From assembly GCF_004364935.1 (NCBI RefSeq), contig NZ_SOBT01000008.1:2297534-2361533 (forward strand): a DNA stretch of 64,000 bases, in the 5' to 3' direction. Position 1 is the first letter of the stretch; every line of letters starts with the position of its first letter. Under the pieces are notes generated by a model. The model saw only the letters and a program-made list of their open reading frames with translations. It was not told the DNA's origin and did not search any database. Positions 1 through 64,000 of this stretch are shown piece by piece. Origin of the DNA: Panacagrimonas perspica. GTDB taxonomy: Bacteria > Pseudomonadota > Gammaproteobacteria > Nevskiales > Nevskiaceae. Position numbers and translations under genes: made by a program.

Positions 1-1614
1 CCCGGCGGGCGCCTCACCGACGCTGAAACCGGCGTAGCCATGATCCACCACGTCCGCGCACATCGCGCGATACAACGGAGCGCCGCCGGCGAAGATGAAG
101 ACGGCGCGCGGCTTGCCGGGCACGTTGGCGCCCATGTACCAGGAGTTGGCGCGCGGCATCAGCGTGGTGTGCAGGATGCCTTCGACCTGCTTGTGCCACG
201 CGCGTTCGGCCGCCTCGTCCGCTTCGATCGTCTCGGCGCCCTTGTCGAGCGTGTACTTGATCGCGGCCGTCGCGAACTCGACGTGATCCTCGATCGCCAT
301 CGGGTTGTTGTAGAGCACGACGGCGCTCGTCGGACCCGTGATGTAGAACAGGTTGGGGAACTTGGCGCTGCAGATGCCCAGATACGTCTGCGGCCCGGAA
401 GCCCATCGATCCGTCAGCTTCACACCCTCGCGACCGACGATGCCCATCTGCATCAGCGCGCCGGTGATGGCGTCGAACCCCGTCGCCAGTACGATCACGT
501 CGAGCTCGTGGTCCTTGCCGCCGGCGCGAATGCCGGTGGCGGTGACCTTCTCCAGCGGGGACGCGCGAAGATCGACCAGCGACACGTTGTCGCGGTTGAA
601 CATGTCGTAATAATCCGCCTCGAGCACCGGGCGCTTGGTGCCGTACGGATGGTCCGTCGGGCACAGGCTCTCGGCCACTTTCGGATCCTTAACGCGAGCG
701 CGGATCTTCTCGCGTACGTACTCGGCGAGCGTTTCGTTGGCCTTCTCGTCGGTCAGCACGTCCGCGTAGCTCGACGCGAGCACACCGAAGCCGCCCACCT
801 TCCACAGCCGGTCGAAGCGCTCGCGGCGCTTCTCCGGACTCGCGGCCAGTGCGCTCGGTTCGGGCGACTCGAGGGGCACACCCATGAAGCGGTCGCGCGT
901 CTTGGCGCGCAGCTGTTTCCAGTTCTCGGCGTTCCAGCGCTGCTTGTCCTCGTCCAGCGGCGCGTTGCCCAGCGGCACGGCGTAATTGGGCGTTCGCTGG
1001 AACAGCGTGATGTGCGCAGCCTGGCGCGCAAGGTTCGGGACCATCTGGACGGATGTCGATCCGGTGCCGATGACGCCGACGCGCTTGCCGGAAAGATCGA
1101 CACCTTCCTTGGGCCAGCGGCTCGTCGTGAGGACCTGCCCGCCGAAGCTGTCGATGCCCGGAAATTCGGCGCGCGACTTCGGAACCCCGACGTTGCCGCC
1201 GCCCGCGATGATGAAGCGCGCGCTGTAGGAGCCGCCGTCATCCGTCGTGACGTTCCAGCGCTTGGCCGATTCGTCCCACACCATCGCCGTGACGCGGGCG
1301 TTGTAACGGAAGGCCTCGCGCACCTTGAGCTTGTCGGCGACGAACTCGAGGTAGCGCAGGATCTCGGGCTGCGCGGCGTAGCGTTCCGACCAGCGCCATT
1401 CGCGCTGGATCTCGTCGGAGAAAGAGTACGAGTAGTGGATCGATTCGATGTCGCAGCGCGCACCGGGATAGCGGTTCCACCACCACGTGCCTCCCGGTCC
1501 GCCGGCAGCGTCGATGCCCTGGACGCTGAGCCCGAGCTCGTCGCGAACCTTGTGCACGGCGTACAGGCCGGAGAATCCGGCACCGATGACAATGACGTCG
1601 GAATGCTGCTTCAT
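1..1614 (-). CDS. Flavin-binding monooxygenase, Baeyer-Villiger type (3' end outside window)
   Basis: NAD(P)H-dependent flavoprotein of the cyclohexanone/phenylacetone monooxygenase group, expected to insert oxygen next to a carbonyl of a cyclic, steroidal or aryl ketone. The start is the ATG at 1614; 538 codons lie in the window and the reading frame runs off the left edge. Visible motifs are the FAD Rossmann glycines IGAGFSG (residues 10-16), the long Baeyer-Villiger fingerprint GGTWWWNRYPGARCD, and a second dinucleotide site VIGTGSTS for NADPH. The short fingerprint F-x-G-x-x-x-H-x-x-x-W-P is present at residues 157-168 but has Thr163 in place of the conserved histidine, so Baeyer-Villiger activity is less certain than the fold. 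It is transcribed away from an AraC-type regulator, its likely controller. An alternative role is N- or S-oxygenation or an oxidase-like uncoupled activity. Confidence 0.88.
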   Translation of the reverse strand, partial: MKQHSDVIVIGAGFSGLYAVHKVRDELGLSVQGIDAAGGPGGTWWWNRYPGARCDIESIHYSYSFSDEIQREWRWSERYAAQPEILRYLEFVADKLKVREAFRYNARVTAMVWDESAKRWNVTTDDGGSYSARFIIAGGGNVGVPKSRAEFPGIDSFGGQVLTTSRWPKEGVDLSGKRVGVIGTGSTSVQMVPNLARQAAHITLFQRTPNYAVPLGNAPLDEDKQRWNAENWKQLRAKTRDRFMGVPLESPEPSALAASPEKRRERFDRLWKVGGFGVLASSYADVLTDEKANETLAEYVREKIRARVKDPKVAESLCPTDHPYGTKRPVLEADYYDMFNRDNVSLVDLRASPLEKVTATGIRAGGKDHELDVIVLATGFDAITGALMQMGIVGREGVKLTDRWASGPQTYLGICSAKFPNLFYITGPTSAVVLYNNPMAIEDHVEFATAAIKYTLDKGAETIEADEAAERAWHKQVEGILHTTLMPRANSWYMGANVPGKPRAVFIFAGGAPLYRAMCADVVDHGYAGFSVGEAPAG

Positions 1615-1929
1615 GTTGGTAGCTCCACCATCGCTGGGAAAAGGACGTTCGACCGGACGCTGCTTCGATGGCAGCGGCCGCACGGCGCAGGTTCGGGATT
1701 CAACCGATGTGTCCACCGCGCGTTGCGCGGCGAGGTGAAGCCACATCGCGAGCGCGCATCACCGACGTCTCGCGAAAGGCGCAGGTGCGCCAAGGCCATC
1801 TCCTCTTCTTCATGTGCTGCCCGGGTCTGCTGCCCGATGGGATGGAGAATGCGCCTCGTCGATCGGTCATGACATGGCCGAATGCGCAACGGACATGGCA
1901 TTCTGCGCATTGGTCGTCCGGAGTCCGAC

Positions 1930-2937
1930 GTGGCCGGTTTTCTGATTCGAAGTGCCATCCTCGAAGGGGCAGCCGATCTGATCCGGGCGCACGGGGCGCG
2001 GCCCGCTGTCCTTGCACGCCGGGTCGATCTCCCCGCGCGGGCGCTGACGGATCCCGATCTGATGGTGCGCGCCACCTCCGTCCTGGAGTTCTTCGAGCTG
2101 GCGGCGGAAGCATGCAGCCTTCGAACCTGGGGCCTGACGCTGGCTCGCGACGCGCGTCTGGCCGCCATCCTCGGGCCACTGTGGATCCTGCTCAGAAACT
2201 CGCGGACCGTGGATCAGATGTGCAAGGAGCTGGCCGACAACTTCGACCTGTACAGCGACTCTGCGCTGGTGACCCTCGAGCGGACCGAGGGGGGCCTCTA
2301 CCTCAACTGGTCGGTAACGACCGCTCAGGCTCAGAGCGAAGTGCAGATGTCGGAGTACGCAATGTCGCTCTTCGCAAGCGAGATCCGCAGCCACCTGACG
2401 CGTGACTGGATGCCACGCGCCGTGCTGTTCCGGCACGCCGCTCCAGGCGGTAGCCTGCGTCTCTACAGGACCGCCTTCGGCGCGGACGTGCGCTTCAACC
2501 AGGGCAGGAACGCCTTGCTGCTGGATACCAGGACGCTCGAAGCGCCGCTGAGAGGCCGTGGTGCATCGGGTCGCGCCCTGGCGGACCGGCTCGTGCATCT
2601 GGAGGAGCATCCTGCAGAGCAATCGATTGCCCGAAGAGTCGAGGCCATCATTCGCGCGCTGATGCCGTATGCACCCTGCGGCGTGAAGGATGTCGGTCAT
2701 GCCCTGCAGATGGCGCCTCGCACCTTGCAGCTGCGCCTGAAGAAAGCCGACGCGCCCTCGTTCGTCGAGATACGCGACGCCGTACGTTCGGACCTGGCGT
2801 CGAAGTATCTGCGGCACTCCAAGCTGAGCGTCGTCCAGATCGCCGAGATCCTCGGTTACGCCGACTCGACGTCGCTCAGTCGGTCGTTTCGAAAGTGGCA
2901 CGGCCGATCGCTACGCGAGGTTCGTCGCCAGCGATAA
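1930..2937 (+). CDS. AraC-family transcriptional regulator
   Basis: DNA-binding regulator of 335 residues. The N-terminal two thirds look like the arabinose-binding-like effector domain of the OruR/AraC group (FLIRSAILEGAADL onward); the C-terminal ~95 residues carry two helix-turn-helices, the second with the family pattern VVQIAEILGYADSTSLSR followed by FRKWHG. I place the start at GTG 1930 because GGAG at 1920-1923 lies six bases upstream; an ATG at 1882 would add 16 residues without a comparable ribosome site. It is divergent from the Baeyer-Villiger-type monooxygenase, with about 315 bp between start codons, so it probably activates that gene in response to the substrate. The effector cannot be told from the sequence. 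Confidence 0.9.
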   Translation: MAGFLIRSAILEGAADLIRAHGARPAVLARRVDLPARALTDPDLMVRATSVLEFFELAAEACSLRTWGLTLARDARLAAILGPLWILLRNSRTVDQMCKELADNFDLYSDSALVTLERTEGGLYLNWSVTTAQAQSEVQMSEYAMSLFASEIRSHLTRDWMPRAVLFRHAAPGGSLRLYRTAFGADVRFNQGRNALLLDTRTLEAPLRGRGASGRALADRLVHLEEHPAEQSIARRVEAIIRALMPYAPCGVKDVGHALQMAPRTLQLRLKKADAPSFVEIRDAVRSDLASKYLRHSKLSVVQIAEILGYADSTSLSRSFRKWHGRSLREVRRQR

Positions 2938-3282
2938 TCGAAATCCCGGCCCAGCCATTGCCCGCCCCGGACCGTCGGCGGGCGCCATCTCATGCGTCGA
3001 CCGTGAGGTCACATGCAAATTGCCGCGCAGCCGCGAGCTTCGTGCAAAACGCATTTCAACCCACGCTTCGCGGCAGCAGCATCAAACGTGATTTCAACGA
3101 CATAACGACTTTCCCGGCTGGCACGACTTTTCAATATGAAAGGTCGAAGGCGCGCTTCCTGCACGACCCGGTGGCGGCAAGCCGCTCGCCTCCTAATCCA
3201 AATGAAGGGTGAAGGTCATTCGACGAGGCGCTCCGTTCGCAGAGCCGAGTCGAGCAGGCCCAGCACAGGGAGAGTCAGACAG
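2938..3282. other. Intergenic stretch before kaiC
   Basis: 345 bp without a recognisable gene. It holds three short direct repeats, ATTTCAAC at 3053-3060 and 3091-3098 and TTTTCAAT at 3128-3135, spaced 37-38 bp apart, and is locally less GC-rich than its surroundings around 3045-3140. This is the likely promoter region of the Kai operon, but I could not assign a clear -35/-10 pair or a sigma-54 site. Confidence 0.5.
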
Positions 3283-5031
3283 ATGGCGGTGAAGAAACGA
3301 TTGGCCCCGCGCGTGGCACCCACGACGCACGACCTCAAGAAGGCGCGCACCGGCATCCATGGTCTGGATGAAATTACCGGTGGCGGCCTGCCCCGCGGCC
3401 GACCGACCTTGGTCTGCGGACCCGCGGGTTGCGGGAAGACGATGTTCGCGACCGAGTTCGTCGTCCGAGGTGCACTCGAACAAGGCGAGCCTGGCGTCTT
3501 CATGATGTTCGAGGAGACCGCCCAGGAGCTTGCCGAGAACGTCCGGTCGCTGGGTTTCGACCTCGAGGACCTCCAACGTCGGAAGAAGCTGGCGCTCGAT
3601 TTCGTTCACATCGAACGCACCGAGATCGAAGAGACCGGCGAGTACGATCTCGAAGGCCTGTTCATTCGTCTCGGTCATGCGATCGACAAGGTCGGCGCCA
3701 AGCGGGTGGTCCTGGACACCATCGAAGCCCTGTTCAGCGGACTGCCCAATCACGCGGTCCTTCGCGCCGAACTCCGCCGCCTCTTCCGCTGGCTCAAGGA
3801 CCGCGGAGTGACCGCCGTCATCACCGGCGAGCGTGGTGAGCACTCGATGACGCGGTACGGACTCGAGGAGTACGTCGCCGACTGCGTGATCGTCCTGGAT
3901 CACCGGATCGTGGACCAGATCTCCACCCGCCGACTACGCGTGGTGAAGTATCGCGGTACCTCGCACGGCACCAACGAATATCCGTTCCTGATCGGCGCGC
4001 ACGGACTGGTGGTCCTGCCCATTACGTCGATGCGTCTGGATCACGCGGCATCTCATGAACGGGTCCCGAGCGGAATCCGCGGTCTGGACGAGATGCTCGG
4101 CGGCAAGGGCTTCTACAAGGGCAGCAGCGTGCTGGTGTCCGGTGCTCCGGGGACCGGCAAGAGCACCGTCGCCGCCACATTCGCCGACGCCGCCTGCAAG
4201 CGCGGCGAGCGCACGCTTCTGTTCACCTACGAGGAATCCCAGAGCCAGCTTCTGCGCAACATGCGCTCCATCGGCCTGGACTTGGATCAGTGGGTACGCC
4301 AAGGCCTGCTGGAGATTCATGCGTCCCGGCCGACTCTTCTGGGACTCGAGCAGCATCTGGTCGCGATGCACGAAATCGTCACGCGGTTCCGTCCCGCCGT
4401 TGTCGCGGTGGATCCGATCAGCAACCTGACGATGGAACAGGGCGATGTCGCTCTCAAATCGACGCTGATGCGCCTGATCGATTTTCTGAAGGAGAAAGGC
4501 GCGACGGCGCTTTTCACCAGCCTGACGGCCGACTCCACCGTCCCACTGGCCGAGTCCCAGGTCGGCGTGTCGTCGTTGATGGACAGCTGGATCCTGCTGA
4601 CCAACATCTCGGGGAACGGTGAACGTACGCGTGCGGTGCAGGTGCTCAAGTCGCGCGGGATGCCCCATTCCAACCGTGTCCGCGAATTCATATTCGGTGA
4701 CCGAGGCGTAGACCTTATCGACGTCTATTTCGCGGGCGGCGAAGTTTTGACCGGCACGGCACGCGTGAAGCGCGAGGCACAGGAAACAGCATCCTCCGAG
4801 TTGCGGGACGAAGACCACTCCCGTCGGCTCAGCGCGCTCGCCAATCGGCGCAAGGCCATCGACGCGCAGATCGCGGCGCTCAACGCCGAGGCGGAAGATC
4901 ACGCCCGCGAGGTCGCGGTCAGTCTGGCTCGCGAGCGGCTCGATGCCGGCATCACCCGGAATCGCGCCGCCGTGAACGAGGATCGCGATCCAGGACGGGC
5001 TGCGTCTTCGTCGAGGAAGCGAGCACGATGA
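3283..5031 (+). CDS. kaiC: KaiC-like double RecA-domain ATPase/autokinase (KaiC2 type)
   Basis: Homolog of the cyanobacterial clock ATPase, 582 residues. Two RecA/KaiC domains are visible: CI with Walker A GPAGCGKT (46-53) and the catalytic glutamate pair E77-E78, and CII with Walker A GAPGTGKS (287-294) and E317-E318. The position of the CII phosphorylation sites (Ser-Thr in the cyanobacterial clock KaiC) reads Ser430-Ser431 in VSSLMDSW, the pattern I know from non-clock KaiC2 proteins. The last ~60 residues are charged and probably a coiled coil. The start at ATG 3283 follows GGGAGAG at 3269-3275; an upstream ATG at 3136 in the same frame has no such site. The stop overlaps the next start (ATGA), showing translational coupling to kaiB. 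Likely a hexameric signalling ATPase for stress or metabolic control, not a proven circadian oscillator. Confidence 0.93.
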
Positions 5032-5360
5032 GTCCGGTAAGGAACCCCTACAAGAAGCCGGCGAAAATGGAACCGGAGTGGCAGCTCAAGCTCTACGTTG
5101 CCGGCCATACCGCGAAATCGCTGGCGGCGCTGAAGAATCTCCAGACGGTGTGCGAGACGCACCTGGCCGGTCGGTATCACATCGAAGTGATCGATCTTCT
5201 GGTCAATCCCAGATTGGCGGCGGGCGATCAGATTCTTGCGGTACCCACGCTGGTCCGGAAGGTTCCTCAGCCCATTCGAAAGATCATCGGCGATCTTTCC
5301 AATGAAGAACGGGTGCTGGTCGGCCTGGACGTGGTGCCCATCGGCAAGACCGCGCCGTGA
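5028..5360 (+). CDS. kaiB: KaiB-like protein, first copy
   Basis: Thioredoxin-like KaiB-domain protein, 110 residues. The core runs from [14 protein letters not shown] (about 20-33) to the conserved end [18 protein letters not shown], then RVLVGLDV. In cyanobacteria KaiB switches fold and docks on the KaiC CI ring; here it should bind the KaiC encoded just upstream. It overlaps kaiC by four bases and the second kaiB by four bases (GTGA), so all three are coupled. There is a basic N-terminal tail of about 15 residues before the domain. Confidence 0.93.
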
Positions 5361-5683
5361 ACGTCCGAAGCACGTCGACGCCCGATGCATGGATCGACGG
5401 AGCGCCAGCGACTTACCAGTTCCGTCTCTACATCAGCGGCGCAACACCGGCGTCTGCACGAGCGGTCGTCAATACACGTCGAATTTGCGAGGAGCATTTG
5501 AAGGATCGCTACACGCTCGAGATTCTCAACATCGCCGATCACGTGGAGCGCGCCGCGCGCGACCAGGTGGTGGCCGCGCCCACGCTGATCAAGGGATCAC
5601 CACTTCCACTGCGCCGCTTCATCGGCGACATGTCGAACGTCGACAGGATCCTCGCAGGGCTGAATCTTGCCCCCTCGCCCTGA
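5357..5683 (+). CDS. kaiB: KaiB-like protein, second divergent copy
   Basis: A second KaiB-domain protein of 108 residues, starting at GTG 5357 inside the stop of the first. It keeps the same landmarks ([12 protein letters not shown], then [18 protein letters not shown] and RILAGLNL) but shares only part of its residues with copy one, so this is an old paralog and not a fresh duplication. Its longer acidic/polar N-terminus (about 22 residues) differs from the basic tail of copy one. Two unlike KaiB partners beside one KaiC suggest that the proteins compete for the ring or connect it to different outputs; this is inference. Confidence 0.92.
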
Positions 5684-5708
5684 GCTCGTCGCCACGCTCG
5701 CCCCTCCC

Positions 5709-8150
5709 ATGAACAGCGATGACCAGACCGAAGCGCGATTGCTTCGGGAGAACGCTGACCTCAAGATCAGACTCGAGGAAGCGGAAGACACCCTCGCAGC
5801 GATTCGCCGCGGCGACGTCGACGCACTGATCGTCGGCGACGACATCTACACACTCGACAGCGCCCACACGGCGGCGACGCGACTCAGAAAGGACGTCCTC
5901 GCACAGATGCAGGACGCGGTGATCGCCTTCGATCATCTGGGCCACATCATCTTCATGAACCCGGCAGCCGAGCGGCGATACGGGCAGTCCGCTTCCGAGA
6001 CGCTGGGGCGCACGCGCAATGAACTCTTCGAGGAACAATGGCCGAGCGCGGACGCCGAGCAGGTTTCGCAGGCGGCGCTGCAGCGGGACGGCGTCCATCG
6101 GGCGCAGAGCGTCCACCGCTGCAGGAACGGCGAACGGATCGACGTGGAAACCACCGTCACCCGTCTCGACGTTGCCGAAGGACAGGCCTTCGGCGAGTTG
6201 CTGGTGGTGCGCGACATCAGCGCCCGCATCCGGGCCGAGCGCACGCTCCAGATCGCCGTGAAGGAGTTGGCCCGTCGCGAACGGCAGTTCGCGACCATCG
6301 TCGAGAATTCGCCGGATATCTACTCCCGCGTCGATCCGCAACACCGCCACGTCTATGTGAGCCCCGCCGTCGAGCCTTATGCCGGACGAAGCGTGGAACA
6401 TCTGCTCGGCAAGACGCTCGCCGAATGGGGAGCCGGACCTGCGGTGCATGAACAATGGGAACGTGCCCTTCGGACGGCATTCGATGGTGGCCAGAAATCG
6501 CGCATGCGAACCAGGTTCACCGATGCCCGGGGACTCCGGCATGTGTTCGATGCGCGCCTGATTCCCGAGCTCGCGGAGAACGGTTCGGTCGAGTCCGTGC
6601 TGTCGATCGCCACGGACATCACGGAGCAGGAGATGATCGACACCGCGCTGCGCGACAGTCAGGCGCGCCTTCGATTCGCGCTCGACTTCGCCAGCATCGG
6701 CGAGTGGGATCTGGATCTGACAAACGATGTCGCGGTGCACTCCCTCCGTCACGATCGCTGCTTCGGCTATGCCGAACCGATTGCGAAGTGGAGTTACGAG
6801 CATTTTCTCGCGCATATCCACCCGGATGACAGGGGTCGCGTCGCGCAGAGCTTCGACAGCAGTGTGGCGGCCGGCAGCGAATGGCGAGTCGAGTGTCGCG
6901 TGGTCTGGCCGGACCAGACGCTGCACTGGGTGCAGGCCGGTGGCAGCCTCTACGTCTCGCCCGATGGCACACGTCACATGATGGGCATCATCGCGGACGT
7001 GACCGACCGCAGGGCGGCCGAGGAAGCGTTGCGAGAAGCAGACCGGCGGAAGGACGATTTTCTCGCGACCCTGGCGCATGAACTGCGGAATCCGCTTGCC
7101 CCGATACGTAACGCTCTGCAGATTCTGCGCCTGACGTCGGATCCCGCGAAGCAGCTCAAGTGGCGGGACATCATCGAGCGCCAGTTGCAGCAGATGGTGC
7201 ACCTGGTCGATGACCTCCTGGATGTCAGCCGCATCAGCAAGGGCAAGGTCGAACTGCGCCGCGAGCTGGTCGATATCGCCGACGTGCTGCGGGCTGCCGT
7301 CGAGACGAGCCGGCCGCTGATCGACGAGAACAAGCATCGGCTCGACATGCGGCTGCCCGAGCCCGCGACGATGTTCGTCAACGCCGATTCGACGCGGCTG
7401 TGCCAGATCGTCGCGAATCTTCTCAACAACTCCGCCAAGTACACCCCTGAAGGCGGAAGCATCAGCCTCACCGCGGAGCGCAATGGGAACAACGTGATCA
7501 TTTGCGTCCGCGATTCGGGTGTCGGCATCCGGCAGGATCTCCTGCCCCGCGTGTTCGACATGTTCACGCAAGTGGAGCGCTCGATCGAGCGCGCACAGGG
7601 CGGACTCGGCATCGGTCTTGCGCTGGTCAAGACGCTGGTTCTCATGCACGGCGGATCCGTCTCTGCTCACAGCGACGGGCCTGGCCTGGGCAGCACTTTC
7701 ATCGTCCAGCTGCCGCTGTCCAATATCTCCACGCACATCTCTGCGTCGGAGCACGAGCAGGGACCGGACCGGCGCGCAACCGAGCTCATGGTACTGGTCG
7801 TCGACGACAACATGGACAGCGCCCATACCCTTGCCGAGCTGCTGCAGTTATGGGGCTATCGCACCTGCACCGCCTACGACGGACCCGGAGCCGTGGCCGC
7901 GGCGGACTCGAATCGTCCGGCCGTCGCCGTGCTCGATATCGGCCTTCCGGGCATCAACGGCCTCGATGTTGCCCGCCGTATACGCGAACAACCCTGGGGT
8001 CGCGACATGGTCCTTGTCGCCCTCAGCGGCTGGGGGCAGGGTTCGGATCGGATCAAGACCGCCCAGGCAGGCTTCGATCATCACTTCGTGAAGCCGGTCG
8101 ATATTCGCCGGCTCGCCAAGGTTCTCGAAGAATCGCGATCGGATCCTTGA
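5709..8150 (+). CDS. Hybrid sensor histidine kinase with three PAS domains and a receiver
   Basis: Cytoplasmic hybrid kinase of 813 residues. Order: short coiled coil (about 5-35) ending in the common linker AAIRRGDVDALIVG; PAS domains at roughly 55-170, 185-310 and 315-440; HisKA with the phospho-acceptor His457 in ATLAHELRNPL; HATPase with N box NLLNNSAKY, G1 DSGVGI and G2 GLGIGLALVK; and a C-terminal receiver with acidic VVDDN, phospho-Asp743 in LDIGLPG and KPVD. No transmembrane segment is visible, so it senses an internal signal. The ATG at 5709 was chosen; an in-frame TTG at 5667 would overlap kaiB by 17 bases. It is last in the Kai operon and is the obvious output or input partner. Unlike cyanobacterial SasA it carries no KaiB-like sensor domain. 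Confidence 0.93.
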   Translation: MNSDDQTEARLLRENADLKIRLEEAEDTLAAIRRGDVDALIVGDDIYTLDSAHTAATRLRKDVLAQMQDAVIAFDHLGHIIFMNPAAERRYGQSASETLGRTRNELFEEQWPSADAEQVSQAALQRDGVHRAQSVHRCRNGERIDVETTVTRLDVAEGQAFGELLVVRDISARIRAERTLQIAVKELARRERQFATIVENSPDIYSRVDPQHRHVYVSPAVEPYAGRSVEHLLGKTLAEWGAGPAVHEQWERALRTAFDGGQKSRMRTRFTDARGLRHVFDARLIPELAENGSVESVLSIATDITEQEMIDTALRDSQARLRFALDFASIGEWDLDLTNDVAVHSLRHDRCFGYAEPIAKWSYEHFLAHIHPDDRGRVAQSFDSSVAAGSEWRVECRVVWPDQTLHWVQAGGSLYVSPDGTRHMMGIIADVTDRRAAEEALREADRRKDDFLATLAHELRNPLAPIRNALQILRLTSDPAKQLKWRDIIERQLQQMVHLVDDLLDVSRISKGKVELRRELVDIADVLRAAVETSRPLIDENKHRLDMRLPEPATMFVNADSTRLCQIVANLLNNSAKYTPEGGSISLTAERNGNNVIICVRDSGVGIRQDLLPRVFDMFTQVERSIERAQGGLGIGLALVKTLVLMHGGSVSAHSDGPGLGSTFIVQLPLSNISTHISASEHEQGPDRRATELMVLVVDDNMDSAHTLAELLQLWGYRTCTAYDGPGAVAAADSNRPAVAVLDIGLPGINGLDVARRIREQPWGRDMVLVALSGWGQGSDRIKTAQAGFDHHFVKPVDIRRLAKVLEESRSDP

Positions 8151-8310
8151 TTCGTTTCGGTCGTCTGTCGGCCGAAAGGCATACGGCGGACTTCGAGATC
8201 GGAACGGTCCTGATCGCAAGCAATCTCCCGGATGGGATCAGCGCAGCACGACCGGCCGACCCTCGAATCCGCGCGGGAAGACGAGCGAAGTAGATTTCGG
8301 CGCCGGCACC

Positions 8311-9060
8311 TCAGGCCGGAACCGAACCCGAGGAACGCGCCGACGCACGCGGCTTCTTCTTCTTCGACAAGCGTTCCTCGGCCTGGCGGAACGACTCCAC
8401 CTCGGCCTTCATGCGAAGCAGCGTGAACACGTTGAGCATCAGCTTGCTGGCGACCTCCGCCATCGCCGCCCGCTTCTCGACCGGATGATCCGGGCTCACA
8501 CGCGACACGAAGATGTCGATTTCCGCGGCCGCCAGATCCCGCGCCGCCTTGAGGTACATCGACACGATGTTCGGATCGAACCCCTCTTCCTCGGTGAACC
8601 CGGCAGTGCGCATGTCGCCCCAGACGCCGACGATCTGAGCATCCATGCGGGACACGTACGTTCCGTCCGGCCTGGTGTGAATCTCGATGGCTCCGATTCG
8701 ACGCAGGATCTTGGCGTCGGCCTCGGCTCTGGGGTTTCGACTCTCGATCGACTGCAGCGCGACCAGCTGCGTGTCGACGCCTGCGCGGAGCGCGAACAGG
8801 GCATCCAGATGTGGGAGCACCGCGATCTCGCCGGTGGACGCGGACGGCGCGCCATTCAAGGCCTGCTTGATCTCGTGGATCTTCAGCCGGCCCTCGGTCT
8901 GCAGACGCCGAATCGTCTCGATTGCGCGCACATGCTCTTCGCCGTAATCCGCCACGTTGGGCTTGGGCCGCGCCGGCTCGGGCAGCAGTCCATGTGCGAG
9001 ATAGAACTGGACCATCTGCCTGCTGATGCCCGTCCTGCTCTCCAACTCCCTCATCTTCAT
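8311..9060 (-). CDS. MerR-type transcriptional regulator, long C-terminal domain
   Basis: Regulator of 249 residues. The N-terminal 70 residues form a MerR-like winged helix (MKMRELESRTGISRQMVQFY, then VADYGEEHVRAIETIRRLQ); the remaining ~180 residues are a helical effector or dimer domain with no metal-binding cysteines, ending in a Lys/Arg/Ser-rich tail. It is divergent from the membrane hydroxylase gene, so that is the likely target. A perfect palindrome, seven-base arms GGGCGAT/ATCGCCC, lies at 9079-9093 in its own leader and could be an operator. Confidence 0.85.
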   Translation of the reverse strand: MKMRELESRTGISRQMVQFYLAHGLLPEPARPKPNVADYGEEHVRAIETIRRLQTEGRLKIHEIKQALNGAPSASTGEIAVLPHLDALFALRAGVDTQLVALQSIESRNPRAEADAKILRRIGAIEIHTRPDGTYVSRMDAQIVGVWGDMRTAGFTEEEGFDPNIVSMYLKAARDLAAAEIDIFVSRVSPDHPVEKRAAMAEVASKLMLNVFTLLRMKAEVESFRQAEERLSKKKKPRASARSSGSVPA

Positions 9061-9078
9061 GACGATTCCGTCGCTGTC

Positions 9079-9093
9079 GGGCGATCATCGCCC
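9079..9093. promoter_or_regulatory. Palindrome upstream of the merR-type gene, possible operator
   Basis: GGGCGAT, one central C, then ATCGCCC: a perfect seven-base dyad 18 bp before the regulator's ATG. It may bind the regulator or form a small leader hairpin. Confidence 0.35.
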
Positions 9094-9177
9094 GGGCAAA
9101 CTATACGTTAACGCACTATTTGTTTCCGGCCCCGAATTCCGCCGGCCGACCGTTCGTCAGGCCCTCAATACGAATAA

Positions 9178-9206
9178 TTGAATTATGCATTAGTTCATTT
9201 TACGAT
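9178..9206 (+). promoter_or_regulatory. Candidate sigma-70 promoter of the hydroxylase gene
   Basis: TTGAAT at 9178-9183 and TACGAT at 9201-9206 are separated by 17 bp in an AT-rich patch, leaving a leader of about 65 nt before the hydroxylase start. Each hexamer matches the consensus at four of six bases. Confidence 0.4.
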
Positions 9207-9277
9207 CTGATCACGGTCGCAGGAACATCCGTTCCCGGACGCCCGGCAAAGAACGACACCTTCATCGGAGGATGAAC

Positions 9278-10396
9278 ATGGACTACCTCAAGTACTGGAC
9301 GCCGGTTGCGGTTCTCGCTGCGAGCATCGCAGGCCTGGTGGCCGGCGGCGACTGGGTCTGGGTCGGCATCGGGACCTTCCCGGTTCTCGCGCTGCTCGAC
9401 ACGATCGTCGGCGCCGACTACAGCCAGCGCCGCATGTCGAACGGCACGCTCGCCAACCTGCCGATCTGGATCTGCTCGATCGGACCGTTGCTGCAGTTCT
9501 TCGTGCTGGCCTGGGCCGTCACCGCTCACGATCTCAGCGGCTGGCAGATGGCCGGCGCCGTCATGGGCGTGGCCTGGATGGGCGTCGTTCCGCTGGTCCC
9601 TGCCTCTCACGAGCTGTACCACATGCGCGGTCCCCTGCCCCGCTTCGTCGGTCACTACGTGCAGCTCTGCTACCTGGATTGCACGCGCGACATCGGGCAC
9701 GTGATCAACCATCACATCGATGTGGCCACCGAAGAAGACGGCGACACCGCCAAGCGCGGCATGGGCCTGTACGCGTTCACCTGGGGATCGCTGATCCACA
9801 GCACAGTCTTCGCCCAGAAAATGGAAGGGCTCGCGTTGCGGAAGAAGGGATTGAGCGCCTGGAACATCCGGCATCGCGGTTACAGAGCGCTGCTGGCGCT
9901 GGCCGTGTTCCACGTCGCCATCTTCGCGGTGGGCGGCTGGGTCGCCGTGGGCCTGGCATTCGCCGCACAGGTCGTCGCCCGCCTCTGGGTCGAGTCGTTC
10001 AATTACTTCCAGCATTACGGCCTGATTCGCCTCAAGGGCGCGCCGATCGGTCGTCGTCATGTCTGGAATCACCTCGGCTGGTTCTCCCGCACCGTCGCGT
10101 TCGAGATCACCAACCACGCCGATCACCACCTGAATTCCTACCAGGTCTTCCACAAGCTGACGCCGCATCGCGAAGGCATCCTGATGCCCAGCGTGTTCGT
10201 GTGCTTCCTCGCGGCGCTGATTCCCCCGGTCTGGCACGAGCTGATCATCAAGCCGGCACTGAAGCGCTGGGACACGGAATACGCGACGCCCGAAGAGCGC
10301 GCGCGCGCCGCCAGGCAGAATGCCGCGGCCGGCTGGCCGGATTGGCAGAACGACACCGGAATAGAGATCGGCAAGGCCGCGACCGTGGGGATCTGA
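9278..10396 (+). CDS. Membrane di-iron hydroxylase, AlkB/XylM type
   Basis: Integral-membrane non-haem di-iron monooxygenase, 372 residues, expected to hydroxylate a terminal methyl group of an alkane or alkyl-arene with rubredoxin or a ferredoxin reductase as electron donor. All histidine boxes of the family are present: HELYH (111-115), H141-VIN-H145-H146, NYFQHYG (242-248) and NHADHH (279-284), set between hydrophobic membrane segments. Length (XylM and AlkB are about 370-400) fits. I chose ATG 9278 because CGGAGG at 9266-9271 is spaced six bases from it; the ATG at 9272 would touch the ribosome site. No rubredoxin or reductase gene is next to it. The substrate (alkane, xylene/cymene-like or other) cannot be settled here. 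Confidence 0.9.
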   Translation: MDYLKYWTPVAVLAASIAGLVAGGDWVWVGIGTFPVLALLDTIVGADYSQRRMSNGTLANLPIWICSIGPLLQFFVLAWAVTAHDLSGWQMAGAVMGVAWMGVVPLVPASHELYHMRGPLPRFVGHYVQLCYLDCTRDIGHVINHHIDVATEEDGDTAKRGMGLYAFTWGSLIHSTVFAQKMEGLALRKKGLSAWNIRHRGYRALLALAVFHVAIFAVGGWVAVGLAFAAQVVARLWVESFNYFQHYGLIRLKGAPIGRRHVWNHLGWFSRTVAFEITNHADHHLNSYQVFHKLTPHREGILMPSVFVCFLAALIPPVWHELIIKPALKRWDTEYATPEERARAARQNAAAGWPDWQNDTGIEIGKAATVGI

Positions 10397-10450
10397 GCCG
10401 CGCCTGGTTTTTCGGGGACTCGACTCAAGGGTCCCAAACAGCAGCAACGG

Positions 10451-10482
10451 ATGGCCGACCTGAGCAGGTCGGCCATTTTTTT
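10451..10482 (+). terminator. Rho-independent terminator after the hydroxylase
   Basis: Perfect 11-bp stem ATGGCCGACCT / AGGTCGGCCAT with a GAGC loop followed by seven T's. Confidence 0.92.
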
Positions 10483-10593
10483 GGCCCCGTCATTTCAGGG
10501 AACGATCCTCGCCTCACGCACGTGCTGACAACCAGAACTCTCTGACCGACCCTCACACCGCCTCGTGGGAAGCGTCCGCCTCTTCGGGACCAG

Positions 10594-11229
10594 ATGAAGG
10601 ACTGGCTCTTTCCGATCGTCGTCGCGGTCGCGATCTGCGCGTGTGCGCTGTATCTGCTGGAGCGAAGTTTCGTGATACCGCCTCGGGATTCTGCCGAAAC
10701 TGAGCCGACTCAGGGATCGGGCGAGCGACCGACGACGCCGGAGCTCGATGCGCGACGTCCCGCGGCGAACCCGGCAAGCCTTCCTCCATCCCCGTCTGTC
10801 CCCGACGTCGAAGCTCTGCGCGCTCAATGCGTGGCCGAAACCCGATCCGGGAACGGGCTGACGCCCAGCCTGCAGAGCGCGTGCGAGCGCTTCGCCGCGG
10901 CGTCGCGCGGGACCCTGCCGGCGGCCCGCATGCCGCCGCCCCCTGCATCGATCTCGAGTCCGGGCCGTCAAGCGACGCGCCGGTCTGATCCGAATGCGGA
11001 GGGCGGTCTGGCGTACGTCGACATCCCAATGACCGACTGCGCGCGACATCACGGCTACGGGACGATCGACTACCGCCGATGCCGAGCAAGAGTCGCGGAA
11101 GAGCTTCGCTCCGATTGCCGTCGATATACCGAACGGGCCAACACGGCCAGCGGAGAACACCGCCAACACCTTCGCAACTGGGCGCGCTCCTACTGCCGCG
11201 AGGTCGATCGCTACCGCGTCACGGACTGA
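10594..11229 (+). CDS. Membrane-anchored protein of unknown function
   Basis: 211 residues. One N-terminal transmembrane helix (LFPIVVAVAICACALYLL, about 5-22) leads into a Pro/Ala/Ser-rich linker and a C-terminal region with paired cysteines (TDCARHHGYGTIDYRRC and later DCRRYTE, SYCREVD) and many Arg/Glu residues. I do not recognise a family. The single anchor suggests that the rest faces the periplasm, where the cysteines could form disulfides. It stands alone between a strong terminator and another unknown gene. Confidence 0.7.
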   Translation: MKDWLFPIVVAVAICACALYLLERSFVIPPRDSAETEPTQGSGERPTTPELDARRPAANPASLPPSPSVPDVEALRAQCVAETRSGNGLTPSLQSACERFAAASRGTLPAARMPPPPASISSPGRQATRRSDPNAEGGLAYVDIPMTDCARHHGYGTIDYRRCRARVAEELRSDCRRYTERANTASGEHRQHLRNWARSYCREVDRYRVTD

Positions 11230-11378
11230 GTCGCGGCATGAGCAAAACCTGCGACATCCATCAACGCTCGCCCTGCACATCCATCACGAACCCCTTCACA
11301 TCCGCCGAATCCACCCGGCCCCCTTCATCACCAATCATCAGGAACCCTTGATCCATCGATGCAACCACTGCCGCTGCA

Positions 11379-11744
11379 ATGGTGCTTTCGGACCCCGACA
11401 AGTTCTTCAAGTACTACCCGCTGCAGATGGTCGGTGCCGCAGGGCCCTGGACGCAGAACGGCATCAGCACGAAGACGTTCTATGTCGGGAAGCGGAATGC
11501 AGGGACGATCGGAACCGTCGGAGGAAAGGAGGGGCACTACGGCGCCACGCGGCCAGGCTTCATGCACAAGAAGAACATCTCCAGTTTGAAGATGTCGGTC
11601 GGTGTCGTCCCGGGCCGTTCGGGTGCCTTGACCACACACGGCATTCCGATGGTGAACTACAACTCCAACAAGTACGGTGGCATCGACCTGCACGGCAACA
11701 TCGCGGCGAAGCCGCATTTCGTCCCATCCCCGGCGGCCAACTAA
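11379..11744 (+). CDS. Hypothetical protein, orphan
   Basis: 121 residues, no signal peptide or membrane segment, rich in Gly, Lys, Asn and Tyr (KYGGIDLHGN, VNYNSNKYGG), very unlike the Arg-rich shadow frames around it, which supports real coding. It has no motif that I can name. A ribosome site is not obvious before ATG 11379, so the start is uncertain. Confidence 0.5.
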   Translation: MVLSDPDKFFKYYPLQMVGAAGPWTQNGISTKTFYVGKRNAGTIGTVGGKEGHYGATRPGFMHKKNISSLKMSVGVVPGRSGALTTHGIPMVNYNSNKYGGIDLHGNIAAKPHFVPSPAAN

Positions 11745-11881
11745 TTGCCTGGTGCCTTCACCCCGGCCCGCTGACGCCGCTGTAGCGATCCTGCGACGGA
11801 CTCCACGCGGCAAGACATCTCCACGGTTCCGGGTCGTGCGTCCGACCGGCAGATCGGCTCTGCCGGTCATGGCATCTCGCC

Positions 11882-13147
11882 TCAGTCCAGGATCGATTCG
11901 TAACGCGAGAACGCAATCCACACCAGCGCTCCCGCGGACGTGATGCCGGCCGCGAGCAGGAACACCGCGTTGTACGACCCGGTGAGATCCAGCATCCACC
12001 CCGTCACCGCCACGCCGATGATGCCGGGCAAGGTTCCCGCGGTATTGGTCACGCCCACGACGATGTCGGCGTGCTTGGGCGTGATCTCGAGATGGTTCGG
12101 TGCATAGCCGGCCCAGGTCAGTCCCAGTGCACCGAGCGCGCCGCACATCAGCAACACCGCGCCGGTCGGCGTCGTCGGTTGCGAGATCAGCAGCATGAAC
12201 GCCGAGGCGCCGAGCAGGCCGCTGACCTGCATGAGCTTGCGCACCGTCGGCAGCCGCATGCCGCGACGAAGCAGCGCGTCGGCGACCCAGGCGCTGAGAT
12301 TGGCGACCAGGAACAGGCTCAGCCAGGGCGCCGCCGCCGCGAATCCGGCCTTGGCGAGGTTCAGGCCTTGCACGTCGCGGAAGTAGCTCGGCAACCACGA
12401 GAGCAGCACGTACAGGATCCAGTTGCTGCAGAAGTGGTTGAACACCAGCGCCCAGAACGCCGGCGCGCGAACGAGTCGGCCGACCGGCAGCGGCGAGCGC
12501 TCGTCGTTGCGCACGTCGACATTCGCGGCGATGTAATCGCGCTCTTCGACCGACAGCGTCGGGTGCCGCGCCGGCGAGTTGTGGATGCGCGGAAACCAGA
12601 AGAATGCGAGCACGATACCGAGGAAGCCGAACGCGTAGAACACGCTGGTCCAGCCGTAATGCGTGACCAGCAGACCCGACAGCGCAAGGCCGACGACGGT
12701 GCCCAGCGGCACGCCGCCGAGCGTCGCCGCCACCACGCGCGACCGCTCGTTGCGCGGGATCCACTTGCTGTAGAGGTTGTAGGTGGCAGGGAACGTTGCC
12801 GATTCGCCCAGACCGAGCACGATGCGCGACAGGATCAGCGCGCCGAAACCGGCCATCGCGGCAATCGGCGTGATCAACGTGAAGAACGACCACAGCAGCA
12901 GCGCGACTCCCAGGGTCAGGCGGCCGCCGACGCGGTTCGAGAGCCACCCGGCCGGGATCTGCCCGAGCATGTAGCCGAGAAAGAACGACGACATCACCAG
13001 GCCCTTCTCGGTCCCCGACCAGCCAAAATGCTCGGCCATCGGGATGATCGCGACAGCGATGTTGACGCGATCGATATAGCAGACGAACGCTGCGAGAAAG
13101 CACAGCAACACCAGCGCGTGGCGCTTGCCCAGACCCGGGCTCCCCAT
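11882..13147 (-). CDS. MFS transporter, anion:cation symporter-like
   Basis: Twelve-helix major facilitator of 421 residues. It has the typical first helix with CYIDRVNIAVA, the loop 2-3 signature GYMLGQIPAGWLSNRVGG and a repeated half after about residue 210, as in the anion:cation symporter branch (glucarate, galactonate and aromatic acid carriers). The start at ATG 13147 has GGGAG about nine bases upstream; a longer ORF to 13243 has a non-hydrophobic N-terminus and is less likely. No catabolic neighbour hints at the substrate, so a carboxylate is only a guess. Confidence 0.88.
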   Translation of the reverse strand: MGSPGLGKRHALVLLCFLAAFVCYIDRVNIAVAIIPMAEHFGWSGTEKGLVMSSFFLGYMLGQIPAGWLSNRVGGRLTLGVALLLWSFFTLITPIAAMAGFGALILSRIVLGLGESATFPATYNLYSKWIPRNERSRVVAATLGGVPLGTVVGLALSGLLVTHYGWTSVFYAFGFLGIVLAFFWFPRIHNSPARHPTLSVEERDYIAANVDVRNDERSPLPVGRLVRAPAFWALVFNHFCSNWILYVLLSWLPSYFRDVQGLNLAKAGFAAAAPWLSLFLVANLSAWVADALLRRGMRLPTVRKLMQVSGLLGASAFMLLISQPTTPTGAVLLMCGALGALGLTWAGYAPNHLEITPKHADIVVGVTNTAGTLPGIIGVAVTGWMLDLTGSYNAVFLLAAGITSAGALVWIAFSRYESILD

Positions 13148-13480
13148 GTTCAAGCACTCCCAATTTCGCGTGATTTCATGTGCGCGCCCGAACGGCTCGC
13201 ATCTGGACGTCGGCGCCGCGCAAATGTCCGCGCCGTGAATCATCGACGCGATGGGCCATCATCCGGCGTGAGCATCACCGCAAGCCGCGGCCGGCGGAAC
13301 CACGCAGTTCGGGGATTCCCGGTCCTCGAACGAGGAGCGGATACCGGAGCGCCGGCAACGCCGAAGCCCGCTCCGGATGCCAGGGGCGCCCCTTCACGGG
13401 ACACACGGCCGCAACACACGGCACGCCCCGTGCGTGCATAGTCGCGCCCCCATTGAACCGGCCCGGAGCCCTTTGTCCCC
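13148..13480. other. Intergenic stretch between divergent genes
   Basis: 333 bp between the MFS transporter and the ParA-like gene. It must hold both promoters. I see no gene, tRNA or strong repeat. Confidence 0.5.
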
Positions 13481-14176
13481 ATGTCCACGATCCACTTCAT
13501 CGGCGGCGAGAAAGGTGGCGTCGGCAAGTCGCTGGTGGCGCGCTTGCTGTCCCAGTATTTGATCGATCACAACCTGCCGTTTCTCGGCTTCGATTCGGAT
13601 CGCTCTCACGGGGCGCTGCTGCGCTTCTATTCGAACTACGCATCTCCGGTGGTGGTCGACCATTACGAGAGCCTGGACAAGGTCGTCGAGGCCGCCACCG
13701 AGGACAGCGAGCGCCGAATCCTGGTGGACCTGGCGGCGCAAACACACCAGCCGCTCGTGAAGTGGATGGAAGAATCGGGGATGCTCGAGCTGGCCCACGA
13801 GTTCGGCATCAAGGTGCGCTACTGGCACGTGATGGATTCGGGCAAGGACTCCGTCGACCTGCTGCGTCGCCTGCTCGATCGCTTCGGCGCGCAACTCGAC
13901 TACGTGCTGGTTCTCAACCAGCTTCGCGGTGACGATTTCGACATCTTAGAGAGCTCCGGAGAGAAGGAACGCGCGCTCGCGCTGGGCGCCCGGATCATCC
14001 GCATTCCGCGCCTGCACGAGTCGGCGATGACCCGCATCGATGCGCGCAGCACCAGCTTCTGGGCCGCCACGAACAGCGCGGACAAGGAGGCCACGGGCCT
14101 GGGCCTGCTGGAGCGTCAGCGCGTCAAGGTGTGGCTGAACAAGGCCAACGCCGAGCTCGCCCAGGTCGGCGTCTGA
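13481..14176 (+). CDS. TraL/ParA-like P-loop ATPase, orphan
   Basis: Deviant-Walker ATPase of the MinD/ParA superfamily, 231 residues. The P-loop is GGEKGGVGKS (8-17) with the signature lysine, followed by GFDSDRSHG (switch-like aspartate) and VDLAAQTHQ. It resembles the TraL/mobilisation ATPases of conjugative plasmids more than chromosomal ParA. No parB, relaxase or transfer gene is nearby, so it is either a domesticated plasmid gene or a cellular regulator with another role. Confidence 0.8.
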   Translation: MSTIHFIGGEKGGVGKSLVARLLSQYLIDHNLPFLGFDSDRSHGALLRFYSNYASPVVVDHYESLDKVVEAATEDSERRILVDLAAQTHQPLVKWMEESGMLELAHEFGIKVRYWHVMDSGKDSVDLLRRLLDRFGAQLDYVLVLNQLRGDDFDILESSGEKERALALGARIIRIPRLHESAMTRIDARSTSFWAATNSADKEATGLGLLERQRVKVWLNKANAELAQVGV

Positions 14177-14448
14177 AACGGCGGCTCGCGTAACGCGCAC
14201 CGCCAGGACGTCCCGGTACGAAAACCCGCTGGCCGGCCCAGTCGTCGGCTCACCGGCTTTTTTGAAGCTTGTCCCGATGCCCGCTCCGGCCGTTCGCGGA
14301 ACGCACCCGGACGGCCGCATCCGAAGCGGTCGCCGCCAGCCCTCGAAACGCGCTTCGGAGACCGCGTCAACGGGCTATGGCCCACGAAGCCCCTCTGTAG
14401 GTACCATCGAATCACGGCACCTCCGGCTAAGAATCAGAGGGACGCGTC

Positions 14449-14751
14449 ATGACGCAACCGTCGCAGATGAGGCCGTCAGGGCTTCTGGAATTATCCAGAT
14501 GGCTCGCCTGCCTCACGTCGCTGGGGATCCTGGTCTGGATCCCCCAAACGCCTGTGCTTTTCTTCGCGTTGTGCGCGGGCACGCCGGTCGAGTTCTACGA
14601 GGCGGACCTCAATCACGACGACTACGTCTCCGTCATCGAAGCGGGCTATGCCTGCAATCTCGATTCGAGGCCGGTGCGGCGGCACGGGCACACCTGCACG
14701 GAGTTCTACAACCGCGTCGATTGGCGGCCGATCAAGGAAGTCTGCGAATAA
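14449..14751 (+). CDS. Small membrane-anchored protein with one EF-hand-like loop
   Basis: 100 residues. A hydrophobic segment (about 15-43, LACLTSLGILVWIPQTPVLF) is followed by a calcium-loop-like stretch DLNHDDYVSVIE, with acidic or polar residues at loop positions 1, 3, 5, 9 and 12; the usual glycine at position 6 is Asp. Three cysteines follow. It may bind calcium in the periplasm. The family is not recognised. Confidence 0.55.
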   Translation: MTQPSQMRPSGLLELSRWLACLTSLGILVWIPQTPVLFFALCAGTPVEFYEADLNHDDYVSVIEAGYACNLDSRPVRRHGHTCTEFYNRVDWRPIKEVCE

Positions 14752-14794
14752 GGATTCGACCCGATCCGCTCCATCGGAGCCGGAAGCTGTCGCG

Positions 14795-15229
14795 CTACTT
14801 GGCTCGCGTCACCAGACAGCTGCAGGTGGCGTGCGCCACCAGCTTGCCGGCGCTGTCGTACATCGAGCCTTCCGAGACGCCCAGGCGTGCCGACATGTTC
14901 AGGACCTTGCCTTCGGCGCGGTAGGTCTCGCCGACTCTCAGCGGCCTCAGCATCTTCACGGCAAGGTCGACGGTGCCGTACGTGGCGCCGGCCTCGAGCA
15001 TCGTGTGGACCGCGCAGCCGGTGACCGAATCGAGCACGGTGCAGGCGAATCCGCCGTGCACGCCTCCCATCGGATTCAGGTGGCGCTGGTCGGGGATGGC
15101 CTCGAACGCGGCGAAACCCTCGGAGACCTCGACGGGCCGCATGCCCATCGTGGTGCCGATCGATGCCGCGCGGCCCTCGCCTGCTACAAAGGACTGCATC
15201 AGTTCGAGGCCGCTCATCTTCGCGCTCAT
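14795..15229 (-). CDS. PaaI-type hotdog thioesterase
   Basis: Acyl-CoA thioesterase of 144 residues with the hotdog core HLNPMGGVHGGFACTVLDS (central helix with the G-G-V-H-G-G loop) typical of PaaI/YdiI proteins. These tetramers hydrolyse aryl- or acyl-CoA and protect the CoA pool when pathways stall. It stands alone on the minus strand, and the substrate is not predictable from context. Confidence 0.88.
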   Translation of the reverse strand: MSAKMSGLELMQSFVAGEGRAASIGTTMGMRPVEVSEGFAAFEAIPDQRHLNPMGGVHGGFACTVLDSVTGCAVHTMLEAGATYGTVDLAVKMLRPLRVGETYRAEGKVLNMSARLGVSEGSMYDSAGKLVAHATCSCLVTRAK

Positions 15230-15339
15230 GTCGTGCTCGCCGGAGTTCTCGAGTCGAGCTTAATTCAGCAACCGGCGCTTGTTGTGGCAGGTTGCGTCGG
15301 AAGCCAACGCGACACCCGTGGATCGCGCCTCGGTCCCGT

Positions 15340-15678
15340 TTACGAACCGATGCCGAAGCGCTGCCGCAGGTACACCGCCACCGCGTCGTACTCCTTGCGA
15401 TCAAGGGTCTCCCAGAGCGTGTCGTCCTCGAAGAAGCGGCGGGCGACCGTTTCGTCGAGCGGCTTTTCGCCGAGCGGGCAGGTCGTGCAGCCGAGCTTCA
15501 CGGCATAGATCTCCTTGCCGTACTCGTACTGCCGGTAATCGGGAACATCGCGCTTGGTCCGAGGATCCCGGTCCGGAGAGGGCGCCCGCGGCTGGGGCAT
15601 GATCGACTGGGCGGCGGCGGCGAACGACGCCGACATCAGGACTGCAGCGACGATGGCCTTGCGGGATGACGAACGCAC
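15340..15678 (-). CDS. Small exported protein with a CTTC motif
   Basis: 112 residues. The N-terminus (RKAIVAAVLMSASFAAAAQS) is a clear signal peptide with cleavage near AAA-Q. The mature part is polar, with a KLGCTTCP motif (two cysteines, no following histidine, so not a haem site) and an acidic Phe/Trp-rich end. The GTG at 15678 was chosen because GGAG is spaced eight bases before it; a TTG at 15693 lies within that ribosome site. Function unknown; a periplasmic redox or metal-binding role is possible. Confidence 0.7.
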   Translation of the reverse strand: MRSSSRKAIVAAVLMSASFAAAAQSIMPQPRAPSPDRDPRTKRDVPDYRQYEYGKEIYAVKLGCTTCPLGEKPLDETVARRFFEDDTLWETLDRKEYDAVAVYLRQRFGIGS

Positions 15679-15810
15679 GCTTGCACACTCCAACGGGGGA
15701 TCCGGCTGTGCATGCTAATCGCAGCGGCCACGCGTCTCCAGCCCCGGCTTGGGGCAAGTTCGTTCAGCTTTGAGCCCAAGTCACCGCGCCGATCGAACCG
15801 GCGCTTCGGT

Positions 15811-16566
15811 TCAACCTGCCATCGCCTTGTTCCGTGCCCACAGCGCACCGGCAGCGGCGACCAGCAGCACGCCCACCATGATCGCGATCTGCGACTTGGA
15901 CGGATTGCGCAACACCTGGCGCAACTGGTGGCCGAAGGCCGTCATCAGCAGGTTGCCCGGCAACAATCCCAGCAGGGTTCCGAACGCAAAGGGCACCGCA
16001 CGTACGTGCGCGGCGCCGGCGGCGAGATTCACCACCCCGTAGGGCGCCACCGGCAGCAGGCGCAGCGTCGCGATTCCCAGCACGCCGCTCTTCTTCAGCA
16101 TCTGCGTGATGCGGTCGATCGCCGTGCTGTCGATCCGGCTCAGGCGCTTGCCGCCGAAGCGACGGCCCAGCGCGTAGGTGAACATCGCCGACGCCAGGCT
16201 GCCCGCCATGGCGCAAGGCAGCCCCCAGGCGGTGCCCATGCCCAGGATCGTCGCGGCGTTGAGAATGGTGTTCGGGAAGAACACGGCATTGGCCGCCACG
16301 TAGACCATCACGATGATCAATGGCGCCCAGGGATTGCGGCGCATGCCGTGCAGCCAGGTGGCGATCGCCTCGGTGTCCGCCACTTCGTGCAGCGGCGAGA
16401 ACCGCCAGGCCGCCGCAATGGCCACCAGCACCAGGAAACCGATGGCAGCCGCGATCAGCGCGCGGCGCGAGCCGGACTTGTCACGTTCGGGGGCGTCGCT
16501 GGCCAGGGTTGGCGCCTCGGGTGCCGTCGACGGATCCGGCGTCGGCGCGGGCATCACCACGTCCAT
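15811..16566 (-). CDS. TVP38/TMEM64 (VTT-domain) membrane protein
   Basis: About 251 residues. After a Pro-rich cytoplasmic tail and one helix (ALIAAAIGFLVLVAIAAAW) comes the VTT/DedA-like core, with the pattern FFPNTILNAATILGMG, YALGRRFGG and RLLPVAPYGVVNLAAG. Relatives are lipid scramblase-like or transport proteins of the inner membrane. Start choice between ATG 16566 and ATG 16554 is open. Confidence 0.85.
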   Translation of the reverse strand: MDVVMPAPTPDPSTAPEAPTLASDAPERDKSGSRRALIAAAIGFLVLVAIAAAWRFSPLHEVADTEAIATWLHGMRRNPWAPLIIVMVYVAANAVFFPNTILNAATILGMGTAWGLPCAMAGSLASAMFTYALGRRFGGKRLSRIDSTAIDRITQMLKKSGVLGIATLRLLPVAPYGVVNLAAGAAHVRAVPFAFGTLLGLLPGNLLMTAFGHQLRQVLRNPSKSQIAIMVGVLLVAAAGALWARNKAMAG

Positions 16567-16742
16567 TGCGGACCCAAACGCGGCAGCGGCGGCGGAATCA
16601 GGCAACCCGCGCGGTCGCAGCGCGGGTGAGGTTGAAGGAGTGGGCGCACGGTTCGAAGGGAGGCGGCTGCGGCAGCCGCCGTGGCGCAATCGGCGTGCCC
16701 GGCGTTACCGTGCGTTGCGGTTGATGCCGCGCCCTGCAGGGA

Positions 16743-17198
16743 ATGCGGCCCCCGACCCGAGTGACCCCGACCACTTTCTATCGAGGCAGCCTCGTGTCGC
16801 CCGTGCTGATACCGGCGCTGACCTGGTGGCTGTGGCCGAACATGGGAACCGCGATCCTGATCATGTCGCTGGTGATCGCAGGCCTGCCGTACCTGGCCTT
16901 CGCGTGCTTTCTGAGCTGGAAGCTCGGCCGCGTGCCGCCGACCGGCGACGTCCCGCAGCCGATCCTGCTGGCCCCGGCCTACTTCCTGCCGTTCGAACTC
17001 GTCGCCGTCCTCGCATGGTCCGCCCACCTCGAAGGCTTCGGTCTCAACCTGCTCGGCGCGCTGCTGGGCTTTCTGCCGATCGCGATGTTCCTGGTGATGT
17101 TCGGCTACTTCTATGTCGGCGCCACGATCCTGCTGCTCGTCCTGTTTCGCCGGCTGGGATGGGTTCGGGCACCGGACAGAGCCGCCGTCGCGGCCTGA
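16743..17198 (+). CDS. Small integral membrane protein, unknown
   Basis: 151 residues with four to five hydrophobic segments (for example LVSPVLIPALTWWLW, ILIMSLVIAGLPYLAFACF, LNLLGALLGFLPIAMFLVMF). No family is recognised. It is convergent with the RcnB-like gene across a strong hairpin. Confidence 0.7.
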   Translation: MRPPTRVTPTTFYRGSLVSPVLIPALTWWLWPNMGTAILIMSLVIAGLPYLAFACFLSWKLGRVPPTGDVPQPILLAPAYFLPFELVAVLAWSAHLEGFGLNLLGALLGFLPIAMFLVMFGYFYVGATILLLVLFRRLGWVRAPDRAAVAA

Positions 17199-17290
17199 GC
17201 GGCTCCAGCATTCATCGCCGCGCCCGCTGAACGATTGCAGCGCCGGCCATTGTTGACCGCGCCGCTGCTCGGCGGCCGGACAAAAGAAAA

Positions 17291-17319
17291 GGGCCCGCCG
17301 ATCCGGCGGGCCCTTCTTC
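17291..17319. terminator. Terminator between convergent genes
   Basis: Perfect 10-bp stem GGGCCCGCCG / CGGCGGGCCC with a three-base loop, A-rich on the left and followed by TTCTTC on the right, so it can serve both converging genes. Confidence 0.85.
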
Positions 17320-17373
17320 ATCGATGTCGCCGAGGAGTGCCTCAGCACTCGCGTCTGCCCATCATTCCGTCGC

Positions 17374-17874
17374 TCACTGGAAGATGTTGTAGACCACCGC
17401 CGCGACGACGCCGGTAGCCACGGCCGTCAGCACCACGTCGTGGTCGACACGCACCCACTGGTGATTGCGCGGCGGCGTGCGCAGACGGTAGCTGCTGTAG
17501 TCATGCACGACGTACCGCGAACCGCGATAACCGGCCGGCAGACGCTCGCCGGCACGCCAGTAGTGATGCGAGTAGCCGCGCGGCGCCTGGTACTTCGCGA
17601 CACGATAACGCTGCTCACGCCACTGCCGTTCACGCGCCTGGCTGTTCCAGTTGCGGTCGTCGTTGCGGTTGTTGCGATTGTCGTAGCGGTTGTCGTGGCG
17701 GTCGTCACGGTCATGACGATCGTCGCGGTCGCGCACGTCGCGATGCTCGATCACCACGACGCGATCGGGACCATGATCGTGGTAGCGGGCGTCCTGCTTG
17801 GGCTTGGCCATCGCGGCCGGTGCAACCGCGAGCCCAAGGCTGAGGGTGGAAGCGAACAGCAGTTGCTTGTACAT
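17374..17874 (-). CDS. RcnB-like periplasmic protein
   Basis: 166 residues. A signal peptide (YKQLLFASTLSLGLAVAPA) is followed by a long Asp/Arg/His/Asn-rich stretch (about 35-85, DRDDRHDRDDRHDNRYDNRN) and the RcnB-type domain YRGSRYVVHDYSSYRLRTPP with HQWVRV, then a hydrophobic end. RcnB in Escherichia coli modulates nickel/cobalt efflux; no rcnA is nearby. ATG 17874 has CGGAG spaced seven bases upstream. The histidine/aspartate-rich region could bind divalent metals. Confidence 0.82.
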   Translation of the reverse strand: MYKQLLFASTLSLGLAVAPAAMAKPKQDARYHDHGPDRVVVIEHRDVRDRDDRHDRDDRHDNRYDNRNNRNDDRNWNSQARERQWREQRYRVAKYQAPRGYSHHYWRAGERLPAGYRGSRYVVHDYSSYRLRTPPRNHQWVRVDHDVVLTAVATGVVAAVVYNIFQ

Positions 17875-18075
17875 GGAAAACTCCGGTGGAGACACGACCC
17901 CACCTTAGGCCCGGGTCACTGAACGACCTCTTAGCCCCAAGCGGATTTACCTTTCTTTACGCCGCGCAACGAAAGCGGAAAACGTGACTCCCGTCGCGCT
18001 CGCACCCGGTTCCAAAGCGCCGCCCGTGCGTCCTACACTCGGACTTTGCGCAGTCCCGCGGACCGGAGCACGACG

Positions 18076-18876
18076 ATGGAAACCAGCACCCCAGACGAAC
18101 CCGTTCTCGCCCGCCAGGATCACGACGGCGTCGTCACCTTGTGTCTCAATCGCCCGCGGCAGTTCAACGCGCTGTCCGAAGAACTGCTGGATGCGCTGCA
18201 ACGCGAACTCGATTCGATCGCGGCCGACCCGACCGTGCGCTGCGTGGTTCTGGCCGGCGCCGGCAAGGCGTTCTGCGCCGGCCACGATCTTCGTCAGATG
18301 CGCGCCACGCCGGAAGCCGAGTACTACCGGGCGCTGTTCGCGCGTTGCAGCCACATGATGCAGACGCTGCAGAAATTGCCGGTGCCGGTGATCGCCCGCG
18401 TGCAGGGAATCGCGACGGCCGCCGGCTGTCAGCTCGTCGGCGCCTGTGATCTCGCCATCGCTTCGGATGGCGCGCGCTTTGCCGTCTCCGGCATCAACTT
18501 CGGACTGTTCTGCTCGACGCCCGCGGTGGCGCTGTCGCGCAACGTCTCGCCGAAGCGCTCGTTCGACATGCTCGTCACTGGCCGCTTCATCGACGCGGCC
18601 ACGGCTGTCGACTGGGGCCTGATCAACGAGGCGGTACCCGAATCGGATCTCGACGCCGCGGTGCAGCGCAAGTGCGATGCGATCATCGCCAAGAGTCCTG
18701 CCGCGATCCGCCACGGCAAGGCCATGTTCTACCGGCAGCGTCAGATGACGCTCGAAGACGCCTACGTGTTCGCCGGCGATGTGATGACGCGCAACATGAT
18801 GGAAGACGACGCCGGCGAAGGCGTCGACGCCTTCATCGAGAAGCGCACGCCCGTGTGGAAACCCGTCAGTCGCTGA
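18076..18876 (+). CDS. Enoyl-CoA hydratase/isomerase-fold protein, ECHDC3-like
   Basis: Crotonase-fold protein of 266 residues. The oxyanion-hole region AGKAFCAGHDLRQM and the second glycine loop GIATAAGCQLVG are clear. Both positions that hold catalytic glutamates in true enoyl-CoA hydratases are changed: Gln in GCQL, and no acidic residue in INFGLFCSTPAVALSR. This matches the ECHDC3-like branch, whose reaction is unsettled. ATG 18076 has GGAG seven bases upstream, preferred to ATG 18046. Confidence 0.88.
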   Translation: METSTPDEPVLARQDHDGVVTLCLNRPRQFNALSEELLDALQRELDSIAADPTVRCVVLAGAGKAFCAGHDLRQMRATPEAEYYRALFARCSHMMQTLQKLPVPVIARVQGIATAAGCQLVGACDLAIASDGARFAVSGINFGLFCSTPAVALSRNVSPKRSFDMLVTGRFIDAATAVDWGLINEAVPESDLDAAVQRKCDAIIAKSPAAIRHGKAMFYRQRQMTLEDAYVFAGDVMTRNMMEDDAGEGVDAFIEKRTPVWKPVSR

Positions 18877-19167
18877 CACGCGACTGACACACGACTGCCA
18901 CGCCTTGTCACTTTTCCATCGCGCGCATTTCGCGCGCCGGCAGTTGGCGTGCATCCGGACGCCAGACGCAGGAATCAGCACGCGCCGCGCGCGTGCTTTC
19001 GTACCGCCGCCGATCGGGCGCGAGTCGACAAGCGATTCAGGCTGAAGACTCGAACGGTGTACGGGCGCCAATGAACGGTGCATCGACGCAGGACAGCTGA
19101 ATCGCCGATCGATTTGGCCGAATAGGTCTTGCACGGATGAAGGCTCATCCGATCGCACGCCACGACC

Positions 19168-20109
19168 ATGTCGATCCCGAGCAAGCCGAGCGCCCTTCCC
19201 TTCCACCGGATTGCGCGCGCACTGCTCGCGACGTTCGCGATTCTGAGCACGCCTTCGCACGCGCACGAGACGGTGCTTCCGCAATTGCCTGGCATGACGA
19301 TGAACTCGTTGAACGGCGTCCCGCAGGCGCGTTACGTGCGCACGTCCGATCGCGACGGTCAGCTTCGCGTCACGGCGGATTTCGCGGATCACGACGGCGA
19401 AGCGTTGCGCTTGAGCTTCAGCATGCATCCCGAAGCCAGCCTCGCATCGATGCAGGCCTTCGGTTTCAAGCAGGCTGAACTCACGGCGATGCATCAGGCC
19501 TGCATGCGTGACGCCAACTGCTCGCCGGCCGAGTTCGATCAGCGAATGAAGCGGTACTACCGCGAGCACGCGCTGCGCGCGCGAGAGATTCCAGGAAAAC
19601 CGACGCGCCTGTCGGTCGACATTCCGACCGTGGTGCGACGCAATCGCGCCCAGGTTCAGCCGCTGGTCGCAGCGCTCAGGCAGCTGGGCAGCGAACGCGG
19701 CCTGGAGACCGAAGGGCTGATGGCCGCGGCGACGGCACTCGTGCAGGGTGGCCTCGCCTATCGCGCGCCCGCCGCACTGGAAGACGGGCGGGAGACGCTC
19801 GGCTTCTACACGCCGCCGCGCGCGCTCGAGAAGGGTTACGGAGATTGCGACACCAAGTCCGCCCTGCTCGCGGCCATCTTCGCGAACCTGGGTGAGGAGC
19901 GGATCATCGGCGTGGGGGTGCCGAATCACTACCTTCTCGGCGTGGCGCGCCAACCGCGCGACGGCGAGATGAGCGTCGAATATCGCGGAGAGCCGTATGT
20001 GCTGATCGAGGCGGCAGGACCCGCGCAGCGACGTCTGGGCGACGTCAGCAAGCAGACGCGAGTGGCGTTTGCCGAAGGACAGGAGATCCGCATCGACCCG
20101 ATCTTCTGA
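19168..20109 (+). CDS. Exported transglutaminase-like protein
   Basis: 313 residues. A signal peptide (IARALLATFAILSTPSHA) leads to a basic/acidic spacer and then a C-terminal papain/transglutaminase-like core: YGDCDTKSALLAAIF (candidate nucleophile Cys), VPNHYLLGV (candidate His) and YVLIEAAGP (possible third member). Such periplasmic proteins may be proteases, amidases or cross-linkers. No neighbour narrows it down. Confidence 0.72.
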   Translation: MSIPSKPSALPFHRIARALLATFAILSTPSHAHETVLPQLPGMTMNSLNGVPQARYVRTSDRDGQLRVTADFADHDGEALRLSFSMHPEASLASMQAFGFKQAELTAMHQACMRDANCSPAEFDQRMKRYYREHALRAREIPGKPTRLSVDIPTVVRRNRAQVQPLVAALRQLGSERGLETEGLMAAATALVQGGLAYRAPAALEDGRETLGFYTPPRALEKGYGDCDTKSALLAAIFANLGEERIIGVGVPNHYLLGVARQPRDGEMSVEYRGEPYVLIEAAGPAQRRLGDVSKQTRVAFAEGQEIRIDPIF

Positions 20110-20323
20110 GTTCGAGAACGCGGACGGCGCGAGTCCGTCGGTATTCCACGCACGGATCGGACAGCACCTGATCGGGCTGCGGGCGCAATGATGGTCCGCC
20201 CTCGGGTGGAATCGCACTCCCTGGTCCGGCATCGTGCAACGGATCCGCCTGACCCGAGATTCAAACGGGCGCCGCTCGAGGTGCGCTTCACCGGGCAGGC
20301 GTGGAAATCCGGGGAGAACCGCG

Positions 20324-21091
20324 ATGCTCGATTACCGTCCGCTGGACGACATCATTCGCCACAAGGGACTGCGCCTGGTGCTGGTGCGCGGCATGCCCAG
20401 CCCCTGGGGCCAGGCCGCGAAGGCGATGATGGAACTCAAGAAGCTCGACTACGTCGTTGCCGCGCAGGAAGCGGGCGGCGCCAACGAGTCGCTGCTCGCG
20501 TGGTCGGGCCAGACCAGCGCACCGGTCGTGGCCTGGGCCGACGAGCCGCCTCGCCACCACTGGCTCGACATCCTGATGCTGCTGGAGAGGCTTGCGCCGA
20601 CGCCGGCGATGCTGCCCACCGACGCCGCGCTGCGCGCACTGGCGGTAGGCTTCTGCAACGAGATCTGCGGCGAACTGGGCGTGGGCTGGAATCGCCGCCT
20701 GCAGATGTTTGCGCCGGCCATGGAGTCCGGCAATGCCCCGGAAGGCGTGGCTCGCATGAGCGCGAAGTACGGATACGGCCAGTCGGCGCTCGATGCGGCC
20801 AGCACGCGGACTGTCGGAATCCTGCAAGCGCTGAGCCATCAGCTCAAAGCCCAGCATGCGCGCGGTTTGCGCTTCTTCGTCGGCGACGCGGTCAGCGCGC
20901 TCGACATCTACTGGGTCACGTTCATGAATCTGATGGACCCGCTGCCCGCCGCGATCTGCCCGATGCCGGAAGCCTGGCGTCCAGGCTTCGTCGTGTCGGA
21001 CCCGGCGATCAAGGCGGCGCTCGACCCGATCCTGATCGAACACCGCGACCGCATCTTCAAGGATTGCTTCCGCAATCCGATGGAGCTCTGA
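20324..21091 (+). CDS. Glutathione S-transferase-family protein
   Basis: 255 residues with a thioredoxin-like N-terminus (LRLVLVRGMPSPWGQAAKAMM, then TSAPVVAWAD in the cis-Pro position) and an all-helical C-terminal half with GDAVSALDIYW. ATG 20324 has GGGGAG seven bases upstream. The glutathione-reactive Ser/Cys position is not clear, so enzymatic detoxification is likely but unproven. Confidence 0.78.
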   Translation: MLDYRPLDDIIRHKGLRLVLVRGMPSPWGQAAKAMMELKKLDYVVAAQEAGGANESLLAWSGQTSAPVVAWADEPPRHHWLDILMLLERLAPTPAMLPTDAALRALAVGFCNEICGELGVGWNRRLQMFAPAMESGNAPEGVARMSAKYGYGQSALDAASTRTVGILQALSHQLKAQHARGLRFFVGDAVSALDIYWVTFMNLMDPLPAAICPMPEAWRPGFVVSDPAIKAALDPILIEHRDRIFKDCFRNPMEL

Positions 21092-21257
21092 ACCAGGGCC
21101 TCCTAAAACGCGGCCCTGCGGAGGCAAGGCGAGATCGCACGGCCTGGACGTTTCGAGAAGAGGATGTGGCCGGCAGTCCGGATTTCATCCGGGACCAGGC
21201 GACGGCGGGTCTGGCCCGTCCTGGACGGACGTCGGCGTGGGCACGCCTGCAGGTTGT

Positions 21258-21333
<76 letters not shown>

Positions 21334-21792
21334 ACGAAAACCTGCTGCCAGACGGACAACGATACAACCGGCCCGACGCGCAGCGCATCTTCATCGAAGA
21401 GGGTGGCTGCCCGTGAGGGGCCGGGATTATAACGACGGGTCAGCGCTCACGGTAGTGTCGCGAGCATATTGCAGCCACGCCATCGCGCCGCCCGTCGCGG
21501 GCACCCGCTGGCGATCCGCTTCGTGACTCTTTCGAGAGGGTCATCCGGGTGTGTGACCGTCCAGGCTCATCCACCGCCGGACCTTTCCGACGGCAGCGCC
21601 GGATTCGCTCGCCGCCGCCACGATTGTCTTGCGCGGATGCCTGCGCCAGCCCAGCTTCCCCAAGCCTGCGACACGCACGCGGAACGTCCAATTTCAGCCT
21701 CTACGAAGACCTCCCGCCGGCCCTCTTCACGATTGCATCAAAGCCTGCTAAAAGCCCGCCGTCGATTACCGAACCGGTGACCGTTTTCAGAC
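21334..21792. other. Intergenic stretch upstream of tRNA-Ala
   Basis: 459 bp with only Arg-rich spurious frames. On the minus strand TATAAT occurs at 21426-21431, a perfect -10 hexamer about 93 nt before the tRNA, but I see no matching -35. Nothing else recognised. Confidence 0.4.
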
Positions 21793-22032
21793 ATGGCCCG
21801 CAAGCCGAAGCAGAAGCCGCAACCCGAAGCACCCAAGAGCTTCGACGACAGTGCGCCGTTCGAGTCCGAGGGCGGCGACGAGGACGTGAGCGTGATCGAG
21901 CCGGATGATCCGCCGGTGGACACGCGCTCGCGCGATTGGCGCGACGTGGAGCGGTACAAGGAGATGCGCCAGCTCCGCAAGCTGGTGGATGACGACCTCG
22001 ATTTCGAGGACAAGCCGCGCCGCGGCTCCTGA
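21793..22032 (+). CDS. Small acidic protein, PA3496-like
   Basis: 79 residues, very acidic centre (FESEGGDEDVSVIEPDD) and a C-terminal helix RDWRDVERYKEMRQLRKL ending DDDLDFED. The C-terminal pattern resembles the short PA3496 family described as putative envelope-integrity proteins; this assignment is by eye. Confidence 0.65.
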   Translation: MARKPKQKPQPEAPKSFDDSAPFESEGGDEDVSVIEPDDPPVDTRSRDWRDVERYKEMRQLRKLVDDDLDFEDKPRRGS

Positions 22033-22176
22033 GCGATCCGCTGCGATCACCACCGGTCGGCACCACCCGGCCCTGCAAAGTGACCCTCAGCCGGACTCGC
22101 GTCCGGCCATCGTCTACATCAGCTCGCCCCCCGCACGCATCACAGCGGCGCCGCGATCGCGAGCCGCCAGCTGCAT

Positions 22177-22869
22177 TCAGGCCGGCAACCCCGCCAGCAC
22201 CAGTTGCATCGCCTCCTCAGGCGTATCCGCGTAGGTGAACAGGTCCAGGTCCTCGCGCCGGATCAAGCCACGACGCGCGAACGACTCGAAGTTGATCGTC
22301 TCGGCCCAGAACGAGCGGTCGTAGAGCACGATCGGCATGCGCGACGACTTGCCGGTCTGCGTCAGCGTCAGCAGCTCGAACAGCTCATCCATCGTCCCGA
22401 AGCCGCCAGGGAAGATCACCGCCGCGCGTGCAAGGTTCATGAACCAGAACTTGCGCATGAAGAAGTAATGGAACACCACGCTGCGCCGGTCGTCGACGAA
22501 CGGATTGGCCTGTTCCTCGTGCGGCAGCGAGATGTTGAGACCGACATTCAGCGAGGCATCGACGCGCGCGGCGCCCTCGTGTGCCGCCTGCATGATCCCG
22601 GGACCGCCGCCGGTCACGATGTAGTAGCGCTCGGCCAGCGCGTGCGCCTGCGTGGTCCAGCGCGCGATCAGCTCGGCCAGCGCAGCGGCATCCTGGTACG
22701 AAGGGGATTCCTTCGGCAGACGCGCCGACCCGAACAGGATCACGCCGCGGTGGATATCGAGTTCGCGAAAGCGTCGTTCCGGATCCAGGTACTCGCACAG
22801 CAAGCGGACCGTGCGCGCATCCGGGCTCATCAGGAAATCCGGATTCAGATAGGACTTGGGCAGCTTCAT
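22177..22869 (-). CDS. LOG-family (TIGR00730-type) Rossmann protein
   Basis: 230 residues. Contains the LOG signature PGGFGTMDELFE and the nucleotide-loop GGGPGIMQAAHEGA. Members hydrolyse nucleoside monophosphates to release ribose-5-phosphate (cytokinin-activating or PpnN-like activity); older annotation as lysine decarboxylase is misleading. The gene is monocistronic. Confidence 0.9.
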   Translation of the reverse strand: MKLPKSYLNPDFLMSPDARTVRLLCEYLDPERRFRELDIHRGVILFGSARLPKESPSYQDAAALAELIARWTTQAHALAERYYIVTGGGPGIMQAAHEGAARVDASLNVGLNISLPHEEQANPFVDDRRSVVFHYFFMRKFWFMNLARAAVIFPGGFGTMDELFELLTLTQTGKSSRMPIVLYDRSFWAETINFESFARRGLIRREDLDLFTYADTPEEAMQLVLAGLPA

Positions 22870-22943
22870 GGTCGTGGATCGCGTCGGGGCAACGGGAAGC
22901 GATCTTAGAACCTGCGCATGACGCGGGCGCGCATGTCAGCGGG

Positions 22944-23075
22944 TTCTCCCCTCTCCCGCAGCGAGAGGAGCCGGAGGTGAGGGAGAGTCGGCCGATCGGT
23001 AGATGGCCTTCGCAGGAGAGCGACTCACCCTCACCCGCCCCTTCGGGGCACCTTCTCCCTGTGGGAGAAGGAACC
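22944..23075. repeat. CTCTCCC/CCTCACC-type intergenic repeat
   Basis: Two short hairpins face each other: CCTCTCCCGCAGCGAGAGG (22949-22967) and TTCTCCCTGTGGGAGAA (23053-23069), with GGAGGTGAGGG and CTCACCCTCACCCGCC in between. It lies behind the acyl-CoA ligase stop. A looser relative is at 53765-53922. These are common dispersed repeats of GC-rich proteobacteria. Confidence 0.65.
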
Positions 23076-23083
23076 TCGTGTCG

Positions 23084-24760
23084 TCAGGCGTCCCACACCA
23101 CCTTGGAGCGCTTCGACGACCAGCCCGCGACGCGCGGCTCGTAGTGCTTCTCGACGACGTTGCGCTTGACCTTCAGCGTCGGCGTGATGAACCCGTTCTC
23201 CACCGTCCAGACCTCGGTGCTGAGCGCGATGAAATCGAGCTGCTCGTGCGGATCGAGCTGCCCGTTGACCGCCGCGAGGTGCGCTTCGAGCGAGGCGCCG
23301 AGCGCGTCGCGGTGCGCCTTGTCCTTCTTGCATGCAGCCGCTTGATCGGCCGGCAGGATCACCACCGCAAAGGGCTGCGCGCTGTTCGCGCCCATCACGC
23401 AGCAGGCCTCGATGCCGGTGTGCCCGGTCAGGCGATTCTCGATCGGCGCGGGCGCCACGTACTTGCCCTTCGAGGTCTTGAACAATTCCTTGGCGCGGCC
23501 GGTGATGCGCAAGCGGCCCTGGTCATCGATCTCGCCCAGATCGCCGGTGCGCAGCCAGCCGTCGTCCGTCATCGTCTCGCGCGTCTTTTCCGGCTCGCGG
23601 TAATAGCCCTTCATCAGGGCCGGGCTGCGCATCAGCACTTCGCCCGATTCGGAGAGCTTCTGCTCCACGCCCGGGTACGGCTCGCCGACATAGCCCACGC
23701 GCTGGCGTCCGGGCACGTTGGAATGAGAGCAGCCGAAGTTCTCGGTCATGCCGTAGGCCTCCATCAGAGGCAAGCCCAGGCGCGCGTACCAGTCGAGCAG
23801 CGCCGGCGGCATCGGCGCGGCGCCACCCAGCGCCAGACGCGTGTCGTCCATGCCCAGAGCGGTCACGATCTTCTTGCGCACCACGCGATTGAGCAGCGGG
23901 ATGCGCATCAATCGATCGAGCTTCTGCTTGGGCATCTTCGAGAACACGCCCTGCTGGAACTTCACCCACAGCCGCGGCACGGTGCCGAACACCGTGGGGC
24001 GGGCCGCCTGCAGATCGCGCGCGAAGGTTTCGAGCGCTTCGGCGAAGAAGATCCGAAAGCCGGCGTGGAAGGACGCGCACTCCATCCCCCAGCGTTCGGC
24101 CACGTGCGACAGCGGCAGGTGCGAGAGCATGCGATCGCTAGGCACCAGCTTGTAGCGCAGCTCGAGCGTCTTGCTCGCCCAGCCCATGCCGGCGAAGTCG
24201 TGCATCACGCCCTTGGGCATGCCGGTGGTGCCGGAGGTGTAGATGATCGTGGCGAGATCGTCGGCCGCACGCACCGGGCTGCCGGAAATCGGTTGCGTGC
24301 GCGCGACGATGTCGTCCCACTGCGCGCAGGGCACGTCCGGCGACAACGGGAAGCGGATGCACTCCACGCCGTCGGGAATCCCGTCCTTCATCACCGGCCA
24401 GTCGTCGAGCTTGCCGATGAAGCAGAGCTTGGAGCCGCTGTGCTCGAGCACCTGGCGCACGGATTCCGCGGTGAGCGTCGGATACAGCGGCACCGAGACA
24501 TGGCCGGCCATCCAGATCGCGAGGTCGGCGACGATCCAGTGCGCGCAGTTCTTCGAGATCAGCGCGATGCGCGAGCCCGGTTCCCAATGAAAACTCTGCA
24601 GGTGCGCCGCCATGCGGCGGGCCTCGTCTCCCACCTGCTTCCAGGTCCAGTCGCGCACTGCGCCGCCTCCCATCGGCTGCGTCAGGTAGATCGCGTCGGG
24701 CTGCACGCGCTCCCAGTGGTAGAAGCGATCGAGGAGCAGTTCCTTGGCAGCGTTCGTCAT
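23084..24760 (-). CDS. Long-chain fatty acid-CoA ligase (AMP-forming)
   Basis: 558-residue adenylate-forming enzyme that makes acyl-CoA from a fatty acid, CoA and ATP. Motifs in order: IIYTSGTTGMPKGV (P-loop-like A3), YGMTENFG (A5), GYYREPEKT, WLRTGDLGEID (A7) and the hinge RITGRAKELFKTSKGKYVAP; the FadD/ACSL-like long variant. It is divergent from an acyl-CoA dehydrogenase, about 96 bp between starts, which fits joint control of fatty acid degradation. Confidence 0.93.
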   Translation of the reverse strand: MTNAAKELLLDRFYHWERVQPDAIYLTQPMGGGAVRDWTWKQVGDEARRMAAHLQSFHWEPGSRIALISKNCAHWIVADLAIWMAGHVSVPLYPTLTAESVRQVLEHSGSKLCFIGKLDDWPVMKDGIPDGVECIRFPLSPDVPCAQWDDIVARTQPISGSPVRAADDLATIIYTSGTTGMPKGVMHDFAGMGWASKTLELRYKLVPSDRMLSHLPLSHVAERWGMECASFHAGFRIFFAEALETFARDLQAARPTVFGTVPRLWVKFQQGVFSKMPKQKLDRLMRIPLLNRVVRKKIVTALGMDDTRLALGGAAPMPPALLDWYARLGLPLMEAYGMTENFGCSHSNVPGRQRVGYVGEPYPGVEQKLSESGEVLMRSPALMKGYYREPEKTRETMTDDGWLRTGDLGEIDDQGRLRITGRAKELFKTSKGKYVAPAPIENRLTGHTGIEACCVMGANSAQPFAVVILPADQAAACKKDKAHRDALGASLEAHLAAVNGQLDPHEQLDFIALSTEVWTVENGFITPTLKVKRNVVEKHYEPRVAGWSSKRSKVVWDA

Positions 24761-24856
24761 GCGATCAGGTGCGTTGGCGTCGGACGTGGGACTTGAACGG
24801 ATGCTAGCTCAGGACTAGCGTGGCCGCTGATCATTTTCGGTTTGACGGTAATCCAG

Positions 24857-26002
24857 ATGACTTACGCCTCACCCTTCTACGACAAGGACCACGAAGAGTT
24901 TCGCGCCCAGGCACGGCGCTTCGTGGAAAAGGAGATTTCACCCAACATCGAGGCCTGGGAAACGGCGGGCAGCATTCCGCGCGAGCTGCATCAGAAGGCG
25001 GCGGAAGCCGGGATGCTGCAGGTGGGATTTCCGGAACGCTGCGGCGGCATCGAAGTGCCTGATCTCTTCTACGGCGTCGTGCTGACCGAAGAACTCGCGC
25101 GCTCCGGCAGCGGCGGCGTCATCGCGGGACTGATGAGCCACGGCATCGCCCTCCCTCCGATCTGCCACGTCGGCTCGCCCGAGCTGCAGGCGCGATATGC
25201 ACGTCCAGTCCTGGAGGGACGAAAGATCGCGGCGCTGGCCATCACCGAACCCGGCGGCGGGTCGGACGTGGCCAATCTGAAGACGCGCGCCGAGCGCGAC
25301 GGCGATCACTACGTCGTCAACGGCTCCAAGACTTTCATCACCTCGGGCATGCGGGCTGACTATCTGACCTGCGCCGTACGTACCGGCGGCGCCGGCATGG
25401 GCGGCGTCTCGCTGGTGGTGATCGAGGGCGACACGCCGGGGCTGAGCCGCACGCCGCTCGACAAGATGGGGTGGCGTTGCTCCGACACCGCGACGCTCTA
25501 CTTCGACAACTGCCGCGTGCCGGTAGCCAATCTCGTCGGGCGCGAGAATCAGGGCTTCATGGCGATCATGCTCAACTTCAACCAGGAGCGGATCATGCTG
25601 GCGGCGCAGGCCTACGCCTTCGCCAAGGTCTGCTACGACGAGGCCATGGACTACGCGCGCTCGCGCGAGACGTTCGGCAAGGCCTTGATTCGCAACCAGG
25701 TCATCCGCCACAAGCTGGTGGATATGCGCATGCGCCTCGAAGCGGTGAAGGCCAACCTGGACCTCGTGACTTGGCGCGTCTCGAACCGGCAGATCCCCAT
25801 CGCCGAGGTCTGCATGCTCAAGAACTTCGCCTGCACCTCGCTCGAGTGGATCGCCAACGAGGCGATGCAGGTCTTCGGCGGCGCCGGGTATCTGCGCGGC
25901 GCCAAGGTCGAACGGATCTACCGCGAGACCAAGGTGTTGACGATCGGTGGCGGCTCGCTTGAAATTATGAAAGACCTGGCTGCCAAACAGCTCGGAATGT
26001 AA
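24857..26002 (+). CDS. Acyl-CoA dehydrogenase, long-chain/isovaleryl type
   Basis: FAD enzyme of 381 residues catalysing alpha-beta oxidation of acyl-CoA. Visible are ITEPGGGSDVANLKT (flavin/substrate loop), the C-terminal QVFGGAGYLRG and the ending TIGGGSLEIM. The medium-chain catalytic Glu position near the end is Gly, while NQERIMLA in the middle carries the Glu used by long-chain and isovaleryl dehydrogenases, which tells the subtype. ATG 24857 was chosen over an upstream TTG at 24842. Confidence 0.92.
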   Translation: MTYASPFYDKDHEEFRAQARRFVEKEISPNIEAWETAGSIPRELHQKAAEAGMLQVGFPERCGGIEVPDLFYGVVLTEELARSGSGGVIAGLMSHGIALPPICHVGSPELQARYARPVLEGRKIAALAITEPGGGSDVANLKTRAERDGDHYVVNGSKTFITSGMRADYLTCAVRTGGAGMGGVSLVVIEGDTPGLSRTPLDKMGWRCSDTATLYFDNCRVPVANLVGRENQGFMAIMLNFNQERIMLAAQAYAFAKVCYDEAMDYARSRETFGKALIRNQVIRHKLVDMRMRLEAVKANLDLVTWRVSNRQIPIAEVCMLKNFACTSLEWIANEAMQVFGGAGYLRGAKVERIYRETKVLTIGGGSLEIMKDLAAKQLGM

Positions 26003-26149
26003 GGCAAAACCCTCTTTGCAAAGTTCAGCAAAGTCAGTACATTGCCACTTGAACTTAAAGTTCGCCCTGAGCATGGGGTGCGCAGGTGCCCGAAGAGGCC
26101 ATCCGCGCATCGTTTTTCCCGGGGATCTAATTCGCGTTTCGGGGGATGC

Positions 26150-27901
26150 ATGGCAATCAAAGGAAGCCTGCGCAGCGGGCTCGTCAAGGGCCTGATCGGC
26201 GCAAGCCTCGCAGGATTCTCGGTTTCGGCGATGGCTCAATCGTCGCCGGGCTGGTACTTCGGAATCGAAGGGTTCTACGCGGACACGAAGGATCTCGATG
26301 GTGCCGCCACCATCAAGCTTCCGGACTCCACCACAGTCTCGCCCAATACCTGCGTACTGCCGATCGAGCTGCTCGGCGTCAACCTGGAAGCGCTGGGTCT
26401 CTGCGTTCTGGGCAACAACCAGGGAACCATCTCCGAGCCGGGGACTGTGGCTCAGACCACGTCCTCCATCGCGCTCGATGGTGGGTTTGGTGGCGGCGCC
26501 TCGTTCGGCTATCTGTTCGACGGCGGTCTTCGCCCTGAACTGAACCTGCGCTACTCGGAAAACGATCTCAAGAGCTTCAGGACCGGCGGCTTCGACGGCA
26601 GCAGCGATGGCTCGCTGCGTGCAGTGCGCCTGATGGCGAACATCTGGTACGACCTCGACTTCGGCAACCTGGCGCCCTACTTCGGCGGTGGCCTGGGCCT
26701 GCAGAACACCGAGCTCAAGGGCTTCGGCACCAAGGCGGATGACGACACGATGGCCTTCCAGGCCGGTGCCGGTGTCGCCTACTGGTTCGGCAACGCCACG
26801 GCGCTGTCGCTCGACTACCGCTATGTCTCCTCCGAAGAACCGGAGTTCAAGACCACCGACGCGGCGACCGGCATCCAGACCACGCGCGACGGCGAGTACA
26901 AGGCGCACAACATCGGCGCCAGCCTGCGCTACTCGTTCGGCGGCCAGTTCAAGGATTCCGACGGCGACGGCGTGCTCGATCGCAAGGACAAGTGCCCGAA
27001 CACGCCGCAGGGCGTGCAGGTGTACTCGGACGGCTGCCCGATCGATCTCGATCAGGACGGCGTGCCCGACTACCTCGACAAGTGCCCGAACACGCCGCCT
27101 GGCGCGCCGGTCAACGCCGACGGCTGCCCGTTCGATTCCGACGGTGACGGTATCCCCGACCATCTCGACCAGTGCCCGGGTACCCCGGCCGGCGTGAAGG
27201 TGGACGGCAAGGGCTGCCCGCTGGATTCCGATGGCGACGGCGTGCCCGACTACCTCGACAAGTGCCCGGAGACCGCCGCCGGTGCCGCGGTCAACGCGCA
27301 GGGTTGCGACATCAGCGACCGCGACGGCGACGGCATTCCGGACAATCTGGACAAGTGCCCGGATTCGGATCCGAAGATCAAGGTGGGCCCGGATGGCTGC
27401 CCGCTCGACAGCGATGGCGATGGCATTCCCGACTACCTCGACGAGTGCCCGCACACGCCGCCTGGCCTGAAGGTCCTGCCCAACGGTTGCGCCCTGGTGG
27501 GCGACTGCCGCAAGCCGCGCGCTGGCGAAGCGGTCGACGCCAAGGGGTGCGCACTGGATCAGCGCTTCATCCTGCGCGGGGTCAAGTTCGAGTTCGACTC
27601 GGACAAGCTGACCAAGCCGGCGGAACTGATCCTCAACGATGTGGCCGATACGCTCGCTGCGTATCCGGACGTCACCGTCGAGGTCCAGGGCCACACGGAT
27701 AGCCTGGGCACCGATGCGTACAACCTGGGCCTGTCCGAGCGTCGTGCGATCGCGGTCAAGCGTTACCTCGATGGTCGTGGCGTCAACGGCAACCGCCTGC
27801 GCCCGGTCGGTTACGGCGAGTCCGCGCCCATCGCGAGCGACGCCACGCCGGAAGGCCAGGAAGAGAACCGCCGCGTCGAGTTCCGGGTCGTCGGGAACTA
27901 A
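26150..27901 (+). CDS. OmpA-family outer membrane protein with thrombospondin type 3 repeats
   Basis: 583 residues. Signal peptide (GLIGASLAGFSVSAMAQ), an eight-strand-type beta-barrel (about 30-265), then at least six calcium-binding TSP3 repeats of the form DSDGDGVPDYLDKCPETAAG, and a C-terminal OmpA peptidoglycan-binding domain (FEFDSDKLTKPAE, VQGHTDSLGTDAYNLGLSERRA). The repeats are near identical in DNA. ATG 26150 follows GGGGGAT. It anchors the outer membrane to the wall; the repeats likely form a calcium-stabilised spacer. Confidence 0.93.
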   Translation: MAIKGSLRSGLVKGLIGASLAGFSVSAMAQSSPGWYFGIEGFYADTKDLDGAATIKLPDSTTVSPNTCVLPIELLGVNLEALGLCVLGNNQGTISEPGTVAQTTSSIALDGGFGGGASFGYLFDGGLRPELNLRYSENDLKSFRTGGFDGSSDGSLRAVRLMANIWYDLDFGNLAPYFGGGLGLQNTELKGFGTKADDDTMAFQAGAGVAYWFGNATALSLDYRYVSSEEPEFKTTDAATGIQTTRDGEYKAHNIGASLRYSFGGQFKDSDGDGVLDRKDKCPNTPQGVQVYSDGCPIDLDQDGVPDYLDKCPNTPPGAPVNADGCPFDSDGDGIPDHLDQCPGTPAGVKVDGKGCPLDSDGDGVPDYLDKCPETAAGAAVNAQGCDISDRDGDGIPDNLDKCPDSDPKIKVGPDGCPLDSDGDGIPDYLDECPHTPPGLKVLPNGCALVGDCRKPRAGEAVDAKGCALDQRFILRGVKFEFDSDKLTKPAELILNDVADTLAAYPDVTVEVQGHTDSLGTDAYNLGLSERRAIAVKRYLDGRGVNGNRLRPVGYGESAPIASDATPEGQEENRRVEFRVVGN

Positions 27902-27923
27902 GGCAGGACCGCTTCAAGACTCG

Positions 27924-27955
27924 AGCCCGGCCGGGTTATCCGGCCGGGCTTTTTT
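27924..27955 (+). terminator. Rho-independent terminator after the OmpA-like gene
   Basis: 11-bp stem AGCCCGGCCGG / CCGGCCGGGCT, loop GTTAT, then six T's. Confidence 0.94.
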
Positions 27956-28024
27956 GTGGGCGATCCCCGGAGTCGACGGCCGCGGGCTCCACGCCATCGC
28001 GCGCCGTCCCGCTTCAGCTTGGGT

Positions 28025-28249
28025 TTACAGCCCCGCCTTCCACATCACCAGCTTCACGACTCCGAACACGACGAGCACGAAGGTCGCGGTCAGTGCGATA
28101 CCCAATGCGAGGAATCGCAGCGGACTGCCGCTCGTGAAGTCGCGTTTCCGGTTCCGTGAGCTCTGCACGCCGAAGAACGAGGCCAGCACGCTGCCGATCT
28201 CCTGAAGCAGCGTGGGCCTGCGTGGCGGGGGATTCGGGACTTCAGGCAT
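28025..28249 (-). CDS. DUF2970 small membrane protein
   Basis: 74 residues. The pattern SVLASFFGVQSSRNRKRDF followed by a single membrane helix (FLALGIALTATFVLVVFGVV) is that of DUF2970 proteins, of unknown function, common in beta- and gammaproteobacteria. Start taken at ATG 28249; an upstream ATG at 28288 overlaps the REP element start region and is less likely. Confidence 0.82.
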   Translation of the reverse strand: MPEVPNPPPRRPTLLQEIGSVLASFFGVQSSRNRKRDFTSGSPLRFLALGIALTATFVLVVFGVVKLVMWKAGL

Positions 28250-28289
28250 GGACGTGGAAGATCGAGACCCGGGACGGATCCGCGCCAAT

Positions 28290-28355
28290 GTAGCCCGGAC
28301 GAAGTCCGGGATTGACGCTCGAATGAGACGGCGAGCCGGACTTCGTCCGGGCTAC
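28290..28355. repeat. REP-like inverted repeat, family A copy 1
   Basis: Left arm starts TAGCCCGGACGAAGTCCGGG (28291-28310); right arm is its inverse at 28336-28355, separated by 25 bp. Lies between two minus-strand genes, just behind the DUF2505 stop. Other copies: 49882-49949 and 58146-58213. Confidence 0.92.
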
Positions 28356-28376
28356 GGCACTACGCGAGTCAAAGAC

Positions 28377-28865
28377 TCAATAGTCGAGCACGATCTTTCG
28401 CGACGCCGCCAGATCCCGCTTCGACTTGGCCTTCACGTCCTCCGAAATCGCAGCCTCGATCTTTCCACCGACCAGCGGGATGCCGCAGGTGATGGTCCAG
28501 CTCTGCACGTTGACCGCCTTGCCGTTCTCTTCGATCAGCTTCATGTCCGCGAACATCTTGATCGGCGCGCCCTTGATCTCGATGTCGATGCGGCCCGTGC
28601 GCTTGGCGATGTCCCAGCTGTCCTGCTGCACCATCTTCACGGTGTCGCCCAAGATCTTCTTCGCGACTTCCGGCAGCGGTGCGTCCGACTTCATCACCAG
28701 CCGGTACTTCACCATGCATCGGGCATCGGTCTTCTTCTCTTCGAGAAGCTCGCACTCGATCGCGTTCACGTCCTTGTACTTCCGATCGAAGAATTTCCGG
28801 TCCGAATACATCTTCATCACGGTCTCGGCGGACTGCTCGAAGCTGTGGCGCTCTTCGAATTTCAT
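28377..28865 (-). CDS. DUF2505 family protein
   Basis: 162 residues, beginning MKFEERHSFEQSAETVMKMY and holding the START-like DUF2505 pattern (VQSWTITCGIPLVGGKIE). The fold is a hydrophobic-cavity Bet v1-like domain, so lipid binding is possible; function unknown. ATG 28865 has AGGAG spaced seven bases. It follows the DUF1329 gene on the same strand with a hairpin between them. Confidence 0.85.
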   Translation of the reverse strand: MKFEERHSFEQSAETVMKMYSDRKFFDRKYKDVNAIECELLEEKKTDARCMVKYRLVMKSDAPLPEVAKKILGDTVKMVQQDSWDIAKRTGRIDIEIKGAPIKMFADMKLIEENGKAVNVQSWTITCGIPLVGGKIEAAISEDVKAKSKRDLAASRKIVLDY

Positions 28866-28885
28866 GCGTGGACTCCTGAAATGAA

Positions 28886-28908
28886 ACCGCCGGCACACGG
28901 CCGGCGGT
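28886..28908 (-). terminator. Intercistronic hairpin between DUF1329 and DUF2505 genes
   Basis: Nine-bp stem ACCGCCGGC / GCCGGCGGT, five-base loop, followed on the minus strand by TTTCATTTC. A weak terminator or an mRNA-stabilising hairpin. Confidence 0.55.
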
Positions 28909-28932
28909 CTTGAATCTGAAAGATGCGAGGTC

Positions 28933-30294
28933 CTACTTGGTCGACGACTTCTGCACCGAGGACGACGTGAAGTAGTCGCTCGAGAAGCTCACCGACAAGT
29001 CGTACGGCTTATCTTCGTTGACCGCGGCGGTGATGAAGTAACGGCCCGAGTTGAAGTGGTAGATCACTTCCGGAATCGTCGACGGCGCCAGGATGTTGTA
29101 GGCGAACACCAAGTGCCCTTCCTGGAACTGGTAGAGCTCATCGCGGTTGTCGTAGTCGTCGACGGCCAGGATGTTCCAGGAATCCTCATCGATGTAGAAC
29201 ACGCGCTTCTTGAACGTGTGGCTGGTGCCCGGCCTGATATTGGCTTCCACCACCCAGACACGATGCAGCTCATAACGCGGGATGTCCGGGTTCAGATGCT
29301 TGGGCTTGGCCAGATCCTTGTACTTGACCTTGTTGCCCGCGATCTTGTTCGAGTTGTAAGGCACGACCATCTCGCGCTTGCCGAGCAGCTTCCAGTCGTA
29401 ACGCTCGAGCACGCCGTTGAACATGTCGACCTGATCGTAGAACTGGTGACCGTCGGTGCCTTCGTACGGGTTGTCGCAGCACACCGTCGGCGCGCGGCGG
29501 ATGCGCTTGAGCGCAGGGGTGTAGAGCCATGCCTGGCGGCCACCGGCGCCGGTGCCGGCCTTCTCGTGCACCAGAATGTAGGTGCCCGCGAGGCGCGGCG
29601 GCGCCACGGTCTTCGAGAGGTACTTGAGGAACTCGCCCTCTTCCTTGGTCAGCGGCACCGGCTTCTTGATCGACGCGTAGCCGAAGGTCACGTCTTCGAC
29701 GATCTTGGTGAGCTGGAACTGACCGTCGGGCTGCACGATCATCTGGTTGTTGTAGCGGGTGGCGTTCTCGCCACGCCACTTGAGCTTGTGGTTCCAGATC
29801 GGCTCGGCGCCGGTCTTGGGAATCGGGAACGGGAAACCCAGCTTGCAGTTGTTCGGGTTGTCCGTGCCGATCATCTCGCAGTTGACCGCATTCTCCTTGG
29901 TCGCCGCGTAGATCTCGTCGGGGAACGCGACCACGCGATGGGTCGGGTACACGTTCATCTTGTACGTGTCGTAGCTCGACAGCAGCTTCAGGTGGCCCTT
30001 GGTGAGCTTGTCCTTGTACTGCTCGATGTTCGCCTTGGTGATCGTGTAGATCGGCTTCTCGCCGTCGATCTTCGGATTGTTCGGAAACTCGCCCGACAGC
30101 GGCCCACGCTTGGCGCCCGGTTCCCACGCGGGAATGGTGTTGTCCTTGTTGCCGGCCTTCTCGGCTCCGACCGGCGTCAAGGTCTGGCCCAGCTGGCCCG
30201 CTTCATCGGGTGATACCTTCGCGTGGACGGGAGCTGCGAGTGCGATCAACGCCAGGCTCAGACAAGCGCCGAGCAGATTTTTCTTGTTGTACAT
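28933..30294 (-). CDS. DUF1329 outer-membrane-associated lipid-handling protein
   Basis: 453 residues with a signal peptide ([18 protein letters not shown]). The full-length DUF1329 fold is recognisable ([20 protein letters not shown] near the start, [17 protein letters not shown] in the centre, [16 protein letters not shown] and the [20 protein letters not shown] stretch). Relatives occur with DUF1302 proteins and RND exporters in Pseudomonas-like bacteria and are LolB/LppX-like in part. It is probably periplasmic or outer-membrane bound and handles hydrophobic molecules; no DUF1302 partner is in the window. Confidence 0.9.
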
Positions 30295-30427
30295 TCGTTT
30301 CTTCTCCTCGAGAAAGCAGCCGCGATGCTTATGGCAGCGCGGACCAATTCTAGCCGTGGTGACCTGTACTCGCGCACGGGTGATATGGTTTCACCATTGT
30401 CCTTGTCGCTGCGCCTACGACGACCCC

Positions 30428-30802
30428 AATGAAGGCATCGTCCTCGCGGGTGGCTCCGGCACCCGGCTTTATTCGCGGACCACGGTGGTTTCCAGGCAAC
30501 TGCTGCCGGTCCACGCCAAGCCGATGATCTACTAGTCGCTCAGCACGTTGCTGCTGGCCGGCGTCCGCGACATCCTGATCATCTCCACGCCCCGCGACAC
30601 TCCCCAATTCGAGGCTCTGTTCGGGGATGGTCGTCACCGGGGCATCTCGTTGCGGTACGCAGTCCGGCCCTCTGCGCATGGACTCGCACAGGCCTTCCCG
30701 AAATGGATCGACGACGCGCCGTTCCAGGCACTGGCCGCCCCACTCGCGAAAAACGGATCCGGGGAGCACCTGCTGTCGTTGCTCGAAAACCAGGTGCCCT
30801 GA
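30428..30802 (+). pseudogene. Decayed glucose-1-phosphate thymidylyltransferase (rmlA)
   Basis: Remnant of the enzyme that makes dTDP-glucose for rhamnose synthesis. From 30434 the frame reads [20 protein letters not shown] and KPMIY, the RmlA nucleotide-binding N-terminus; a TAG stop then replaces the next Tyr codon (30533-30535). The same frame continues [19 protein letters not shown] and then jumps, after HGLAQAF, straight to the C-terminal sequence [21 protein letters not shown] base is also missing in the second codon, so the ATG at 30428 is out of frame. Roughly 170 central codons are deleted. It lies beside tRNA-Pro, and no other rml gene is present. Confidence 0.9.
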
Positions 30803-30827
30803 AGACGGCGCGGTTTCGACGCGCACA

Positions 30828-30853
30828 AAAAAGGCCGCTTTCGCGGCCTTTTT
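30828..30853 (-). terminator. Terminator of the tRNA-Pro transcript
   Basis: Stem AAAAAGGCCGC / GCGGCCTTTTT with loop TTTC; on the minus strand it sits 11 bp beyond the tRNA 3' end and ends in a run of T's. Confidence 0.88.
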
Positions 30854-30862
30854 CGATACTGA

Positions 30863-30940
<78 letters not shown>

Positions 30941-31012
30941 AAACTGTTTGACGGGTTTCGTCCCGCGTTGAGCGGGCCGCGATGATACCGGCAGGCCGCC
31001 GGAACGGAAAGC

Positions 31013-31423
31013 TCAGCGCAACAACTTCAGCAGCGATTCGAGTTCGTCGCGCACCTGGCGGATCTGCGCGCTGCGTGCAGCGACCGGCTCGAGATGCGGA
31101 GAATTGGCGGACGGCGCTGCCAGGACGGTCTCGGGAATGTCGCTACCGAGCTTGAGCTGGTCCCTCAAACGCTGACGCGCGCCGCCGATCGTGAAACCTT
31201 CTGCGTAAAGCAGGCTGCGGATGCGGCGCACCATCACCACATCCTCGTGCTGGTAGTAGCGACGGTTGCCGCGGCGCTTCACCGGCTTGAGCTGAGGAAA
31301 TTCCTGCTCCCAGTAACGCAGCACATGCGGCTTGACCTGGCAGAGATCGGCGACCTCGCCGATGGCGAAGTACCGCTTGCGAGGAATCGCGGGCAGTTCG
31401 ATGGGTGCTTCAATCGCTTGCAT
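31013..31423 (-). CDS. MerR-family regulator downstream of ihfA
   Basis: 136 residues. N-terminal winged helix [21 protein letters not shown] with [20 protein letters not shown] and DVVMVRRI; short C-terminal helix for dimerisation. It overlaps the end of ihfA by 14 bases and forms part of the same transcript. This small MerR protein is conserved next to ihfA in many gammaproteobacteria; its target is unknown. Confidence 0.92.
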
Positions 31424-31703
31424 CGAGCTCCACCCTCAAACGCAATTTCTGACCCGGACGGAAAGTGACGACGCGGCGTGCGGAAATGGGAATTTCCTCG
31501 CCGGTCTTCGGATTTCGTCCAGGACGCTGGTTCTTGCTGCGCAGCTCGAAGTTCCCGAAGCCGGACAGCTTTACTTCTTCGCCCGCCTCGAGGCGTCCGC
31601 GAATCTCCTCGAAGAAGAGGTCCACGAACTCCTTGGCCTCACGCTTGTTGAGGCCCAGTTCGTCGAACAGTGCTTCTGAAAGTTCGGCCTTGGTCAACGC
31701 CAC
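31410..31703 (-). CDS. ihfA: Integration host factor subunit alpha
   Basis: 97-residue HU/IHF-fold protein that with IhfB bends DNA sharply. Clear family landmarks are [40 protein letters not shown] with the intercalating proline in the arm, and [13 protein letters not shown]. It follows pheT by 27 bp, the classical order. IHF is also the architectural helper of sigma-54 promoters such as the one proposed at 55532. Confidence 0.98.
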
Positions 31704-31730
31704 GATTTCGTATCCCCACTGCGGGTCGGG

Positions 31731-34094
31731 TCAGCTTCGCCCGGATGCCCCCAATTTTTCTGCCACCTCGGCGTTGATGCGTGCCATCGCCGAGTCGATC
31801 TCCACGTCCGTCAGGGTGCGCGAGTAGTCTTGGAAAATCAAGCCTAAAGCCATGCTTTTGAAGGTAGTCCCGAGATTTTCCCCGCGGTACACGTCGAACA
31901 CGAAGACGTCCCGCAGCGACGGCGGCGCGGCCGCGCGGACAGCTTCCTGCAAGGTTCCGAGAGAAATCGACTCAGGGACAACCAGTGCCAGATCGCGCCG
32001 GGAGGCCGGAAATTCCGGCACCGGCCGGGCCCGGGGCACCTCGGTACGCTGCAGAACTGTTGCTGACAGTTCAAATACCAGCGCACTCGATGGCAGGCCC
32101 AGATCCGTCACCAGCGCCGGGTGCAACTCGCCGATCCAGCCGGCCGCCTGGCCGTCGCAGCTGATGCGTGCGCTGCGACCGGGATGCAGCGCCGGGTGCT
32201 CCGCCGCTTCGAACCGGAAATCCTCCGGGCGCCCGAACAGGGCCTGCACCTCGGCCTTCAGGTCGTAGAAGTCCGACCCGCGCGCCTTGGCGCCCCACTG
32301 TTCCGGCAGCGCCGGGCCTGCGATCAGTCCGGCAATGCGCGGAGTCTCGGCAATGGCTCCTTCCACGCGGGTGAAGCACACGCCTGCCTCGAACAACCGC
32401 AGCCGCGGCATCTGGCGGGCGTGGTTGTAGCGCCAGGCGTCGAGCAGGCCGCACCAGAGCGTCGACCGCATCAGCGCAAGGTTGTCGGCGATCGGGTTGT
32501 CCAGCGGGATGGCCACCGCGTCGGGCGCCAGCCGCTCCTGCACCGCACGGTCGGCGAACGCCAGCGAGATGATCTCCTGCCAGCCGCGCGCCGCCAGGAT
32601 GTTCTTCAGCGAAGCCAGGCTGCGCTGCGATTCGCTCGGCCGTCCGGGCGCGATGCGCGCGGCGTAGGGCTTGGCGGGAATCCGGTCGTAGCCGAACAGG
32701 CGCGCAACCTCTTCGATCAGATCCGCCTCGATGCGCAGGTCGTAGCGCCAGCTCGGAACCTGCGTCGACCAGGTGCCGCCGACTTCGTTGCGCGTCGTGA
32801 TGCTCAGCCGCGCCAGCAGGGCCTCGACGTCCTTGGCCGCGATGTCCTGGCCCAGCAGCTTGTTGAGCCGCGCATGCCGAAGCTTCACGCGCACTTCCGG
32901 CAACGGCCGACCGGTGAAGGTCACCGGGCCCGCCTCACCACCGCAGATCTGCGCGGTCAGCTCCGTTGCACGTTCCAGCGCGGCGCGCTGCAGCTCCGGG
33001 TCCACGCCACGTTCGAAGCGGTACAGCGCGTCCGACGCCAGCTTGTGGCGCCGGCCGGTACCGGCCACGGCGTTCATCGCGAAGCAGGCGCTTTCGAAGA
33101 ACACGCGCGTCGTCGAACCGGACACCGCCGTCGAGGCACCGCCCATGACGCCCGCGAGCGCAACCGGTCCGCTGTCGTCGCAGATCAGCAGCTCGTTATT
33201 GTTGAGTTCGACCGGCTGGTCGTTCAGAAGGGTGAGCGACTCGCCGGCCTTGGCGCGACGAACCCGCACCGTACCGACCAGACGCGATGCGTCGAACGCG
33301 TGCATCGGCTGGCCGAGTTCCATCATCACGTAGTTGGTGACGTCGACCAGCGGCTGGATGCTGCGGATGCCGCTACGGCGCAGGCGCTCGCGCATCGCGT
33401 CCGGCGTGCGCGCACGTGCATTCAGGCCGTACATCACGCGGCCCGCGTAGGCCGAACAATCCGCCGGGCTCTCGATCTCCACCGAGTGGCGGTGCTCACC
33501 GACGACGACGGCCTGCTTCGCGCGCGGCCGCGTCACGTTCACGCCATACAGCGCCGCCACTTCACGCGCCAGGCCCACAACCGACAGGCAGTCGCCGCGA
33601 TTGGGCGTGATCTCGAGGTTCAGGATCTTGTCGTCGAGCGCCAGATGCTTCTCGATCGGGGTGCCGGGACGCGCGTCGGCATCGAGTTCCAGCAAGCCTT
33701 CGGATTTCTCGGCCAGGCCCAGCTCGGAGGCCGAGCACAGCATGCCGGCCGACTCCACGCCGCGCAGCGCGGACGCCTTGATCTCCAGGCCGCCGGGCAG
33801 ACGGGCGCCCGGCAAGGCCACGGGCGCCACCATGCCGGCGCGCGCGTTCGCGGCGCCGCAGACGATCGTCGATTTGGCGCTCGCGCCTACATCGACCTCG
33901 CACACGCGCAGCCGCTCGGCGTTGGGATGCGGCGCGATCGACACGATGCGACCCACGACGACGCCACGCGGCAACTCGGCGCAGACGGGTTCGATCTCCA
34001 GCTCCAGACCGCCCATCACCAAGCGTTCGGCGATCTGCTCGATGGTCGCGGACGGATTCACCCACTCGCGCAACCACTGTTCCGAAAGTTTCAT
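31731..34094 (-). CDS. pheT: Phenylalanyl-tRNA synthetase beta subunit
   Basis: 787 residues. Order of domains: N-terminal tRNA-binding EMAP/OB domain (VVVGRIVSIAPHPNAERLRV), B3/B4 editing region (YVMMELGQPMHAFDA), B5, the inactive synthetase-like core and the C-terminal anticodon-binding RRM-like domain (EFPASRRDLALVVPE). It forms the alpha2-beta2 enzyme with PheS, 10 bp upstream. Confidence 0.98.
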   Translation of the reverse strand: MKLSEQWLREWVNPSATIEQIAERLVMGGLELEIEPVCAELPRGVVVGRIVSIAPHPNAERLRVCEVDVGASAKSTIVCGAANARAGMVAPVALPGARLPGGLEIKASALRGVESAGMLCSASELGLAEKSEGLLELDADARPGTPIEKHLALDDKILNLEITPNRGDCLSVVGLAREVAALYGVNVTRPRAKQAVVVGEHRHSVEIESPADCSAYAGRVMYGLNARARTPDAMRERLRRSGIRSIQPLVDVTNYVMMELGQPMHAFDASRLVGTVRVRRAKAGESLTLLNDQPVELNNNELLICDDSGPVALAGVMGGASTAVSGSTTRVFFESACFAMNAVAGTGRRHKLASDALYRFERGVDPELQRAALERATELTAQICGGEAGPVTFTGRPLPEVRVKLRHARLNKLLGQDIAAKDVEALLARLSITTRNEVGGTWSTQVPSWRYDLRIEADLIEEVARLFGYDRIPAKPYAARIAPGRPSESQRSLASLKNILAARGWQEIISLAFADRAVQERLAPDAVAIPLDNPIADNLALMRSTLWCGLLDAWRYNHARQMPRLRLFEAGVCFTRVEGAIAETPRIAGLIAGPALPEQWGAKARGSDFYDLKAEVQALFGRPEDFRFEAAEHPALHPGRSARISCDGQAAGWIGELHPALVTDLGLPSSALVFELSATVLQRTEVPRARPVPEFPASRRDLALVVPESISLGTLQEAVRAAAPPSLRDVFVFDVYRGENLGTTFKSMALGLIFQDYSRTLTDVEIDSAMARINAEVAEKLGASGRS

Positions 34095-34104
34095 GGCGTC
34101 AGAC

Positions 34105-35133
34105 TCAGGCGAACTGCTGCAGGAAGCGCAGGTCGTTGTTGAAGAACAGGCGCAGATCGTCGACGCCGTAGCGCAGCATCGTCAGGCGCTCCACGCCCAT
34201 GCCGAAGGCGTAGCCGGTGTATCGCTCGGGGTCGAGGCCGACGGCCTCGAACACCTTCGGGTGCACCATTCCGCAGCCCAGCAACTCGAGCCAGCGGCCC
34301 GGATGGTCAGGTCCTTTCGAGGGATCGCGCCAGCGCATGTGCACGTCGGCGCCCGGCTCCACGAACGGGAAATACGAGGGGCGGAACAGCGCCTCCACAT
34401 CCTGTTCGAAGAAGCGCGACAGGAACGTCTGCAGGTCGTACTTGAGGTCGGCGAAGCTGACGTCCTCGGCCACGTACAGACCTTCGACCTGATGAAACAT
34501 CGGGCTGTGCGTGCGATCGGAATCGACGCGATATACGCGGCCGGGACAGATGATGCGGATCGGCGGCGTGCGGCCCGACTTCACGACGTTCTGCATCGTG
34601 CGGATCTGCACCGGGCTGGTGTGCGTGCGCAGCACGCGCGCGCCGTTCTCCACGTAGAACGTGTCCTGCATCGCGCGGGCGGGATGCAGTTCGGGAATGT
34701 TCAACGCGCCGAAATTGTGGAAGTCGTCCTCGATCTCGGGTCCGTCCATCGTCTCGAAGCCGAGCTCGTTGAACAGGCGCTCGATGCGGTTGAGCGTGCG
34801 CGTCAGCGGATGCAGACCGCCGACGCCTTCGCCGCGTCCCGGCAAGGTCACGTCGAGGGTCTCGCTGGCGAGCTTCGCCGCCAGCTCCTTGCGCGCCAGC
34901 TGCACACCGCGATGCGATAACGCCGTGGTGACCAGCTCCTTGACGCGGTTCACGCGATCACCGAAAGCCTTGCGTTCCTCGGGCGCCATGCCGCCCAGCT
35001 GCTTGAGCAGTTCGGTGACGCGGCCCTTCTTGCCGAGGTAATTGACTCGCAGCTGCTCGAGATCGCGGCTATCCGGCGCGGCTGAAATCTCGGCCAGCGC
35101 GGCCTGCTGGATCGCGTCGAGTGATTCGCTCAT
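34105..35133 (-). CDS. pheS: Phenylalanyl-tRNA synthetase alpha subunit
   Basis: 342 residues with the class II core: motif 1 helix, motif 2 region [19 protein letters not shown], and motif 3 [18 protein letters not shown]. The N-terminal ~85 residues are the tRNA-binding coiled coil. Translated before pheT in the same operon; a hairpin just before the start may attenuate it. Confidence 0.98.
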
Positions 35134-35137
35134 GGAC

Positions 35138-35184
35138 TTCCCAGAAACAAGGAAGGGAAGCGGCGCAGCGCGCAGCTTCCCTTC
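35138..35184 (-). promoter_or_regulatory. Hairpin in the rplT-pheS spacer, possible attenuator
   Basis: On the minus strand a perfect 10-bp stem GAAGGGAAGC / GCTTCCCTTC (35152-35161 and 3575-84 offset, i.e. 35175-35184) is followed by CTTGTTTCTG just before pheS. Escherichia coli pheST has its attenuator at this place; I see no clear Phe-rich leader peptide, so the mechanism is open. Confidence 0.5.
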
Positions 35185-35228
35185 GTGACTCGTGCCCGCC
35201 GCGATCTACACGGCGGATCGTGCGTCGA

Positions 35229-35585
35229 TTACGCCAGGGCCGCTTTCGCCTTCTCCACCAGCGCGGCAAACGCCGGCTTGTCGTGGATGGCGATATCGGA
35301 CAGGACCTTGCGATCCAGCGTGATGCCGGCCTTGCTCATGCCGTTGATGAAACGGCTGTACGACAGGCCCAGCTCGTTGGTCGCGGCGTTGATGCGCTGG
35401 ATCCAGAGCGCGCGGAACTCGCGCTTCTTGACGCGGCGATCGCGGTACGCGTACTGACCGGACTTGATGACCTGCTGCTTGGCGGCGCGGTAGACGCGCG
35501 ACTTCGCGCCCTGGTAACCCTTCGCCTTGTTGAGCAGCTTCTTGTGACGCGCGCGGGCGGTGACGCCTCTCTTGACTCGTGCCAT
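35229..35585 (-). CDS. rplT: 50S ribosomal protein L20
   Basis: 118 residues, strongly basic, with the L20 pattern [36 protein letters not shown] and [17 protein letters not shown]. It binds 23S rRNA early in 50S assembly and in gammaproteobacteria represses its own operon. Twelve bases separate it from rpmI. Confidence 0.98.
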
Positions 35586-35597
35586 GTGCGATTCTCC

Positions 35598-35795
35598 TTA
35601 GGCGTAGGGCAACATCTTGTTGACTTCCTTCACGTCGGAGCCCGAGATCTGGGCTTCGCCGCGCAGCTGGCGGATACGCTTTGCCGGCTTCTTCGTCAGG
35701 ATGTGGCGCTTGTGGGAATGGCCTCGCTTGTAGCCGCCTTTCCCGGTCTTGGAGAAGCGCTTGGCAGCGCTCTTGACCGTCTTCATCTTGGGCAT
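35598..35795 (-). CDS. rpmI: 50S ribosomal protein L35
   Basis: 65 residues, [20 protein letters not shown] onward with [18 protein letters not shown], a standard L35. The start has a GGAG-type site. It lies 203 bp from infC, wider than usual, and the spacer holds an inverted repeat. Confidence 0.97.
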
Positions 35796-35899
35796 TGGAA
35801 CTCCTTCCCGGTTGTGCCGGGTCTTGAATGGCCGACTTCACAACCCGCCCGGGGCGCTTGTCGGGCCCGCGACGACCGTCGCGGGACTTCGGTTTGCCT

Positions 35900-35991
35900 G
35901 TAGCAGGGGCGTGAGCCCCGACCACAAGCCTTGAATCAGCGGTTGCTCAAACCAACTGCGAGCGACCGGTCGGGGCTGTCGCCCCTGCTAC
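35900..35991. repeat. REP-like inverted repeat in the infC-rpmI spacer (family B)
   Basis: 24-bp arms at 35900-35923 (beginning GTAGCAGGGGCG) and 35968-35991 that match as inverse copies at 22 of 24 positions, spaced 44 bp. The same type, with GGAGCGGC variants, is very common in Lysobacter/Stenotrophomonas-like genomes. Confidence 0.85.
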
Positions 35992-35998
35992 AAAATGC

Positions 35999-36517
35999 TT
36001 AGTGCTTCTTGGCGCCGAGCACCATGACCGCCTGGCGCCCTTCCATCTTGGGATGCTGCTCGACGACGGCCAGTTCGGCCAGATCGCCCTTCACCCGATC
36101 CATCACGCGCATACCCAGTTCCTGGTGCGCCATCTCGCGACCGCGGTAGCGAATCGTGACCTTGACCTTGTCGCCCTCTTCCAGGAAGCGCGTCATGTTG
36201 CGCAGCTTGGTCTGGTAGTCGGCTTCCTCGGTCGTGGGTCGGAACTTCACTTCCTTGACCTCGATCTGCTTCTGCTTCCTCTTGGCGGCGTGCTGTGCCT
36301 TGTCCTTCTGGTACAGGTACTTGCCGTAATCCATGATCTTGCAGACCGGCGGGTCCGCGTTGGGCGAGACCTCCACCAGATCGAGCTCCGACTCGGCCGC
36401 CTTGGCGATCGCGTCGCGGGTCATCATGATGCCGACCATCTCGCCATCGGCGCCGATCACGCGGACGCGTCCGGCCGTGATCTGCTCGTTGCGCCGGTCT
36501 TCACGTTCTTGGGCGAT
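35999..36517 (-). CDS. infC: Translation initiation factor IF-3 (AUC start)
   Basis: 172 residues. The first ATG in frame (36460) would cut off the conserved N-terminus; reading back gives [20 protein letters not shown], the true IF-3 start. It begins at ATC 36517, preceded at eight bases by AGGAG (36526-36530 on the minus strand). Rare non-AUG starts are the family's autoregulation device: IF-3 rejects them. Later landmarks are [20 protein letters not shown] and [15 protein letters not shown]. thrS, normally adjacent upstream, is missing and replaced by an efflux operon. Confidence 0.95.
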
Positions 36518-36572
36518 GCTGCAATCTCCTGCGAATTCCTGGGCTGCCGCAATTCAAAGCGGACAGACAAGC

Positions 36573-36593
36573 AAAGCCCGCGAGGCGGGCTTT
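36573..36593. terminator. Hairpin between infC and the macB-like gene
   Basis: Nine-bp stem AAAGCCCGC / GCGGGCTTT with a three-base loop. T-tracts are poor on both strands, so termination of the upstream efflux operon is likely but not strong. Confidence 0.55.
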
Positions 36594-36668
36594 GGGGCGG
36601 CCATCATAGGCAGGCAGGGCCCGAAGCTCAATAGGAACAGCCCCCTGAGACCCCATTGCCGTACGGCC

Positions 36669-37889
36669 CTAGTGATACCGGAGGGCCTCGATCGGCTCCA
36701 ACCGCGCTGCCTTGCGGGCCGGATACCAGCCGAAGAACACCCCGACCGACGCCGATACTGCGAAGGCCAGCACGATCGCCGTCGAACTGATCAGCACCGG
36801 CACGTCGGCGAAGCGCTCGACGATCAGCGTGCCACCGACGCCGATCAGCACGCCCACCGTCCCGCCGAGCAGCGCCAGCAGGATCGACTCCAGCAGGAAC
36901 TGCAGCAGCACGTCGCGCGGCTGGGCGCCGATGGCCACGCGAATGCCGATCTCGCGCGTCCGCTCGGTGACGCTCACCAACATGATGTTCATGATCCCGA
37001 TGCCGCCGACGACCAGCGAGATCGACGCGATGGCGCCGAGCAGCAGCGACATCACGCGCGCCGTCGACGCCGCGGTCTCGGCCACCGCCGTCAGGTTGCG
37101 CACGTTGAAGTCCGGGTCCTGCCCCGCACGGATGCCGTGCCGTTCGTTGAGCAGGCTGTTGATCTCCAGCTCGGTCTGCGGCATCGCGGCTTCCGAGACG
37201 CTCTGCACCATGATCATGCGCAGCGTGCCCTGGAAGCGTGAACCGAACAGCTTGCGCTGGGCCGCGGTCACCGGGACCAGCACGGTGTCGTCCTGATCGC
37301 GCCCGTCCAGGCTCTGGCCCTTGCGGGCGAGTACGCCGGTGACCAGGTAAGGACTGCCGTTGATGCGGATGGTCTTGCCGACGGCATCTTCGGAGCCGAA
37401 CAGCTGGCCGGCCACGGTCTGCCCGAGCACGGCGACGCGCCCGGCGGAGCGCACGTCCGAATCGCCGAACATCGCGCCGGCATCCATCGGCCATTCGCGC
37501 ACGACGAGGTAGTCGTCGGTGGTGCCGAAGACCTGCGTGCCCCAGTTGTACGAGCCGTAGACGACCTGCGCGTTGCCCGACACCTGCGGCGCCACCGCGT
37601 TGACCGAGCCCAGCTCGGTGATGGCCTCGGCGTCGCCCATGGTCAACGTGGACGCATTGCCGCCGCCGAGCCGCACGCCCGAGGTCGATGCGCTTCCGGC
37701 CAGCACGATGAACAGGTTGCTGCCCATCGAGGCGATCGAGTCCTGGACCGACTTCTGCGCCCCGCTGCCGACCGCCAGCATGATGATCACGGCGGCGACG
37801 CCGATGACCATGCCCAGCGTCGTCAGGAACGTGCGCAGGCGGTTGGAACTCAGCGCCTGGACCGCTTCGGCAAGCATCGGTCCGATCAT
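36669..37889 (-). CDS. macB: MacB-like ABC transporter permease
   Basis: 406 residues. One N-terminal membrane helix (TTLGMVIGVAAVIIMLAVG), a large periplasmic MacB core (about 50-270, with VAPQVSGNAQVVYG) and three C-terminal helices of the FtsX domain (LVVGGIGIMNIMLVSVTERTRE). It overlaps the ATPase gene by four bases. In classical MacB the ATPase is fused in one chain; here it is split in two genes. Role: tripartite export of a peptide, macrolide or lipid-like molecule. Confidence 0.93.
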   Translation of the reverse strand: MIGPMLAEAVQALSSNRLRTFLTTLGMVIGVAAVIIMLAVGSGAQKSVQDSIASMGSNLFIVLAGSASTSGVRLGGGNASTLTMGDAEAITELGSVNAVAPQVSGNAQVVYGSYNWGTQVFGTTDDYLVVREWPMDAGAMFGDSDVRSAGRVAVLGQTVAGQLFGSEDAVGKTIRINGSPYLVTGVLARKGQSLDGRDQDDTVLVPVTAAQRKLFGSRFQGTLRMIMVQSVSEAAMPQTELEINSLLNERHGIRAGQDPDFNVRNLTAVAETAASTARVMSLLLGAIASISLVVGGIGIMNIMLVSVTERTREIGIRVAIGAQPRDVLLQFLLESILLALLGGTVGVLIGVGGTLIVERFADVPVLISSTAIVLAFAVSASVGVFFGWYPARKAARLEPIEALRYH

Positions 37890-38614
37890 GCGACGGCTCC
37901 GGCCCGCTGCGCGGTGCGCAGCTGCTGCTGCCGGTCCTCGACGACCACGCCGTCGTGGAAACGGATGACGCGCTTGGCGTACTCCGCCACATCCGGCTCG
38001 TGCGTGACCAGCACCAGCGTGATGCCTTCCTCGCGGTTGAGCTCGGAGAACAGCGACATCACTTCTTCGGTCGTATGGCTGTCCAGGTTGCCGGTGGGTT
38101 CATCCGCGAGCACCACGCGAGGCCGGTTCACCAGGGCGCGCGCGATCGCGACGCGTTGCTGCTGTCCGCCGGAAATCCGTGACGGCAGTGAATCCGCATA
38201 GCGTTCCAGGCCCACGCGCTCCAGCAGCACACGGGCACGCGCCTGGCGCTCGGCACGGGGCACGCCGGCGTACACCAGCGGCAAGGCGACGTTGTCGACC
38301 ACGCTCGCACGCTGCAACAGGTTGAAGCCCTGGAACACGAAGCCGAGGTGGCGGTTGCGCACGCGCGCCAGTTCCTCGTTCGGCAGCCCGGCGACGTCGC
38401 GATCTCCGAGCCAGTAGCGCCCGCGCGTCGGCGAATCCAGGCAGCCCAGCAGGTTCATGAACGTGGATTTTCCGGAGCCCGACGGACCCATGATCGCCAC
38501 GAACTCGCCTTCACGGATCTCCAGGTCGACGCCGCGCAGGGCCGGGAACGCGCCCGCCGCGGTGACGTAATCCTTGCTCAGACCTTCGACGCGGATCAGT
38601 GCAGCGCCGCTCAT
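37886..38614 (-). CDS. MacB-like ABC transporter ATP-binding protein
   Basis: 242-residue nucleotide-binding subunit of the MacB/LolD group: Walker A GPSGSGKS, Q-loop FQGFNLLQRASVVDNVALPL, signature ISGGQQQR, Walker B VVLADEPTGNLDS and the switch histidine in LVTHEPDVAEYAKR. It pairs with the permease whose gene starts four bases before its stop. Confidence 0.96.
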   Translation of the reverse strand: MSGAALIRVEGLSKDYVTAAGAFPALRGVDLEIREGEFVAIMGPSGSGKSTFMNLLGCLDSPTRGRYWLGDRDVAGLPNEELARVRNRHLGFVFQGFNLLQRASVVDNVALPLVYAGVPRAERQARARVLLERVGLERYADSLPSRISGGQQQRVAIARALVNRPRVVLADEPTGNLDSHTTEEVMSLFSELNREEGITLVLVTHEPDVAEYAKRVIRFHDGVVVEDRQQQLRTAQRAGAVA

Positions 38615-38616
38615 GC

Positions 38617-39972
38617 TCAGAACATCCTCATGCGCATCGGCTGCTGCGACTGCGCGGCACCCTTGGTCGCAACGCGATCGCCGACGATGAGGATGTCGCC
38701 CTCGTGCAGCTCGTCCGATTCGACCGCCGTGTTGCGGCCGTCGGTGCGCGACGGCCTCACTGCCACCGCCACCGCCTTGTCGCCGCGCAGGACGTACACG
38801 CTGCGTTCCGGGTTGTCGCCGCGACGGTGTCGACCGCCCGGCTTGCCGCCCGATTCACCGCCGGCTTCGCCGGACCGTCGCGACTCGCCGCCGCCGCCGC
38901 CGCGGGATTCCCGGTTGCCGCGGGATTCGCCGCCGGTTTTCGATTCGCCACGGTTGCCCTTCGCCTCGGAGCCGGCCGCCCCGTCGCCGCCGGCGCGCGA
39001 CTCACGCGATCGCGAGCCTCCGCTCGAACCGGTCTTCACCGGCTCCGCGTCCTTGGGCCGGTAACGCAGCGCGCTGTTGGGCACGCGCAGCGTGTCGTTC
39101 AGGCGGCTCAGTTCGACGCTCACGTACGCCGTCATGCCGGGGAGCAGCGACAGATCCTCGTTGTCCACGTCCACGACGACGTCGTAGGTCACGACGTTCT
39201 GCGTCGTCGTCGGATTCATGCGCACCTGTCGCACCGCGCCCTTGAACGAGCGATCCGGGAATGCGTCGACGGTGAAGCGCGTCAACTGCCCGGGCTGGAT
39301 GCGCCCGATGTCGGCCTCGGCGAACGTCGTGTGGATCAGCATCTTCCTGAGATCGCCGGCGACCTTGAACAGCTCCGGCGTCTGGTAGCTCGCGGCCACG
39401 GTCTGGCCTTCCTCGACGGTGCGCGCCACGACCGTGCCGGACACCGGCGAGCGGATCACCGAGTTGCGCAGATCGACCTCGGCGTCGGCCAGCGCCGCGC
39501 GCGCCTGCTCGACCTGGGCCGAAGCCGATTTCAGCGCCTGCCGGGTCTGGTCGAGTTCCTGTCGCGCGACATAGCCCTTCTCGAACAGATCGCGCGAGCG
39601 CGCATCGTTGGCCTTCGCCAGATCCAGGCTGGCCTGCACGGATTCCAGTGCCGCGCGCGACTGGCTCACGCGCGCCTGGTAGGCGGCCGGGTCGAGCTCC
39701 AGCAGCACCTGGCCCGCGGTGACGCTGTCGTTGAAGTCCACGTGCACCTTCACCGCGGTGCCCGACACCTGGGTGCCGACGCTGACCAGGATCACCGGAT
39801 TGAGCGTGCCGTTGGCCGAGACGCTCTCGACGATCTCGCCGCGGCTGACCTCGTCGGTCAGGTAGGCGGACCCGGGATCGGCGTCCTTGCGCAGGTAGCC
39901 CCAGGCCGCCGCGGCGACCGCCGCGAGCAGCAGGAAGATCAGCCAGGGATTGAACAGGGTGCGGAGCTTCAT
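38617..39972 (-). CDS. macA: MacA-like periplasmic adaptor with a Gly/Arg/Ser-rich insert
   Basis: 451 residues. N-terminal membrane anchor (LFNPWLIFLLLAAVAAAAWG), lipoyl/hairpin/barrel order (SVGTQVSGTAVKVHVDFND; RQELDQTRQALKSASAQVEQ), then the beta-barrel. The membrane-proximal part carries an unusual ~70-residue Gly/Ser/Arg/Glu-rich insertion (about 320-390, for example ESRGGGGGESRRSGEAGGES). It links inner-membrane MacB to TolC. The insertion is absent from typical MacA proteins, as far as I know. Confidence 0.92.
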   Translation of the reverse strand: MKLRTLFNPWLIFLLLAAVAAAAWGYLRKDADPGSAYLTDEVSRGEIVESVSANGTLNPVILVSVGTQVSGTAVKVHVDFNDSVTAGQVLLELDPAAYQARVSQSRAALESVQASLDLAKANDARSRDLFEKGYVARQELDQTRQALKSASAQVEQARAALADAEVDLRNSVIRSPVSGTVVARTVEEGQTVAASYQTPELFKVAGDLRKMLIHTTFAEADIGRIQPGQLTRFTVDAFPDRSFKGAVRQVRMNPTTTQNVVTYDVVVDVDNEDLSLLPGMTAYVSVELSRLNDTLRVPNSALRYRPKDAEPVKTGSSGGSRSRESRAGGDGAAGSEAKGNRGESKTGGESRGNRESRGGGGGESRRSGEAGGESGGKPGGRHRRGDNPERSVYVLRGDKAVAVAVRPSRTDGRNTAVESDELHEGDILIVGDRVATKGAAQSQQPMRMRMF

Positions 39973-41453
39973 CGGCGGGTCGGCGTCGCCGCCGGGGTCA
40001 TGTTCGTATCGAGATCGGGATTGCGCGCGGTGTCGAGAACGCCGACGGACTGCGCGAGCTGCGTGCGGGCCGCGGCCCAGTTGCTGCGCGCGAGCACGAG
40101 CTGGCGGCGCGCATCGGCGGCGCTGCTCTGCGCGTTGATCAGATCCAGGATCGTGCCGACGCCGGCCTCGTAGCGGCCGCGCGCGACGCTTTCGGATTCC
40201 TCGGCGGCCGCGACGAGCGACTGCGCGGTGAACACCGACTGCGTCTGCGTCGTCAGCTCGCTGTGCGCCTGGTAGACGTCGAGCGTGGCCTGGTTGCGCA
40301 GGCGTTCGAGTTCGGCCTTGCTCGCTTCGAGCTGGGCCTCGGCGCCGCGAACGCGGTACGTCGTGCTGAAGCCCTCGAAGATCGGGATCGACAGCGACAG
40401 ACCCACCGACGTGGTGTCACGCGTGCGCGTGCCGGTATCGGTGTAGCTCTGCGAAGCCGATGCCGACAGGGACGGGCGACCGGCAGCCCGCGCAGCGTCG
40501 ATGTCGCTCTCCGCCGAACGCAGGTTCGCCGCCGCAGCCGCCAGGTCCGGGCGCGCCTCGATCGACGCGGTCACCAGCGGATCGAGCTGTTCGGTGTAGT
40601 CCGCCGACGGCGACACGACCGGTGCTTCCGCCAGCCGCAACTTCGTGTTCGCGGCCAGGCCCATCGCATTGGCCAGCGTCCCCAGCGAGGTGCGCAATGC
40701 GCCTTCGGCCTGCACGCGCGTGAGCTGCGACTGCGAGTACGCGGTCTGCGCCTGCAAGCGGTCGGCGCGGGTCGCAGTGCCCACCTGCTCGCGGATCGTC
40801 GCCGCGTCGAGACTTTCCTTGGCCGCGCGCTCGCCTTCCTGGGCCGCCTTGAGCGCGCCCTCGGCGGAAACCCACCCGTAATAGCTGGTCACGGCGCTCA
40901 GATACACGGTCTGCAAGGTCGCATTGCGCGTGGCGCGCGCGGCATCGAGCAGGGCGCGGGCGCCGTCGAGCGCCGCACCGCGGGCGCCGAAATCGAACAG
41001 CAGGTAGCTGAGGGTCGCGCTCGCCGAATAGCGGGTCTTGTTGCCGGAAGAGCTGGACGAAAACTCGGAGCCTTCGCCCTCACCCCCTCCAAAGCCCGAT
41101 GAGCTCGTGCTGTCACCCGCGACCGTACGCGTGGCCGAGCCCGATCCCGACACGGTGGGCAGGTACGCCGAACGCGCGGCGCCGACCGCGGCAGCCCGCG
41201 AGCGCGCCGTGGCCCAGGCCGACGCCGTCTGCGGATTGCGGCACAGCGAGGTGTCGATGACGTCGGCCAGGTTCAGCGGCCGCTCCGGCAACGTCGGCGG
41301 GCAAGGCCTTCCGGTTTCCTGCAGCGAAGGAATGGCCGCCAGATCGCCGAACGGATCGGAGAACTCGAATGCCGCGGCCGGCAGCGTCGTTCCCGCCCAC
41401 GCGACGCTTGCGAGCAGGACGCGGGACAGCCAGCGTGGAAGATTCACGAGCAT
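39969..41453 (-). CDS. TolC-family outer membrane channel
   Basis: 494 residues with signal peptide (RVLLASVAWAGTTLPAAA) and two TolC repeats (DVIDTSLCRNPQTASAW and EQLDPLVTASIEARPDLAAA). Near residue 105-130 is a Ser/Gly-rich loop. It is the first gene of the efflux operon, and its stop overlaps the adaptor start by four bases. Together they make a complete tripartite exporter. Confidence 0.95.
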   Translation of the reverse strand: MLVNLPRWLSRVLLASVAWAGTTLPAAAFEFSDPFGDLAAIPSLQETGRPCPPTLPERPLNLADVIDTSLCRNPQTASAWATARSRAAAVGAARSAYLPTVSGSGSATRTVAGDSTSSSGFGGGEGEGSEFSSSSSGNKTRYSASATLSYLLFDFGARGAALDGARALLDAARATRNATLQTVYLSAVTSYYGWVSAEGALKAAQEGERAAKESLDAATIREQVGTATRADRLQAQTAYSQSQLTRVQAEGALRTSLGTLANAMGLAANTKLRLAEAPVVSPSADYTEQLDPLVTASIEARPDLAAAAANLRSAESDIDAARAAGRPSLSASASQSYTDTGTRTRDTTSVGLSLSIPIFEGFSTTYRVRGAEAQLEASKAELERLRNQATLDVYQAHSELTTQTQSVFTAQSLVAAAEESESVARGRYEAGVGTILDLINAQSSAADARRQLVLARSNWAAARTQLAQSVGVLDTARNPDLDTNMTPAATPTRR

Positions 41454-41578
41454 CGTTCGGATCGGTCTGTCGAAGGGAGAGGCGGCTGAGGGACAGCGGT
41501 TTCGGGATAAATACTTTTAACCCGGCCGTCTTCAGAGGGCCCGCTTTGTAACAAAACTTTGCAAGCGGCCTCGTGACG

Positions 41579-41654
41579 AGCCCGGGTGAAACCCGGGGGG
41601 GCTGTTTCGAAGGCTCTTGAGGGAAGCCGAAGCCCCGGGTTTCACCCGGGCTAC
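41579..41654. repeat. REP-like inverted repeat, family C copy 1
   Basis: AGCCCGGGTGAAACCCGGGG at 41579-41598 with its inverse at 41633-41654. Lies behind the EAL gene stop. Second copy at 44658-44725. Confidence 0.9.
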
Positions 41655-41664
41655 GCGGTACCGA

Positions 41665-42852
41665 TCAGGAGGGCTCGATGACCCACTGCTTCCCGATCAG
41701 CTTCACGGCCTCGGCTTCCGGAACCATGCGCGAGAAGTACCAGCCCTGCGCGTACTCGAAGCCCATCTCGCTCAACAGCCGCGCTTGTGCGGCGGTCTCC
41801 ACGCCTTCGGCGACCACGTCCATACCGAGCTTCTGCGCCAGCGAACCCATCGCCTGGACGACCTTGCGCGTGGGCTCGTCCTCGATCAGACGCCCGATGA
41901 ACGTCTGATCGATCTTGAGCGTGTCGACCGGCAGCCGGTGGAGGTACGACAGCGACGAATAGCCGGTGCCGAAATCGTCGATCGCGATCCGCAGGCCCGC
42001 GGCGCGCTGCTCCGCGAGCACGCGGATCGCCTTCTCGAAATCCTCCATCAGCAGGCTTTCGGTGACTTCGAGCTTGATGCGTCGGGGCTCCACCGCGGCC
42101 TCGCTCACCGCGGCGGACACGGCATCACTCAATCCTGGCGCCATCAGCTGCCGACCGGAAAGGTTGATGTTCATGAAAACGTCGCCGGTCGGCGCCATGC
42201 GCGCGAGCGCCGCGCATCCCTCGCTCAGGATCCAGCGTCCGATCGACAGGATCAGCCCCGAATCCTCGGCAACCGGAATGAACTGCGCGGGCGACACGAA
42301 ACCCTGCGACGGACTCTGCCAGCGGATCAGGGCCTCGAAACCGGCGGTCTGGAGGTCCGCCAATCGGATGATCGGCTGATAGCCCAGCAGGAACTCCTTG
42401 CGATCCAGCGCCAGCGCCAGGTCGTGCTCCATCTTCAGCCGCGTGAGCACGGCCTCGCGATCGCGATCCTCCGGGCCCAGCGCACGCTGGCTGCCGGGCG
42501 CGAGCACGTCGCGGTAGCGCGCGAGCAAGACCTTGAGCAGAAGGCGCAGCATCGGGTCCGCGGCACCGAGGCGTTCGTGCAGATGCTCGAAGGTGACCGT
42601 GCGCAGGCTCAGCTCGGTGGCGGCGCGCGCGGAGGCCGAGCGGACGCACCCGTCGATCAGGGCCATCTCGCCGATCAGTTCGCCGGGTCCCAGGTGCGCG
42701 AGCGTCTCGATCCTGCCGTCGTGCTCGTGGGTGATGGCAACCATCCCCTTCTCGATGACGAACGCGCAGTCGCCCGGATCGCCTTCGCGGAAGATCCACT
42801 CGCCTGCTCGCAGACTCCGCAGGAAGCGGTTGTCCGACCCCCAAGCCTCCAT
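41665..42852 (-). CDS. c-di-GMP phosphodiesterase with cyclic-nucleotide-binding domain
   Basis: 395 residues. The first ~120 residues are a cNMP-binding beta-roll (EWIFREGDPGDCAFVIEKG, then PGELIGEMALIDGCVRSASA, the phosphate cassette), followed by a linker helix and an EAL domain (about 150-390). Catalytic motifs are intact: EALIRW, NINLS, EVTESL, DDFGTGYSSL, KIDQTFI and EGVET, so it should cleave c-di-GMP under control of a bound nucleotide (cAMP or c-di-GMP). No GGDEF or HTH is present. Monocistronic. Confidence 0.94.
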   Translation of the reverse strand: MEAWGSDNRFLRSLRAGEWIFREGDPGDCAFVIEKGMVAITHEHDGRIETLAHLGPGELIGEMALIDGCVRSASARAATELSLRTVTFEHLHERLGAADPMLRLLLKVLLARYRDVLAPGSQRALGPEDRDREAVLTRLKMEHDLALALDRKEFLLGYQPIIRLADLQTAGFEALIRWQSPSQGFVSPAQFIPVAEDSGLILSIGRWILSEGCAALARMAPTGDVFMNINLSGRQLMAPGLSDAVSAAVSEAAVEPRRIKLEVTESLLMEDFEKAIRVLAEQRAAGLRIAIDDFGTGYSSLSYLHRLPVDTLKIDQTFIGRLIEDEPTRKVVQAMGSLAQKLGMDVVAEGVETAAQARLLSEMGFEYAQGWYFSRMVPEAEAVKLIGKQWVIEPS

Positions 42853-43032
42853 GATCCGCCCTCTTCCTCGACGATTCGTCCCGGGCTGATGTGTACCCGC
42901 TCGGCGTCCGAATGATGGCCCCTGCCGCGGTCAGCCTATCAAGCCACGTTGCCGGCGCACAGGTTCGGTCCCCGGGAAAACCGCGCCTCACCCTCTGACA
43001 CAATCGGGATCGTTCCGGAACCGCCCTCGCCC

Positions 43033-43365
43033 ATGCTGAGCAGCGTCCCGGCCGCCCTCGCCGCGGCCTTCCTCGAAATCGCCGGCTGCTTCGCGTTCTG
43101 GTCCTGGCTGCGGCTGGGCAAGCCGGCGTGGTGGATCGTGCCCGGCATCGCCTCGCTGGTCGCGTTCGCGTGGCTGCTGACGCGCATCGACGCGGTTCAC
43201 GCCGGGCGGGCGTTCGCGGCCTACGGCGGCATCTACATCGTCTGCTCGCTGGCGTGGCTGTGGGCCGTTGAAGGCGCCCGACCCGATCGCTGGGACACTG
43301 CCGGCGCGGCGGCCTGCCTGATCGGCGCGGGCCTGATCCTGTTCGGCCCGCGCGGCGCGGCCTGA
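43033..43365 (+). CDS. YnfA-family (UPF0060) small membrane protein
   Basis: 110 residues, four membrane helices, with the family stretch [39 protein letters not shown]-like (here [19 protein letters not shown]) and [20 protein letters not shown]. Such proteins resemble small multidrug resistance pumps. The MFS gene follows after 12 bases. The start at ATG 43033 gives the usual length (~108). Confidence 0.95.
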
Positions 43366-43377
43366 GCATCCCGCGCG

Positions 43378-44661
43378 ATGTCCACCTTCACGCCCCGGCA
43401 GCGGATGCGCGCGATCTTCGGCGGATCGGTAGGCAACCTGGTCGAGTGGTACGACTGGTACACCTACGCCGCGTTCTCGCTGTACTTCGCGCCGGTGTTC
43501 TTTCCCAAGGACGATCTGACGGCGCAGCTGCTGAACTCTGCCGCGATCTTCGCCGTGGGTTTCCTGATGCGGCCGCTCGGCGGCCTGCTGTTCGGCTGGT
43601 ACGCGGACCGGCGCGGCCGCAAGGCGGCGCTGACGCGCTCGGTCGTGCTGATGTGCTTCGGCTCGCTGCTGATCGCGCTGACACCCGGCTACGCGCAGAT
43701 CGGCGTGCTCGCACCGGCGATGCTGTTGCTGGCGCGCCTGATCCAGGGCCTGAGCGTGGGCGGCGAATACGGCACCAGCGCCACGTATCTGTCCGAGATG
43801 GCCACGCGCGAGCATCGCGGCTTCTGGTCGAGCTTCCAGTACGTGACGCTGATCCTGGGCCAGCTCAGCGCGCTGGCGGTACTGATCCTGCTGCAGGCCG
43901 TGCTGACGCAGGAGCAGCTCGAAACCTGGGGCTGGCGCATTCCGTTCGCGATCGGCGCTGCGCTGGCCATCGTCGCGCTGTGGCTGCGGCGAAACCTGGA
44001 GGAGACCGAATCCTTCGTCGTCGCGGGTGCTACCAAGCGCACCAACCCGGCGCGCGAACTGCTGCGCCATCCGCGCGAACTCGCCACCGTGGTCGGCCTG
44101 ACGATGGGCGGAACGCTGGCGTTCTACACGTACACGACGTACATGCAGAAGTTTCTCGTCAACACCACCGGGTTCACGAAGGCGGCCGCGACCTCGGTGT
44201 CCGCCGCCGCGCTGGTCGTCTTCCTGTTCGTGCAGCCGCTGATGGGCGCGCTGTCGGACCGCATCGGACGAAGGCCGCTGCTGCTCGGCTTCGGAATCGG
44301 CGGCATGCTGGTCACGGTCCCGCTGATGCATGCACTAGCCGGCGTGCAGACGCCGTTCGCCGCGTTCGCGCTGATCACGTTCGCGCTGCTGATCGTCAGC
44401 GGCTACACGTCGATCAACGCCGTCGTGAAGGCCGAACTGTTCCCGGTCGAAGTGCGTGCGCTCGGCGTCGGGCTGCCGTACGCGGTCACGGTGTCGATCT
44501 TCGGCGGCACCGCCGAGTACCTCGCGCTGTGGTTCAAGTCGATCGGACTCGAGAGCGGCTTCTACTGGTACGTCGTCGCGTGCATCGGCGTGTCGCTGGT
44601 GACGTACTGGCGGATGGGGGATACGCGCACGACGTCGCGGATCGATCGGGACCAACCGTAG
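43378..44661 (+). CDS. MFS transporter, metabolite:H+ symporter (KgtP-like)
   Basis: 427 residues, twelve helices. The first loop RAIFGGSVGNLVEWYDWYTY, the signature FLMRPLGGLLFGWYADRRGRK and RLIQGLSVGGEYGTSATYLSE mark the metabolite:H+ symporter group (2-oxoglutarate, shikimate, proline carriers). A carboxylate substrate is plausible. It is convergent with the acetone-carboxylase-like operon, with a REP element between. Confidence 0.93.
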   Translation: MSTFTPRQRMRAIFGGSVGNLVEWYDWYTYAAFSLYFAPVFFPKDDLTAQLLNSAAIFAVGFLMRPLGGLLFGWYADRRGRKAALTRSVVLMCFGSLLIALTPGYAQIGVLAPAMLLLARLIQGLSVGGEYGTSATYLSEMATREHRGFWSSFQYVTLILGQLSALAVLILLQAVLTQEQLETWGWRIPFAIGAALAIVALWLRRNLEETESFVVAGATKRTNPARELLRHPRELATVVGLTMGGTLAFYTYTTYMQKFLVNTTGFTKAAATSVSAAALVVFLFVQPLMGALSDRIGRRPLLLGFGIGGMLVTVPLMHALAGVQTPFAAFALITFALLIVSGYTSINAVVKAELFPVEVRALGVGLPYAVTVSIFGGTAEYLALWFKSIGLESGFYWYVVACIGVSLVTYWRMGDTRTTSRIDRDQP

Positions 44662-44725
44662 CCCGGGTGCAACCCGGGATTCTTCCCCGATGTGAGAAAG
44701 AAGCCCCGGGTTTCACCCGGGCTAC
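44658..44725. repeat. REP-like inverted repeat, family C copy 2
   Basis: Left arm TAGCCCGGGTGCAACCCGGG (44659-44678), inverse arm 44705-44725. It begins inside the last codons/stop of the MFS gene and ends 18 bp before the carboxylase stop, between converging genes. Confidence 0.9.
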
Positions 44726-44743
44726 GGCGACTGCGGGTCCCTA

Positions 44744-47053
44744 CTACTTCTTCTTCGCCTTCTTCGCCGGTGCCGCCTTCTTCTTCGCGCCCGCAGCCTT
44801 GGCACCCGCCTCGGCCTTCTTGAACGCCGCTACCTGCGCCTCGAGCGACGCGATGTACACGTCCTTCGGATTGAGCATGAACTGGCTCTGCAGCGCCGCA
44901 CCACTCATCTTCACGCGCTGGCCCATCATCACGCCGTAGACCTCGCTGACGTCGTCGCCCCAGCAGCCCATGTACGGCAGATTCACCGGCGGCTCCGGCG
45001 TGTTCCAGGTCTTCACGAACTTGTCGTAAGGCACACCCCGCTTCATGCGCGCCTTGCGCTCGTCGGCGCGCGCTTTCGCCGTGGCGACTTCGTCGATGAC
45101 GCCGCTCGCGGCGTCAAACACGACCTTGTAGATCTCGCGCGCGGTGTCGTGCGAGATCAGGTCTTCCTCGATGTCCTTCATCACCGAGGCCGGATCACGC
45201 TGCAGTACGTCGCCGTAACCGCCGCCGGCACCCTGGCACATCATGTAGATCTCGCCCGGCGCGGCCAGCTCGAACGTCATGGCCATCGGGTGCGTCGAAT
45301 ACGCCGCGCCCTCGATGGGCTGCTCGTTCATCAGCTTGATGATGTCGAACGGCACCCGTTCGGGATTCTTCTGCAGCTGCTCGAACACGTCGGTGTTCTT
45401 GATCTTGCACAGCGGGTAGGTCGGCGACGAATACCCGCCGAACAGCGGCTGCGACGACGGGAACAGCGAGCCCGAGCAACCGGTCATGTAGCCCCACATC
45501 GCCGACCCGCGGAACGTGTGGATCTGCTCGTAGCCCATGCCGCTGCGCTGCTTGCCGAAGCCGACGCGATCCTTGGTCAGCGTGAACGCGCCCAGGCGCA
45601 CCAGCGGAAGGTCCTCTTCCATCAGCTCGATCTCGCCGATGTCGCAATGCGCGGCAAACGGCGGCGACACCGAGTGTTCGCCGTCGCGGTGGCTGCGGCC
45701 GCCCTGCCCCATGCCGTTGATGTCCGCGCAGAAGTTGCCGGTGAACTCGGCGTGCTGCGTCAGGCCGCCGTAGATCAGCGTGGCCGGCTGGTCGTACTGC
45801 GGCGCCACGATCGCGGTGTAGCGAACGGGCAACGAGTAATTGAACTTGGCCATCGGCACGCTGGCGATGGTCATCGTCTTGAACAGCGGGATCAGGCTCA
45901 TCGCCTGCGGCGTGTCGAACGAGCCGTTGATGATCGACTTCTCGTCGAAGATGAAATCGAACGGCGTGAACACCGCCATCGTGAACGGCAGGTCCGGCCA
46001 CACGTTCTGCATCCAGCCGCTGTAGAGCATCGTCTTGAACGAGGCCTGGCAGGCGTTGATCGAACGGTTGAGCAGTTCCGGCGAGGATCCGCGCATGTCG
46101 ACGGTGAGCTTGTCGCCCTGCACCGTGATCGCCATGTTGAGCTTGAGCAGCGCGCTCTCGCGCAGCGTCGAATCGGCGAACGACATCGTGCGCATCGTGC
46201 CGTCCGGCATCTCGCGGATGCGGCGCTTGACCTCCTCCACCACGTCCTCGATGTTCTTGCGCAGCGTCACGATCAGCGCTTCCTCGCCGTATTCCTCCAG
46301 CACCTTGATCACGCGCTCACGCAGGCGCAGGCAGGAATGCAGGCGCACCTTCATGTCCTCGAGCTGCAGCTTGGGATCGCGCACCGAGTTCTGCAGGAAG
46401 GTGACGAGGTCGCGCTTGAGCTCGAACTTCTCGACGACCTTGAACGGCGACATCTTCAGGCCTTCGTCGAACTTGCTCTCGGCCGCGGCCGGCATGCCGC
46501 CGGGCTCGGTGGCGCCGTTCTCGCCTTCGTGGATCGTGGCCGAGATCCAGCACACCAGCTTCTCGTTCCAGAAGATGGGCATCATCATCGACTGGTCGGT
46601 GTTGTGGATGCCGCCGTAACGCGCGTCGTTGTGGATGAAGCCGTCGCCGTCATGCACGCCGACGCTGGGCTCGTGCGTCCAGTACTTGTTGACGAACTTG
46701 ATCGGGTAGAACACCGCGGCCGCGAAGCCGCCGACGCCGTAGGGCGCGATCATCGACAGATCACCGGCGGCGGTGAAGATGCCGGTGGTCATGTCGCCCC
46801 ACTTGGCGCCGGGCGCCGCGCCCATCTGCTCGATCATCGTGTTCGATTCATCGAGTGCCGCCGTGATCAGCCCGCGGACCTCGTTGACCTTGTGCGCGTC
46901 CACCGGCGCGGAGAGCAAGCGTTCCTCGAGCGCACTACGCGCCTCGATGCGGTGGTTCTCCATGATCGCCGGATCGGGGCCGTAGAACAGCTTGTTCTGG
47001 CGGACGAAGCGATCGAGCATCGCCTGCTGTTCGGGGGTGTTGGGTGCGTTCAT
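44744..47053 (-). CDS. acxB: Acetone-carboxylase-like alpha subunit (HyuB family)
   Basis: 769-residue catalytic subunit of the hydantoinase-B/acetone carboxylase family. It has the manganese site by position: His150, Asp153 in IHNTDQSM and His175 in SATIHEGENG, the same spacing and, from memory, the same numbers as reported for Xanthobacter AcxB. The end is Lys/Ala-rich (KKKAAPAKKAKKK). The start at ATG 47053 has GAGGAG at eight bases. Complex: carboxylates a ketone such as acetone to acetoacetate at the cost of ATP. Acetophenone carboxylase-like activity is the alternative. Confidence 0.85.
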   Translation of the reverse strand: MNAPNTPEQQAMLDRFVRQNKLFYGPDPAIMENHRIEARSALEERLLSAPVDAHKVNEVRGLITAALDESNTMIEQMGAAPGAKWGDMTTGIFTAAGDLSMIAPYGVGGFAAAVFYPIKFVNKYWTHEPSVGVHDGDGFIHNDARYGGIHNTDQSMMMPIFWNEKLVCWISATIHEGENGATEPGGMPAAAESKFDEGLKMSPFKVVEKFELKRDLVTFLQNSVRDPKLQLEDMKVRLHSCLRLRERVIKVLEEYGEEALIVTLRKNIEDVVEEVKRRIREMPDGTMRTMSFADSTLRESALLKLNMAITVQGDKLTVDMRGSSPELLNRSINACQASFKTMLYSGWMQNVWPDLPFTMAVFTPFDFIFDEKSIINGSFDTPQAMSLIPLFKTMTIASVPMAKFNYSLPVRYTAIVAPQYDQPATLIYGGLTQHAEFTGNFCADINGMGQGGRSHRDGEHSVSPPFAAHCDIGEIELMEEDLPLVRLGAFTLTKDRVGFGKQRSGMGYEQIHTFRGSAMWGYMTGCSGSLFPSSQPLFGGYSSPTYPLCKIKNTDVFEQLQKNPERVPFDIIKLMNEQPIEGAAYSTHPMAMTFELAAPGEIYMMCQGAGGGYGDVLQRDPASVMKDIEEDLISHDTAREIYKVVFDAASGVIDEVATAKARADERKARMKRGVPYDKFVKTWNTPEPPVNLPYMGCWGDDVSEVYGVMMGQRVKMSGAALQSQFMLNPKDVYIASLEAQVAAFKKAEAGAKAAGAKKKAAPAKKAKKK

Positions 47054-47081
47054 CGGTAAGTTCTCCTCGATTTCCAACGTC

Positions 47082-47188
47082 TTCACCGCAAAGGCGCAAA
47101 GGGAAAAGAAAGGACGCAAAGAAAAGCCACAGGCTGATGAATCAAAACCTTTGCGACCTTTCTTTTCCCTTTGCGCCTCTGCGGTGAA
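47082..47188. repeat. CTTTGCG-type inverted repeat inside the carboxylase operon
   Basis: 40-bp arms at 47082-47121 and 47149-47188, inverse copies matching at 38 of 40 positions, 27 bp apart; core GCGCAAAGGGAAAAGAAAGG. It fills most of the 141-bp spacer between the acxA-like and acxB-like genes. A related copy is at 50902-51117. Confidence 0.9.
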
Positions 47189-47194
47189 AATCTT

Positions 47195-49330
47195 TCAGTC
47201 CGCGACGCGCGTGAACCACACCGCGTTCTGATCCGCCGCCGTATAGCGCCAGCCTGGTTCGATCAGGTACGTCGTCGCCCGCGTCACGACGATGGCCGGA
47301 CCCTCGATCGTCGTGCCGGGCTTGAGCGCGGCCTCGTCGTAGACCGCGGTCTTCTGGGCGCCGTCGACGCCGACGAAGTGGCAGTCGCGCGTGCCGACCG
47401 GCGGCGGCGCCGGCAAGGTGTTCTTCGGCGGCTTGATGTTGCGGAACTGGATGCCGGGGTGCGCCACGTAGCTGCACACGCGGATCGTGTTGATGCGCAC
47501 GCCGGCTTCCGGCGTCTGGCTGCCTTCGCCGAAGCGCTCGCCGTAGCGGCCGTGGAACTGCTCGATCAGCTTGAGCACGTGCTCCGGCGCCGTCACGCGA
47601 TTGAGATCGGTGACCACCGCCGTCTCGACGCGCTGGTTGCCGTAGCGCATGTCCAGCTCCAGGCGGTACTCGATGCGGTCGGCGGCGAAACCCTGGCGCA
47701 GCAGATCTTCGCGACCACGGCGCTCGAGTTCCTCGACGATGCCGTTGAAGCGCGGATAGTCGCTGAAGAAGGTCTGGCGGTTGGCGTCGAACAGCGGCGT
47801 CCAGGTGCTCATCTCGTGGATGTGCAACTGGCTCATGTTGCCCGCGCCCACCGCTGAGAACACCGATGCGAACGGCGGCGCCAGGATGCGCTTGACGCCC
47901 AGCGCGCGTGCGATGCCGCAGGCGTGCAACGGACCGTTGCCGCCGTAGGCCAGCGTGGTGAAATTCTCCGGCTCGTAGCCGCGCGTGCGCAGTTCGCGCG
48001 CGATGCCGTTGGCCATGTTGCCGTCGACAGTGCGCTTGATCAGCTTGGCGCACTCGACAGCGGAGATGTCGAGCTCGTCGACCAGATGCTCCTCGATCGC
48101 CTGCTTCGAGCGCTTGGCGTTGAGCTTGATGCGACCGCCGGCGTAGTTGCCCGGATCGAGATATCCGAGCACGAGGTCGGCGTCGGTCACCGTCGGTTTC
48201 ATGCCGCCGCGGTCGTAGCAAGCCGGGCCCGGGTCGGAGCCCGCGGATTCCGGCCCCACCTGCACGGTCTTGAACATGCGGTCGTACCGGCAGATCGAGC
48301 CGCCGCCGGCACCCAGGGTCACCAGATGCACCATCGGCACGCTGACCATCCAGCGTTCGATGATCGGGTTGAAGTCGTAGTGCTTGACGCCGCCCTCGAC
48401 GACGATGCCGATGTCGAACGAGGTGCCGCCCATGTCGGTAGCGACGATGTTGCCCAGTTCGGTCTGCAGCGCCAGGTGCTCGCTGGCCGCGATGCCCGAC
48501 ACCGGACCCGAGTGCACCGTCTGCAGCGCATCGGTGGAATTGAGCTGCGCCATGCCGCCGGAGTTGTGGTTGCACAGCATCGGCTTGTCGTAGCCGGCGT
48601 TGCGCAGGTTCAACTCCAGCGTGCCCAGGCCGTGGTACATCACCTGGTGCAGGAAGCCGTCGATGATCGTCGACATGGCGCGCACGTACTCGCCCTTGCG
48701 TCCCGCCACCTGGTGTGACAGCAGCATCGGGATCGCGCCGAGCATGTGGCCCGGGTATTCCTCGAGGAAGATCTCGCGGATGCGCATCTCGTGCACGGGA
48801 TTGACCACGGAGTTGGCCAGCACGACGACGATGGCCTCGGCGCCGCGGTCCACCAGCTCGCGCAACTGCTCGCGCAGCTGGTCCTCGTCCAGCGCCATGA
48901 CCACCGCGCCGGCGTAGTCCACGCGCTCGCGGACTTCCAGGATCATCGGGATCGGCACGATCGGATCCGGACGCTGCGCGTTGGGCACGTCCATCTGCTG
49001 CTTGTACGGCAGGCCGGTGGAATAGCCCTTGGCGCGCGTCAGCGGCACCGAGGAGCGAAAGCCATCCGTCGTCAGCAGACCCAGGCGCGGACCCTTGCGT
49101 TCGATCAGAGCGTTGGTGCCCAGCGTCGTGGCGTAGCGCACCGAGTCCACCTGCGAGAGCAGGTCGCGCTCGCTGATCTCCAGTTCCTTGCACGCGCTCT
49201 TCAGCGCTTCGTTGAAGCCCAGCGCCAGATTCTGATGTGTGGTGAGCGCCTTGGACTCGATCGTGCGGTCGCCCCAGGCGACGAAGCAGTCGGTGAAGGT
49301 GCCGCCGATGTCGACCGAGACGCGCTTCAC
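47195..49330 (-). CDS. acxA: Acetone-carboxylase-like beta subunit (HyuA family)
   Basis: 711-residue ATP-binding subunit of the hydantoinase-A/acetone carboxylase family. It begins at GTG 49330, overlapping the gamma stop (GTGA), with VSVDIGGTFTDCFVAWGDRT at the N-terminus, the ASKHA-like DxGGTxxD phosphate loop, and later DMGGTSFDIGIVVEGG and GNGPLHACGIARALG. It phosphorylates the ketone or bicarbonate for the alpha subunit. Length (~715 in known AcxA) fits. Confidence 0.88.
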   Translation of the reverse strand: MKRVSVDIGGTFTDCFVAWGDRTIESKALTTHQNLALGFNEALKSACKELEISERDLLSQVDSVRYATTLGTNALIERKGPRLGLLTTDGFRSSVPLTRAKGYSTGLPYKQQMDVPNAQRPDPIVPIPMILEVRERVDYAGAVVMALDEDQLREQLRELVDRGAEAIVVVLANSVVNPVHEMRIREIFLEEYPGHMLGAIPMLLSHQVAGRKGEYVRAMSTIIDGFLHQVMYHGLGTLELNLRNAGYDKPMLCNHNSGGMAQLNSTDALQTVHSGPVSGIAASEHLALQTELGNIVATDMGGTSFDIGIVVEGGVKHYDFNPIIERWMVSVPMVHLVTLGAGGGSICRYDRMFKTVQVGPESAGSDPGPACYDRGGMKPTVTDADLVLGYLDPGNYAGGRIKLNAKRSKQAIEEHLVDELDISAVECAKLIKRTVDGNMANGIARELRTRGYEPENFTTLAYGGNGPLHACGIARALGVKRILAPPFASVFSAVGAGNMSQLHIHEMSTWTPLFDANRQTFFSDYPRFNGIVEELERRGREDLLRQGFAADRIEYRLELDMRYGNQRVETAVVTDLNRVTAPEHVLKLIEQFHGRYGERFGEGSQTPEAGVRINTIRVCSYVAHPGIQFRNIKPPKNTLPAPPPVGTRDCHFVGVDGAQKTAVYDEAALKPGTTIEGPAIVVTRATTYLIEPGWRYTAADQNAVWFTRVAD

Positions 49331-49764
49331 TTCTCTTCTCCGGTGAACATGCGCGCTGCGCGCTGGCCGCCATGTGCGATGCGTTGGCGCGTGTCCTTGT
49401 CGGCGGGCGGCACCGATACCTCGGGACGATCCTTCCACTGCGCCTTGAGCGCATCGATATCCAGCGTGATGTCGCGGATCGGCGGGTGACCCGGCGGCAG
49501 GTACTCGGTCTCGATCATCGAGCCGCACTTCGGGCAGTAGTACTCGAGGATGCGGCACCAATCGGGATTGGGCGCGTACGTGAGTTCGTACTTGGCCGGA
49601 TCCAGCAGCGGCTTGTGGATCTCGCGCGGGTCGCGGTTGTGGACGAGCAGGCCGCGCTTGTAGTTCTCGCGCGCGCCGATCAGCTCGGCCTCGCAGCTAC
49701 GGCATTCCCACTTCTCCGTGTCCAGATCGATACGGAGATTCTCGGTGATCAGCACTTTCTTCAT
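49327..49764 (-). CDS. acxC: Acetone-carboxylase-like gamma subunit (zinc-binding)
   Basis: 145 residues, first gene of the operon. It carries a four-cysteine zinc site in two halves, ECRSCEAEL and YYCPKCGSMI, as in acetone carboxylase gamma subunits, which hold a structural zinc. ATG 49764 has GAGGAG at seven bases; the longer frame to 49809 starts in the repeat-rich leader. Gene order C-A-B differs from the A-B-C order I know from Xanthobacter. Confidence 0.82.
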   Translation of the reverse strand: MKKVLITENLRIDLDTEKWECRSCEAELIGARENYKRGLLVHNRDPREIHKPLLDPAKYELTYAPNPDWCRILEYYCPKCGSMIETEYLPPGHPPIRDITLDIDALKAQWKDRPEVSVPPADKDTRQRIAHGGQRAARMFTGEEK

Positions 49765-49881
49765 TCGGGGCTCCTCGGGCGCAGGCTGCGTGTGGCCTGC
49801 GTTCGGCACCCCGGCAAGTTAATGGCCGTGGGAGGGCCCGACCCCACCCTAAACGGTGGCCGGGTAGAGACCGGCGCCACC

Positions 49882-49949
49882 GTAGCCCGGACGAAGTCCG
49901 GGGCTTGTCCCTGCAGGTCGAGGGGGATCCCGGACTTCGTCCGGGCTAC
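49882..49949. repeat. REP-like inverted repeat, family A copy 2
   Basis: TAGCCCGGACGAAGTCCGGG at 49883-49902 and its inverse at 49929-49949, two bases before the DMT stop codon position, between two minus-strand genes. Confidence 0.93.
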
Positions 49950-49952
49950 GGC

Positions 49953-50855
49953 TTACGCCGGCTTCGGAGGCACCAGGAACTGCGCCAGCAGAATTCCCGC
50001 CGCGATCAGGACCGCACCGACGACGTGAAACCCCTGCAGCCGCTCTCCGAGGAAGATCGCCGCCAGCAGCGTCCCGAACACCGGCATCAGGTGCAGGTAC
50101 TGACCCGCCCGGTTCGCGCCGATCAGCTCCACCGCGCGGTTGAAGCACAGGTAGGCCAGCAGCGAGGGAAACACCATCACGTAGACCAATGCGAGCGCAG
50201 TCGGTCCGTCGAAGTGCATCTGCCGGTAGCCGACATGCTCGACGAGATAGACCGGCAACAGCATCAGCGAGCCGATCGCGAACGTCCCCGCGCAGAAGCT
50301 CAGGGGATGCACCTTCGGCCGTTCCCGCAGCAGGACCGAATACATGCCGTAGAGAACCACCGCGAGAAAGATGATGCCGTCGCCCGGACGCAGCGCCAGC
50401 GCCAGCAGTGCCTGCACGGAGCCATGCGAGATGATCACGGCCACGCCGGCCAGCGAGATCAGCAGCGCCAGCATCTGGATCCTGCGCACCGGCTCGCGGT
50501 AGATCAGGAACGAGCCCAGCACGATCAGCAGCGGCATCGTCGACTGCAGCAGCACCGCGTTCATGACGGTGGTCGTGTTGAGCCCGAAGTAGACCATCGA
50601 ATTGAACGTGGCCACGCCCAGCAGCGACAGCAAGGCCACGCGCCCGGGTTGCGCCCGCAACGTCGGCCAGTCGCGCTTCAGGTGCGGCCAGGCGAAGCCC
50701 AGCACGATGACGAAGGCCCCCGCCCAGCGGAAGAACGCGAGCGCGATCGGCGGAATGTGCTCATGCACCGCCCGGCCGAGCACGAAGTTGCCCGACCAGA
50801 ACAGCGTCGCGAGGGCAAGCAGCAGCGGTGCGGTGGACCAGAGGGAGCGCAGCAT
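49953..50855 (-). CDS. DMT-family (EamA) transporter
   Basis: 300 residues with ten membrane helices in two EamA repeats; LFWSGNFVLGRAVHEHIPPI marks the first and AGVAVIISHGSVQALLALAL joins the halves; ending FLGERLQGFHVVGAVLIAAGI. EamA carriers export amino acids, nucleosides or small metabolites. It is upstream of and on the same strand as the carboxylase operon but separated by a REP element. Confidence 0.93.
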   Translation of the reverse strand: MLRSLWSTAPLLLALATLFWSGNFVLGRAVHEHIPPIALAFFRWAGAFVIVLGFAWPHLKRDWPTLRAQPGRVALLSLLGVATFNSMVYFGLNTTTVMNAVLLQSTMPLLIVLGSFLIYREPVRRIQMLALLISLAGVAVIISHGSVQALLALALRPGDGIIFLAVVLYGMYSVLLRERPKVHPLSFCAGTFAIGSLMLLPVYLVEHVGYRQMHFDGPTALALVYVMVFPSLLAYLCFNRAVELIGANRAGQYLHLMPVFGTLLAAIFLGERLQGFHVVGAVLIAAGILLAQFLVPPKPA

Positions 50856-51191
50856 CGGGTCGGATCATAGGGGCGGCCTGCTGCCGAGGCGAGCGGTTCC
50901 GGGTGCTCTGGAGCTTCGAAAAGCTTTCAGCGCAAAGGGCGCGAAGAAAAGCAAAGACAAGGGCGCAAAGGATTGCAAGGTGGGCCGTGCGCTCGCGCCG
51001 CCTCACGTCCGCGGCCGGCAGTAACGGCAACGGCGCAGGAGTTCCCGATTCCCTTTGCGTCCTTTCTTTTCCCTTTGCGCCCTTTGCGCTGAAAGCTTTT
51101 CGAAGCTCCAGAGCACCAAAGCCTCTCGAAGCTCCAGAGCACCCAGGACGCCTCGCTTACACTCGCTGCCGGCACCCCACTGTCTTCCCGC
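50856..51191. other. Repeat-filled intergenic stretch
   Basis: 336 bp between the EamA transporter and the ABC exporter, mostly the CTTTGCG-type repeat described separately. No gene is seen. Confidence 0.6.
50902..51143. repeat. Long perfect inverted repeat with CTTTGCG units
   Basis: 41-bp arms at 50902-50942 and 51077-51117 are exact inverse copies (starting GGTGCTCTGGAGCTTCGAAA). A third partial copy of the outer end (CGAAGCTCCAGAGCACC) follows at 51127-51143. The inner part of the right arm, 51053-51080, is identical over 28 bp to 47094-47121 in inverse orientation. Confidence 0.93.
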
Positions 51192-52129
<938 letters not shown>

Positions 52130-52133
<4 letters not shown>

Positions 52134-52891
52134 ATTTCCACGCCATCCGCGCGATCTACCGCTTCGAGATGCACCGGACCTTCCGCACGCTGACGCAGAG
52201 CATCGCGTCGCCGGTGCTGTCGACCTCGCTCTACTTCATCGTCTTCGGCGCCGCGATCGGTTCTCGCATGGGCGCCATCGACGGCATCAGCTACGGCGCC
52301 TTCATCATCCCGGGCCTGATCATGCTGTCGCTGCTCAACGAGAGCATCTCGAACGCTTCGTTCGCAATCTACCTGCCCAAATGGACCGGGACGATCTACG
52401 AGGTCTTGTCGGCGCCAGTGTCGTTCGTCGAAGTCATGGTCGGCTATGTCGGTGCAGCGGCGACCAAGTCGGTGATCCTGGGCGTGCTGATCCTGTGCAC
52501 GGCGCGGATCTTCGTCGACTACTCGATCGAACACCCGGTGTGGATGCTGTTCTTCCTCGTACTGACCGCGGTCACGTTCAGCCTCTTCGGTTTCATCATC
52601 GGCATCTGGGCGGACAACTTCGAGAAGCTGCAGGTCATCCCGCTGATGATCGTCACGCCGCTGACGTTCCTGGGCGGCAGCTTCTACTCCATCAGCATGC
52701 TGCCGCCGATCTGGCAGAAGATCACGCTGTTCAACCCGGTCGTGTACCTGATCAGCGGGTTCCGCTGGAGTTTCTACGGCGTGGCCGATGTCAACGTGGT
52801 CGTCTGCATCGGCGTGATCGTGGCGTTCCTCGTGGTGTGCGTGGCGACGGTGTGGTGGATCTTCCGGACCGGGTATCGCCTGAAGCCGTGA
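52130..52891 (+). CDS. ABC-2 type permease (YadH-like)
   Basis: 253 residues, six membrane helices; contains the ABC-2 motif [20 protein letters not shown] and [20 protein letters not shown]. With the upstream ATPase it makes a complete ABC-2 exporter. Confidence 0.93.
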
Positions 52892-53203
52892 AGTGCGCGT
52901 GCGGGAACGCGTTTTCTCGCGGCTGTCGCTGGACGGGCTGAAAAGCGGAACGGTCCTGGCCGTCGCGCGACATCGGGTTCCAGGCGACAGGCCCGCGATT
53001 CCTGCCGCAGCCGGTAGGGTGCGCTGTGCGCACGCGGATGTCGTCGGCAGGCCCGCGTGCGCGCGGCGCACCCTACGAAGCGCTGCGCTCAAAAGCGCGA
53101 GGCGGGCCTTCGCTTCAGCGACGACTCGCCAGGAACGCCGCGACCGATCTTGATGGCGAGGTGAAAACCGGGGCCTGACTGCCTCCCCGATTCCGCCGCC
53201 TTC
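52892..53203. other. Intergenic stretch with one REP-like repeat
   Basis: 312 bp between convergent genes; apart from the repeat at 53014-53076 I see nothing. Confidence 0.5.
53014..53076. repeat. REP-like inverted repeat, family D
   Basis: GTAGGGTGCGC at 53014-53024 pairs with GCGCACCCTAC at 53066-53076; arms extend to about 24 bp with few mismatches. One copy in the window. Confidence 0.8.
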
Positions 53204-53620
53204 TCAGTTCTTCCCGACGGTATGAACAAGGTTCGTCACCGGCTGGACAGGAGCGACAAAGCCGTCGAGGCTCGGGCCGTTCGGGTCGCTGCATTCCACG
53301 CTGTTCTTCGTGCAGGTCCGGATCGAGGGCGCCTGGGAGACCGTGCCGACGAAGCCATCGAGGCTCGGGCCGTTCGGGTCCGCGCACTCCGCGGTGGTCT
53401 TCGTGCAGGTGCGGATCGACGGCGCCTGGGAGACGGTGCCGGCGAAGCCGTCGAGGCTCGGGCCGTTCGGATCGGTGCATTCACTGCCGGTCCGGCACGT
53501 CTTGATGCCCAGCGACGCGTACGCGTGAAGGCCGACCGTTGCGAACGACGGGGCCGACACGAACGACAGGGCGACGGCAGAGATGGCGGCGGCGGACTTG
53601 AGGGTCTTGACGAGGTTCAT
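53204..53620 (-). CDS. Small exported protein of three cysteine-rich repeats
   Basis: 138 residues. ATG 53620 has AGGAG eight bases upstream. A signal peptide (LKSAAAISAVALSFVSAPSFA) is followed by three tandem 30-31-residue repeats, each with two cysteines six to seven residues apart and the invariant DPNGPSLDGF; repeats one and two continue GTVSQAPSIRTC. The repeats are also near identical in DNA (about 93-bp period). Possible periplasmic or surface protein; I know no family with this unit. Confidence 0.8.
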   Translation of the reverse strand: MNLVKTLKSAAAISAVALSFVSAPSFATVGLHAYASLGIKTCRTGSECTDPNGPSLDGFAGTVSQAPSIRTCTKTTAECADPNGPSLDGFVGTVSQAPSIRTCTKNSVECSDPNGPSLDGFVAPVQPVTNLVHTVGKN

Positions 53621-53764
53621 CGGGAATCTCCTGAGCGGGTAGTTGGCCGAAGAGATCGTCCCTTCGATGGACGCTACTTTGCTCGCCGCCTTTCCCGACA
53701 TCCTCCCCGCAGAACAACAAGATTCAAACCTCATTCACACCTGCCGCATGCGCGCGGACCATCA

Positions 53765-53922
53765 CCGTCCCTCTCCGCAGGCAGCTGCATCGCATGGGGA
53801 GAGGGACGGGGTCCGGAGGAAGCCGCTCGCCGCAAGAGAGCGCTCGCGCGTCCAAACAGCCCGCCTCTCACCGCGGCCCTCTTGCGTGAACAGCCCACGG
53901 GGAGAAGGCGAAAGGCCCCTCA
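53765..53922. repeat. CTCTCC-type dispersed repeat, degenerate
   Basis: GTCCCTCTCC at 53767-53776 faces GGAGAGGGAC at 53799-53808; a second degenerate block (GGGGAGAAGGCGAAAGGCC) ends at the MocR stop region. It resembles 22944-23075. Confidence 0.5.
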
Positions 53923-55332
53923 CATCACGCGCGCACTGAGCGCCGGAAACTGCTCCAGCGCGTCCTCGATCACCTCGAGCGTGTGCCGGCATTCCTCGCG
54001 CGTGGCCTGCCCTCCGAGGCACACCCGTACCGCCTCGGGCGCCGGCGCCGTGACGGTGAACGCATCCGACACCACGACGCCCACGCCCTGATGGCGCAGG
54101 TGCGTCATGAACTCCACGCGATTCCACGGTGACGGGATGTGCAGCCACAGATGGAAGGCCTCGGGCTTGGCGACGTAGTCCGCGCGCTTGAGCACCTGCC
54201 GTGCGATGTCCTGGCGGGCGCGTGACTCGTTCCGGATCGCGAGCGTCGCCGCCTGCACGGTGCCGTCGTTGATCCACTGCGTCGACAACGCGACGGTGAA
54301 CGGCGAGGCCATCACCGTCATCGTGCGCAGCGCCGACGACAGCCGCGCGGTGTAGCGGGAATTCGGCAGCGCGAGATAGGCCGTGCGCAACCCGGCGCCG
54401 ACGTGCTTCGCAAACCCGGTGACATAGAACGTGAGCTCCGGCGCCAGCGCGGCCAGCGAGATCGGCGAGTCGCTGGGAAGAAAACCGTAGGCGTCGTCCT
54501 CGATGATCGGCACCGCATGCCGGCGTGCGATCTCGACGATCGCCTCGCGCCGTTCCCGCGACATCACGGCCGTCGTCGGATTGAGGTACGTCGGGTTGCA
54601 GTACAGGGCCTTGGGCGGATCGAGCACGCACACCGCAGCGAAGGCCTCGGGATCGATGCCCTCGTCGTCGGTGGGCAGGCCATGCAGGCGGATACCGAGC
54701 TGCGAGGCCAGGCCCTTCAAACCGGGATAGGTGATGGCCTCGCAGCAGATCGTCTCGCCGGGACGCGCCAGCACGGCGAGCAGGGCCAGCAGTCCCGACT
54801 GGATGCCGGGGCAGACCAGCACACGTTGCGGTGACAGGCCCGGGATGCGTTCCGACAGCCACGCCGCGCCCGCCTCGCGATCCTCGGGTGCACCACCGAA
54901 CTCGTGGTAGCGCAGCAGCGCATTCGGATCGCTGACGTCCAGGCTCGCGAAGCCGCGCCGGAATCGTTCGAGCAGGGCCTCGTCAGTGGGCTCGGGCGGC
55001 ATGTTCATCGTCATGTCGACCAGGCCCACGACCGCCTGCGAACGGACCTTGGGCGCCAGCGGCGCGATCGACACCTGCGCCGTGCGCACGAAGCTGCCCT
55101 GCCCCACGCGCGAGTCGATCAGCCCTCGCTGCTGCGCCTCGGCGTAGCCGCGCGCCACGGTCGTGAAGTTGAGGTCGAGCTCGCGCGCCAGCGTGCGCAA
55201 CGGCGGCAGGCGTTGCTCGGGCAGCAGGCGCTGCGCGTCGATGTCGTCGGCGATGGCATCGGCGAGCGCGATGTAGGCCGGACGGCTGCTCGCACGCAAC
55301 GCGGCGAGCCAGCGATTGGAGATCGTCGCCAT
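53920..55332 (-). CDS. MocR-type (GntR-aminotransferase) transcriptional regulator
   Basis: 470 residues. N-terminal GntR winged helix (RLPPLRTLARELDLNFTTVARGYAEAQQRGLI) joined to a fold-type I aminotransferase domain with PLP-binding Lys in VTGFAKHVGAGLRTAY, and the NPTYLNPTTAV and DDAYGFLPSD landmarks. Such regulators sense PLP with an amino acid. It is divergent from the Nit1C cluster (259 bp between starts), so it is a candidate controller of that cluster. Confidence 0.92.
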   Translation of the reverse strand: MATISNRWLAALRASSRPAYIALADAIADDIDAQRLLPEQRLPPLRTLARELDLNFTTVARGYAEAQQRGLIDSRVGQGSFVRTAQVSIAPLAPKVRSQAVVGLVDMTMNMPPEPTDEALLERFRRGFASLDVSDPNALLRYHEFGGAPEDREAGAAWLSERIPGLSPQRVLVCPGIQSGLLALLAVLARPGETICCEAITYPGLKGLASQLGIRLHGLPTDDEGIDPEAFAAVCVLDPPKALYCNPTYLNPTTAVMSRERREAIVEIARRHAVPIIEDDAYGFLPSDSPISLAALAPELTFYVTGFAKHVGAGLRTAYLALPNSRYTARLSSALRTMTVMASPFTVALSTQWINDGTVQAATLAIRNESRARQDIARQVLKRADYVAKPEAFHLWLHIPSPWNRVEFMTHLRHQGVGVVVSDAFTVTAPAPEAVRVCLGGQATREECRHTLEVIEDALEQFPALSARVM

Positions 55333-55349
55333 CTCAGCGCGGCCCGATC

Positions 55350-55387
55350 CGGTGCAGTGCGCGCTCCGCTAGCGCGCATCTGCACCG
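55350..55387. promoter_or_regulatory. Large dyad upstream of the MocR-type gene
   Basis: CGGTGCAG then GCGCGCT (55350-55365) pairs with AGCGCGC then CTGCACCG (55371-55387), 15 base pairs with one small bulge and a five-base loop. Sits just 5' of the regulator start in the divergent promoter region; operator or leader hairpin. Confidence 0.5.
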
Positions 55388-55531
55388 CGCTGGACCAGCT
55401 CGCAAGGGATGCAGAGGCATGAACGGACAGGGCTTTGGTCGAGTCATGCCATCGCCTAGCAAAAACAAATCCAATCAATTCCAAACGCTGTGCCAGTGAT
55501 CGCACATTGATCGCGTGGCTCGCTCGAAATC

Positions 55532-55549
55532 CTGGCGTGCAGGTTGCGG
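55532..55549 (+). promoter_or_regulatory. Candidate sigma-54 promoter of the Nit1C cluster
   Basis: CTGGCGTGCAGGTTGCGG: GG at 55534-55535 and GC at 55546-55547 are spaced by exactly ten bases, as in the -24/-12 consensus TGGCAC-N5-TTGC. Expected start of transcription is near 55559, 33 nt before the first gene. Fits a nitrogen-starvation gene set. Confidence 0.6.
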
Positions 55550-55591
55550 CTATGACAAGGCCATCCACCCGCTTCCACCCGGAGTTCCGAC

Positions 55592-56074
55592 ATGCCCGCA
55601 GTGACCACGCCCAAGACCAAGAAAGGCGACTTCTTCGTCGACTACGAAGAAAAAGTGTTCCCCGATGTAAAGGCCAAGCCGGGCGAGAAGGCGCTCGTCA
55701 CGTTCCACACCGTCGCATTCGAAGGCTCGATCGGCCTCGTCAACATCCTGCAGGCCAAGCGGCTGCAGAAGAAGGGCTTCGAGACCTCGATCCTGCTGTA
55801 CGGACCCGGCGTGACGCTGGGCATCCAGCGCGGCTTCCCGACCATCGGCGACGAGGCCTTCCCCGGTTCGCAGAACTTCGCCGGACAGCTCACGACGTTC
55901 ATGGACGGCGGCGGCAAGGTCTACTGCTGCCGCTTCGCGCTGCAGATGCTGTACGGCCACGGCGAGCATTCGCTGCTGCCGGGCATCATCCCGATCAATC
56001 CGCTCGATGTGCTCGATTGCATCCTCGTCCACAAGGACGCGGGCGCTTTCATGATCCACACCTGGACGGTGTAG
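55592..56074 (+). CDS. MSMEG_0572/Sll0783-family nitrogen-starvation protein
   Basis: 160 residues, first gene of the Nit1C cluster. Core stretch [20 protein letters not shown] with [20 protein letters not shown] and [13 protein letters not shown], a DsrE-like small domain. The Synechocystis relative Sll0783 is induced by nitrogen starvation and needed for polyhydroxybutyrate accumulation. Biochemical function unknown. Confidence 0.92.
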
Positions 56075-56085
56075 GGCCTCGTCCG

Positions 56086-57036
56086 ATGAAGACCCAAGGC
56101 ATCGTCAAGGCAGCGGCGGTCCAGCTTTCGCCGGTCCTCGGCAATGCCGACGGCACCGTGGCCAAGGTGATCGACACGATCGCGCACGCCGCCTCGCAGG
56201 GCGTACAGCTCATCGTGTTCCCCGAGACCGCGGTGCCGTACTACCCGTACTTCTCGTTCATCACGCCGGCCGTGTCGATGGGCGCCGAGCACCTGCGGCT
56301 GTACGAGCGTTCGCCGCAGGTGCCCGGCCCCGTGACCGACGCCGTCGGCAAGGCCGCACGCGAGCACGGTGTCGTCGTCGTGCTCGGCGTCAACGAGCGC
56401 GATCACGGCACGCTGTACAACACGCAGCTCGTGTTCGACACCAGCGGCGAGATCGTGCTGAAGCGCCGCAAGATCACGCCGACGTATCACGAGCGCATGG
56501 TCTGGGGCATGGGCGACGGCTCCGGCCTCAAGCCCGTGGACACCGCGGTCGGCCGCATCGGCGCGCTGGCCTGCTGGGAGCACTACAACCCGCTCGCGCG
56601 CTACGCACTGATGGCTCAGCACGAGCAGATCCACTGCAGCCAGTTCCCGGGCTCGCTGGTCGGCCAGGTCTTCGCCGACCAGATGGAAGTCACGATGCGC
56701 CACCACGCGCTCGAATCCGGCTGCTTCGTCGTCAACGCCACGGCCTGGCTGTCCGAAGAACAGGTACAGAGCGTGACCACAGATCCTTCGATGCAGAAGG
56801 CGCTGCGCGGCGGTTGCTACACCTCGATCATCTCGCCGGAAGGCAAGCACCTGGCCGAACCGCGGCGCGACGGCGAAGGCATGGTGATGGCGGAACTCGA
56901 CTTCGCACTGATCACCAAGCGCAAGCGAATGATGGATTCGGTCGGTCACTACGCGCGCCCCGAACTGCTGTCGCTGGTGCTCGACGATCGCGCCACCGCG
57001 CCGATGGCTTCTTCCCCGACTCCCACCGGAATCTGA
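56086..57036 (+). CDS. Nitrilase, Nit1C (Nit6803-like)
   Basis: 316-residue C-N hydrolase. Catalytic triad by position: Glu47 in [14 protein letters not shown], Lys129 in [13 protein letters not shown] and Cys163 in [17 protein letters not shown]. Converts a nitrile to acid and ammonia. Eleven bases after the previous gene, three before the next. In Pseudomonas fluorescens NCIMB 11764 the Nit1C nitrilase cluster is tied to growth on cyanide. Confidence 0.95.
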
Positions 57037-57039
57037 CGC

Positions 57040-58134
57040 ATGACGCCCAACCAGCAACTCATGACGGACCTGCAGTCGCGCGGCCTGCGACTGGTCGACG
57101 ACAGCGCCGGCGCACCGAGCCGTCGCGGCGGTGCCGGGCCTTCCGATCACAAGGCCGTCGTCGTCGACGGGCGGACCATCATGGTGCCGGTGCACACCGG
57201 CAGCGCGGCGGCCTCGCCGTTCCAGCTCGGAGCGCCCGGGCCGGATGGCCGCGCAACCCTGCGCCGCAACGACACGGCGGTGGCGCAGATCACGTTTCCG
57301 AAGACACCACGCTTCTACAAGCTGCAGACCTTCGACGGCGTGCCGTACTGGCAGATCGCGCAGCTTCACGGCAGCGACGTGCTCGCCACCACGGTGCTGC
57401 AGACCTGCATCCGCTACGGCCGACGCAGCACGTCGTGCCAGTTCTGCGCAATCGGCGAGTCGCTGGCGCACGGCCGCACCGTCAATCGCAAGACGCCGCA
57501 GCAGCTCGCCGAGGTCGCCCGCGCCGCGGTGCTGCTCGACGGCATCCGGCACATGGTGATGACCACCGGCACGCCGAACTTCACCGATCGCGGCGCGCAG
57601 ATCCTGTGCGAGTCCACGTTTGCCGTGAAAGCGGCCAACCCGGATCTGCCGATCCAGGCGCAGTGCGAGCCGCCGGACGATCCGGCCTGGTTCACGCGCC
57701 TGAAGGCCGCGGGCGTGGACAGCCTGGGCATGCATCTCGAAGCGGTCACGCCCGAAGTGCGCCAGCGCATCATGCCGGGCAAGGCCGAAGTCGATCTCGA
57801 CGCCTACATGAAGGCCTTCGCCGACTCGGTCGCGGTATTCGGCCGCGGCCAGGTCAGCACCTACATCCTCGCGGGGCTGGGCGACACGCGCGAAGCCATC
57901 CTGTCGATGTGCGAGCAGCTCATCGGCCTGGGCGTCTATCCCTTCGTCGTGCCGTTCGTGCCGATCTCCGGGACGCCGCTGGAGAACCACGCGGCGCCGG
58001 ACCCGCAGTTCATGCGCGAACTTCTGCAACCGCTCGGGAAAATGCTCGTCGCCGGTGGCCTGCGATCGGCGGACATCAAGGCCGGATGCGGGCGCTGCGG
58101 CGCGTGCTCTTCGTTGTCGGCGTACGAGAAGTGA
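57040..58134 (+). CDS. Radical SAM protein, MSMEG_0568/Sll0785 family
   Basis: 364 residues. The SAM iron-sulfur cluster cysteines have unusual spacing, Cys123-x9-Cys133-x2-Cys136, instead of Cx3Cx2C; the TIM-barrel continues with GIRHMVMTTGTPN and QAQCEPPDDPAW. The C-terminus has an extra Cys350-x2-Cys353-x2-Cys356 (CGRCGAC), which could bind a second cluster. Its product is unknown. Part of the Nit1C operon. Confidence 0.92.
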   Translation: MTPNQQLMTDLQSRGLRLVDDSAGAPSRRGGAGPSDHKAVVVDGRTIMVPVHTGSAAASPFQLGAPGPDGRATLRRNDTAVAQITFPKTPRFYKLQTFDGVPYWQIAQLHGSDVLATTVLQTCIRYGRRSTSCQFCAIGESLAHGRTVNRKTPQQLAEVARAAVLLDGIRHMVMTTGTPNFTDRGAQILCESTFAVKAANPDLPIQAQCEPPDDPAWFTRLKAAGVDSLGMHLEAVTPEVRQRIMPGKAEVDLDAYMKAFADSVAVFGRGQVSTYILAGLGDTREAILSMCEQLIGLGVYPFVVPFVPISGTPLENHAAPDPQFMRELLQPLGKMLVAGGLRSADIKAGCGRCGACSSLSAYEK

Positions 58135-58145
58135 ACCTCGTCAAC

Positions 58146-58213
58146 GTAGCCCGGACGAAGTCCGGGGATTTCTCCTGCTTCCAGAGCGCTGCCCCGGACT
58201 TCGTCCGGGCTAC
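58146..58213. repeat. REP-like inverted repeat, family A copy 3, inside the Nit1C operon
   Basis: TAGCCCGGACGAAGTCCGGG at 58147-58166 and its inverse at 58193-58213. It separates the radical SAM stop from the acetyltransferase core, and the frame from the possible GTG start at 58131 runs through it without a stop. Confidence 0.93.
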
Positions 58214-58229
58214 GTATGCGGATTTCACG

Positions 58230-58763
58230 GTGGCGCCGTATCGCTTTGCGCCCGGCGAGTTCCGCATCAAGCACGTCAGCGAATCCTGGGAACGCCGCGC
58301 CTGCGCCGAGCTGCGCCGCGCCGTGTTCTGCGACGAGCAGCAGATCTTCGAACACGACGACGCCGATGCGCTCGACGCATGCGCGCTGCCGATCGCGGCC
58401 ATCGCCTGCCTGATCGGCCAGCCCGACGATGTCGTCGGCACGGTGCGCATCTGCGAGACCGAACCCGGCACCTGGTGGGGCTCGCGCCTCGCGGTGCGGC
58501 CGGACTATCGCCGCTCCGCCTGGCTGGGCGGTGAGCTGATCCATCACGCGGTCTGCACCGCGCATGCACGCGGCGCGAAACATTTCTACGCGCAAGTGCA
58601 GGTGCAGAACGTGAAGCTGTTCGAGCGCCTGCACTGGACGACGCTCGACGCCGTGATCGTGCAGGGTCGCCCGCACGTGCTGATGCAGGCCGATCTCGCG
58701 CACTACCCGGCGCGGGCGCAGGACGACGTCGGCTTCTTCAGCGGCCTGCGGGCCGCAGCCTGA
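58230..58763 (+). CDS. GNAT N-acetyltransferase, MSMEG_0567/Sll0786 family
   Basis: 177 residues from GTG 58230 (APYRFAPGEFRIKHVSESWE...). Acetyl-CoA-binding stretch VGTVRICETEPG and RLAVRPDYRRSAWLGGELIH, with VQVQNVKLFERLHW near the end. It could instead start at GTG 58131, overlapping the radical SAM stop (GTGA), which would add 33 residues translated from a REP element. Role in the Nit1C pathway: acylation of an intermediate, not known. Confidence 0.88.
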   Translation: MAPYRFAPGEFRIKHVSESWERRACAELRRAVFCDEQQIFEHDDADALDACALPIAAIACLIGQPDDVVGTVRICETEPGTWWGSRLAVRPDYRRSAWLGGELIHHAVCTAHARGAKHFYAQVQVQNVKLFERLHWTTLDAVIVQGRPHVLMQADLAHYPARAQDDVGFFSGLRAAA

Positions 58764-58770
58764 GGTGCGC

Positions 58771-59772
58771 ATGTCGCTTCCCCAGCTCCTGGCGAACGCG
58801 CTGCGCGCGAGTCGCGGCATCGCGCACAAGACCGACATCGCGGCGGCCGTCGCGGCGCTGGGCGTGTCCGATCCGCGCACGCTCATTCCGGTCGGGGACG
58901 ACTGCGCGGCCATTCCGGATGGCGACGGTCACCTGCTGTTCGCCATCGAAGGCTTCATCAACGAATTCGTCGAGAAGGATCCGTGGTTCGCCGGCTGGTG
59001 CGGCGTGATGGTCAACGTCTCCGACATCTACGCGATGGGCGGGCGTCCGATCGCCGTCGTCGACGCCATCTGGAGCGCTGGCGAGTCGCGCATGCGCGCC
59101 GTGCTCGCAGGTCTGGCCGACGCATCCAGAGCCTATGGCGTACCCGTCGTCGGCGGACACAGCAATGCCCACAGCGATCGCGGACAACTGTCGGTCGCCA
59201 TTCTCGGTCGCGCGCAGCGTCGCCTGCTGACCAGCTTCGACGCGAAACCGGGCGACGTGCTGGTGGCCGCCATCGATCTGCGCGGCAGCTATCGCGAGCC
59301 CTATCCGCACTGGAACGCCAGCACCGGCGCGCCACCGGCGCGACTGCGTGCGGACCTCGAGATCCTGCCTCGCCTGGCCGAGGACGGCCTGTGCCACGCG
59401 GCCAAGGACATCAGCCAGGCCGGCGTGATCGGCACGACGCTGATGATGCTCGAATGCTCCGGCGTGGGCGCCACGATCCGCGTGGACGCCGTGCCGGCAC
59501 CGCCCGGCGTGAGCCCCCACAAATGGTTGATCTCGACGTTCCCGAGTTTCGGCTTCGTGCTCGCCGTGCCGCCGCAGAATCTCGCGCAGGTCACACAGCG
59601 CTTCCTGGCGCGCGACATCGCCTGCGCCGCCATCGGTCACTGCGACGACACGCGCCGCCTGCGCCTGCGCGATCACGCCGACGAATGCCTGGCCTGGGAC
59701 CTTCACGAGCGGACGCTGATCGGCTGCGGTCCCGCGGCCTCGAATGCCCTGCAGGAGCCCCTCCATGCCTGA
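58771..59772 (+). CDS. AIR-synthase-like protein, Sll0787 family
   Basis: 333 residues of the PurM/ThiL/SelD superfamily: VGDDCAAIPDGDGHLLFAIE (metal-ATP site), SDIYAMGGRPIAVVDA and KDISQAGVIGTTLMMLECSG. ATP-dependent activation of an intermediate is expected. ATG 58771 was chosen over GTG 58765 because GAGG is spaced properly before it. Confidence 0.92.
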   Translation: MSLPQLLANALRASRGIAHKTDIAAAVAALGVSDPRTLIPVGDDCAAIPDGDGHLLFAIEGFINEFVEKDPWFAGWCGVMVNVSDIYAMGGRPIAVVDAIWSAGESRMRAVLAGLADASRAYGVPVVGGHSNAHSDRGQLSVAILGRAQRRLLTSFDAKPGDVLVAAIDLRGSYREPYPHWNASTGAPPARLRADLEILPRLAEDGLCHAAKDISQAGVIGTTLMMLECSGVGATIRVDAVPAPPGVSPHKWLISTFPSFGFVLAVPPQNLAQVTQRFLARDIACAAIGHCDDTRRLRLRDHADECLAWDLHERTLIGCGPAASNALQEPLHA

Positions 59773-60049
59773 AGTCCATTTCCGCGTGCGCTGGCCGGAC
59801 GACTCGGTGATGCACGCCTATTCGCCGAGCAGCACGATCAAGGATGCGCTGCGCCTGGGCCATCCGTATCCGGTCGCCGAGTTCGTGGCGCAGTCGCGCG
59901 CGGCCCTGGAGCACGCGAGCGATCGCGTCGCCCAGCGCTACGGCTTTGGCTGCGGCCACGCGGCGGCGCAGATCCGCGAAATCGAACGCGTCGCGCAAGG
60001 TTTCAACGGCGCCTCGCAGACCGTGATCGTCGAAGCCTTCGAAGACTAA
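59765..60049 (+). CDS. MSMEG_0570/Sll0788-family protein
   Basis: 94 residues, MPEVHFRVRWPDDSVMHAYS through the end FNGASQTVIVEAFED. It overlaps the AIR-synthase-like gene by eight bases. Function unknown; always found in Nit1C clusters. Confidence 0.9.
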   Translation: MPEVHFRVRWPDDSVMHAYSPSSTIKDALRLGHPYPVAEFVAQSRAALEHASDRVAQRYGFGCGHAAAQIREIERVAQGFNGASQTVIVEAFED

Positions 60050-60111
60050 AAGCCCCTCTCCTTTCCTCGCGCGTGCGGCCAAGCCGGCGCGCCTCCATCG
60101 GAACTCCGAGC

Positions 60112-61368
60112 ATGAAACCCTCCCACGTCGAAGTCGCCGTCATCGGCGGCGGCCAGGCCGGCCTGTCGATCAGCTGGTATCTGAAGAAGGCCGGCATCGA
60201 GCACGTCGTGTTCGAGCGTCACCGCGTGGTCAACGAATGGCGCAGCGCGCGCTGGGATTCGTTCTGCCTGGTGACGCCGAACTGGCAGTGCCGTCTTCCC
60301 GGATTTCCCTACGACGGCGTCGAGCCCGACGGCTTCATGCTGCGCGACGACATCGTCTCCTACCTCGACCGCTACGTCGCTTCGTTCGAGCCGCCGTTGA
60401 TGGAGCACACGCACGTCAAGCGCCTGCGCAAGCTGCCGGGCGGGCACTTCGAGATCGACACCAGCGCCGGCACCTGGCACGCCAACCAGGTCGTCATCGC
60501 CACCGGCGGCTACCAGATCCCTACCGTGCCGCGCAGCGCCGAGCGCCTGCCCGACTCGATCCTGCAGCTGCACTCCTCGAATTATCGCAATCCGGCTTCG
60601 CTGCCCGCGGGCGAGGTGCTGGTCGTCGGCACCGGCCAGTCCGGCTGCCAGATCGCCGAGGACCTGCATCGCGAAGGCCGCAAGGTGCACCTCGCCGTCG
60701 GCACCGCGCCGCGCGCGCCGCGGCGCTACCGCGGCCGCGAAGTCACCGACTGGCTCACCGAGAGCGGCTACTACGCGATCCCGATCGACAAGCATCCGCA
60801 GGGCGAGGCAGTGCGCGACAAGACCAATCACTATCTGTCGGGTCGCGACGGCGGCAAGGAGATCGACCTGCGCCAGTTCGCGCTCGAAGGCATGCGTCTG
60901 TACGGCCGCATGAAGGACATCGCGGGTTCGACGATGCAGTTCGAACCCGATCTGCGCAGGAACCTCGACAGCGCCGACGCCAGCTATCTGAACATCCGCG
61001 CCGCGGTGGACCGCTACATCGCCGAGGCCGGCATCGACGCGCCACTCGAGCCGGCCTACACACCGGTATGGCAACCGGACGTCGATCCGACCGAGCTGGA
61101 CGTCACCGCGTCGAACATCACCAGCGTGATCTGGAGCATCGGCTTCGGCGTGGACTATCGGTGGGCCGAACTGCCGCTGTTCGACGGTCGCGGCCATCCG
61201 GTGCACAAGCGCGGCATCAGCGTGATGCCCGGCGTGTACTTCCTCGGACTGCCCTGGCAGAACACTTGGGGCTCGGGACGCTTCGCCGACGTGGGGCTCG
61301 ATGCGCAGTTCCTGATCGACCGGATCGCGGCGCGCGTGGCGCAACCCGCGACGACCCTCGCCGCCTGA
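60112..61368 (+). CDS. Flavin-dependent oxidoreductase, MSMEG_0569 family
   Basis: 418 residues. FAD Rossmann GGGQAGLSISWYL after VAVI, a YNTQ-like central stretch (VIATGGYQIPTVPR), and a second Rossmann VLVVGTGQSGCQIAEDL for NAD(P)H. Related to flavin monooxygenases. Last gene of Nit1C; convergent with FTR1, 19 bp away. Confidence 0.93.
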   Translation: MKPSHVEVAVIGGGQAGLSISWYLKKAGIEHVVFERHRVVNEWRSARWDSFCLVTPNWQCRLPGFPYDGVEPDGFMLRDDIVSYLDRYVASFEPPLMEHTHVKRLRKLPGGHFEIDTSAGTWHANQVVIATGGYQIPTVPRSAERLPDSILQLHSSNYRNPASLPAGEVLVVGTGQSGCQIAEDLHREGRKVHLAVGTAPRAPRRYRGREVTDWLTESGYYAIPIDKHPQGEAVRDKTNHYLSGRDGGKEIDLRQFALEGMRLYGRMKDIAGSTMQFEPDLRRNLDSADASYLNIRAAVDRYIAEAGIDAPLEPAYTPVWQPDVDPTELDVTASNITSVIWSIGFGVDYRWAELPLFDGRGHPVHKRGISVMPGVYFLGLPWQNTWGSGRFADVGLDAQFLIDRIAARVAQPATTLAA

Positions 61369-61387
61369 GGCGGCGCGTACGGCGCCG

Positions 61388-63304
61388 CTACGAGACGGTC
61401 TTGGCCGACGCGCGGTTGTAGAGCAGGCCCGCGACGACCACGAACAGCGTGAGGATCTGCGCGCCGACGACCTGCATCGAGGGCGAGATGCCGAGCAGGT
61501 CGATACGCGGCACGAAGGCGAGCGGGTCCACGCCGACCCAGCCTGCTTCCTGCAGCGCGGCCACACCCTTGCCCGTCAGCACGAAGGCGAGCAAGGCGAT
61601 GAACAGCGAGCTGACCGAGAAGAAGGTGCCGATCGGCAGGCGCCGGCTGAAGCCGAGCATCGCCCAGGTGATCAGCGCGAGCGCCACGACCGCGCTGGCG
61701 AAGCCCGCGACGATCGCCACCAGCGTGTCCGGGTTCCACATGGCGGCGTAGAACAGGATCGTCTCGAACACCTCGCGATAGACCGAGATGAAGCACAGCG
61801 TGAACAGGATCCAGGCGGAGCGCGTCGACAGCGCGTGCGACAGCTTTTCCGTCAAGTACTGCTGCCAGCGGCCGGCCAGGCTCTTCTGGTGCATCCACAA
61901 GCCCACGCCGATCAGCATGACGACCGCGAACAGGCTCGCGAGTCCCTCGGTCACCTCGCGTTGCGCGCCGGCAATGTCGATCGCGTACGTCGCCAGGGCC
62001 CAGGTCGCGAAGCCCGCGATCAGCGCGCCGATCCATCCTGCGTGCACGTAGCGCATCGTCTCCAGGCGTCCCGCCTTGCGCAGGAACGCGATGATCGCGA
62101 CCACGATCAGCAGCGCTTCGAGGCCCTCGCGCAGCAGGATCGTGAACGCGCCGACGAACGCCGCCGCGGCGCTGGCGCGGCCGTGCGAAAGCGCGAGTTC
62201 CGTCCGATCGAACAGCGACTCGATATGCGCGGCCTGCGTCGACACCGCCTCCACGTCGGCGCCGCGCTGGAGGCGCGAACGCAGTTCGAGCATGCCCTTC
62301 TCCACTTCCCCGAGCAGCTCGGGATCGCGGCCGCGCAGCATCGGTTCCACCGGTTCGAAGCCGTCGATGTAGGCCGACAGCGCCTGCTCCGAGGCGCTCT
62401 TGCGATCTCCCGCCCGATACGCGGCCACGGTCTGCGCGAGGCGCTCGCGCGACAACGCGAGCAGGGTGCCGCTGCCGGCGATGGCCGCCTGCGGCGCGCC
62501 GCGCAGATAGGCCGTCACCGAATGCGCGGTGTCCTCGTCCGTTTCCGCGGCCAGCGCGGCCGGTGTGATGCGCACGAGCTGTTCGAGGTTCAGGACCCGG
62601 CCGCGCAGCGGCTCGTCCGCTTCCCAGCGCTTGCGGCCGGCGTCGGCGAGGTCCGCGGGAAACGCGAAGCGGCCGACATGGAACGCCAGCGCCCAGCGAT
62701 CCTCCACGGGCAGCTGCGCGAAGCTCTGCATCGGCGTGCCGTCGAGACCCTGGTCGATGACCTGGTAGAGCGCGAACAGGCTGCGCTGGCTCGCGCGCTT
62801 CGCGTCGGTGAAATCGATCGGCGGCGGCTGCATGGCCGCGGCGGCGGGACCGTCGCCGGCGCCGTGCGCGCCGTGACAGGCCGCGCAATGCTCGGCGTAC
62901 AGCTTTTCGCCGCGCGCGAGGTCGGGTGCTGATGCGGGGGCCCTCGCGATCGGATAGCTCTGCACGAGACGATCCGCGAGTGCATGCGCCTGGCGCCCGA
63001 CTTCGTCCGCAGGCGCCCTGGCGGTCACGAGCTGGCGCAGCGCGCGTGCGGCGTCGACGAGTTCCGGTTGCGCGCGCGCAGCCGGCAGCGCCGCGAGCTT
63101 CGTCTCGATGGTCTCCGAGAACTCCTGCATCTCCGCGTATTCCGAGGCGCTGACGACCTCACCGTCCGCGACCGCGCCGCCGTAATCGACGGCGAGGTAG
63201 TCGAGGAGTCGCCAAGTCACTGCCGCGGCATCGCTCGCGAACGCAGAGCCGGTGAACAGCGAGAGGCCGAACAGGCAGATCAGCAGCCGCAGCAAAGAGA
63301 ACAT
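61388..63304 (-). CDS. FTR1-family iron permease fused to a cytochrome c domain
   Basis: 638 residues. Signal/anchor helix (LLRLLICLFGLSLFTGSAF), a helical periplasmic domain, a cytochrome c domain with Cys140-A-A-Cys143-His144 (CAACHGAHGAGDGPA) and a distal Met candidate near PMQSFAQL, a second helical region, then the FTR1 permease with REGLE (LREGLEALLIV) and REVFE (second acidic iron motif) in seven helices. It probably oxidises or channels Fe(II) in the periplasm and takes up iron. Shares only convergence with Nit1C. Confidence 0.94.
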   Translation of the reverse strand: MFSLLRLLICLFGLSLFTGSAFASDAAAVTWRLLDYLAVDYGGAVADGEVVSASEYAEMQEFSETIETKLAALPAARAQPELVDAARALRQLVTARAPADEVGRQAHALADRLVQSYPIARAPASAPDLARGEKLYAEHCAACHGAHGAGDGPAAAAMQPPPIDFTDAKRASQRSLFALYQVIDQGLDGTPMQSFAQLPVEDRWALAFHVGRFAFPADLADAGRKRWEADEPLRGRVLNLEQLVRITPAALAAETDEDTAHSVTAYLRGAPQAAIAGSGTLLALSRERLAQTVAAYRAGDRKSASEQALSAYIDGFEPVEPMLRGRDPELLGEVEKGMLELRSRLQRGADVEAVSTQAAHIESLFDRTELALSHGRASAAAAFVGAFTILLREGLEALLIVVAIIAFLRKAGRLETMRYVHAGWIGALIAGFATWALATYAIDIAGAQREVTEGLASLFAVVMLIGVGLWMHQKSLAGRWQQYLTEKLSHALSTRSAWILFTLCFISVYREVFETILFYAAMWNPDTLVAIVAGFASAVVALALITWAMLGFSRRLPIGTFFSVSSLFIALLAFVLTGKGVAALQEAGWVGVDPLAFVPRIDLLGISPSMQVVGAQILTLFVVVAGLLYNRASAKTVS

Positions 63305-63525
63305 GGACGGGTGCGAAGCGTGAGGCGCGAGAAACGCGGGCAGTCGGGCTGGCGTCGCGCGAAGAAGGATCGGCTTTGAGCAAGGAAGGCCATCGCCGAC
63401 GTGTACGCGGTGACGGCCGGCCGGGCGGAAATTTTACACCGCGGCCACGGCGTCCGGCCGCCGACGCCGTTGAACGACGGCGCCGGTCGCGCTCCCTGCC
63501 GCGCGTCGTGTGCGGCCGCGTCGCG

Positions 63526-64000
63526 CTATTCGATCAACCCGAACCGTCTCGCCAGCGCGATCGCCTGCACGCGATTCTTGATGCGCAGCTTCTCGAAGAT
63601 GTTGCGCAGATGCCATTTCACGGTATTGGTGGACACCGACAGCCGCTCCGCGAGATCGCGGTTGGACAGGCCGGCCGACACGAAGCGCAGCAGGTTGCGC
63701 TCGCGCTCGGTGAGGCTCTCGATCAATCGATCGGCCGTGCCGGCGCCGCCCGCGTCCCCGGTCTTGGCGTCGGCTTCGCCGCCTTCGCCCGCTGCCACCA
63801 GCAGCTTCTCGAGATAGGCAAGCACCGCGTCCGGCTGCACGCCCCGCGGTGCGCGCACCTGCTTCATCAACGCGAGCGCCGGTGCGCCCTCGTCGAGAAA
63901 ACTGCGAACGAATCCGCCGGCGGCGCCGATCTCCAGCGCTTCGAGCAGCGCACGCCCCGCGAGGTTGGCCTTGTCGGCCGAACGGAACGCCATCGCGTTG
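63526..64000 (-). CDS. LuxR-family regulator, MalT/AlkS-like (5' end outside window)
   Basis: The C-terminal ~155 residues are seen: helical tetratricopeptide-like end, then LuxR HTH LTERERNLLRFVSAGLSNRDLAERLSVS with NTVKWHLRNIFEKLRIKNR. The frame stays open to the right edge, so it is a large MalT/AlkS-type activator. It precedes FTR1 on the same strand by 221 bp. No Fur-box was seen between. Confidence 0.9.
   Translation of the reverse strand, partial: NAMAFRSADKANLAGRALLEALEIGAAGGFVRSFLDEGAPALALMKQVRAPRGVQPDAVLAYLEKLLVAAGEGGEADAKTGDAGGAGTADRLIESLTERERNLLRFVSAGLSNRDLAERLSVSTNTVKWHLRNIFEKLRIKNRVQAIALARRFGLIE

Follow-up and report, generated by a model that had tools for sequence, protein, structure and literature searches.

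The locus analysed here raises the question of why a kaiC gene should be followed by two unlike kaiB genes and a hybrid histidine kinase gene, and what the two KaiBs and the kinase may do together. It lies in a stretch of 64,000 nucleotides of Panacagrimonas perspica DNA, called the window below, for which an earlier note, made from the letters alone, had suggested two KaiB paralogs competing on one KaiC ring that feeds a soluble phosphorelay. According to our analysis, the observation made in that note is partly confirmed and its interpretation is partly supported. The features are the following.

3283..5031, forward strand: kaiC, 582 aa, two ATPase (KaiC) domains, long C-terminal tail like that of Rhodobacter sphaeroides KaiC
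4570..4575, forward strand: KaiC Ser430-Ser431, paired phosphosite position (KaiC alignment)
4705..5028, forward strand: KaiC C-terminal tail, 108 residues from GVDLID on (KaiC alignment)
5028..5360, forward strand: kaiB1, 110 aa, R. sphaeroides-KaiB type (PF07689, 87.6 bits; tree)
5357..5683, forward strand: kaiB2, 108 aa, GTG start, more variable second type (PF07689, 72.2 bits; tree)
5709..8150, forward strand: three-PAS hybrid histidine kinase, 813 aa, probably soluble (Pfam domains, hydropathy)
5733..5870, forward strand: N-terminal 46-residue element of the kinase, proposed output coupler (profile searches)
5895..6989, forward strand: three PAS regions, residues 63-170, 198-308 and 350-427 as best stretches (Pfam)
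7050..7721, forward strand: HisKA and HATPase_c kinase core (Pfam)
7791..8126, forward strand: receiver domain (Pfam)

The gene kaiC overlaps kaiB1 in an ATGA (5028-5031), kaiB1 overlaps kaiB2 in a GTGA (5357-5360), and 25 bp (5684-5708) separate kaiB2 from the kinase gene; this gap had been reported correctly, while the three start/stop overlaps counted along with it are only two. A scan of 2880-8500 gave no match to a sigma-70-like promoter or a terminator, so that transcription of the four genes as a single unit is inferred from their spacing. An alternative earlier start of the kinase, TTG, occurs at 5667. The view of one unit with two divergent KaiBs is upheld. KaiB1 and KaiB2 are 40% identical, and their KaiB domains gave the only two matches in a Pfam profile search of the whole genome. 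The same kind of search found no match to the Pfam KaiA model (PF07688) anywhere in the genome, in agreement with the absence of kaiA noted before; in a control search PF07688 matched in Synechococcus elongatus alone.

KaiC exceeds the cut-off of NF006799 'circadian clock protein KaiC' (705.9 bits, cut-off 408), stays below that of TIGR02655 (353.8 bits, cut-off 546.25), matches PF06745 in two stretches (371.5 bits) and carries Walker A motifs and the paired phosphosite. The pair is SS in 79 and TS in one of the 80 aligned KaiC rows, namely the genome's own KaiC paralog and the 79 rows, out of 86, in which KaiC was of sufficient length. R. sphaeroides-type KaiC has a C-terminal extension through which two hexamers are joined in a 12-helix coiled coil; the tail of the window's KaiC, counted from GVDLID on, has 108 residues, compared with 109 in R. 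sphaeroides and 30 in the own paralog. The closest solved chain, 8dba (601.7 bits, residues 19-552), is the R. sphaeroides KaiC, as stated in PMC10076222, where the KaiBC timer of this bacterium is described.

The R. sphaeroides (Cereibacter) KaiC is 48.6% identical to that of the window and has a tail of equal length, its KaiB belongs to the same clade as KaiB1, and the kinase downstream (plasmid record L192) begins with the same N-terminal element as the window's kinase. That operon, however, has one kaiB instead of two, and its kinase is of the HWE type with no receiver match, whereas the window encodes a HisKA kinase with a receiver. Closer in layout is Methylorubrum extorquens AM1, for which PMC8069551 gives a kaiC1-kaiB2-kaiB1-kaiR1 cluster, phosphorylation of KaiC1 at a pair of serines and a greater UV sensitivity of the kaiC1 mutant; we liken it to the window, on that description, by four-gene order, two kaiBs and a regulator gene. 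Loci from other Methylobacterium strains (L156, L175 and L188) have kaiC, two kaiBs and a kinase core in this order. The KaiABC circadian oscillator produces a self-sustained, temperature-compensated rhythm, and its cyanobacterial form shares the KaiB and KaiC families with the window but includes KaiA, to which the window's genome has no Pfam match. In cyanobacterial KaiABC-SasA the kinase competes with KaiB in reading KaiC, as PMC6769508 describes.

The long-tailed SS-site KaiC, the R. sphaeroides-type KaiB1, the variable KaiB2 and the element-bearing kinase together lead us to propose, with slightly less than even confidence, that the operon encodes a KaiA-less KaiBC timer of the R. sphaeroides kind supplemented by a further KaiB and an integrated output.

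The kaiC-kaiB-kaiB-regulator layout as such is already known and widespread. Among the 80 KaiB1 loci of named genomes that are closest to the window's, 79 have tandem kaiBs, but this set is the best 80 of 507 confirmed stretches, so that the count leans to close relatives; in 77 of these 79 kaiC lies directly 5' of the kaiBs, and the other two begin at a contig start. The earlier statement that such modules usually have one KaiB does not hold for these closest loci and stands for the wider samples, where 12 of the 18 genomes from the family, class and phylum with the element beside kaiB have a single copy and 6 a tandem. A search for the same gene order elsewhere, as had been advised, found it in loci labelled as nine phyla (33 tandem loci on the tree), though labels of metagenome bins are possibly wrong; such recurrence is far beyond chance. 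There are near-duplicates among the loci: L134 and L135 are almost the same, and L149 and L158 look like a single contig binned twice.

In the KaiB tree, for which thinning at 74% identity left 33 non-redundant tandem loci, all 33 first copies fall into one clade with the R. sphaeroides KaiB (support 99/86), and the second copies fall outside it; trees of both copies had also been recommended. A common origin of all second copies was neither demonstrated nor rejected by the topology test (p-AU 0.33). Recent local duplication was considered as a source of the two KaiBs and is ruled out by the position of KaiB2 outside the KaiB1 clade. Both proteins pass the Pfam PF07689 cut-off of 27 with the scores listed above and stay below the cut-off of 110 of the narrower NCBIfam KaiB equivalog (102.2 and 68.6 bits). 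Over the 78 loci compared by column (L176 with three KaiBs and L127 with one being excluded), the mean entropy is 1.51 bits for KaiB2 versus 0.73 bits for KaiB1; nevertheless, the two have a common core of highly conserved positions, and some positions never vary among the 78 second copies. The earlier emphasis on differing N-terminal tails was misplaced, as the tails are poorly conserved in the alignments, and variability and predicted fold differ more clearly. Over 71 loci the distances correlate with r 0.69 for KaiC-KaiB1, 0.60 for KaiC-KaiB2 and 0.38 for KaiB1-KaiB2, and none of 2000 permutations reached these values.

One may suppose that KaiB2 is a redundant dosage copy in slow decay and that KaiB1 alone matters, for which its higher variability and the single-kaiB genomes of the wider samples speak. 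We hold this to be unlikely in view of the retained tandem in nearly all of the best 80 of 507 loci, the nine phylum labels on the tree, the invariant positions and the open frame of the window's kaiB2.

The timer with two unlike KaiBs is further considered with predicted structures. The AlphaFold2 model of KaiB1 is weak (pLDDT 62), and ground-state KaiBs match it first. That of KaiB2 (pLDDT 81.6) has the thioredoxin-like, fold-switched fold; it is similar to KaiB as bound to KaiC and, starting at rank 12, to the N-terminal domain of SasA in complex with KaiC CI (6x61), and its best structural match is the Legionella pneumophila KaiB (4kun, 31% identity in the alignment), which was crystallised in the switched state (PMC10808063). 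The models thus suggest a KaiC-binding, thioredoxin-like fold for KaiB2 against a ground state for KaiB1, weakly so for the latter. Input alignments were unequal, with 84-89% identity for KaiB1 and 60-69% for KaiB2, and the T. elongatus KaiB is known to give the ground state from a close alignment and the switched state from the full one (PMC10808063), so that the contrast may be partly an artefact. In R. sphaeroides KaiB, V83 is among three positions whose change flips the fold (PMC10808063); its column is aliphatic in 78 of 78 KaiB1 and 31 of 78 KaiB2 sequences. At the positions equivalent to R. sphaeroides I68, V83 and N84 and T. elongatus D91, the window's KaiB2 has L, A, G and N, which are mild changes.

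These data bear on the simplest form of competition, in which both KaiBs would switch alike and compete for CI sites, their ratio setting the KaiC ring that drives the kinase. The overlapping genes, the common conserved core and scores of both proteins above the Pfam cut-off agree with it, and still the separate position of KaiB2 in the tree, its higher entropy and the differing predicted folds, even with the confounding alignment spread, argue that the two are not equivalent copies, which leaves it a rather improbable reading, if the best placed among the alternatives.

The kinase, to which the timer proposal assigns the output, matches Pfam PAS, PAS_4, PAS_3, HisKA, HATPase_c and Response_reg, which bears out the earlier description of a three-PAS hybrid kinase. 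It has His457 and Asp743. By Kyte-Doolittle hydropathy none of its 19-residue stretches exceeds 1.56, so that it is probably soluble, as had been assumed. SasA has a KaiB-like N-terminal sensor domain, whereas Pfam found no KaiB domain in this kinase, and its score against NF006800 'histidine kinase', which we take to be the SasA model, is 127.1 bits, below the cut-off of 342. What it has instead at its N-terminus is an element of about 46 residues, a coiled-coil-like stretch plus AIRxGxVDALxV, for which no Pfam or NCBIfam model came near its cut-off.

All 13 KaiB1-clade genes in the table have the element downstream, compared with none of the 24 other kaiBs tabulated, the table covering the family, class and phylum sample rows and two plasmid records, separately from the 80 named loci. 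Eight of the 13, R. sphaeroides included, have KaiB1 and no adjacent KaiB2, by which the element tracks KaiB1. By regular expression it was found in 80 of 85 loci, and the remaining five show it in the alignment; by profile it was found in 79 of the 80 named-genome loci, with KaiB within 400 bp in 78 (one of the element searches took 30 of the 80). L127, with a KaiB1-like gene lacking the element 464 bp from a contig end, is a likely exception, and three weak matches (G055, G293 and G744) are remote from Kai genes. The element was present in 3 of 58 genomes of the family, the same three that have KaiB (Fisher p 3e-5), in 9 of 369 of the class, 8 of them KaiB-positive (p 1e-8), and in 12 of 398 of the phylum, 10 of them KaiB-positive (p 1e-9), in tests that treat genomes as independent. 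KaiB was counted at E 0.001 (33 in the class and 38 in the phylum, of which 28 and 37 pass the Pfam cut-off), and the class and phylum element searches went on to score the 17-19 candidates of each genome that did best at first look, so that copies in KaiB-free genomes could be missed. Four loci (L112, L113, L115 and L128) combine the element with a KaiC without the long tail, which is therefore not required for it. That the element is a generic kinase feature was also considered and is rejected, since in the searches it hardly ever occurred other than next to kaiB.

The proteins headed by the element are HisKA kinases, HWE kinases, GGDEF-EAL proteins and a sigma-54 activator. Twelve tandem loci are without a HisKA-type core, and the downstream proteins of seven of them were scanned with Pfam (L148, L153, L161, L180 and L185 were left out). 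We propose that the element is an output coupler of a KaiB1/KaiC hourglass, with a putative docking role. The kinase might of course be a chance neighbour that uses its PAS domains as a sensor of its own and has no Kai link, but the tie of the element to KaiB-positive genomes and its place after kaiB render this most improbable. The resemblance of the KaiB2 model to KaiC-bound KaiB and to the SasA domain, together with the adjoining genes, would also suit a split SasA, where KaiB2 as a free KaiB-like protein hands KaiC to the kinase. We consider this doubtful indeed, as in those eight of 13 cases the element directly follows KaiB1 with no KaiB2, and no ORF in the scanned loci fuses a KaiB domain with KaiC, a kinase core, a receiver or the element.

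In the proposed timer, KaiC would autophosphorylate without KaiA and report the ATP/ADP state. KaiB1 would be the fold-switching partner that loads slowly onto the CI ring, and KaiB2, mostly in the thioredoxin-like, KaiC-binding fold, would bind to that ring fast or constitutively and prime or limit KaiB1. The N-terminal element of the kinase would dock on the KaiB1-KaiC assembly, and the state of the ring would gate kinase autophosphorylation and the relay via its own receiver; the output end may be swappable between operons and the coupler fixed. More tentatively, we suggest a general division of labour, with KaiB1 as a switching timer and KaiB2 as a permanently binding-competent partner, the ring being read via a hitherto undescribed coupler of about 46 residues that is constant within the KaiB1 clade, and the outputs (kinase, c-di-GMP enzyme, sigma-54 activator) being swapped freely.

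In the parts of the literature used here, it is the core of non-cyanobacterial Kai systems that is studied, and outputs are named only as candidates. The element, following KaiB1 in loci labelled as nine phyla and heading several kinds of output, is a candidate connection between timer and cell that can be tested, and it provides a sequence tag for tracing what such timers control. With its two KaiBs, the operon could also allow KaiB fold switching and KaiC binding to be studied apart in a natural pair of proteins.

As to the origin of the operon, its four genes have GC of 0.59-0.64 and GC3 of 0.73-0.79, compared with GC 0.65 and GC3 0.78 and 0.87 in two neighbour genes and a window GC of 0.66; these values give no clear sign of foreign origin. 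Within the family KaiB has a scattered distribution (3 of 58 genomes), and among the eight nearest rows of each protein, within the best 80 of 507, eight for KaiC, seven for KaiB1 and four for KaiB2 come from what we take to be members of the order Burkholderiales, a pattern that would fit a possible transfer of the whole unit.

The kai genes of the window lie in one operon, in the following order:

3283-5031, + strand, kaiC
5028-5360, + strand, kaiB1, the first kaiB copy
5357-5683, + strand, kaiB2, the second kaiB copy
5709-8150, + strand, hybrid kinase gene

The kaiC/kaiB1 and kaiB1/kaiB2 junctions are ATGA and GTGA overlaps and a 25-bp gap separates kaiB2 from the kinase gene, as the earlier note had it; the third start/stop overlap that it claimed is not there. 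Regulator genes flank the operon, one of AraC type upstream in the same orientation and one of MerR type downstream in the opposite orientation. Both KaiB matches of the genome fall within the operon, and Pfam KaiA has no match anywhere in the genome, in line with the lack of kaiA in the earlier note.

The two-KaiB layout is already known, and our operon adds one more case, since the same gene order is published for M. extorquens AM1 (PMC8069551) and histidine kinase or GGDEF/EAL genes adjoining kaiB/kaiC outside cyanobacteria were reported in 2011 (PMC3164672). The four-gene order, which the earlier note proposed to seek in other genomes, was recovered in our scan of 84,980 species (one genome each): among the best 80 of 507 confirmed KaiB1 relatives, 79 loci carry tandem kaiBs, with kaiC directly upstream in 77 of these 79 (the contig start cuts off the other two) and a HisKA-type kinase core at most 2.6 kb downstream in 67 of 79. 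Labels of tandem loci on the KaiB tree span nine phyla, an archaeal bin among them. KaiB-positive genomes number 3/58, 33/369 and 38/398 in our family, class and phylum samples, respectively. Locus L232 (5444-6376) has an extra kaiB upstream of kaiC and a divergent 319-aa ORF carrying the kinase's N-terminal element, both beside a full kaiC-kaiB-kaiB-kinase operon.

The divergence of the two KaiBs is seen in a tree of 101 domains and 87 columns, which are few for that many rows. One clade (99/86) unites all 33 first copies, R. sphaeroides KaiB and the middle copy of L176; no first copy falls outside it, and all other second copies do. A single origin of second copies is neither shown nor rejected (p-AU 0.33). 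L176 (1003-1968), from a Chloroflexota bin, has kaiC followed by three kaiBs, of which the first, on a long branch, and the middle one belong to the KaiB1 clade and the third groups with second copies.

Second copies are the more variable, with a mean column entropy of 1.51 bits across 78 loci versus 0.73 for first copies. Changes at three positions, I68, V83 and N84, flip the fold of R. sphaeroides KaiB (PMC10808063). At the first two, first copies are aliphatic in 78/78 and second copies in 49/78 and 31/78; Gly occupies the N84 position in 78/78 first versus 49/78 second copies, the window's own KaiB2 being a mild case of second-copy change. These differences stand independently of the alignment confound in the AlphaFold2 models. 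The KaiB2 model (pLDDT 81.6) has a thioredoxin-like fold. Of the 50 structural matches listed for it, the best are KaiB of Legionella and KaiBs that are either bound to KaiC or stabilised in the switched state; none is a ground-state KaiB. The KaiB1 model (pLDDT 62) has the ground-state C-terminal strand, and its 17 best matches are free cyanobacterial KaiBs; those other than 2qke we take to be ground-state structures. For 2qke this state is documented (PMC10808063). Since alignment spread by itself can tip KaiB prediction (PMC10808063), and the two alignments were unequal in spread, we regard the contrast as a hint that KaiB1 may prefer the ground state and KaiB2 the thioredoxin-like fold.

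The window KaiC is a full two-domain protein with the paired serine site (Ser430-Ser431). Its closest solved relative, R. sphaeroides KaiC, has a C-terminal tail of equal length, which joins two hexamers, and self-phosphorylates without KaiA (PMC10076222); we infer that the window KaiC may behave likewise in both respects. The same genome encodes a second KaiC (G000:C3:32783-34162; L092 8655-10235) without KaiB, of 526 aa, with a short tail, the serine pair and 24% identity to the window KaiC, adjoined by a divergent histidine kinase gene, and a weaker KaiC-domain protein of 559 aa (C4:405771-406328).

The fourth-gene proteins differ in output and share an element of ~46 residues (5733-5870 in the window) N-terminal to the first PAS domain, composed of a coiled-coil-like stretch and AIRxGxVDALxV. 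One such output is a HisKA kinase, which may carry a receiver or lack one; the others are HWE kinases (L144, L160, L163 and the R. sphaeroides plasmid locus L192), GGDEF-EAL proteins (L064, L159) and, in L186, a sigma-54 activator. For L133 and L183 PAS is the sole match. No Pfam or NCBIfam model came near its own cut-off on the element, and its best PDB match is Miranda (E 0.0037). An N-terminal domain named RtaNt has been described as bearing weak similarity to KaiB and SasA and as part of kaiC-only operons, which lack kaiB (PMC3164672). Neither the element nor a role of KaiB2 as a locked partner is described in the literature covered, which is weak evidence of absence, as this was mostly non-subscription papers and the primary M. 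extorquens paper lay outside it.

The element profile matches 3/58 family, 9/369 class and 12/398 phylum genomes, of which 3/3, 8/9 and 10/12 are KaiB-positive (Fisher p 3e-5, 1e-8 and 1e-9, genomes treated as independent). KaiB-free matches are those of G293 (E 4e-4) and G744 (E 3e-4), with no Kai gene within the 8-9 kb examined, and of G518, where a truncated KaiB remnant directly precedes the element; KaiB-positive G055 has its weak match on a different contig. Thirty named KaiB-positive genomes hold 33 matches, one each except G819 (three) and G832 (two), the extra ones belonging to a second kaiC-kaiB-kaiB operon in each (with kaiC in broken pieces in G832) and to a single divergent ORF that neighbours a kai operon. 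The element adjoins kaiB in 18 sample genomes, six tandem (G000, the own genome, G054, G076, G552, G554, G678) and 12 single.

It lies downstream of 13/13 tabulated KaiB1-clade genes, two of which contributed to the profile, versus 0/24 other kaiBs; L127, from outside this table, is a likely exception. Sequence comparison suggests that the element tracks KaiB1 and not KaiB2, because 8 of the 13 loci have KaiB1 alone, and not the KaiC tail, because it is absent from the long-tailed L065, L077, L097 and L098, which carry a different type of KaiB, and kept, together with KaiB1 and KaiB2, in L112, L113, L115 and L128, whose KaiC lacks the long tail. In the most likely mechanism KaiC would hold a state set by phosphorylation and nucleotide, KaiB1 would load onto it through fold switching, a readily binding KaiB2 would tune this loading, and the kinase would sense the KaiB1-KaiC assembly via its element, all binding steps being inferred.

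The single KaiB of L065, L077, L097 and L098 groups with two second copies (98/91), and these operons are possibly a sister system. The Rhizobacter loci L112, L113 and L115 have a receiver gene upstream of kaiC. In L227 a truncated KaiB remnant (4721-4947) lies immediately 5' of a 1039-aa element-bearing ORF, a possible case of KaiB loss with the output retained.
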